Shown: positions 1 through 33,768 of the stretch, one piece after another | How the letters are laid out: every line of letters begins with the position of its first letter | How positions within the stretch are numbered: the stretch's first letter is position 1 | Assembly (NCBI GenBank): GCA_016872815.1 | Contig: VGYY01000007.1 | Span: forward strand, 1 to 33,768 | DNA from: Planctomycetota bacterium | GTDB lineage: Bacteria > Planctomycetota > B15-G4 > SIAN01 | DNA length: 33,768 nt | Reading direction: 5' to 3' | Program-made: the position numbers and the translations under genes | The notes under the pieces: generated by a model | What the model saw: only the letters and a program-made list of their open reading frames with translations | Databases searched by the model: none | Told to the model about the DNA's origin: nothing

Positions 1-1233
1 CGCGCTGGTCCGCGCCCGCGTCAGCTCGGCCGCGACCGCGCGGTTCGCCTCGATCGTCTCGTACGCGACCTCGGTCGCGCTCGTCCCGGCGAGGAATCCC
101 GCCAGCGCGTAGTAGTCGCGCTGCGAGATCGCGTCGAACTTGTGGTCGTGGCAGCGCGCACAGGCCAGCGTCACGCCGAGGAACGCCTTGCTGAAGGTGT
201 CGATCTGGTTCGCGACGCGATCGCACTCGTCGCCGCGGATGTCGACCGGCGAGTGCACCGCCTCGCCCAGCAGCCAGAAGCCGGTGGCGACAATTGATTC
301 GTTGGCGCCGCTCGCCGGATCGAGCCGCGGCGGATCGAGCAGGTCGCCGGCGACGTGCTCGCGCAGCAACTGCGCCCACGGAACGTCCTGGTTCAGCGCG
401 CGCACCAGCCAGTCGCGATAGGCCCAGGCGTTCGGCAGGGTGTAGTCGAACTCGTGGCCGCGTCCCTCGGCGTAGCGGGCGAGGTCGAGCCAGTGGCGCG
501 CCCACTTCTCGCCGAACTGCGGCGCGGCCAGCAGCCGGTCGACCACGCGTTCGCGCGCGTCGTGCCGGCCGTCGGCGAGGAAGGCGTCCTGCTCCGCGAC
601 GGTCGGCGGCAGCCCGATCAGGTCGAAGCTGACGCGCCGCAGCCAGGTCGCGCGCGCCGCGTCGGCAGCCGGAGCGAGCCGCGCTGCCTCGAGGCGCGCC
701 AGCACGAAGGCATCGAGTGGGTCGCGCGGCCACGCCGCGTCGGCGACCCGCGGCGGCGCCGTCGGCGCCAGCGGTTGCCACGCCCAGTGGCTCTTGCGGG
801 CGGCGAGGTCGAAATCGGCGCTCGCGCCCGCCCCCGCTTCGGCCGCGGCTTCGGCTCCTGCCGCCCGTCCCGCAGGCATCGGCGCACCGGCCGCAATCCA
901 CTCGGCGACGGCGGATCGCGCGCCATCGTCGAGCTTCGTCTTGGGCGGCATCTTCAGCTCTTCGTGTCCCCACGACAGCGCGGCGACCAGCAGCGAGGCG
1001 TCCGGCTGGCCGGGAACGAACAGCGGGCCGCGCTCGCCGCCCTTCGTGATTCCTTCCGGACTGTCGAGCCGCAGGGACGCCTTCTGCCGGTCGGGGCCGT
1101 GGCACTTGACGCAGTGCTGATGGAACAGCGGGCGGATCGCGGTCTCGAACGAGTCGTCGGGACGCGGCGTCGCGGGCGCGACGACGCGCGCGAGGAGCGC
1201 GGCAAGCAGGGCGGTGGTGACGGCGAACGGCAC
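1..1233 (-). CDS. PSCyt1/DUF1549 planctomycete cytochrome-hydrolase, 3' part beyond window
   Basis: The minus-strand frame is open from a GTG at 1233 to the window edge (411 codons, no stop). The GTG is preceded by GAGGAGAG at good spacing. The protein begins with a hydrophobic signal-like segment, then a PSCyt1 cytochrome c-like domain with the heme motif CVKCHG near residue 42 and the usual KMPPK motif near residue 100. A DUF1549 domain follows, with the hallmarks SHWAWQPL, RRVSFDLIGLPP and, near residue 360, CARCHDHKFD. The partner domain DUF1553 should lie beyond position 1. Such proteins are abundant, secreted and largely uncharacterised in Planctomycetota; a role in polysaccharide or sulfated-substrate use is often suggested but unproven. 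The gene diverges from the cytochrome gene at 1370, with 136 bp between them that could hold both promoters. Confidence 0.9.
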   Translation of the reverse strand, partial: MPFAVTTALLAALLARVVAPATPRPDDSFETAIRPLFHQHCVKCHGPDRQKASLRLDSPEGITKGGERGPLFVPGQPDASLLVAALSWGHEELKMPPKTKLDDGARSAVAEWIAAGAPMPAGRAAGAEAAAEAGAGASADFDLAARKSHWAWQPLAPTAPPRVADAAWPRDPLDAFVLARLEAARLAPAADAARATWLRRVSFDLIGLPPTVAEQDAFLADGRHDARERVVDRLLAAPQFGEKWARHWLDLARYAEGRGHEFDYTLPNAWAYRDWLVRALNQDVPWAQLLREHVAGDLLDPPRLDPASGANESIVATGFWLLGEAVHSPVDIRGDECDRVANQIDTFSKAFLGVTLACARCHDHKFDAISQRDYYALAGFLAGTSATEVAYETIEANRAVAAELTRARTSA

Positions 1234-1369
1234 GAACTCTCCTCGCGGGGCGGGGGCGACCGCTGGGCTGCCGCCATCGAAACGCCGCGGCGAACCGACG
1301 GCAAGGGCTGATTGTGGCGCGGGCTACCATCGCTCGCGGTGGCGGCGGCGGTCCCGTAGGAGGCGGCGG

Positions 1370-2376
1370 ATGGTGCTGGCGGGGGTGGTGATTGCGGGGG
1401 CGCTGGCGGTCGGGGACGGCGCTGCGTTCTACCGCGAACATTGCGCTGGCTGCCACGGCCGCGAGGGCGGCGGCGACGGTCCGCTGGCGGCGGAACTGCG
1501 CGTGCGGCCGCGCCCCTTCAGGGAGGGCCCCGCTTCGCGTTCGGCAACACCGCCGAGGCGATGGCGAAGACGGTCCGCTCCGGGATCCCGGATGCGCAAG
1601 GGATGCGGATGCCGGCCTTCGGCGCGATCCTGAAGGACGACGAGGTCGCGGCGGTGGTGGCGTTCGCGCGCTCGCTGATGCCGGCGGAGGCGTTGCGGGA
1701 AGGGGCGAGTGCCGCCGAGATGGAGCTCGTGGTCGGCGACGAGGCGCAAGTCGTCCGCGGTGCCCTTCCGCCGCTGCACGCGGGCGATCCGGTGACGGTG
1801 CGCGGGTTGCTGGTCGGCCTGCCGGGCGGCGCGACCTTCCAGTACGACACGCAGGAGTACGCGCTGCTGGCGGTGCGTCACGGTGCCTTCGTCTCGCGCA
1901 GCGATTGGGTCGAGCGCGGCGGTCGGCCGCTCACGCCGCTCGGGGACGTGGTCTGGCAGGCGCCGCCGGCCGCGCGCCGGCCGCTGTTCGACGGTGTGTC
2001 GCTCGACGGCTGGCGCGCCGGCGGCGAAGGCGACGTGATCGTGCGGCTGCGCGGCAGCGGCGAGTCGTCGCGCGGGATCCGCCTGCCGCTGGTGCAGTCG
2101 GGCGACCCGGAGCGGGCGCGAACCGGGAGCGTGACGCCGCTTCGCACCGAGACCATCGCCGCACCGGTCCGCGCCGCGCTGGTCCAGGACGAGGTCTGGT
2201 ACGAGCTCGCGGTTCGCCTCGAGACCCGGGGCGCGGTGACCCGGGTCGAGCTGTGGGTGAACGGCGTGCGGGTGAACACGGTGGAGGTCCCGGCGGACGG
2301 GCCGGGCGCGATCGAGCTCCGGCACGGGAGCGGCGCGCCGCTCTGGTTCCGCCGGATCGAAGTGCGCCATCGCTGA
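1370..2376 (+). CDS. cytochrome c with DUF1080-like C-terminus, frameshifted
   Basis: The ATG at 1370 has a strong Shine-Dalgarno (TAGGAGG at about 1357). The first frame gives a short hydrophobic leader and a class I cytochrome c start (FYREHCAGCHGREGGGDGP), then runs into a stop at 1631. From about 1525 the homologous continuation lies in the -1 frame (FAFGN, then MRMPAFGAIL with a likely distal heme Met, then ARSL), open to the TGA at 2374. Downstream is a linker domain and an LFDGVSLDGW motif, the signature start of DUF1080 (3-keto-disaccharide hydrolase/LamG-like fold). The shift falls in GGGCCCC at 1525-1531, which has the form of a -1 slippery heptamer but is also a homopolymer where one base is easily lost. 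Without correction the product is an 87-residue stub. Periplasmic electron transfer coupled to sugar binding is an inference. Confidence 0.8.
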
Positions 2377-2397
2377 GGCGCTTGCGGGGGTACGCGG

Positions 2398-3030
2398 ATG
2401 GCACTCTGGCTCGAATGGTCCACGGCGCTGCCGGCGTTGTCGGCGCTGCCGGTCGACGTGGTGGTCGAGCATGAGGCGGCGTCGCCGCTGACCGGAGCGA
2501 TCGTCCGCCTCGCCGCGGCGGCGCTGTTCGGGCTGCTCGGGATGGCGTGCGTGGCGCTGACGGCGATCGGATTGCCGGGGCTCTGGTTCCTGCTGTTGCT
2601 GGCCGGCGCGTTGCAGTTCGCCGATCGCTGGTGGCGCGCCGACGGCGGCGCGACCTTCTCTCCGTGGACGCTCGGGATCGCGGTGGCGGCGGCAATCGGC
2701 GCCGAGGTGCTCGAGTTCGTCGCCGGCGCGCACGGCGCACAGAAGGCCGGCGCGAGCAAGCGCGGGATGGCGGGCGCGATGGTCGGCGGGATCGTCGGCG
2801 CGCTGCTCGGAGCGCCTTTCGGGCTGCTGGTCGGCGCGATCATCGGCGGCGTGGTCGGCAGCGCCGTCGGCGCGATCGTGATGGAACTGACGCTGCCCGG
2901 GCGGACGCTCGAAGGCGCCCTGCAGCCGGCACACGGCGCCGCGATGGGGCGGCTGCGCGGCGTGCTGGGCAAGCTGGCGGTGACGATCGCGCTCTGGCTC
3001 GCGCTGACGACCGCCGCCGTCATCGAGTGA
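2398..3030 (+). CDS. DUF456 family membrane protein
   Basis: This 210-residue protein is made mostly of membrane segments. A short amphipathic N-terminus is followed by a helix pair around residues 40-75 (GLLGMACVALTAIGLPGLW), a helix near 100-115, and long glycine/alanine-rich helices at about 122-165 with small-xxx-small packing (GGIVGALLGAPFG, GAIIGGVVGSAVG). The IGLPGLW motif and Gly-rich tandem helices match the DUF456 family, whose function is unknown. The ATG lies 22 bp after the upstream cytochrome stop, so the two genes are probably co-transcribed. The ribosome site is weak (GGGGG upstream). The gene converges on the porin gene ending at 3061. Confidence 0.8.
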   Translation: MALWLEWSTALPALSALPVDVVVEHEAASPLTGAIVRLAAAALFGLLGMACVALTAIGLPGLWFLLLLAGALQFADRWWRADGGATFSPWTLGIAVAAAIGAEVLEFVAGAHGAQKAGASKRGMAGAMVGGIVGALLGAPFGLLVGAIIGGVVGSAVGAIVMELTLPGRTLEGALQPAHGAAMGRLRGVLGKLAVTIALWLALTTAAVIE

Positions 3031-3037
3031 CGGCGGC
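3013..3037. terminator. perfect hairpin overlapping the DUF456 stop codon
   Basis: A perfect 10-bp inverted repeat (GCCGCCGTCA / TGACGGCGGC) has a 5-base TCGAG loop. The TGA stop at 3028-3030 forms the start of the right arm. It sits between two converging genes and could stop transcription from both sides. There is no T-tract, so an intrinsic terminator is plausible but not certain. Confidence 0.5.
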
Positions 3038-3060
3038 AGGACGGTCCCGGCCGGCGCCGA

Positions 3061-4569
3061 TCAGAAGCGGAAGCCCGCCTCGAGGTAGCCGAACGTCGCG
3101 TTGGCGTCGTCGAACAGCCGCTCGAACGCCGTGCCGCCCCGGAACCAGCTCCACCCGAGCAGCAGGTAATGGCGCTTGTCGGCGGTCGTCGCGCGCAGCG
3201 TCAGGTCGAGCTCCTTGCCGAAGTTGCGCGACGTCGTGGCGAAGGTGCCGTAACCGAAGCTCTTCTCGGTGAACGCGCCGCTGCCGAAGGTGGCCCTCGA
3301 ATCGTCGTGGTTGCCGGCGAGAAGGTGGGCCGAGGCCATGAAGCGCAGCTGAGGATGCGGGTCGAGGATCAGATCGACGTAGGTGTTGCGCAGGTTCGAC
3401 AGCGCGAACAGGTCGACGAAGCCGTAGTAGGGGTGATTGGTCGGGGTGCCGTTGAAGAAGTCGTTCACCTCGCCGTCGGCTGCCTCGGAATCGCCTTGCG
3501 CGCGCGTGTGACCGAGGCGCAACCACGGCTTCCAGGCGACGTCCTCCAGCCGGTAGCCGGTCTCGGCGATCCAGGCGCCGGCCCGCTGCGCGCGAGTCCC
3601 GGCGTCGCCGCGCTGCACCGCGCCCCACAGGAACAGGTCGCCGACCCCGCCGCCGACCGGGCGGCGCGCGGCGAACTGGCCGCCCGCCGTGGTGGTGAAC
3701 AGGTCGTCGCCGAACTTCGTGCGCGTCACCGCGCGATCGTCGCGGAAGACGTAGGCGAAGCCGCGCAGCTCGGCGTCGGCGAGGAGTCCGCCGCGCCGGT
3801 TGATCAGTTCGATCCCGCCGACGTGCAGGTTCTCGAGCGAATCGCCGCCGTCATCGACCTCGAAGGCGCCCTGGTTCACCTCGAACGCGATCGCGCGCGC
3901 GATCCATCCGCCCTCCTCGCGGCGAAGAGAGAGGCCGTCGTAGGAGCGACCGCCGCCGGGCCACTCGAGGTTGCCGATGAGGCGGCCGTTGCCGCGGTCG
4001 CGCACCCACTGGAAGGCGCCGTCGTCGTACTTCACGGCGCCGCCGTCCTCGAGGAGCTGCCGGCCGCCGCGCAGCTTGGTGCCGCCGGCGTCGAGTTCGG
4101 CGTAGAGCTGGCGGATCGTCAGGTTCTGCGGGGAGCGGCTGCCGTTGGCGTCGAGATAGGCCTTGCCCGGCCCGACCGGGGCGTCGGGGTCGACGCCGAA
4201 GACGTTGGTCGATTGCCACTCGAAGCCGAACTCAGCCGGGCCGACCGTCTGCGCCATGCCCTGGCGGAAGCGGAAGTGGCTGAAGTCGTAGCGGCCGTCG
4301 GTCGCCGGCGTATCGAAATGCGCCCAGTACTCGCTGCGCCAGCGACCTTCGATCCAGAAACGGGCGCCTTCCCAGCCGGGGACTTCGAGGAGTGTCGTGT
4401 CGCCGAGGTCGAGGCGGAAGAGCGGCTTCACGGCGTCGGCAGCGGCGACGGGGTTGCCCGCAGGCGGCGGTGTCGCCTGCGCTGCCGCGCGAGGCGCAAC
4501 GGAGGCGCCGGCGAGCAACGCGACCGTGACGCAAGGCAGGGCGGCAAGTTCGACCTGTTTCGCGATCAT
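3061..4569 (-). CDS. alginate-export-type outer-membrane beta-barrel protein
   Basis: This 502-residue protein starts at ATG 4569 with an excellent ribosome site (GAGGGAA, 4 bases upstream). It has an N-terminal signal peptide (VALLAGASVAPRAAAQA, cleavage near residue 31). The body is made of alternating polar/hydrophobic beta-strands: WIEGRWRSEYWAHFD, SHFRFRQGMAQTVGP, LTIRQLYAELDAGGTKLRGGRQLL. It ends in an aromatic C-terminal strand (GYLEAGFRF) typical of BamA-inserted barrels. The R-x-R/YxE/GRQ pattern resembles the Alginate_exp (AlgE-like) family. The real substrate is unknown; in this phylum such proteins are generic polysaccharide or anion channels as far as can be said. It is a single gene, with a 316-bp leader region upstream. 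Confidence 0.8.
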   Translation of the reverse strand: MIAKQVELAALPCVTVALLAGASVAPRAAAQATPPPAGNPVAAADAVKPLFRLDLGDTTLLEVPGWEGARFWIEGRWRSEYWAHFDTPATDGRYDFSHFRFRQGMAQTVGPAEFGFEWQSTNVFGVDPDAPVGPGKAYLDANGSRSPQNLTIRQLYAELDAGGTKLRGGRQLLEDGGAVKYDDGAFQWVRDRGNGRLIGNLEWPGGGRSYDGLSLRREEGGWIARAIAFEVNQGAFEVDDGGDSLENLHVGGIELINRRGGLLADAELRGFAYVFRDDRAVTRTKFGDDLFTTTAGGQFAARRPVGGGVGDLFLWGAVQRGDAGTRAQRAGAWIAETGYRLEDVAWKPWLRLGHTRAQGDSEAADGEVNDFFNGTPTNHPYYGFVDLFALSNLRNTYVDLILDPHPQLRFMASAHLLAGNHDDSRATFGSGAFTEKSFGYGTFATTSRNFGKELDLTLRATTADKRHYLLLGWSWFRGGTAFERLFDDANATFGYLEAGFRF

Positions 4570-4885
4570 GATTCCCTCTTCGAAGACGCAGCTCGCGCGC
4601 TCAGCTTACAGCGCTTTCGCTTCCGTTGCGCGCAGCCGAGGATCGACCAGATTGGAATTCTCGTGCCGGGCGCGAGCAGCGACGCGTTCGCACGCAGCAG
4701 CCCCGGGCGAAGCCGTTCGGGCGCTGGTGCCGTGACGGTGGCGGCGCGAATCGGTGGGAAGTCGCGCGTGGCCAGCTGGGAAATAACTCCGGCCGGCCCC
4801 GCGTCATCGCGAGGCCGGCCGGTCCGATTGCTGCGAAGTTCGCCGGCGACCCGCGCCCCGATCGGGCGCAGTCGCCGGTTGGCGG
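4570..4885. other. intergenic region between barrel gene and FG-GAP fusion gene
   Basis: No convincing gene is seen. The left end (4570-4580) carries the ribosome site of the barrel gene; its promoter should lie within about 4590-4720 on the minus strand, but I cannot point to a clear -35/-10 pair. The right part holds the strong hairpin at 4789-4822. Confidence 0.5.
4789..4822 (-). terminator. long hairpin after the FG-GAP/thioredoxin gene
   Basis: Two 15-base arms (4789-4803 and 4808-4822) pair with a single mismatch around a TCAT loop, giving an extremely stable GC stem. On the minus strand it lies about 64 bases after the TGA at 4886 and is followed by GGAGTTATTTCC, a modestly T-rich tail. 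It is the likely terminator of the upstream minus-strand gene. Confidence 0.65.
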
Positions 4886-7768
4886 TCACTGCCCGCCGAT
4901 CGCCTTGCTCCAGCCGTTCCAGTGGTCGATGGTCGTCTGCAGCGCCTCGGTCAACGTGCCGTCCGGCGCGAAGAACAGCGTCGTCGGCAACGGGAGCCGC
5001 TCGGGATCGAGCTGCTTCTCGAAGCCCTTCGACGTGGCGAAGTAGTTGGGCAGCTTGATGCCCATCTTCTTCAGCAGTTCCTGCGCGCGGCCGAAGTCCT
5101 CCTCCGCGTCGAGGCTCACCAGCACGACGTCATGGCCCGCGGCGGCGAGCTTGGCGAGGTCGCCCATCTCGCCGACGCACGAGGCGCAGTAGGTCGCCCA
5201 GAGGTTGACGATCAGCGGCTTCTTGCGGCCGGCCACCGCCAGCTGCACCGTCTTGCCCGCGGCATCGACGAGCTCGAGGTTCGCCAGGCTCGCGCCCTCG
5301 GCGAACTTCAGTCCCGGCACGCCCGGGTCGCGCAGGCGGTACGGCTTGCGCGGGAGGGCGGCCGGCTTGCCGGCACCCTCGACCAGCAGCACCTTGCCGC
5401 CAGCCTTGACCGTGCCGAACGACTCGACCGCGCGGCCGGGCCAGCGCACGGTCACGGTGCCGTCAGCGGCATCGCCGAGACCGAAGATCAGCTCCGCCGC
5501 GTTCTGCGACACGAAGCCGGTGCCGATCGTCATCAGCTGCGCCGTCGTGCGGCCGCCCGCGCTCACGCGGACGATCGCGCCGGGGGCCTGCCACGGGCCC
5601 TTGGTCGCCTTGAGTTGCACCTTCACGCCGCGCGCGCCGCGATCGATGTCGTTGCGGTACAGCATGTGGCGTTCGCGCTGGATGTTGTGGACGAAGAACT
5701 CGGGATCGCCGTCGTCGTCGAAGTCGGCGACGCACAGCGCGCGGCCGTCGCCGTCATCGTCGGCACCCGAGATGTCGGAGACGTCGAGGTACTGGTCGTC
5801 GAGCTTCAGCCAGATCTTGTCCTTCTCGAACCCCGAGAAGGAGAAGCCGTCGCCGAAGATCTGGTTCATGTGCTTGTTGGTGTAGTTCTGGTCGTTCACC
5901 TTCTGCGTGCCGAACTCGTCGCGAGCATCGAGCGTGGACGCCACCACGTGGCGCCAGTACGTGCTTCAGGTGTCTTTCAAACTGTTCCCGGAGATGAAGC
6001 CGTTCACGCACGCGAGGTCGAGGTCGCCGTCCAGGTCGAGGTCGAGGAACTGCGGCGCCCACGCCCAGGCGGCGCCGATGCCGCCGAACTTCGACGCGAC
6101 GGTGTTGAACTTGCCGTCGGCGAAGTTGAACAGCGTGTTGCCGGCGGCCAGCTTCTTCAGCGTGTTCTCGCGGGCGTCCTTGCTTTCCTTGCTCACCAGG
6201 CGCGAGAGGATGCGGTTGCCGGCGCTCGAGGACATGTTCGAGGCGTAGAGATCGATGTCGCCGTCGGCGTCGTAGTCGCCGAAGCAGCAGCCCATGCCGT
6301 TGCCGACGTCGACCACGCCGAGCTGGTCGGCGACGTCGGTGAACTTGAGGCCGCCGTCGTTGCGCCAGAACTCCTTCGTGCCGTAGTCGTTGGCGACGAA
6401 GAGGTCCTGATCGCCGTCCTCGTCGTAGTCATGCCAGGCGGCGGCGTAGGTCCAGCGATTGGCCGCGAAGCCGCACTCGGCGCTGCGCTCGCTGAAGGTG
6501 CCGTCGCCGTTGTTGACGTAGAAGGCGTTCTTGCTGCCGTTGTTGGCGTCGAACCACGAGTTCGGACCGGCGAAGCTGCCCTTCTGGTAGCCGGGGATGA
6601 AGACGTCGAGGTCGCCGTCGTTGTCGGCGTCGGCGACGCACGGCGAGAAGCCCTGCAGCAACTCGGTGAAGCCGGCGGCCGCGCTCACGTTGGCGAACTT
6701 GCCGCCGTCGTTGCGATAGAGCTGGGTCGGACGGCCGATCTTCTGGCCGTCCTCCATCCAGCCGGAGTGGGCGACCAGCAGGTCGAGGTCACCGTCGTTG
6801 TCGTGGTCGAGGAAGACCGCGCCGGTGCCGCCGGCGGGCTTGGCGACGCCGAGCCGTGCGGCGCACTCCTCGAAGGTGCCGTCGCCCTTGCTGCGGTAGA
6901 GGAAGTTCTCGTTCTGCGACGGAACGAAGATGTCCCACAGGCCGTCCTGGTCGAAGTCGGCCACCGCGGCGCCGTTCCAGAAGAAGGACTTGTTGCCTTC
7001 CTTGCCGAACTGCGGGCCGCGATGGGCGATGCCGGCCGATCGCGCGACCTCGGTGAACATCGTCTCGGGTCGCTCGAGGTCGACCAGCGAGGTAACGGTC
7101 CAGCGATCGACCTGCCACTTGCCCGCGATCTTCCGGATATGCGCGCGGCCGAAACCCTCGCGCCCCATCCGGCCGCCACCCGAGCGCTTGCCCACGATGT
7201 TGATGCGGACGGTCAGGGCGCCGTCGACCGGGGTCGCGTCGGAGAACTCGGCGCCGCGCACCTTGACGAAGAAGAACTCGATGGTGCCGAACGGCGCCAC
7301 GAACTCGCGCCAGCTCTCCATGAAGCCGGAGCGGTTGACCACGGTGAGGCCTGCCTTGGTGTCCCAGGTCGTCCGGGTCACCTCGAGCGGGAACTCCTTC
7401 TTCTCCGGCTTGCCCGGCCGGGCGAGGTCGTGGCCGATGAAGTCGTCGGTGAAGAGGCCGGCCGCGCCGTGGAAGTCGCGCAGGCGGATCTTGTCGCCCC
7501 ACTCGACGAACTTGTTGGCGACGTCCTCGGAGTAGTCCTCGACCTCCTCGAGCTCGGTGAGGCGCCGCGCCGGGTCCTCGATCGGCGGGAGGGTCGCCGG
7601 CAAGGCCGCGGGGGCGACCTCCTGGGCGGCGAGCGCGGCGGTCAACAGCGACAGGGAACGGTGCGGCATGACGCCGGGCGGCGGTGCCGATGACGCATCC
7701 GGAGCGGCAGCGAGCAGTGCCAGCCAGGGCGCGACCGTTGTCGCTCGTCCAAGGCGGAAACGAGGCAT
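4886..7768 (-). CDS. secreted NTF2-like/FG-GAP/ASPIC-UnbV/thioredoxin fusion with in-frame TGA
   Basis: One continuous frame from ATG 7768 to the TGA at 4886 encodes about 960 codons, but TGA at 5966-5968 (codon 601) interrupts it; there is no frame change. The start was chosen for its GGAG site and signal peptide (MPRFRLGRATTVAPWLALLAAA). Domains in order: an NTF2/SnoaL-like region (about 60-230, FTDDFIGHD, KWQVDRWTV); FG-GAP/VCBS repeats with DxDxDGxxD calcium-type motifs (about 236-590, e.g. DYDEDGDQDLF, DADGDIDLY); an ASPIC/UnbV domain (about 715-800); and a C-terminal TlpA-like thioredoxin domain with WATYCASC near residue 860. Both halves keep family-like sequence, so the TGA is a recent nonsense change, a sequencing error or a recoded codon. 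If translation stops, the ASPIC/UnbV and thioredoxin parts are lost. The role is probably an exported calcium-binding adhesion or scaffold protein with redox activity (inference). Confidence 0.8.
5937..5955 (-). promoter_or_regulatory. hairpin just after the in-frame TGA (SECIS-like geometry)
   Basis: On the minus strand an 8-bp stem (one G-U pair) with a GTG loop begins 10 bases after the TGA at 5966-5968. The loop starts 18 bases after the TGA and has G first, which formally fits the loose bacterial SECIS model. In DNA this GC-rich such hairpins arise easily. The codon is not part of a Cys-x-x-Cys site, so this is weak evidence for selenocysteine. Confidence 0.25.
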
Positions 7769-8253
7769 TCGAGGATCTCCGCAAAAGCGAGCGGCGGCGG
7801 GTGCCGCCGTTGGGTGAACTTCTTTCGGCCGGCTCCGCCTTGTCGAATTCCGGGCCGAAGGCGCCGTCAATTTCCCCCGGGGCGGGGGGCTGGGTCTGCG
7901 AGGCGGTTGGGCCGAGTGGGACGGTTCGGCTGATGCGTTGGGACAGGTTGGCCTGCCGGTTGGGAGGCGATTCCCGAGGGCAGAGCCGCCCCCGGCAGAG
8001 CCGTGCGGGCACGGCGATGGTCAGCGCGGGTCCTCACGCGGTCCTCCCGTCCGTCCGGTCGACCACAGCCTCCAACGCACCGGCCGCCCGGCGATGAGCG
8101 CAGCACGATTGACGCCGCGACCTATCGCGGCGAGTTGTTTGAAATGTTGATCCGCGCTTCGAGAATTCACGCGCGTCAATGGAAGCGCCTCGCCGCGGCG
8201 GACACATGGCGCGCCGTCGTTGTGGCGTGCAGGCGCATCACAGGGGGGATTCG
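7769..8253. other. divergent intergenic region, 485 bp
   Basis: No gene is supported here. It lies between two divergent genes and must carry promoters for both the FG-GAP fusion (minus) and the porin (plus). Visible structure: a 10-base direct repeat GGCAGAGCCG at 7979-7988 and 7994-8003, a small perfect palindrome CCGTGC/GCACGG at 8001-8014, and a locally AT-richer patch at about 8135-8175 upstream of the porin. The repeat and palindrome could form an operator. I cannot identify a consensus promoter. Confidence 0.45.
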
Positions 8254-9531
8254 ATGACGGTCGTCTCGGGGAGTTGCGTCGCCGCAGTCGTGCTGTTGGC
8301 GTGGTGCGGCCAAGTCCAGGCGCAGTCCGACCTGGATGCGAAGCTGAAGCGGTTGAACGACACGTTGCAGGCCGATGCGGCGCTCTCGGCCGACGTCAAG
8401 GCGGCGCTGTCCGACTTCGCGGCGGCGGCGGCGGCGGCGGCGGAGGGCGGCGGCGGACTCGGCGCGTGGGCCGACAAGCTCAAGTGGTACGGCGACTTCC
8501 GGCTCCGCCACGAGACCGATTTCCACCTGCACGACAGGGAAGACCGCAACCGCGAACGCGTTCGGCTGCGCGTCGGCGGCACGTATCAGGTCAACGATGA
8601 GCTGCTGGTCGGCGCGCGCGTGCTGACCGGCAGCGTGACCGACGAGAACTCGCCCCACCAGAACCTGGGCGGCACGTTCGACAAGTTCACGCTCAGCCTC
8701 GATCGCGCCTTCGCCACCTGGAAACCGCCGGCGGTGAAGGGGCTGTGGGTGACGGGGGGCAAGTTCAGCCACCCGATCGACCGCAACCCGGTCTACGACC
8801 AGCTGGTCTGGGACGAAGACGTGCAACCGACCGGCGTCGCGATGGGCCGCGCGTACGACTCGTTCAAGTGGATGGCGGGCGAGTACCTGATCCTCGACAA
8901 CGCGACCAGCGGCACGCTCGAGTCGGCCGCGGTCTTCGTCGCCCAGGTCAGCAGCTGGATGAAGGTGGGCGACTCGGACCGGCTCACCGGCGCGCTCACC
9001 GTCTATCGCTACGGCCAGCTGAACCCCGACGACATCAACGGCAGCCGCCTCTTCGGCGAGAACCTCGGCAACGCGACCATCGATACCACCGGCGACGCGG
9101 TGCCGGACGACTATGCCTCGCGCTTCACGATCTGGAACCCGTACGTCGCCTACGAGACGGCGGCTGGCGGCAAGCCACTCGTCCTCGGCGGCGAGTACGT
9201 CTGGAACTCGCGCGCGCAGGTGAGCGGTGACCAGGGCTTCGGGCTCGGCCTCAAGTGGGGCGCGGCCAAGGCGAAGGGCGACTGGCAGGTCTACTACCAC
9301 TGGCAGACCATGCAGCAGGATGCGACGCTCTCCAACTTCACCAACGACGATTTCCTGTTCGGGACCAACTACCGCGGCAGCCTGATCGGCGCGCGCTGGC
9401 AGTGCCTCGACCAGGTCGAGCTCCACTTCTGGGGCTCGGCGATGCGCGTCGCCGACGTCGGCCCGGGCGCTGAAACGGACGCCGACGGGATGCAGTACCG
9501 CTTCCGGACCGACCTCAACATCCGCTTCTGA
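8254..9531 (+). CDS. putative porin (Porin_5-like outer-membrane barrel)
   Basis: The ATG at 8254 follows an AGGGGGG ribosome site and opens a clear signal peptide (AAVVLLAWCGQVQAQ), so the longer in-frame starts upstream (8179) are unlikely. The 425-residue protein has a short helical N-terminus (LDAKLKRLNDTLQ), an alanine/glycine linker, and then a barrel that begins WYGDFRLRHETDF, followed by NRERVRLRVGGTYQVNDELLVGARVLTG. These patterns (RxRxRLRxG, LDRAFATWKP, GGKFSHP) are typical of the Porin_5 'putative porin' family of Planctomycetota, Verrucomicrobia and relatives. It ends YRFRTDLNIRF with the terminal Phe used for barrel insertion. Substrate unknown. It converges on the glycosyltransferase gene at 9554. 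Confidence 0.85.
   Translation: MTVVSGSCVAAVVLLAWCGQVQAQSDLDAKLKRLNDTLQADAALSADVKAALSDFAAAAAAAAEGGGGLGAWADKLKWYGDFRLRHETDFHLHDREDRNRERVRLRVGGTYQVNDELLVGARVLTGSVTDENSPHQNLGGTFDKFTLSLDRAFATWKPPAVKGLWVTGGKFSHPIDRNPVYDQLVWDEDVQPTGVAMGRAYDSFKWMAGEYLILDNATSGTLESAAVFVAQVSSWMKVGDSDRLTGALTVYRYGQLNPDDINGSRLFGENLGNATIDTTGDAVPDDYASRFTIWNPYVAYETAAGGKPLVLGGEYVWNSRAQVSGDQGFGLGLKWGAAKAKGDWQVYYHWQTMQQDATLSNFTNDDFLFGTNYRGSLIGARWQCLDQVELHFWGSAMRVADVGPGAETDADGMQYRFRTDLNIRF
8419..8442 (+). repeat. (GCG)8 trinucleotide run coding for eight alanines
   Basis: Eight identical GCG codons in a row lie in the linker before the porin barrel, directly followed by a Gly4 stretch. Slippage here would change linker length in steps of one residue without shifting the frame. 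Confidence 0.85.
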
Positions 9532-9542
9532 GCGGTGAGCGG

Positions 9543-9568
9543 CGCGCCGCGAGTCAACGCGCGGCGCG
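9543..9568. terminator. hairpin between converging genes
   Basis: A 9-bp perfect inverted repeat (CGCGCCGCG / CGCGGCGCG) has an 8-base loop that contains the stop codon of the minus-strand gene. It lies between the porin stop at 9531 and the glycosyltransferase end at 9554. It has no T-tract; a shared terminator is possible. Confidence 0.4.
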
Positions 9569-11314
9569 GGCGAAGGTGATGCTCTCGGCGCGCGCGGCCC
9601 CGGTGGTCGGGTCGGGGCTCGCGCGACCGAGGGTGGATTCGCGCGCTGCGACGAGCGGTCGGTGCAGCGCCGCTTCGAGAGCGGCTTGCCACCCCGAGTG
9701 CGCCGCTTCCGGGAACGGCGCCTCGTTGTCGCGGTAGGTGACGGTCCAGAGCGCGGGGCTCGCCGCAGAGTCGGACGCCGTGTCGAACGCTCTCGCGAGT
9801 GCCGAGGCCACGGGCGCGAAGCGAAGCGAGACGTCGCGCGACCGCGTGAGGCGCAGCAGATGGAAGCGCAGTCGCCCCGACGAGCCGCGCCACCCGCGCA
9901 GGTCGGGCGCGCCGCCGGCGAACTCTGCCGGCGGCTCGCCGTTGCCGTTGCCGTCGCCGCCGTCATCACCGCCAAAGTGGCCGAAGACCGCGATGACGTC
10001 TCCCGGCGCGAGCTGCGCCGCGAACCACTCGAACGCTTCGCGGCTGCGGCGGTCCTGCTCGGTCTTCCACGGCTTCAAGCAGTCGCGGATCGGGCTGCCG
10101 AGCGCGAAGAGCAGCAGGAGCGCGGTGGCGACGGTCGTCGCGCTCGCGCGCCGTCGCACCGCCGCCGCCACGGCGGCGACGCCGCTCGCGGCCAGCAGGC
10201 AGATCGGGATGGCCAGATGGAGCGCGATGCGGGCGCTGCCGCCGAAGGGGTACTTCCGCAGCGCCGATGCCGCCAGCATCGGTAGGAGCGGCGCGAGCAG
10301 CACCAGCAGTTCCGCGCGGCGACCGCGGCGCCACCACGCGACGCCGCCAGCGACGCAGAGGAGGAAGGTCGCGCTGGAACCGAAGTTCGGGCCGCCGTTC
10401 GGGTAGGCGAGCAAGTTGCCGGTCAGTTCGCGCAAGAGCCACAAGGGCCAGCGCCACGGCTCCCCGAGCGGCAGGAAGTGGTCGTCCCAGTGGCGCGCGT
10501 CGGCGATCCGCTCCTCGCTCCACTGCTGCGCGTGGCCGAAGCGGAGGTACATCGCGGCGAAGCTGATGGCGACGGCGGCGAGCGCAAGGAGTGCGGGGAC
10601 GATCCGTCGGTGCGCGGAGAGTGGGAGAGCGGCGAGGCGAAGAGCGGCGGGCTTGCGCCGCACCTGCAGCAGTGCCGCTGCGCCACCTGCCCCGACCGCG
10701 ACGAAGATCGCCGGGTAGCTGCACCAGACCGCGATCACACCGATCGCCGCGAAGGCGAGCCAGCCGCGCGCGCTGTCAGCAGCCGTCCTCTCGTGCGCTG
10801 CGTCGGCACCGGCGGGCGGCGTGCGCCGGCTCGCGGCCAGCCGCCGCCCGGCTCCGTAGAGGAGCACGCCGGCCAGCAGGTCGAACGCGTACGGCTTCAC
10901 TTCGGCGCCGTGGCGAATCAGGTAGTAGCTGGCGCCGAACCAGGCGACGGAGAGCAGCGCCGTCGCGGGTGACAGCGCCGGGCCGGCCATGCGTCGCGCC
11001 AGTCGCGCGAACAGCAACAGCGCCGCGATCCCAGCCAGGAGCGCCGGCAACCGCAGCGCGAGCGTCGCGCCGTCGAACCGCTGCGCCAGCCACCCGGTCG
11101 GCAGCAGCCAGCCGAGCGGCACCACCATCTCGAACTCGAGCGGCGCGAGCAGCCCGGAGAGATCGCGCGCCAGCAGGCTGCAGCCGACGAACGCCTCGTC
11201 GCCCCAGATCGGGAAGTCGAGGCCCCAACGCACCAGCCGCGCCAGCAGCGCGACGCCGAGCACGATCGCAAGACCGCGTCGCCCGCGCAGGCCGCGACGC
11301 AGCGCCGCGATCAT
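9554..11314 (-). CDS. GT39/PMT-like polytopic membrane glycosyltransferase
   Basis: This 586-residue membrane protein starts at ATG 11314, which overlaps the stop of the upstream DUF885 gene as ATGA; the strict coupling sets the start. After a short basic N-terminus and first helix comes LDFPIWGDEAFVGCSLLARDL, the acidic first-loop motif (D/E) typical of lipid-phosphate-sugar-dependent GT-C enzymes (PMT/ArnT/GT39 clan). About ten hydrophobic segments follow through residue ~420, then a soluble C-terminal domain of about 165 residues (WFAAQLAPGDVIAVFGHF). Expected activity is transfer of a polyprenyl-linked sugar to a lipid or protein acceptor on the periplasmic side; the acceptor cannot be told from sequence. 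Last gene of the trmL-LON-DUF885-GT run. Confidence 0.8.
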   Translation of the reverse strand: MIAALRRGLRGRRGLAIVLGVALLARLVRWGLDFPIWGDEAFVGCSLLARDLSGLLAPLEFEMVVPLGWLLPTGWLAQRFDGATLALRLPALLAGIAALLLFARLARRMAGPALSPATALLSVAWFGASYYLIRHGAEVKPYAFDLLAGVLLYGAGRRLAASRRTPPAGADAAHERTAADSARGWLAFAAIGVIAVWCSYPAIFVAVGAGGAAALLQVRRKPAALRLAALPLSAHRRIVPALLALAAVAISFAAMYLRFGHAQQWSEERIADARHWDDHFLPLGEPWRWPLWLLRELTGNLLAYPNGGPNFGSSATFLLCVAGGVAWWRRGRRAELLVLLAPLLPMLAASALRKYPFGGSARIALHLAIPICLLAASGVAAVAAAVRRRASATTVATALLLLFALGSPIRDCLKPWKTEQDRRSREAFEWFAAQLAPGDVIAVFGHFGGDDGGDGNGNGEPPAEFAGGAPDLRGWRGSSGRLRFHLLRLTRSRDVSLRFAPVASALARAFDTASDSAASPALWTVTYRDNEAPFPEAAHSGWQAALEAALHRPLVAARESTLGRASPDPTTGAARAESITFARAAR

Positions 11315-13074
11315 CCCGAGCTCGCCCGCCGCCGCTCGATCCAGGCGGCCATCCGCGCGTCGAGCAGCTCGAGCGGCAGCGCCCCCTCGCCGAGCAGCTC
11401 GTCGTGGAAGCCGCGCAGATCGAAGTTCGCGCCGAGCGACTGCTCGGCCGCGCGGCGCATCCGCCAGATCGCGAGCTCGCCGATCTTGTAGGAGAGCGCC
11501 TGCGCCGGCCAGACGAGGTAGCGGTCGACCTCGACCGTGATGTCGTGCAGCGGCTTGCCGGTGTGCGCCGCGAAGAAGTCGATCGCCTGCTGGCGCGTCC
11601 AGCCGAGCGCATGCAATCCGGTATCGACCACCAGCCGGATCGCCCGCCACATCTCGTAGGAGAGCTGGCCGAAGCGCGAGTAGGGATCGGCGTAGAAGCC
11701 CATCTCGTGGCCGAGCGCTTCCGAGTAGAGCGCCCAGCCCTCGACATAGGCGTTGCAGCCGCCGTGGCGGCGGAATTCGGGCAGGTCGAGCTCCTGCGCC
11801 AGCGCGATCTGCAGGTGGTGGCCAGGGACCGCCTCGTGCAGCGCCAGCGCCTCGAACTCCCAGCGGGCGCGCGAGTCGAGCTTGCTGGTGTTGGCGAAGA
11901 ACCAGCCCGGCCGGCCGGCCTCGGGCGAACCCGGCAGGTAGTACGCCATGGTCTGCGACTCGGCGCTGAACGCCGGCACCTCGCACACGCCGTACGGCAG
12001 CCGCGGCAGTCGGCGGAACAGCCGCGGCAGCTGCGGATCGACACGCTTGCAGAGGTCGCGGAACTCCCGCAGCAGCTGCTCCGGCGAGGTGCAGTAGAAG
12101 CGTGGATCGGTGCGCAGGAAGTCGCAGAACGCGGCGAAGTCGCCGGTGAAGCCGCTGTCGCGCCGCGCCGCGTCCATCGCGGCGCCGATCCGCGCCACCT
12201 CCTCGAGGCCGATCGCGTGGATCTCGCGGGGCGTGAGGCGCGTCGTCGTCTGCTCGCGGACCTTGAATGCGTACCACGCCTCGCCGTCCGGGAGGTCGCG
12301 CCAGCCGGTGGTGGTGCGGGCGCCGGGGACGTAGCGGCGCGCCACGAACTCGTGCAACCGTTCGAGCGCCGGTCGCACGACGGCGGCGAACGCCCGTTCC
12401 GCCTCGGCGAGGAAGCGGCCGCCGGCCGTCTCGGCGCCGCGGCCGGATGGCCCGCCATCGGCGTGGCGCGCCGCCGCGACGTACGGCGCCAGCAGCGGCG
12501 TCTCGCGTGCCGGCCCCTCGAGCAGCTGCGCCACCTGTCGCGGCACGTCGCGCAGCACCACCTGCGGCGGCGTCACGCCGCGTGCCAGCCCTTCGCGCAG
12601 CAGCTCGATCGTCTGGTCGATCAGCGTGGGCAGCGTGAGCAGGCGCGCCAGCAAGTTGCCGCGGTCGGCGGCGCTCGTGGCCGGCGCCGCGGCGAGCAGC
12701 TGCGCCGGATCCTGATGGACCCCGTCCATCTGCGACAGGCAGAGCAGCTCGAACGGCCAGCGCGCCTCCTCGATCGACTGTTCGCACTCCTGCAGGAAGA
12801 GGTCGCGATTCAGGACGTCGGCGGCGGACAGTTGCCCCACCGTCAGCGTGCGCACCGCCTCGAGCGGAGCAGCCAGTTCGCCGCGGCGGCGCTCGATGGC
12901 GGCGCGCGACCGGTCGCTCCAGCGATGGTCGTGGCCCGGCACGCCGTTCCACGTCGCGCGCTCGGGGAACTCCGCCATCTCCCAGTCCCAGGTCGCGCGC
13001 AGGAGCCGGTGCAGACGCTCTCCGGCGGGACACGGTGTGGCGACGATGGCGGCGAGAGCGTCCTGGAGCGACAT
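11311..13074 (-). CDS. DUF885 family zinc metallopeptidase-like protein
   Basis: This 587-residue protein carries the DUF885 signature HEAVPGHHLQ near residue 415, an HExxxGH-type zinc site, followed by NAYVEGWALYSE near 445, which supplies the third ligand region. Other family hallmarks are YYLPGS, GWFFANTS and a C-terminal DFFAAHTGKP. No signal peptide is evident (MSLQDALAAIVATPCPAGERL), so it may be cytoplasmic, unlike many DUF885 proteins, which are secreted or lipoproteins. It starts 12 bp after the LON gene and overlaps the glycosyltransferase by 4 bp. Family members are thought to be peptidases or carboxypeptidases; the substrate here is unknown. Confidence 0.85.
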   Translation of the reverse strand: MSLQDALAAIVATPCPAGERLHRLLRATWDWEMAEFPERATWNGVPGHDHRWSDRSRAAIERRRGELAAPLEAVRTLTVGQLSAADVLNRDLFLQECEQSIEEARWPFELLCLSQMDGVHQDPAQLLAAAPATSAADRGNLLARLLTLPTLIDQTIELLREGLARGVTPPQVVLRDVPRQVAQLLEGPARETPLLAPYVAAARHADGGPSGRGAETAGGRFLAEAERAFAAVVRPALERLHEFVARRYVPGARTTTGWRDLPDGEAWYAFKVREQTTTRLTPREIHAIGLEEVARIGAAMDAARRDSGFTGDFAAFCDFLRTDPRFYCTSPEQLLREFRDLCKRVDPQLPRLFRRLPRLPYGVCEVPAFSAESQTMAYYLPGSPEAGRPGWFFANTSKLDSRARWEFEALALHEAVPGHHLQIALAQELDLPEFRRHGGCNAYVEGWALYSEALGHEMGFYADPYSRFGQLSYEMWRAIRLVVDTGLHALGWTRQQAIDFFAAHTGKPLHDITVEVDRYLVWPAQALSYKIGELAIWRMRRAAEQSLGANFDLRGFHDELLGEGALPLELLDARMAAWIERRRASSG

Positions 13075-13086
13075 CGCGCGGTCGGC

Positions 13087-13761
13087 TCAGTCGCCGTGCT
13101 GCGGCGTCGGCGCCTGCGGCTCGTCGCCCTTCTTCCGCGGCTTCTCGGCCGGCGGCGCCAGCGGCGTCGACGCGTGCTTCTCCAGCGCTCCGCGCGCCCG
13201 TTCGGCGATGTCGAGGCGCGAGTAGAGGTCGATCATCGTCGTGACGTCGAGCCGCAGGTGGAGCAGCAGCAGGTCGGTCAGCTGCCCGAGCGGCACGTTC
13301 TTCGGCAGCGTGACCGTCGACGACCGCGCCTTGAGCGCGGCGGTCAATTCGCGGCGCAGTCGCTGCGTCTCGCCCGGCGCCACCAGCCGCTCCGGCAGCG
13401 CCTCGATCGCGACCTTGCGATAGTCGCGATCGCTCGCCACCTCGGTCAGCTTCACCCGCTTCAACCCGACCACGAAGATCACGAACCGGCCGTCGGCGGC
13501 GCGTTCGTGGCGGGCGATCTCGCCGAGGCCGGCGATCTGGTGCACGGGCGGGGCGCCGAGGATCTCGTGCTCGTGGCCGGGCACGATGGTGCCGAGGACG
13601 AAGCGGCCGTTCTTGTCGAGGAGGTCCTCGATCATCTGGATGTAGCGCGGCTCGAAGATGTGGAGCGGTACTGCGGTGCCCGGGAACAGGAAGAGTCCCG
13701 GCAGCGCGAACAGGGGCACGACCGGGGACGGTGCGTGCGGGGAGTCGGTCGCATCGCTCAT
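13087..13761 (-). CDS. LON substrate-binding-domain protein (stand-alone)
   Basis: This 224-residue protein aligns over most of its length with the N-terminal domain of Lon protease: PVVPLFALPGLFLFPGTAVPLHIFEPRY at residues ~13-40, then LGTIVPG, GLGEIARHERAADGRF and GLKRVKLTEV. It lacks the AAA+ and Ser-Lys protease domains. Such stand-alone LON-domain proteins are common and of unclear role, possibly substrate recognition. The C-terminal 35 residues are charged and proline-rich and likely disordered. ATG 13761 is the first good start. It lies 29 bp after trmL and 12 bp before the DUF885 gene, consistent with one operon. Confidence 0.85.
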   Translation of the reverse strand: MSDATDSPHAPSPVVPLFALPGLFLFPGTAVPLHIFEPRYIQMIEDLLDKNGRFVLGTIVPGHEHEILGAPPVHQIAGLGEIARHERAADGRFVIFVVGLKRVKLTEVASDRDYRKVAIEALPERLVAPGETQRLRRELTAALKARSSTVTLPKNVPLGQLTDLLLLHLRLDVTTMIDLYSRLDIAERARGALEKHASTPLAPPAEKPRKKGDEPQAPTPQHGD

Positions 13762-13790
13762 TGCGGACGGATCGTAGCAGCGCCCCCCGT

Positions 13791-14282
13791 TCAGGGCAGC
13801 GGATGGCGGCGGCGGAATTCCGCCAGCGCGATCGCCGCCGCGCTGCTCTGGTTCAGCGAGCGGACCGGGCCGCGCGCCTGCGGGATGCGCACGCAGCGGT
13901 CGGCGAACCGTTCGCGCAGCGGTCGCGGCAGCCCCTCGCTCTCGGCGCCGAGCAACAGCACCGCCGGCGGCGCGATCGGCGCGACCGTGAGCGGCGTCGC
14001 CCCCTCGGCCGTCAGCAGCCATGGCGCGCCGAGCGCCGGCAGCGCCGCGAGGAAGGCCTCGAGGTCGCGGTGGACCACCGGCCGCACGTGCTCCCAGTAG
14101 TCGAGACCCGCGCGGCGCACGGCCGCCGCGTCGAGCGAGAAGCCGAGCGGCTCGACCAGGTGGAGCGTCGCGCCGAATGCGAGGCAGGAGCGCGCCGTGT
14201 TGCCCGTGTTCCACGGGATCTCGGGCCAGATCAGCGCGACGTGGAGATCGGCGGGAGGGGCGGGAACCGGCGGTGAAGGCAT
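13791..14282 (-). CDS. trmL: tRNA (cytidine(34)-2'-O)-methyltransferase, TrmL/SpoU family
   Basis: This 163-residue protein is near the usual TrmL length. It shows the three SPOUT motifs: NTGNTARSC near residue 30 (motif 1), LLLGAESEGLP near 110 (motif 2) and IPQARGPVRSLNQSSAAAIALAEF near 135-160 (motif 3, forming the AdoMet-binding knot). TrmL 2'-O-methylates the wobble nucleotide of tRNA-Leu isoacceptors. The Gln-Ala in motif 3 replaces the more common Met, a small deviation. ATG 14282 is the best start, though no clear Shine-Dalgarno is visible. It heads the four-gene minus-strand run and diverges from the zinc-ribbon gene at 14382. Confidence 0.85.
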   Translation of the reverse strand: MPSPPVPAPPADLHVALIWPEIPWNTGNTARSCLAFGATLHLVEPLGFSLDAAAVRRAGLDYWEHVRPVVHRDLEAFLAALPALGAPWLLTAEGATPLTVAPIAPPAVLLLGAESEGLPRPLRERFADRCVRIPQARGPVRSLNQSSAAAIALAEFRRRHPLP

Positions 14283-14381
14283 GCCGCGACGATAGGCACG
14301 AGGCGGCGCACGGTCGGCGGTAACGTGCCGGCCCGACCGGAGCCGCCGCCCGCGGCACGGCCCATCGGACGAGGACTCGCC

Positions 14382-14852
14382 ATGCCCGCCGCCGGACTGC
14401 TGCCGCTCTGCCCGACCTGTCTCGATCGCGTCACGGCGTGGACCGCGGCCGCGTGCCCGACGTGCGGCAAGGGCTCGCCGGTCGCCGAGTGCGACCTGTG
14501 CCAGAAGTCGCGCGCCGGCGCGTTCCTGCCGGACGACGCGAAGAGCGGCGGCGCGCAACGGTTCACCTGCGTCGACTGCATCGAAGACCAGCTCGAGAGC
14601 AACGTCTCCGACTCGATGTTCAACGCGGTGCTGGCCGGCGGCCTCGCCATCGTCGCGGTGCGTTACCAGGGTCGCTGGACGTGGCTGCCAGCGGCCACCG
14701 TCGCGCTGTTCGTCGCCGCGGCGGCGTCGCTGCTCCTCTGGGCGCGCGCGCGCCTGCGCCAGAAGCGACCGGCGCGGCACGCGGCCAGCGTCTGGAGTTT
14801 CCTCGGCGGTCGCGTGGCGGCGGCGCTGAAGAAGCGTCCGGGCGCCCGCTGA
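14382..14852 (+). CDS. small zinc-ribbon membrane protein, unknown function
   Basis: I do not recognise a family. The 156-residue protein has four CxxC pairs in its first 65 residues (CPTC, CPTC, CDLC, CVDC), suggesting one or two zinc ribbons, then a weak hydrophobic stretch at about 80-93 and a clear membrane helix at about 100-118 (LPAATVALFVAAAASLLLWA). A basic tail (RARLRQKRPARH, LKKRPGAR) follows, expected on the cytoplasmic side. The ATG at 14382 has a GAGGA site about 9 bases upstream and is preferred over the in-frame start at 14325. It is a single gene between divergent trmL and the converging pseudopilin. Confidence 0.65.
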   Translation: MPAAGLLPLCPTCLDRVTAWTAAACPTCGKGSPVAECDLCQKSRAGAFLPDDAKSGGAQRFTCVDCIEDQLESNVSDSMFNAVLAGGLAIVAVRYQGRWTWLPAATVALFVAAAASLLLWARARLRQKRPARHAASVWSFLGGRVAAALKKRPGAR

Positions 14853-14873
14853 CTGCCGCGGTCGCGCCGACGT

Positions 14874-15587
14874 TCAGTTGATCGGCAGCCAGGTCTGGCC
14901 GTCGACGGCCGCCGCGGGCTGGTTGCGGACCGAGAACTCGCCTGTGATGTGCCCGGCCGACCCGCTCTCGAAGGCGGCATCGGGGGTCGGCATCGAGGTG
15001 GTGCTGTTGTAGCTGGTGATGGCGCCGGCGCCGAGGTTCGACGTCTGCAGCACGTCGCCGTCCTGGTTGACGACGAAGGCGCGCTTGCCCGACGTGGCGA
15101 AGCCGGTCGGCCACGAGTAGCAGACCCAGGTGGTCTCGCACAGGTCGGCGTCCTCGCCCACCGGCGAGCCGCCGCCGGCCGCCTCGTTCACCGGCGCCCC
15201 GCCCGCCGCCGGCAGCGCCAGCGAGTAGACGTAGCCCGACTTGGTGACGACGCCATTGGCGTTGACCAGGCTCATCGACTTCGCCAGCGAGCTCGGCTGC
15301 ATCAGCGGGCCGTTGTTCGGGCCGGTGTTGTCGCGCACGTTGATCGCGCCGCCCATCTCGGCGAACCACGCGTACTCGCCGAGCCCGTCGGTGTCCTGGT
15401 CGATGATGCCCGACTGCTTGGCGACCGACTGCGCCGAGACGATGTGCTTCATCGTCGAGATCGCGGCCGACTCGTTCGACGAGAGCCGCGCCGAGAGCAG
15501 GTTCGGCAGCGCGATGGCGGCGATGATCGCGATGAGCGACGTCACGACCAGCAACTCGATCAAGGTGAATCCGCGAATCCGCCGCAT
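14874..15587 (-). CDS. type II secretion/type IV pilin-like pseudopilin
   Basis: This 237-residue protein has a class III prepilin leader: short basic MRRIRG, then cleavage and FTLIELLVVTSLIAIIAAIALPNLL, with Glu at mature position 5 as needed for N-methylation and assembly. The N-terminal helix continues with the small-residue pattern usual in pseudopilins (SNESAAISTMKHIVSAQ). The C-terminal part is a beta-rich globular domain with two Cys (LCETTWVC) that could form a disulfide. AGGGAG upstream of ATG 15587 supports the start. It lies 121 bp after the PHP gene on the same strand. No secretion ATPase or prepilin peptidase is near, so it is an orphan pilin, as is common in Planctomycetota. Confidence 0.85.
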   Translation of the reverse strand: MRRIRGFTLIELLVVTSLIAIIAAIALPNLLSARLSSNESAAISTMKHIVSAQSVAKQSGIIDQDTDGLGEYAWFAEMGGAINVRDNTGPNNGPLMQPSSLAKSMSLVNANGVVTKSGYVYSLALPAAGGAPVNEAAGGGSPVGEDADLCETTWVCYSWPTGFATSGKRAFVVNQDGDVLQTSNLGAGAITSYNSTTSMPTPDAAFESGSAGHITGEFSVRNQPAAAVDGQTWLPIN

Positions 15588-15708
15588 GGCACCGCTCCCT
15601 GGTGAGATCCTGAGCGGCCTCATCGGGCTCGCGGAGTGCGGAATGCAGCGGCACTTGCGCTGCGGGAGTCGCCTGCGAAATGGATTCCGGGTCGTCGCCC
15701 CCGACCGG

Positions 15709-17757
15709 TCAGGGCGCCGCGAGCATCCGTGCCGACCAGGCGGCGAGCGTCGCCCGCCCGCCATCGCGCGCCGCCGCGGCCAGCTGCGGGCGCCGCTCGG
15801 GGCCGACCCGATCGCGAGCGAGCGCCAGCAACTGCAGCGCGGCGCCGTCATCCAGCTCGGGCAGCAGCTCGCGAACGCGCGCCAGCGCCGCATCTCCGCC
15901 GGCGTCGCCGAGGAGGTGCTCGGCGGTGGCGCGGGGGCTTCTCCAGCGGTCGTCGCCGTCGCGATCGAGCCAGACCGGGTTGGTCACGCCGAGCGCCCGC
16001 GGCAGCTGCATGCTCCAGAACGGCGCCTTCAACGGCGGCGCGCTGGCGATCGCCACCAACCACGCGTCGTGGCCGGGCAGCGGGACCGTCACGCGCCGCA
16101 CCCGTTCGGTCGGTGCGTCGCCCGGCTGCGGCGGATCGAGCAGTACGGTCGCCGCCACCACGCCATTGACGACCAGTTCGAGGTTCTGCGGCGCCAGCCA
16201 TGAGGGGTGGCGGACGCGCACGGTCGCCACCACCGTCTCGTCATCGACCCGCACCAGGTCGCCCATGCCGCGGCCGCGCACGTCGATGGTCGCGAACAGG
16301 CCGTAACTGGCGCTCACCCGCCCTTCCCGGAAGGCGCGACAGGCGGCTGCCACGTCGATGCGCGCCGGATCGTCGGTGGCGCTCGGCACGTACGTGCGCC
16401 CCTGGCCGACGATCACGCCGACGTGGTGCGAGTCGGAGGAACCGATCGCGGTGAAGCGTTCGCCGCGATTCAGCAGCCCGTACCACCCGGGGAGCACCAT
16501 CTCCGGCGGCGCGGTGGGTCCATCCGAGTTGATCAGTTCGATGCAGTCGAAGGTGAAGCGCTGCAGCTCGCGTCGCTCGCCGGTGGCGTCGTCGAGACCG
16601 AAGCGCGTCCACGGATCCTTGCCGTTCTCGGGCCAGCGCGGGTGGTTGAGGATGACCACCTGCGCGCCCTTGGCGCGAATGCCGGCGACCAGCTTCTCCC
16701 AGTCGGCTTCCTTCCACGGCGGCAGGTCGGCGCCGGGCGGCAGCGGGAAGGCGTTCATATGGCCGTTGTCGGTGGTCACCTCGTTGCCGGTCACCGGCGT
16801 GAACCACTCGCTGACGCGCATCGCCTCCTGCGTCGGGCGATAGTCGATCTGGCGGTTGTGGTCGGTGGCGATCGGCAGCTCGATCCCCTCGCCGGCGATG
16901 GTGACCATCCGCTCTTCCATCGAGGCGTCGCCGTGGCCGCTGTGGGTCAGCGTGTGGATGTGGGTGTCGCAGGCGATGAAGCCGGTGGTGTCGACCTCGC
17001 GGGTCAGCGCGAACTCGGCGCGCGCGGTGGCGCCGACGACGACGTCGAGCTCGGCGGTCGCGACGCTCCACTCCATGCCGCGACCGGCCCAGACGGTGAC
17101 GCGGCCCGGGCGCAGTTCGACGACGGCGCGGCCGTTCGTGGTGTAGGCGATGCCGGGCCGCACGGCGGTGGAGCGTTCGTCGGCGTACCAGAGTTCGGCC
17201 GCGGTGTTGTCGGCGCGCGCGAAGGTGAGCCGTGCCGGCAGCGGCGAGCCGTCGGCGGCGTCGGCCACGGTGAGCTCGACGCGGCCGAGCCCCAGCACGT
17301 CGCGCAGCGACTTCTCGACCAGGCGGAAGCGGCCGACGGCGAGGTCGTCGGCCGGATCGGCGGGGGCGACGCGCAGCTCGTTCGCGCCGGTGGCGATGGC
17401 TCCGGCGGGGACGATGACGCGCTGCTCCGCCAGCCCTTTCTGGCGGGCAAGGCGCACGAGGCGCTCGCCGTTCAGCTCGAGCCAGCACTCGTGGTCGACA
17501 TCACGACAGAAGTAGAAGAGCAGCCAGTCGACCGGGTTGGCGGATGCGTCGAAGCGCACCCGCAGCGGGGACGGCTCGGGATCAGCGCTGGTCTCGGTCC
17601 ACTCCGGCTCCCGATTGTCGCCGAGGTGGTGAAGGGTGGCGTCGAGCCACCGGCCTTCGGTCGCCTCCTGCGCGCGCGGCCGGCTGGCGAGCAGCGCCGC
17701 CGCCGTCGTCAGCGCGGCGAGCAGGGCGAGGCGCGACCAGCTCGGGAAGGTTCGCAT
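15709..17757 (-). CDS. CehA/McbA-like PHP-domain metallohydrolase, secreted
   Basis: This 682-residue protein starts at ATG 17757 with a GGAGG site 6-10 bases upstream and a signal peptide (LALLAALTTAAALLASRPRAQ). Residues ~40-250 look like beta-sandwich regions that may bind a substrate. The PHP-type metal site follows: DTHIHTLTHSGHGD near 265, ATDHN, NHPRW near 355 and GSSDSHH near 440, matching the CehA_McbA group (named after carbaryl and carbofuran hydrolases). A C-terminal beta domain and a helical tail follow. It likely hydrolyses phosphoester or ester bonds in the periplasm; the real substrate is unknown. It diverges from the selenoprotein gene across about 120 bp and precedes the pseudopilin. 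Confidence 0.85.
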   Translation of the reverse strand: MRTFPSWSRLALLAALTTAAALLASRPRAQEATEGRWLDATLHHLGDNREPEWTETSADPEPSPLRVRFDASANPVDWLLFYFCRDVDHECWLELNGERLVRLARQKGLAEQRVIVPAGAIATGANELRVAPADPADDLAVGRFRLVEKSLRDVLGLGRVELTVADAADGSPLPARLTFARADNTAAELWYADERSTAVRPGIAYTTNGRAVVELRPGRVTVWAGRGMEWSVATAELDVVVGATARAEFALTREVDTTGFIACDTHIHTLTHSGHGDASMEERMVTIAGEGIELPIATDHNRQIDYRPTQEAMRVSEWFTPVTGNEVTTDNGHMNAFPLPPGADLPPWKEADWEKLVAGIRAKGAQVVILNHPRWPENGKDPWTRFGLDDATGERRELQRFTFDCIELINSDGPTAPPEMVLPGWYGLLNRGERFTAIGSSDSHHVGVIVGQGRTYVPSATDDPARIDVAAACRAFREGRVSASYGLFATIDVRGRGMGDLVRVDDETVVATVRVRHPSWLAPQNLELVVNGVVAATVLLDPPQPGDAPTERVRRVTVPLPGHDAWLVAIASAPPLKAPFWSMQLPRALGVTNPVWLDRDGDDRWRSPRATAEHLLGDAGGDAALARVRELLPELDDGAALQLLALARDRVGPERRPQLAAAARDGGRATLAAWSARMLAAP

Positions 17758-17877
17758 CGCACGGCCTCCGGGTCGGGAAGTCGCGTGACGATAGATTCGT
17801 TCCGACGATCGCGACATGCCTGAACGGTGAAGCTGCGCGGCAGCAGCATGCACGCAGGGCGACCGCGGGAGCAGGCG

Positions 17878-19134
17878 ATGGGCACGATCATGCGGACGTT
17901 GGCGCTGGTGGCAGTGCTGGTCGGTGGCGCCGAGTCGGCGCGCGCCGGCGAGATCGCGTGGCTGCGTGATGTTGCGGCGGGGGAGGCGCTGGCGCAGTCG
18001 GCGGGCAAGCCGCTGCTGCTGGTGCTGCGCTGCGAGCGCTGACCGGATTGCAGCCGGTTCGACGGCCAGTTGGCCGTCGCCACGCCCGAGATCGAGGCGC
18101 TCGCCAGCCGCTTCGCCTGCGTGCGCGTGACCAATCTGCGCGGTTTCGACCTCGCCCGCTATCCGCTCGACTTCGACCTCACGTTCCTCGCCGTCACGGC
18201 GACGGCGGACGGCCGCATCCTCCACCGCTACGGCGGGCGGAACGGGCGTGATCCGGAGGCGTTCCTGTCGCTCGACTCGTTCGCGTCCTTCCTCGAAGCT
18301 TCGCTCGCGACCTACCGGTCGCTGCCGCCGGCGTCATCGGCCGCGAAGGCGCCCGACCCGCGGACGATCGAGGCGTCGCCGAGCTTCCGCCGCAAGGACG
18401 CCGAGAAGCGGGTCGACTGCGTCCATTGCCACATGATCGGCGACTTCCGCCACCGCGACGACGTCGCGGCCGGCAAGTTCCGGCCGGAACAGCGCTTCCG
18501 ATTCCCCGACCTCGCGCGCGTCGGGTTCGAGGTCGAGCGGGATCGCCAGTCCACGGTGGCCGCGGTCGCCGCGGACGGACCGGCGGCTCGGGCCGGGCTG
18601 CGCGTCGGCGACGTGATCGCCACGGCGGGCGGAGCGCGGATCGCGACTCGCGCCGACCTGCAGTGGCAGCTCGACCGCGCACCGGCGACGGCGACGCGGC
18701 TCGAGCTCGAGGTGATGCGTGACGGCCAGCCGGCGACGCTGGCGCTGGCGCTCGGCGAGCGCTGGAAGGAGTGCGATGCGCGCGAGTACGCGTGGCGGCC
18801 GTACAAGTGGAATCTCGAGCCGGCACCCGGATTCGGCGGGAAGAGCCTCGATTCGGCCGAGAAACGCGAGCTCGGGCTGCCCGAGGACGCATGGGCGATG
18901 CGGGTGGGCTACCTCGTGACGTGGGGCGAACGGGCGGTCACCGGGCAGGCGGCGCAGGCGGCCGGGCTCCGGAAGAACGACATCGTGCTGTCGGTGGCCG
19001 GCGAGTCGCGGTTCGACGGCGAGGACCACTTCCAGGCGTGGTTCCGCTTCACCCAGCGGGTGGGGACGAAGATCGAGCTGGTCGTGCTCCGCGACGGCCG
19101 GCGGCGCACGCTGAAGATGGAAGTCGTCGGATAG
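17878..19134 (+). CDS. Trx/heme/PDZ candidate selenoprotein (UGA at codon 55)
   Basis: ATG 17878 has a GGGAG site and opens a signal peptide (MRTLALVAVLVGGAESARA). The frame then reads GKPLLLVLRCER, TGA (18040-18042), PDCSRFDGQL and continues without a frame change to the TAG at 19132. With TGA as selenocysteine the protein has 418 residues and the site C52-x-x-U55-x-x-C58 in a thioredoxin-like domain. Next come a linker, one c-type heme motif (CVHCH, residues 181-185), a first PDZ domain (about 205-300; GLRVGDVIATAGG) and a second PDZ-like domain (about 330-415; GLRKNDIVLSVAG). It matches what I know as the 'Trx7/PDZ domain-containing (seleno)protein' family of Planctomycetota. Location is periplasmic. 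Function is unknown; a redox or chaperone role is an inference. Automatic callers will probably report a start after the TGA and lose the redox site. It ends 12 bp before sthA, which points towards it. Confidence 0.85.
18061..18078 (+). promoter_or_regulatory. candidate bacterial SECIS element
   Basis: A perfect 7-bp stem (GACGGCC / GGCCGTC) carries a 4-base AGTT loop; the A and last T can also pair. The loop begins 25 bases after the TGA and has G in its second position. This meets the published bacterial SECIS constraints (loop about 16-37 bases after UGA, short stem, G in the first two loop positions). A smaller stem (GACCGG/CCGGTT) lies just before it at 18041-18059. SelB would bind the loop while the UGA enters the ribosome. 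Confidence 0.7.
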
Positions 19135-19146
19135 CCGCGGTGCGGC

Positions 19147-20625
19147 TCAGGCGATCGGGGCGGGAGCCGGTGCTGCTGCGACGCTGTTCGGGAAGAGCTT
19201 CGCGCGCTGCTTCACGATGTCGAGCGCGGCGACGCGGTAGGCCTCGGCCAGCGTCGGGAAGTTGAAGATGTTGTCGACGAAGCCGTCGACGCCGAAGTCG
19301 CAGAGCAGTGCCATCTGGCCGACGTGGATCAGCTCGCAGGCGCCCTCGCCGACGATCTGGAGGCCGAGCACGTGCTTGCCGCCCGGATCGGCGACCAGCT
19401 TGAGCAATCCGTCCTGGATCGCGCTGATCTGGCCGCGCGCCAGCTCCGCGAACTTCGCGCGGCCGACCAGGCAGCCACCGTACTTGCGCGTCGCCTCGGC
19501 CTCGGTGAGGCCGACCTGCGACATTTCGGGGATGGTGTAGATGCCGGCCGGGATCGTCTCCGAGCCGTGGCCGAGCGTCAGGTTGAAGGCGTGGCAGACG
19601 GCGCGGCGGCCCTGCTCCATCGACGAGGAGGCGAGGGAGGGCGGGCCGATGACGTCACCGACGGCGTAGATGTGCGGGACCGCCGTGCGGCAGTGCTCGT
19701 CCACCGGGATGACGCCGCGATCGCTGACCGCGAGCCCGGCGGCGGCGAGGTCGAGCCCGTCGACGTTGGCGACGCGGCCGAGGCAGCAGAGCAGCCGTTC
19801 CGAGCGGATCTCGCTGCCGTCGTCGAGGGTCGTGACCACGTGCTCGACGCCGTCCCACTCGACCTTGACGTGCTTGCGGCCGCCGACGTAGCGGCCGCCG
19901 GCGCGCGCGAACGCGGCGACGAACTGGTCGACGATCTCGCCATCGAGGAAGCCGAGCGGGCGTGCGCCCTTGTCGATCATCGTCACCTTGGTGCCGAGCG
20001 CGGCGAAGATCGTCGCGTACTCGCTGGCAATGACGCCCGCTCCCAGCACCGTGAGCGACTTCGGCCGCCAGGTCAGCGACAGGAGCGAGTCGCTGTCGAG
20101 GATCTTGTCGTGGTCGACCGGGACGTCGGGCGGCGTGCGCGGGCGCGAGCCGGTGGCGATGACGATGACGTCGGCGGTGAGGCGCCGGCGACCGCCGCCG
20201 ACGGTCTCGACCTCGACGGTCCGCGCGTCGGCGAAGCGAGCGCGGCCGTGGAGCTTCAGCGCCCCATTGCGGCGGAGCTGCTCGCTCATGAAGCGCTGGT
20301 GCGCCCGGATGACGTCCTCCATCCGGTTCATCAGGCTCGCGACCTCGAGGTCCTCGCTCATCGTCACCGGGAAGACGCCGCCGGTCTTGACCCGGAACTC
20401 GGTGAAGGCCAGCGCCGTCTCGCGCAGGGTCTTGCTCGGAATGGTGCCGCGGTGGACGCAGGCGCCGCCGACGTCGATCTCGCGCTCCACCAGAACGACC
20501 TTCTTGCCGGCCTTGGCCGCCTGGATGGTCGCCTTGTGGCCGGCGGGGCCGCTGCCGATCACGACCACGTCGAATCGATCGATGGCGGCAGCGGAGCCTG
20601 CGGACGGACGCGGGGTCTCGCTCAC
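19147..20625 (-). CDS. sthA: soluble pyridine nucleotide transhydrogenase
   Basis: This flavoprotein (492 residues) starts at GTG 20625, overlapping the HDOD stop as GTGA with a GGAG site 8 bases upstream. It shows the FAD motif VVIGSGPAGHKA, the active-site segment GGACVHRGTIPSKTLRE, the NAD(P) motif VLGAGVIASEYA and the second FAD motif IYAVGDVIGPP. The redox segment has only one cysteine and the GTIPSKTL form seen in SthA rather than the CxxxxC of lipoamide dehydrogenase or glutathione reductase. The C-terminal dimer domain contains NIFNFPTLAEAYRVAALD, also typical. SthA transfers hydride between NADPH and NAD+, balancing the two pools in the cytoplasm. The long plus-strand frame over this gene is a shadow. 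Confidence 0.9.
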   Translation of the reverse strand: MSETPRPSAGSAAAIDRFDVVVIGSGPAGHKATIQAAKAGKKVVLVEREIDVGGACVHRGTIPSKTLRETALAFTEFRVKTGGVFPVTMSEDLEVASLMNRMEDVIRAHQRFMSEQLRRNGALKLHGRARFADARTVEVETVGGGRRRLTADVIVIATGSRPRTPPDVPVDHDKILDSDSLLSLTWRPKSLTVLGAGVIASEYATIFAALGTKVTMIDKGARPLGFLDGEIVDQFVAAFARAGGRYVGGRKHVKVEWDGVEHVVTTLDDGSEIRSERLLCCLGRVANVDGLDLAAAGLAVSDRGVIPVDEHCRTAVPHIYAVGDVIGPPSLASSSMEQGRRAVCHAFNLTLGHGSETIPAGIYTIPEMSQVGLTEAEATRKYGGCLVGRAKFAELARGQISAIQDGLLKLVADPGGKHVLGLQIVGEGACELIHVGQMALLCDFGVDGFVDNIFNFPTLAEAYRVAALDIVKQRAKLFPNSVAAAPAPAPIA

Positions 20626-21506
20626 AGCAGCGTCTCCGCCATGGTCTTCACCGCCTCCTTGCACTTCAGCAGCGTCTCGAGTTCGTCGCGGTAGACGTTG
20701 AGCGGCTCCAGCATCGGGTGAGCGCGGAGCGCCTCCTCGGTCACCTCGCGCGGGCCGACCGCGAAGTGGGCGAGGTCGTCGGCGAGCGCAAGCACCATCG
20801 CGGCCTGCGTGGCGGACGGCGCCTCACGCGGCCGATGGTGGTGCGCGATGGTCTCGGCCAGGCGCTCGGGGAGCTTCCAGCTCTCGACCAGTTGCGATGC
20901 GACGCCGGCGTGCATCTGCTCGACGATGTCCTCGACGAGGCCGGCCTCGACGCCGATCCCCTGCTCCTTCTGCACGTCGACCAGCAACTGCCAGAGCACC
21001 GGCTTGCCGGCGTCGTGCAGCAGGCCGGCGAGGAAGGCGTCCTCGACGTTCCAGCGCCGCAGACGCGCGACCTCCTGGCCGTAGGCCGCCGTCGCCAGCG
21101 AGTGGCGGAACGTCGCGCGCACCTGCGTGTCGCAGCCAGCGACGCGGAAGGCCTTGGTCTGCGTCGCGATCAGCAGCGCGATCTCGCGGATCTTCTTCAT
21201 CCCGAGCCGCGACACCGCCTGCTGCAGTGAGACGATCGGCGTGGTCGGGGCATAGAGGGCCGAATTGGCCATGCGCAGCACGTGGCCGGCCATCGCAGCG
21301 TCGCGGCGGATCAGCTCGCCGAGCTGGCGGGCATCGCATTTTTCGTCCGCGGTCGCCTGAATGACGCGTTGCGCCGCCTCGGGAAGCAGCGGCAGTTCGA
21401 ACTTCGCGGAACGGATGCGCTCGAGGAACGCCGTGCGGAAGCGTGCGACCTTCTCGGTCACGCTGCCGATGCCCGGTCCGCTCGTGGTCCTGACGCTCTC
21501 GCTCAT
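20622..21506 (-). CDS. HDOD-domain signalling protein
   Basis: This protein of about 294 residues is dominated by an HDOD domain (about 30-230): LPLLPEAAQRVIQ, IRRDAAMAGHVLRMANSALY, ISLQQAV-type VSLQQAVSRLGMKKIREIAL and AFLAGLLHDAGKPVL, then IAHHHRP. HDOD domains are catalytically inactive relatives of HD phosphohydrolases and act in signalling or post-transcriptional control. No output domain is attached. The start is uncertain: ATG 21506 (GGGAG upstream) is preferred, ATG 21533 is possible. It overlaps sthA by 4 bases, so the two are translated together although their functions are not obviously linked. Confidence 0.85.
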   Translation of the reverse strand: MSESVRTTSGPGIGSVTEKVARFRTAFLERIRSAKFELPLLPEAAQRVIQATADEKCDARQLGELIRRDAAMAGHVLRMANSALYAPTTPIVSLQQAVSRLGMKKIREIALLIATQTKAFRVAGCDTQVRATFRHSLATAAYGQEVARLRRWNVEDAFLAGLLHDAGKPVLWQLLVDVQKEQGIGVEAGLVEDIVEQMHAGVASQLVESWKLPERLAETIAHHHRPREAPSATQAAMVLALADDLAHFAVGPREVTEEALRAHPMLEPLNVYRDELETLLKCKEAVKTMAETLL

Positions 21507-21570
21507 CCGGGGTCCGCTCCCGGGGACCCTCATCGGCTGGCGAGGTCGGGCGACTTGCGCGCCGGGAGCG

Positions 21571-23379
21571 TCAGCCCCCCCGGCCCTCGATCACGACGTG
21601 CTCGCGGTCGACGGCGAGGTCGGGGTAGGTCTCGGTCTTGCCGGAGGCCCAGCGGACGGTGACGGCGACCTTGGTGTCGCTGATGGCGCCGAGGCCGAAG
21701 GTGGGGGCGATCTGGCACTGGCTCAGGTAGGACGACCCGGTCCGCACCTCGCGGCGCAGCGTCCGGCCGCCGGCCGTCAGCGTTACGACGGCGCCGAGGC
21801 CGTCCGTGTTCTTGCCGGCGCCCTGCGGCCGGATCCGGATCCAGCGGTGGCCCAGCGCCTGGTCGTTGCGCACGACGATCGGCTTGCGGCCGTTCTGCGT
21901 CATCACCCAGTCGATGTCGCCATCGTTGTCGAGGTCGCCGGCCGCCGCTCCGCGCGCGACGACCGGTCGCTTCAGCGCGTCGCCCGACTTCGCGCTGACA
22001 TCGGCGAAGGTGCCGTCGCCGCGGTTCCAGAACAGCTGGGTCGGCTGCTCGTAGGTGACATCCTTGGCGACGAGGCCGATCTCCGACTCGATGTGGCCGT
22101 TGCAGACGAGCATGTCCTGACAGCCGTCGAGGTCGTAGTCGCAGAAGACCACGGCGAAGGTCAGCGACAGGTTGGTCGGCGCGGCCACGCGCGCGGCGCC
22201 GGCGCGGTCGACGAAGAACATCTGGTCGCCGGTCTGCGTGAACATCGAGACCGGCTCCTTCGAGAAGTTGCCGATCGAGATCACCAGCTTGCCGTCGTTG
22301 CAGAGGTCGGCGGCGTCGATGCCCATCCCGGCGCGCGCGCGGCCGACCTCGTCGTAGGCGATGCCGGCGTCGGTCGCGACCTCGGTGAAGGTGCCGTCCG
22401 GCTGGCTCAGGAACAGGTAGTTCGGCTGCGTGTCGTTGCTGACCGCGAGGTCGGGGCGGCCGTCGCGGTTCACGTCGGCGATGGCGACGCCCAGCGCCTT
22501 GCTGTCGGCGCGCTCGATCCCCGCCTTCTTCGTCACGTCCTCGAAGGTGCCGTCGCCTCGCCCGCGCCAGAGCCGGCAGCTGTCGGCGTCGTACTTGGTC
22601 GGGATCGTGTAGGCCTTGGTCGAGCCGGTCAGCGTCTCGAACACGTCGTTCTCGATCGACCAGTGCACGTAGCCGCAAAGGAACAGGTCGACCACGCCGT
22701 CGCAGTCGTAGTCGAGCCAGGCCGCGCTGGTGGCCCAGGTGGAGTGCTGGCGACCCTGCTTGTCGGTCCAGTTCGGCGTGGTGAACCCGGCGGCATCGGT
22801 CACGTCGGTGAACTTGCCGCCGTCGTTGCGCAGCAGCCGGTTCGGACCGAGCGCCGTCACGACCAGGTCGGCGTCGCCATCGCCGTCGTAGTCGGCCGCC
22901 GCGGCACCCATGCCGATGAGCGACAGGCCGGCGCCGGTCGCCGCGGTCACGTCCTCGAACTTCATCCCGCCCCGGTTGCGATAGAGGCGGCAGGTCGACG
23001 CCGGCGTGGTGGCATGGTCGGGCCACTCGGCGCCCTGGACCAGAAACACGTCCTGCAGCCCGTCGCCGTCGTAGTCGAGCAGCGCGACGCCGGCACCCAT
23101 GGTCTCCGGCAGGTACTTCTTGCCGCGCGCGCCGCTGACGTGGGTGAAGTCGATGCCCGACTCGGCGGTCACGTCGGTGAAGGTCACGCTCGGCGCGACC
23201 TTCGCGGTCGGGTCGACCGGATTGAACGGCTTGGCGTACTTCTCCGGCTCGGCCGGCTTGATCGCCTCGGGCGCCTTCTCCTCGCTGCACGCCGGAAACA
23301 GCAGCGCGGCGATCGCGAAGGGGGCCGTTCTGCGGGCGGCGACGGCGAGGCAACGGGGACGCGGGCTCTGGCGGCGCAT
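21571..23379 (-). CDS. CRTAC1-type FG-GAP/ASPIC-UnbV secreted protein
   Basis: This 602-residue protein has an N-terminal export signal (PFAIAALLFPACSEEK) with a Cys that may be lipidated, although the box FPAC is imperfect. It carries a row of FG-GAP/VCBS blades with calcium-type motifs (DYDGDGLQDVFLV, DYDGDGDADLVV, DVNRDGRPDLAV, DLDNDGDIDWVM), predicting a beta-propeller at about residues 65-510. It ends with an ASPIC/UnbV domain (about 525-590; TLTAGGRTLRREV, SSYLSQ, VTVRWASGKTE). It follows the multiheme cytochrome/TPR gene by 81 bp on the same strand, a pairing often seen in Planctomycetota and Acidobacteria. It is probably a surface or periplasmic calcium-stabilised binding protein; function unknown. 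It resembles the FG-GAP part of the gene at 4886-7768 but is a separate paralogue without thioredoxin. Confidence 0.85.
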   Translation of the reverse strand: MRRQSPRPRCLAVAARRTAPFAIAALLFPACSEEKAPEAIKPAEPEKYAKPFNPVDPTAKVAPSVTFTDVTAESGIDFTHVSGARGKKYLPETMGAGVALLDYDGDGLQDVFLVQGAEWPDHATTPASTCRLYRNRGGMKFEDVTAATGAGLSLIGMGAAAADYDGDGDADLVVTALGPNRLLRNDGGKFTDVTDAAGFTTPNWTDKQGRQHSTWATSAAWLDYDCDGVVDLFLCGYVHWSIENDVFETLTGSTKAYTIPTKYDADSCRLWRGRGDGTFEDVTKKAGIERADSKALGVAIADVNRDGRPDLAVSNDTQPNYLFLSQPDGTFTEVATDAGIAYDEVGRARAGMGIDAADLCNDGKLVISIGNFSKEPVSMFTQTGDQMFFVDRAGAARVAAPTNLSLTFAVVFCDYDLDGCQDMLVCNGHIESEIGLVAKDVTYEQPTQLFWNRGDGTFADVSAKSGDALKRPVVARGAAAGDLDNDGDIDWVMTQNGRKPIVVRNDQALGHRWIRIRPQGAGKNTDGLGAVVTLTAGGRTLRREVRTGSSYLSQCQIAPTFGLGAISDTKVAVTVRWASGKTETYPDLAVDREHVVIEGRGG

Positions 23380-23460
23380 TTCGGTTTCCGGAGGGGGCGG
23401 CCGCGACGAGCCGCGGCCAGGTCAGGCGGATCAGCGATCAGGAGCGGCCGTGCGACCCGC

Positions 23461-26355
23461 TCAGTGGTCCTCGCCGTGGTGTTCGTGCTCCATCGCGGTG
23501 GCGGCGCCACCGTGCAATGGGGCGAGTTCATGGGCGTGGATCGGATTGGTCTCGAGATTGGCGTGCGGGTCCTTGTGGCGGAAGTCATTGGTCAGCGCCT
23601 GGGCCGACTCGTCGATCTGGTACTTGGCGTAGGCCTTCCCCGCTTCCGCCGCCTCGGCGGACTTGCCGAGCGCCTGGTAGTTCAGCATCCGGTGGTAGTG
23701 CGCCTCGCGGTCCTCGGGGTCGATCGCCAGCACCATCCCGTACGCCTCGAGCGAGGCCGCGAACTGCTGATCGAGATAGAGCGTGCGGCCAAGGCGGCGC
23801 CACGTGTCGCGATCCTCGGGGAACTCGTCGAGCACCGTCTTGTACGCCTCGATCGCCTGGCCGTAGCGGCCGTCGTCCTGCAGCGCGTTGCCCCACACCC
23901 ATGCGGTCTGGCGGTCGCCGGGCGCGATCTCCTCGCACTTCTGCAGCAGTTCGAGCGCTCTCGCGACGTTGCCGTCGGTCAGCGCGTTGCGCGCCAGGTT
24001 GCGCCAGCCGTCGACCTTCGCCGGCGCGACGCGCTGCACTTCCGCGAAACCGATCGCGGCGAGCCGGGTGTCGCCCTTCAGCATCATCGCGATGCCGTAG
24101 TCGTTCGGCCGGATCCACTGGTCGGGCGAGGCATAGACCGGCGGCGGCGTCGGCCCGACCGCCTCGCCCTTCTTCGCCACCTTCAGCGTCACCTTGGCCG
24201 ACTCGATCGTCGTGATCGGCAGGTCGATCTTCTTCGCCGTCGTCTTGGCGAAGACGAAGTCGGTGTAGTGCTGCTTGAACTTGCGCCACTTGAGGTGCGC
24301 GACGAGGTCGATGGTGCCGCCGGCCGCGCTCTCCGGCACGACGAACTGGTAGCGCACCACGTCCGACGTCGACGGGCCGATGACGTTGGCGTACAGCATC
24401 GCGTGGAAGTCCTGCGGGTTGCGCAGCTTCGCCTCGGTGCCGTCATGGGCGACGACGACCGCACCGTAGCGGTGCGCCGCCGGATCGAGGTGCTGGTCAG
24501 GGCCGATCCAGCCGCTGTGGAACAGCTTGCCGGCCCCCTCCCGCTCGCCGTCTTGTTCGACGATGAACTCGACGAAGCCCTCGTTGCTGTCGTTGGTGCC
24601 GCCGGGGAAGGTGTGGCCGACGCCCTTGTTGCGGACGACGACGTGGACCTCGACCCGCTCGCCCGGCACCAGCATCGGCTGCGTGCGGTCGAGCGCGGTG
24701 ATGATCTCCTTCTCGGTGTCCTCGGCGCCCAGGCGGCGCAGCGCGAAGACGTCGATCCGCATCTTCTCGTCCTGCAGGAACTCCTCGATCCGGCGGATCG
24801 TGTCGGTGTCGCCGCGCAGCGCCGGCAGCGCCGTGTTCACCGCGAGGAAGCGGTGCGACTTCACCTTGCCGCCCTTGGCCGAGACGTCGCCGAGCGGCGC
24901 CTCCTCGAGCGGCATGTGGCAGTCCTGGCAGTTCTTCTTCACCGGCGCGCCGGTGATCGGATCACGCGGCCGGTAGAAGGTGCGTGCCGCGTTCTGCGCC
25001 ACGCCGCTGTCGTGCCAGTTGTCGTATTCGTTCTGACCGCGGAACCAGCGGTACTTGTTCACCGGCACGTCGAGCCCGACCTTGTGGCACGTCGCGCAGT
25101 ACTCGCTGGTCCGGAAGAACGGTTTCAGCAACCGCTCCTTGTGCACGTTCGGCTTGGCCTTGATGACGATGTCGCCGATCTCGCGCAGAACGCCGCTGCT
25201 GGTGTGGTCGAAGAGGTAGGGCGAATCGCGGTCGTCCGGGATGTTGTAGGCGCCGTTGCCGGTCCGGTTGTGCAGCGAGTCCATCGCGTGGCACGACAAG
25301 CAGGTGAGCCCGGCCTGCGCATTCGGCCCGTCGGGGTCGAAGTCCTTGCCGATCTCGCCGGCCAGCATCAGCGCCGGCTCGTGGCAGCCGGAGCACCACT
25401 GCGACGGCTGCTTGCCGACGCCCGGCTGCTCGCGCATCGCCAGGAATGCCGCCCGGTAGAACGGATTGTTCATCGAACTGAAGCGGTGGGCCGACTTGCT
25501 CCACTGCTCGACGATGTCCTGGTGGCAGCGGTTGCAGGTCATCGCGCCGATCTGGATGTTCTGGACGAAGCCGTACTTCGCCACCTCGTCCTTGAGTTGT
25601 TGCGGATCGGGCAGTTCGCCGCGGGTGACGACGGCCGACGCCATCCACTCGCCGGTGGCGGTGGTGGCGGGCGACGGGAAGAAGCGGCTCTCCGGCGAGA
25701 CGTCGGTGAACGACGCGAACGGCAGGAACGGGTCGCGACTCTTGTCCTTGAGCAGCGCGTCGTTCGGGATGGTGGCCATCACCGTGCCGTGGTCGATCGC
25801 GATGCCGCGGTCGGAACGCGATGGCAGCGTGATCACGTGGATGCCGAGGCAGAGGATGGCGACGGCGGTCGCGCCGGAGAGCGCCCGGCCGATCGACGCC
25901 CAGGTCGGCTTCACCACTGACGTGACGCGGTGGATGATGTAGACGGCCGGCAGCCCGACGCCGAGCCCGATGTGCGTCCAGTATTGCGGGCGGTTGTCGC
26001 GGCTGTTGGCCGCGCTCATGATGAAGAAGCCGGTGATCATCAGGCCGAGCATCGCGAGGATGAGTCCCGCGCCGGTGCCGACCGCGACGCCGTGGCGGCG
26101 CGTCCACGCGCGGCCGAGGTGCCACATCGCGAAGCCGAGCGCGCACGGCGTCAGTGCCGTCCCGAGCAGCGTGTGGCCCAGCACCATCCACTGGTAGAAG
26201 GCGGGCAGCGTGTCGGGCGGCAGCCTGAATTGCTCGGTTGCTTCGGTGACCCGGAACAGCAGCAGGAAGATCGCGTTGGCGAGCATCGCAAGCCCGCCCC
26301 AGACAACGACCTGGAGCAACCGGCGCTGCCCGGGGGAGAGAATGCTCTGGCTCAT
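23461..26355 (-). CDS. membrane-anchored multiheme c-type cytochrome with TPR domain
   Basis: This 964-residue protein opens with four or five membrane helices (about 12-190; LAMLANAIFLLLF, LILAMLGLMITGFFIMSA, AVAILCLGIHVITL). Five c-type heme motifs follow: CNRCH (~271), CSGCH (~320), CLSCH (~350), CATCH (~418) and CQDCH (~475), with many extra His for axial ligation, as in cytochrome c-554-like proteins. A beta-rich section (about 540-740; GVGHTFPGGTND) precedes TPR repeats (about 760-930; AWVWGNALQDDGRYGQAIEAYKTV, EFPEDRDTWRRLGRTLY). It ends with a His/Glu-rich tail (MEHEHHGEDH) that may bind metal. It likely passes electrons between the quinone pool and periplasmic partners, with TPRs holding a partner; the substrate is unknown. 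First gene of the run with CRTAC1, HDOD and sthA. Confidence 0.85.
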   Translation of the reverse strand: MSQSILSPGQRRLLQVVVWGGLAMLANAIFLLLFRVTEATEQFRLPPDTLPAFYQWMVLGHTLLGTALTPCALGFAMWHLGRAWTRRHGVAVGTGAGLILAMLGLMITGFFIMSAANSRDNRPQYWTHIGLGVGLPAVYIIHRVTSVVKPTWASIGRALSGATAVAILCLGIHVITLPSRSDRGIAIDHGTVMATIPNDALLKDKSRDPFLPFASFTDVSPESRFFPSPATTATGEWMASAVVTRGELPDPQQLKDEVAKYGFVQNIQIGAMTCNRCHQDIVEQWSKSAHRFSSMNNPFYRAAFLAMREQPGVGKQPSQWCSGCHEPALMLAGEIGKDFDPDGPNAQAGLTCLSCHAMDSLHNRTGNGAYNIPDDRDSPYLFDHTSSGVLREIGDIVIKAKPNVHKERLLKPFFRTSEYCATCHKVGLDVPVNKYRWFRGQNEYDNWHDSGVAQNAARTFYRPRDPITGAPVKKNCQDCHMPLEEAPLGDVSAKGGKVKSHRFLAVNTALPALRGDTDTIRRIEEFLQDEKMRIDVFALRRLGAEDTEKEIITALDRTQPMLVPGERVEVHVVVRNKGVGHTFPGGTNDSNEGFVEFIVEQDGEREGAGKLFHSGWIGPDQHLDPAAHRYGAVVVAHDGTEAKLRNPQDFHAMLYANVIGPSTSDVVRYQFVVPESAAGGTIDLVAHLKWRKFKQHYTDFVFAKTTAKKIDLPITTIESAKVTLKVAKKGEAVGPTPPPVYASPDQWIRPNDYGIAMMLKGDTRLAAIGFAEVQRVAPAKVDGWRNLARNALTDGNVARALELLQKCEEIAPGDRQTAWVWGNALQDDGRYGQAIEAYKTVLDEFPEDRDTWRRLGRTLYLDQQFAASLEAYGMVLAIDPEDREAHYHRMLNYQALGKSAEAAEAGKAYAKYQIDESAQALTNDFRHKDPHANLETNPIHAHELAPLHGGAATAMEHEHHGEDH

Positions 26356-26719
26356 CTGGGAAGTGACTCCGTCGCGCCGCTGAACGCTCGCGTCCGCCTG
26401 ATCGGCCGCTCTCCGCGGCGGGCCGGAGTGATTATCTGCCGGCCGCGAGGGTGAGGAGGGGGGAGGCGATTCGCTGCAGCGATCGCGTTAGCACGCCGCA
26501 GGCCGCATCGTGCCCGCAGCAGCGGGCCGGACCAGCGGCGCAAGAAGCGCTCAAGCTGTTTTCAGTAAAAGACTTAGGAGATCTATCGAAGTCTTGGCGA
26601 GAGCGGCCGCAAGGGCGGATCGGGGCACCTCGGCGGCGGCGGGGCGAGTTGGCCCGGGCGGGGCCGCAGCAGGTCCCTTTGTGTCCTAGGTCGGCCGGGG
26701 TCGCCAGCCGTCTGCGGGG
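26356..26719. other. intergenic region upstream of the multiheme gene, 364 bp
   Basis: No gene is supported. On the minus strand a GATAAT box (26431-26436) could be a -10 element about 75 bases before the cytochrome start, but no good -35 is seen. The stretch at about 26555-26600 is clearly AT-richer than its surroundings and contains an inverted repeat, annotated separately. The rest is GC-rich sequence without recognisable features. Confidence 0.45.
26569..26595. repeat. inverted repeat AAGACTT/AAGTCTT in AT-rich island
   Basis: Perfect 7-base arms (26569-26575 and 26589-26595) are separated by 13 bases that include the palindrome AGATCT. It lies about 215 bases upstream of the cytochrome start in a locally AT-rich patch. 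Its shape is that of a binding site for a dimeric regulator. No protein can be named. Confidence 0.5.
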
Positions 26720-27109
26720 TCAGTCCGCGCGCTCGCGGCAGCCATCGTCCTGGCGATCGGGCTCATTCCAGCCGTAGCCGCTCGGCAGTGGCAGCGGATC
26801 GTGGCACAGCGTGGCAGCCCCGACCTCGAGCATCAGCAGGCGCGCCCGCAGCCCGACGACGCCGATGCCGATCCCCGCCAGCGGACCGAGGTCGATCGAC
26901 AGCAGTTCACCGTCACGCTCGCCATCGAAGAGACCGATCTCCAGCACGTTGCCGTTCCAGCGCCGCCAGGCATCGGCCGTGGCGTAGAGGACGCCCGGCC
27001 CGGCAATCTCGACCCGATCGGGGTTGCTGGCCGCGCCGGCGTGGACGTGGCAGGCGGTCGGCGTGGCGGCGATAGCTAGCAGCGCGAGCGAGAGTCGGCG
27101 GCGGCGCAT
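26720..27109 (-). CDS. small secreted protein, unknown function
   Basis: I do not recognise a family. The 129-residue protein starts at ATG 27109 with GGAG about 9 bases upstream. It has a basic/hydrophobic signal (MRRRRLSLALLAIAATPTAC); the Cys could be lipidated but the box is imperfect. The rest is beta-rich (VEIAGPGVLYATADAWRRWNGNVLEIGLFDGERDG is split by turns) with a hydrophobic patch (GIGIGVVGLRARLLMLEVG) and one further Cys pair. It lies 44 bp after the DUF983 gene on the same strand, so it is probably the last gene of the M61-S9A-DUF983 run. Confidence 0.65.
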   Translation of the reverse strand: MRRRRLSLALLAIAATPTACHVHAGAASNPDRVEIAGPGVLYATADAWRRWNGNVLEIGLFDGERDGELLSIDLGPLAGIGIGVVGLRARLLMLEVGAATLCHDPLPLPSGYGWNEPDRQDDGCRERAD

Positions 27110-27153
27110 GGACGTCTCCGGGAGCGACAGGATTCCGGCGGGGCCTTTGGCGC

Positions 27154-27585
27154 TCAGCGCCGTGCGCCATCGGAGGCGGGCTCCGCAATGGCGGTTGCAA
27201 TCCTCGGCGGGGCGAATTCCTCGGGGCCAGGCGGATCGCAGGCGAGATCGAACGCCAGCCAGAACGCGCGGGCGTGGCGGAAGGCGCCGAGCGCCAGCAG
27301 CAGGATCGTGGCGGCGATCACCGGGACCTGGCGCGACAGCGGCGCGTGCCAGATCACCTCCATCCCGAGGTGCAGCGCCAGTCCGGCGACGATCGCGCCG
27401 CCGTAGTTGAGGTAGATCGAGCCGAGGAAGTAACCCGCCTCCCGTTCGTAGCGCAGCCCGCAGCCGCTGCAGCGCGGTTCCATCCGGAGCCAGCCACGGA
27501 ACAGCGGGCCTTCCCCGCACCACGGACAGCGAAGCCGCAGCGCCCGTGAGCGCAGCGGGCGGTCGTCGGTCGCCGGCGCGCTCAC
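27154..27585 (-). CDS. DUF983 family membrane protein
   Basis: This 143-residue protein shows the DUF983 layout: two CxxC pairs (C20-C23 in CPWCGEGPLF, C39-C42 in CSGCGLRYER), then EAGYFLGSIYLNYG and two or three membrane helices (AIVAGLALHLGMEVIW, VIAATILLLALGAF). The motif GYFLGSIYLNYG is diagnostic. The start is GTG 27585, overlapping the S9 peptidase stop as GTGA. DUF983 proteins are small, zinc-ribbon-like and of unknown function; in other bacteria some sit near cytochrome oxidase genes, but not here. Confidence 0.85.
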   Translation of the reverse strand: MSAPATDDRPLRSRALRLRCPWCGEGPLFRGWLRMEPRCSGCGLRYEREAGYFLGSIYLNYGGAIVAGLALHLGMEVIWHAPLSRQVPVIAATILLLALGAFRHARAFWLAFDLACDPPGPEEFAPPRIATAIAEPASDGARR

Positions 27586-29777
27586 GTCCTGATGCGCAGC
27601 GCCTTCGCGAGGAAGGCGTAGAGATCGGCCTGCTCCTCGATCTGCTGTTGCGTCGACTTGCCGGCGCCGTGGCCGGCGCGCGTGTCGATCCGGATCAGCG
27701 TGGGCGCCGGGCCGCCCTGCGCCGCCTGCAGCGCCGCCGCGAACTTGAACGAATGGCCCGGTACGACGCGGTCGTCGTGGTCGCCGGTCATCACCAGCGT
27801 CGCCGGGTAGTGCGCCCCGACCTTCAGGTTGTGGAGCGGCGAGTAGGCATGGAGGAACGGGAACTGCGCCGCGTCGTCGGCGCAGCCGTACTCGCTGGTC
27901 CAGGCCCGCCCGATGGTGAACAGGTGGAAGCGGAGCATGTCGAGCACGCCCACCGCCGGGATCGCGGCGCCGAACAGCTCCGGCCGCTGTGCCATGCAGG
28001 CGCCGACCAGCAATCCGCCGTTGCTGCCGCCGAAGATGGCCAGCTTCGACGGCGAGGTGTATTTCGCGGTGATCAGCTGCTCGGCGCAGGCGATGAAGTC
28101 GTCGAAGACGTTCTGCTTCCGGCCGAACATCCCGGCGGAATGCCACTCCTCGCCGTACTCCGCGCCGCCGCGCAGCATCGCCTGCACGAAGACGCCGCCC
28201 ATCTCGAGCCAGGCCAGCCGCTGCGTGCTGAACGCCGGCGTGAGCGAGATGTTGAAGCCGCCGTAGCCGTAGAGCAGCGTCGGCTGGCTGCCGTCGAGGA
28301 CCACGTCCTTGCGGCAGGTCACGTGCATCGGCACCTGCGTGCCGTCCTTGCTGGTGGCGCGGACGAGGCGGGTCTCGTACGGGGAGAGGTCGAACGCGAT
28401 CTCCGGCCGGAACCAGACGGTGGACTGCATCGTGTCCAGGTCGAGACGGTAGACCGTCGTCGGCGAGGTGAACGAGGTGAACGTCCAGAAGGTCTCGGTG
28501 TCGGTCGACTTGCCGCCGAAGCCGCCGGCGGTGCCGATGCCGGGAAGGGCGAAGTCGCTGGCGGCGCCGTCCGCCAGCCGCTGCATGCGGATGCGCGTGC
28601 TGCCATCCTGCAGGTAGTTGAGGAACAGCGTGCCGTGCAGCAGCGACACCGCGCCGAGCGAGTCGGCGGCCGTCGCCACCACTTCACGCCACTGGTCGCG
28701 TGCGGGACGGTCGAAGTCGATGGCAATGACGCGGCCGCGCGGCGCGTCGAGGTCGGTGCGGAAGTAGAAGGTCCCGCCGATCGAGCCGACCCAGTCGTAG
28801 CTGGCATCGAAGTCGTCCAGCAGCTTGATCATCGGCGAGTCGGCGCTGGCGAGATCCTTCACGTAGACGCGGTTGCGCCGGTCGGTGCCGTGGCTGACGT
28901 TCAGCACCAGGAAACGGCCATCGTCGGTGACCAGCGGCTGGAAGCCCCACTCCGGCTGGTCGGGCCGCGCGTAGACCAGCGTGTCCTTCTCCTGCGGCTC
29001 GCCGAGGCGATGGAACCAGACGGTCTGGTCGAAGTTGGCCTGCTCGAGCACCTCGCCGGCGGCCGGCTCGGGGAAGCGGCAGTAGTAGAAGCCGGAGCCG
29101 TCATGCGCCCACGCCGCGCCGGCGAACTTGCTCCAGCGCAGCACGTCGGCGGTGTCCTGCATGGTCGTCAGGTCGCGCACGTGCCAGGTGCGCCAGTCGG
29201 AGCCGCCATCCGACGTCGAATACGCCAGCCAGCGCCCGTCATCGCTCGGCTCGAACCCGGAGATCGAGACGGTGCCGTCGCTCGACAGCGTGTTCGGATC
29301 GAGGACGATGACCGGTTCGGTGTCGCCCGGGCCCTGCCGCCAGATCACCGACTGCGCCGCGAGGCCGGGATTGCGCGCGAAGAAGAGCGTGCTGCCGACC
29401 TTGGCGACGACGTTGCGCCGCTCGTAGGCGAAGAGCTCGGTCAGCCGCTTCGCGAGTCGCGCGCGCTCCGGCACCGTGGCGAGCCAGCTCTCGGTCAGCC
29501 GGTTCTGCGCCGCGATCCACTCCTTCGTCTCGGGCGAGTCGGTCGACTCGAGCCAGCGATACGGATCGGCCACCTTGGTGCCGTGATAGTCGTCGACCTG
29601 GTCGACGGTGCGCGTGACCGGATAGATCAGTTTCATCGCGCCGGCCGCCGAACGCTCCGCGCCGGTCATGGCGCCCTCCGGCGACGTCGCGGGATTGCTG
29701 CAGGCGGCGAGGGTCACGACCATCGCAGCGGCTCCGATGCGGCCGGCCGGCGGGAACGAGGCGTTTGGTTGCGACAT
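27582..29777 (-). CDS. prolyl oligopeptidase (S9A) lipoprotein
   Basis: This 731-residue serine peptidase of family S9A has an N-terminal lipoprotein signal (AAAMVVTLAAC, a good LAAC lipobox), so it is a membrane-anchored periplasmic enzyme. A helical start (YHGTKVADPYRWLE, typical of prolyl oligopeptidase) leads to a beta-propeller (about 100-470) and then the alpha/beta-hydrolase domain. The catalytic triad is visible: Ser in GGSNGG near 583, Asp in GDHDDRVVP near 667 and His in AGHGAG near 703. It cleaves short peptides after proline. ATG 29777 has GGAG 8 bases upstream. It follows the M61-like gene by 113 bp and overlaps DUF983 by 4 bases. Confidence 0.9.
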   Translation of the reverse strand: MSQPNASFPPAGRIGAAAMVVTLAACSNPATSPEGAMTGAERSAAGAMKLIYPVTRTVDQVDDYHGTKVADPYRWLESTDSPETKEWIAAQNRLTESWLATVPERARLAKRLTELFAYERRNVVAKVGSTLFFARNPGLAAQSVIWRQGPGDTEPVIVLDPNTLSSDGTVSISGFEPSDDGRWLAYSTSDGGSDWRTWHVRDLTTMQDTADVLRWSKFAGAAWAHDGSGFYYCRFPEPAAGEVLEQANFDQTVWFHRLGEPQEKDTLVYARPDQPEWGFQPLVTDDGRFLVLNVSHGTDRRNRVYVKDLASADSPMIKLLDDFDASYDWVGSIGGTFYFRTDLDAPRGRVIAIDFDRPARDQWREVVATAADSLGAVSLLHGTLFLNYLQDGSTRIRMQRLADGAASDFALPGIGTAGGFGGKSTDTETFWTFTSFTSPTTVYRLDLDTMQSTVWFRPEIAFDLSPYETRLVRATSKDGTQVPMHVTCRKDVVLDGSQPTLLYGYGGFNISLTPAFSTQRLAWLEMGGVFVQAMLRGGAEYGEEWHSAGMFGRKQNVFDDFIACAEQLITAKYTSPSKLAIFGGSNGGLLVGACMAQRPELFGAAIPAVGVLDMLRFHLFTIGRAWTSEYGCADDAAQFPFLHAYSPLHNLKVGAHYPATLVMTGDHDDRVVPGHSFKFAAALQAAQGGPAPTLIRIDTRAGHGAGKSTQQQIEEQADLYAFLAKALRIRT

Positions 29778-29890
29778 CGGACGCTCCGGGACGGAAGGTC
29801 AAGCCGGCGCGGTACACCGGCGCGGGCGGCAGAGGATGGCCACGACGGGGGGGAGCGGCAAGCGGTCAGGCGCGGCCGCGTCGGCGGCGC

Positions 29891-31432
29891 TCAGAGCCCT
29901 GCGCGCGCCTCCTCCTCACGCGTGCCGGGCAGCAGTTCGAGCCGCGGCACGGTCGCGCCGACGCCGCGCTCCGGATCGGGGACGTTACGCAGGCGGAACA
30001 GCGGTCCGAACAGGTCGTCGCCCTCCTCGAGCGGAGGGAGCGCGCCGTCGAGGACGATCGCGCGCACTTGCTCGGCGAACTCGGCCGAGCTCCAGTCGGC
30101 GATGCGCTCGAGCAGCACCTCGGTGTCGGCGTGCTCGCCGTCGCGCGCGGCGGTGACCCGCTCGCGCATGAAGTCGTCGAGCGACCGTTCGCCGTCGCTG
30201 GCGGCGCGGATCTCGCGGTCGAGCAGCGCGGCGACGATGGCTCCGCGCAGGTAGGGCAGGTCGCTCACGTCACGGTCCTTCCAGAAGTCGGCGACGATCC
30301 GCTCCGCCGGCGCCGCCTTCACCGGACTTCGCGCGAAGCGGGCGAGACACCGGTTCCATTCCGCCAGCCATTGCCGCACGCTCCAGATCCCGCTGCGCAC
30401 CATCAGCCGGCGCGTGAAGAACTCGGTGAACCCCTCCGAGAACCAGTAGGTGAGCCCCTCGGGATCGTCGCGATTGCGCACCAGCAGGCCGTTCCAGTGG
30501 TGGAACAGCTCGTGCGCCAGCAGCGAAGAGACACGCAGCCGCGTGTCGCTGCCCGGCGTCAGCGGGAAGCCGCGCGCGAGGAACAAGGCGAAGCTGCGGG
30601 TGAGCCCGGTGCCGCCCAGCGAGCTGCCGGGCGGCTTGGTCGGCTCGGGCAGCGCGGTGATCACGTAGAGCGGATCGCCCGGGTCGTCGAAGAAGGCGCG
30701 CTCGCGGCGGACGATCTCGGCCGCGAGGTCGGTCAACTGCTCGTCGGCGAAGTCGTGCGTGCCGGCGATGGCCAGCAGCAGCTCGCGGCCGGCGAGATCG
30801 CGCCGATGGAGCCGGATGGCGCCGCCCACGAACACCGCGTGGCAGAAGGTGTCGAGCGTCTCCTCTGCGGTGACGTGAGGGCCGGCGCCGAAGGAGCAGG
30901 CGGCCGCCCGGCCGGCGCCGTCGCAGCCGCGGAACTCGAGCGTGAAAGAGTGGCGCGCCTCGCCGGAGAGCGGGTCGAAGCGCAGCAGCCCGGCGTTGCC
31001 GAGGAAGTGGAAGCGCTGGTCGTCCACGTACGGCCGGTAGTCGTTGCCGGTGCCGACGGTAGGCGGCTGCGGCTCGCCGAGCCACCAGCGGGCGACGAGC
31101 GGCGCGGCCGGCGCGTGCGCGACGTTCCAGCCGACGGTGCCGACGCGGGTCACGGCGAGCGGCTGCCCGGCCGCGTCGAGGAAGCTGACGTCGTGGAGCT
31201 GCGCGGCCAGGTCGGTGATGCCGCCCCAGTCGGGTGGCACCGAGAACGAGCTCATGCCGTCGCTTTCACCGATGACGTGCAGCTCCAGCGCGACGCGGCG
31301 CTGCTCCGGCTGGAACTCGACGATGCAGTGCGCGGCCGCGCGCGCCTGCTCTGCCCCGTGCGCGCGTGATGGGAGCAGCGATGTCAGCGCCAGTCCGAAC
31401 GCAGCGGCGCGCACCAGGCGATGAGCGGTCAT
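29891..31432 (-). CDS. M61-like zinc metallopeptidase, secreted
   Basis: This 513-residue protein starts at ATG 31432, with AGGGGA upstream, and has a signal peptide (AAAFGLALTSLLPSRAHGAE). A beta-rich N-terminal domain is followed by a gluzincin site: HELFHHWNG near residue 306 (two zinc His and catalytic Glu) and the third ligand in FSEGFTEFF about 24 residues later. This spacing and the HExxHxWN form match family M61 (glycyl aminopeptidase-like), although the PDZ domain of classical M61 proteins is missing from the C-terminus. It probably trims peptides in the periplasm; with the S9A gene downstream it suggests a peptide-scavenging pair (inference). Confidence 0.8.
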   Translation of the reverse strand: MTAHRLVRAAAFGLALTSLLPSRAHGAEQARAAAHCIVEFQPEQRRVALELHVIGESDGMSSFSVPPDWGGITDLAAQLHDVSFLDAAGQPLAVTRVGTVGWNVAHAPAAPLVARWWLGEPQPPTVGTGNDYRPYVDDQRFHFLGNAGLLRFDPLSGEARHSFTLEFRGCDGAGRAAACSFGAGPHVTAEETLDTFCHAVFVGGAIRLHRRDLAGRELLLAIAGTHDFADEQLTDLAAEIVRRERAFFDDPGDPLYVITALPEPTKPPGSSLGGTGLTRSFALFLARGFPLTPGSDTRLRVSSLLAHELFHHWNGLLVRNRDDPEGLTYWFSEGFTEFFTRRLMVRSGIWSVRQWLAEWNRCLARFARSPVKAAPAERIVADFWKDRDVSDLPYLRGAIVAALLDREIRAASDGERSLDDFMRERVTAARDGEHADTEVLLERIADWSSAEFAEQVRAIVLDGALPPLEEGDDLFGPLFRLRNVPDPERGVGATVPRLELLPGTREEEARAGL

Positions 31433-31752
31433 GGCGATTCCCCTGGCCAGGTGACCCGGCCGCGCCCGTCCAGCGGCACGGCCCGGCGCGGAGGATCTCG
31501 AGCGATACCCGGGCACCGGAACGCGGCGACGGGAAATCGCTTCCGGCCGGCGCCCGGCGTCCCGGTTGGTCGCGGGGCGACCCCACGCGACTCTCAAGGG
31601 ATCCGTACGGCCCGCCGAAGAATTGTTTGCGAGCCCTGAGCAGCATCCGCCACGGCGGGTGCTGAGAACCCGGAGCCGGCGACCTGAACCACCGCCGTCT
31701 CCCGAGCGAAGTGGCGCGACGCCGAACCCGTCGCGCCACTGCTTTTTTCCGG
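31433..31752. other. intergenic region with hairpins, possible small RNA
   Basis: No protein gene fits this 320-bp gap. On the plus strand three stem-loops follow each other: GGTCGC/GCGACC at 31568-31582, an 11-bp stem with one G-U at 31641-31664 (CAGCATCCGCC/GGCGGGTGCTG), and the intrinsic terminator at 31710-31748. As the terminator faces the plus strand and no plus-strand gene precedes it, a small RNA of roughly 100-190 bases ending near 31748 is possible. No clear promoter is visible. The left end must also hold the promoter of the M61-like gene. Confidence 0.35.
31710..31748 (+). terminator. strong intrinsic terminator (plus strand)
   Basis: A perfect 12-bp stem (AGTGGCGCGACG / CGTCGCGCCACT) with a 7-base loop is followed by GC and six T (31743-31748). 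This is a textbook Rho-independent terminator on the plus strand. On the minus strand the hairpin comes 12 bases after the glycosyltransferase stop but has no T-tract, so it may terminate that gene only weakly. Confidence 0.85.
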
Positions 31753-32952
31753 TCACTCGGCGGCGGCGCAGTCCTCGGGAGAAGCGGGGCGGCGCCGGCC
31801 CAGATGCTCCGCCAGCAGGTCGGCCAGCCATGCGGCGTTGCGCCGCTGCTCCTCGGCATCGGCGAAGTCGTGCGGCCGGTGCCGATCGGGATGGCGCAGC
31901 AGTTCGTCGAGCGCCGCCGAGATCGCGGCGACCTCCTGATCACGGGTCCGCTCGCCGGGCGGGAGGCGGCGGATGCCGTGGCGACCGGCGAACCAGTCGA
32001 CGGTGCGAGCCTGGCGCGGATGGCCCGGCAGCGGCAGCGCGAGCGTCGGCACGCGGAGTCCTGCGCACTCGGAGAGGAGCGAGCGGCCGCCGCAGGCGAT
32101 CACGACGTCGGCGATCGCGATGCGCTCGCACAGCTCGGCCGGCGCGATCGCGTCGCGAGCGGCGTCGGCGTCCAGCGCGAGCTCCGGTCCGGGGAAGAGG
32201 TTCAGCACGAGGTCGCCGCGGGTCGCCGCGAGCTGCGCTGCCGCCTGCAGCGCCGTCTCGAAGCGGCCGGCGGCGAAGGCGCTCCCCGCAGCGATGACCA
32301 CCAGCTTGCGCGAACCGAGTCCGAGTTCGTCGCGCAGCGTGGCGCAGCGACGGACGCTCACCCGCGCCGCGCCGCTGATGGCGCCCGCATAACGGAAGAA
32401 GCGGCGTGACCAGACCCGGAGCTCGGGAGAGGCGAACTGGCTCGGCTCGCCGAAGAGGAAGCGCAGGCGCGTGGAAGCGACGACGGCGCGCCGGATGATG
32501 CGCGCCGCGAGCCAGCGCGTGAAGCCGCGCTCCGCCGGCTCCTCGAGCAGGTCGTCGGCGAGCAGCGCGACCTCGAAGCGGCCGCGGCGCAGCACCGGCG
32601 CCGCGGCGAGCAGCCCGTCCACCACGACCAGTTCCGCGGAGAGCGCGCGCGCCGCCTTCAGCGCCGCGTGCGCGTGGCGCGGCGCGAGGCGTCTTGCGGT
32701 GCGCTCGGCTGCGCGGGCCAGAGCGCCGGGATCGCCGTCGCGCGTCAACAGCGCGGCGTCGGGCACGACCGCGGCGAGGCCGTCCTCGACCGGGAAGCGG
32801 CCGGCGGCACGCAGCAACCGCGCGGATGCCGGACCGGCGAGGAAGTGCGGCGCGATCGCCGGGAAGAGCGAGTGGAGCTGCTCGGCCAGCGCGAGGCTGC
32901 GCCAGGCGGTGCCGGTGCCGAGCGGGTCGAGGACGAAGAGGACGTTGCGCAT
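31753..32952 (-). CDS. MurG/GT28-like glycosyltransferase
   Basis: This 399-residue protein has a two-domain GT-B layout. The N-terminal start MRNVLFVLDPLGTGTAWRSLALAEQL (nucleotide-fold strand, then a glycine loop) resembles MurG and related GT28 enzymes that count glycine-rich N-terminal loops. The C-terminal half has LVVIAAGSAFAAGRF and IADVVIACGGRSLLSECAGLRVPTLALPL, corresponding to the donor-binding G-G-x-S-x-x-E-x-x-x-G-x-P motif. The sugar and acceptor are unknown. There is no signal peptide, so it acts at the cytoplasmic side. It starts 17 bp after the upstream membrane-protein gene and has no strong ribosome site. Confidence 0.75.
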   Translation of the reverse strand: MRNVLFVLDPLGTGTAWRSLALAEQLHSLFPAIAPHFLAGPASARLLRAAGRFPVEDGLAAVVPDAALLTRDGDPGALARAAERTARRLAPRHAHAALKAARALSAELVVVDGLLAAAPVLRRGRFEVALLADDLLEEPAERGFTRWLAARIIRRAVVASTRLRFLFGEPSQFASPELRVWSRRFFRYAGAISGAARVSVRRCATLRDELGLGSRKLVVIAAGSAFAAGRFETALQAAAQLAATRGDLVLNLFPGPELALDADAARDAIAPAELCERIAIADVVIACGGRSLLSECAGLRVPTLALPLPGHPRQARTVDWFAGRHGIRRLPPGERTRDQEVAAISAALDELLRHPDRHRPHDFADAEEQRRNAAWLADLLAEHLGRRRPASPEDCAAAE

Positions 32953-32969
32953 CGGCGGAACGCCGTCGC

Positions 32970-33449
32970 TCAGGCGTCGCGGTCGTCGCGCGCGGCTGCC
33001 CGCTCCGCGTCGCCGTGCATCGAATCGACCAGTCCGACGAGGCCGCCGTGGAGCAGGCCGCTGATCCAGAGCGCCCCGGCGCCGGCATGGCTGCCGGGGT
33101 CGTCGGCCTTGACGATCAGCGCCGCCAGCAGCGCGGCGGGGAAGAGACCGCACGGGATGCCGATCGCGATCCTTCGGCAGCAACGCAGCCAACCGTTCTC
33201 GGCGGCGTCGGGGAAGAGGCGCAGCAGCCAGAGCGCCGGAGCGGTGAGCAGCGCGACGAACGGCGCCGCCACGAATGCCGAAAGCGGCCGGGCACCGCTG
33301 CGCGCGGCCTCTTCGGACAGCGACAGCAACACGCCGAGGGATGAGCTGACGAACAGCGCCAGCAGCCACGCGTCGACGTAGGGTCGCAGCCGGCGGCGTC
33401 GCGCGCGCGCCGGCGCAGCGCCAGGGCCACGCTCCGGATCGTCCTTCAT
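32970..33449 (-). CDS. hypothetical membrane protein
   Basis: I do not recognise a family. The 159-residue protein starts at ATG 33449, overlapping the stop of the upstream gene as ATGA. A basic, Ala/Arg-rich N-terminus (ARARRRRLRPYVD) precedes hydrophobic segments at about 27-45 (WLLALFVSSSLGVLLSL), 57-80 (FVAAPFVALLTAPALWLL), 95-112 (IAIGIPCGLFPAALLAALIV) and 125-140 (ALWISGLLHGGLVGLV). It probably spans the inner membrane four times. It belongs to a short run with the partial gene on its right and the GT28-like gene on its left. Confidence 0.65.
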   Translation of the reverse strand: MKDDPERGPGAAPARARRRRLRPYVDAWLLALFVSSSLGVLLSLSEEAARSGARPLSAFVAAPFVALLTAPALWLLRLFPDAAENGWLRCCRRIAIGIPCGLFPAALLAALIVKADDPGSHAGAGALWISGLLHGGLVGLVDSMHGDAERAAARDDRDA

Positions 33450-33768
33450 CGGGCGTCGGAGTGTAGCGCCGGCCACCATGCGGGCAGCTCGTCACCGAGT
33501 TCTCGCAGCGGCTCGAGCGCGCGCTCGAGCTTGCGGCGGTTCGGCAGCGCCGACTCGAGGTCGAGCGGCGGCAGCGACGGCAGGCAGCGGCCGACCTGTT
33601 CGCCGAGCGAGCGGACGCGGGCGGCGATCTCGGTGGCGAAGTCGGGGCGGGGGGCCGCGACGGTCGGCGTGACCAGCGGCAGCGTCGGCACCAGCAGCGC
33701 GATCAGCAGCGCGAATCCGGCGGCTTGCAGGAACAGCGGCACGACCCGCGCGCGGGGCGGCGACCGCA
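33446..33768 (-). CDS. hypothetical secreted or anchored protein, 5' end beyond window
   Basis: A minus-strand frame is open to the right edge. An internal GTG at 33742 could start it (98 residues), but the codons before it (RSPPRARVV) extend the basic side of the hydrophobic segment FLQAAGFALLIALLVPTLPLV, so the real start may lie outside the window. After the membrane or signal segment the chain is polar with one Cys. No family is recognised. It is coupled to the membrane protein by an ATGA overlap at 33446-33449. Confidence 0.5.
   Translation of the reverse strand, partial: RSPPRARVVPLFLQAAGFALLIALLVPTLPLVTPTVAAPRPDFATEIAARVRSLGEQVGRCLPSLPPLDLESALPNRRKLERALEPLRELGDELPAWWPALHSDAR

Follow-up and report, generated by a model that had tools for sequence, protein, structure and literature searches.

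We have identified the gene at 17878-19134 on the forward strand of a planctomycete DNA stretch (33,768 nucleotides, hereafter the window) as almost certainly coding for a selenoprotein of family NF041199, whose UGA codon 55 would be decoded as selenocysteine (Sec) by means of a bSECIS hairpin. The product is predicted to be an exported oxidoreductase with a UxxC redox site, probable haem and two PDZ domains. The first-pass annotation had proposed that the in-frame TGA is a probable selenocysteine; the Sec machinery of the source genome, the Sec/Cys column of the homologs, the bSECIS hairpin and the match to NF041199 all favour this reading, which is very probably correct. Accordingly, the gene is an additional member of an already catalogued selenoprotein family.

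Reading frame across the internal TGA

The frame comprises 419 codons and contains two stop triplets only, the TGA of codon 55 and the terminal TAG, in agreement with its earlier description as intact but for the TGA at 18040-18042. The interval 18031-18051 encodes the C52-U55-C58 motif, and re-reading it returned the reported site, CERUPDC. The gene and its redox site are as follows.

17878-19134 (+): coding sequence of the Trx7/PDZ selenoprotein, 418 residues, Sec at position 55, stop TAG, a sole internal stop, NF041199 match of 357 bits
18031-18033 (+): Cys52, an extra redox position, Sec in 19 covering homologs
18040-18042 (+): TGA, very probably read as Sec55, at the first position of the canonical CxxC according to the frame, the homolog column, the AlphaFold2 model and the profile alignment
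18049-18051 (+): Cys58, the predicted resolving Cys of UxxC, from the homolog columns and the profile alignment

The continuation of the thioredoxin fold that had been described 3' of the TGA (LAVATPEIEALASRFACVRV) is present, and both the Thioredoxin_7 match and the structural model agree with it. Since GC3 is alike on the two sides of the TGA (0.91 on the 5' side and 0.92 on the 3' side), both halves look coding. Two homologs from the same genus, with 61-62% protein identity, carry TGA at the same codon, and dN/dS downstream of it is about 0.5, indicating purifying selection. Therefore, the TGA is neither a chance stop nor a sequencing error, and a pseudogene or an assembly error was rejected on these grounds. 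The concern that a sense codon such as TGC had been misread is likewise answered by the conservation of the TGA in independent genomes.

If the TGA were a true stop, the locus would be a pseudogene, a sequencing error, or a separate downstream gene starting from the TTG at 18070. An open reading frame of 354 amino acids with this TTG start does exist, and assemblies can contain errors. However, both congeners and most of the family share the TGA at this codon, the codon bias and the purifying selection persist beyond it, the hairpin described below is conserved, and a start at 18070 would lose the active site and the signal peptide. We consider a true stop here to be extremely improbable. With TGA treated as a stop, gene callers would truncate the protein at residue 54 or place its start at 18070.

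TGA terminates all 10 of the other likely genes checked in the window, so it is generally a stop and the standard code applies; local recoding, as first suggested, fits this result. It could be argued that an in-frame TGA by itself names no residue, and that the codon specifies an ordinary amino acid such as Trp by a reassigned code or general read-through. Besides the 10 genes ending in TGA, the homologs speak against this, as the residue found in place of TGA is always Cys and never Trp or Arg, and so do the full Sec machinery and the bSECIS hairpin. The probability of an ordinary residue at this codon is accordingly negligible.

Family, domains and genomic context

For profile searches, the TGA of the conceptual protein was taken as U and entered as C. 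The protein matched the 'Trx7/PDZ domain-containing (seleno)protein' model NF041199 with 357.1 bits (cut-off 300) over model positions 2-389 of 390, and Pfam placed Thioredoxin_7 and two PDZ stretches on it. All 44 aligned members matched the NF041199 model and contained Thioredoxin_7 followed by PDZ domains, as does the window protein. The domains and the N-terminal region are listed below.

17878-17946 (+): probable signal peptide, residues 1-23 (MGTIMRTLALVAVLVGGAESARA), recognised by eye from its charged start, hydrophobic core and ARA end
17890 (+): alternative ATG start, within the probable signal peptide
17956-18132 (+): thioredoxin-fold domain (Thioredoxin_7, residues 27-85), present in 44 of 44 members; the fold extends further downstream
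18523-18750 (+): first PDZ domain (residues 216-291), from Pfam and the members
18940-19128 (+): second PDZ domain (about residues 355-417), from Pfam, second stretches in NCBIfam and AlphaFold2

Judged by its N-terminus, the protein looks exported. Nothing separates it from NF041199, whose model it matches in full length above the curated cut-off and whose Sec site and domain order it shares; it has one Sec (CxxUxxC), and about half of the Sec members have two. NF041199 appears in a 2026 review among the predicted selenoprotein families, with the motif CxxU, a single Sec and a reference to the 2008 Global Ocean Sampling study (PMC13188914). That study described a CxxU selenoprotein family as 'putative secreted serine protease MucD' (PMC2398784), which is presumably the same family, as it combines a CxxU motif with a secreted PDZ-type protein. 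In contrast to that name, the protease domain is absent here: Pfam and structure searches found no trypsin-like domain of the HtrA/MucD kind, and DegP/MucD matched the PDZ stretches only. The name would thus stem from the PDZ domains alone. The type 2 VPGUxxT family thioredoxin-like (seleno)protein (NF041383) gave a weak match to the thioredoxin part, at 22 bits far under its cut-off of 275; it differs in its motif and lacks PDZ domains.

The family was present in 123 of the 392 genomes of the phylum that were searched, and a search of plasmids returned no match. Several copies per genome were observed in G044, G115, G279 and G288, some of them adjacent on one contig and at times of differing Sec types.

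The gene is flanked by a divergent CehA/McbA family metallohydrolase (15709-17757, minus strand; NF038032, 155 bits) and a convergent Si-specific NAD(P)(+) transhydrogenase (19147-20664, minus strand; NF003585, 544 bits). Across 20 sampled loci there was no conserved neighbour, synteny being found in congeners only, and the context therefore gives no function. Elsewhere in the window, an open frame of 1519 codons at 21361-25920 (+) has no Pfam or NCBIfam match and may or may not be a gene, as a frame of 964 codons at 23461-26355 overlaps it on the other strand.

Sec/Cys exchange and the Sec machinery

Every covering homolog has U or C in column 55, and about two thirds have U (38 U and 17 C when the window, its duplicate locus and one fragment are counted in); furthermore, the in-frame UGA aligns with the Cys of homologs. 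The check for Cys or Sec at the same column thus turned up no unrelated residue, and the expectation of a family with Sec and Cys forms was borne out. Column 52 is also always C or U, Cys in the window protein and Sec in 19 covering homologs, and column 58 is Cys save in three members.

In these 19 homologs, roughly half of those with Sec, the codons at columns 52 and 55 are both TGA, giving a UxxUxxC motif (L024, L027, L030, L053, L054 and others), whereas the review table lists a single Sec for the family (PMC13188914). The two TGA codons lie 9 nt apart, and one hairpin could serve both. On the tree, well-supported branches forced at least seven changes each for the CxxU and UxxU labels and three for CxxC; therefore, exchange between Sec and Cys is frequent.

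The source genome assembly (470 contigs, 94% complete) was searched for the genes that Sec insertion calls for, and selA, selB, selC (tRNA-Sec) and selD were all found. The tRNA-Sec scored 76.9 bits and has the anticodon UCA; selB scored 336 bits, selD 339 bits and selA 429 bits, the selA match covering only positions 1-366 of the 455-position model. The selD gene (L018, contig C311, 2980-3903) has its own in-frame TGA at the usual Sec site, CAGUAAK, which provides a further and independent indication that this genome decodes UGA as Sec. Among 80 genomes, selA was found in 34 of 35 with a TGA member versus 16 of 44 with Cys members only (Fisher p 5e-9, uncorrected for kinship). The one Sec-bearing genome with no selA match, G082, is an incomplete assembly.

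A bSECIS hairpin downstream of the UGA

The published criteria for a bSECIS are a loop of 3-9 nt, an upper stem of 4-16 bp, a G in the first two loop positions, a spacing of 16-37 nt and a minimum free energy of -7.5 kcal/mol or lower (PMC13188914). The following hairpin lies within these limits.

18060-18079 (+): bSECIS hairpin, 8-bp stem, AGUU loop at 18068-18071 with a spacing of 25 nt from the UGA; the hairpin lies within the coding sequence at 18-37 nt past the UGA

A stretch of 41-46 nt that includes a second hairpin has a fold energy of -23.6 kcal/mol, and 2 of 200 shuffles were as good. The bSECIS model was matched by 18 of 19 CxxU, 17 of 19 UxxU and 9 of 17 Cys rows, compared with about 7.5, 10.4 and 9.2 rows, respectively, expected from synonymous recoding alone. 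In the Sec members, the loop is nearly always at 25-26 nt and mostly reads AGUU, AGGU or GGU; the Cys members showed no such focus of loop position or sequence. In most members, the folding energy did not differ significantly from that of synonymous recodings (mean z of about -0.7 in CxxU and -0.1 in UxxU). Support for the bSECIS therefore comes from the loop position, the covariation and the block left unchanged in the congeners rather than from energy.

With regard to covariation, the stem occurs in two registers, with a 4-nt or a 5-nt loop. Counting pairs in one fixed register showed no signal (53% paired), as more than half of the members have the 5-nt loop and their stem is displaced by one position. 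When both registers were allowed, 5.97 of 7 positions were paired in the Sec members and 3.81 in the Cys members; swapping the 3' arms reached the observed pairing in 0 of 2000 trials for the Sec members (maximum 5.61) versus 93 of 2000 for the Cys members.

The longest identical run of the gene in three congeners, 26 nt from 18058, falls exactly over the hairpin, and all 7 third positions within it are unchanged against a background of 0.46. The hairpin is thus conserved across Sec but not Cys members and is unchanged in two congeners. It covers the conserved codons DGQLA, and part of the conservation could reflect protein constraint on these codons, although the Cys members mostly lack the Gln. 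An Rfam search of the window gave no match, as expected considering that bSECIS elements are diverse.

Thioredoxin fold and redox pair

The AlphaFold2 model, built on a 44-member alignment, showed a pLDDT of 93.8 and a pTM of 0.90. Sec55 (residue 32 of the mature protein) lies between the strand 23-27 and the helix 33-44, at the N-terminus of the helix, in the place occupied by the first Cys of the thioredoxin CxxC. Foldseek matches of the full model were mostly PDZ domains of DegP/DegQ, and the N-terminal half was therefore modelled separately; of the solved folds, it most resembled thioredoxin-like isomerases, AGR2/ERp18 and DsbD-gamma. These and other thioredoxin-like disulfide oxidoreductases share the fold and have CxxC in the same place, but they use Cys rather than Sec and lack the CXXCH segment and the PDZ domains.

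In a profile alignment to solved thioredoxin-fold proteins, U55 and C58 fall on the CTDC of the disulfide isomerase 3fk8. The alignment and the model both put the U55-C58 pair on the canonical CxxC, and the TGA is therefore located where the first-pass annotation expected a redox Cys or Sec in a UxxC site. Because this pair aligns with CxxC, Cys52 is an additional thiol, located three residues N-terminal to it. On the other hand, the review table writes the motif as CxxU (PMC13188914), and only Cys or Sec occurs in column 52, whereas three members deviate in column 58, so that Cys52-Sec55 might be the working redox motif, with Cys58 as an accessory. Considering the alignment with 3fk8 and the position of U55 at the helix start, as for the first Cys of CxxC, we regard this as unlikely and prefer the U55-C58 pair.

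The CXXCH segment

A further motif lies in a helical segment between the thioredoxin and PDZ domains.

18418-18432 (+): CVHCH (residues 181-185), a motif of the CXXCH type for c-type haem, conserved without exception in the members compared; haem binding is predicted

The residues C181, H183, C184 and H185 are invariant in all members compared, including the middle His. In the source genome, CcsA-type and ResB cytochrome c assembly proteins are encoded close together on contig C220. The motif is of the CXXCH type, the protein looks exported and the genome has these assembly proteins, which makes covalent binding of a c-type haem likely. The family name of NF041199 makes no mention of haem.

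Even with Sec inserted, the segment might instead coordinate zinc, copper or another metal, or provide a further thiol pair. Four potential ligands within five residues, with the middle His invariant as well, would suit such a role, and the N-terminal half gave no cytochrome c fold above a marginal E of 0.09. Against this, CXXCH is the standard attachment motif of haem c, and both the exported look of the protein and the CcsA-type/ResB proteins on contig C220 point to haem. A non-haem role is therefore a real but less favoured possibility, and we retain the haem c assignment as the likely one.

On balance, we lean towards the view that the family is an exported hybrid of selenothioredoxin, haem c and PDZ domains, in which a Sec centre, with one or two Sec and one hairpin, adjoins a covalent haem and couples thiol/selenol chemistry to one-electron transfer. 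Within the literature searched, we found no paper joining selenoprotein, PDZ and CXXCH.

Proposed function

The frame, the family, the Sec/Cys column, the Sec machinery, the hairpin and the fold were established computationally; Sec insertion in the cell, export, haem, the direction of the reaction and the clients are inferred. tRNA-Sec and SelB would decode the UGA of codon 55 as Sec, directed by the bSECIS within the coding sequence, and the signal peptide would export the product to act in the cell envelope as a thiol-disulfide oxidoreductase. During catalysis, Sec55 may be the attacking selenolate, Cys58 the resolving thiol and Cys52 an extra partner thiol, and disulfides of envelope proteins may be reduced or rearranged. 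The two PDZ domains may hold the tails of client or partner proteins, and any haem present would donate or accept electrons.

In summary, the double-Sec copies and the family-wide haem-binding motif look less well described than the family itself. The repeated switching among CxxC, CxxU and UxxU makes this family a good natural series for studies of Sec/Cys exchange. If the CXXCH segment bears haem, the selenium redox chemistry of these proteins would be linked to electron transfer within the cell envelope.
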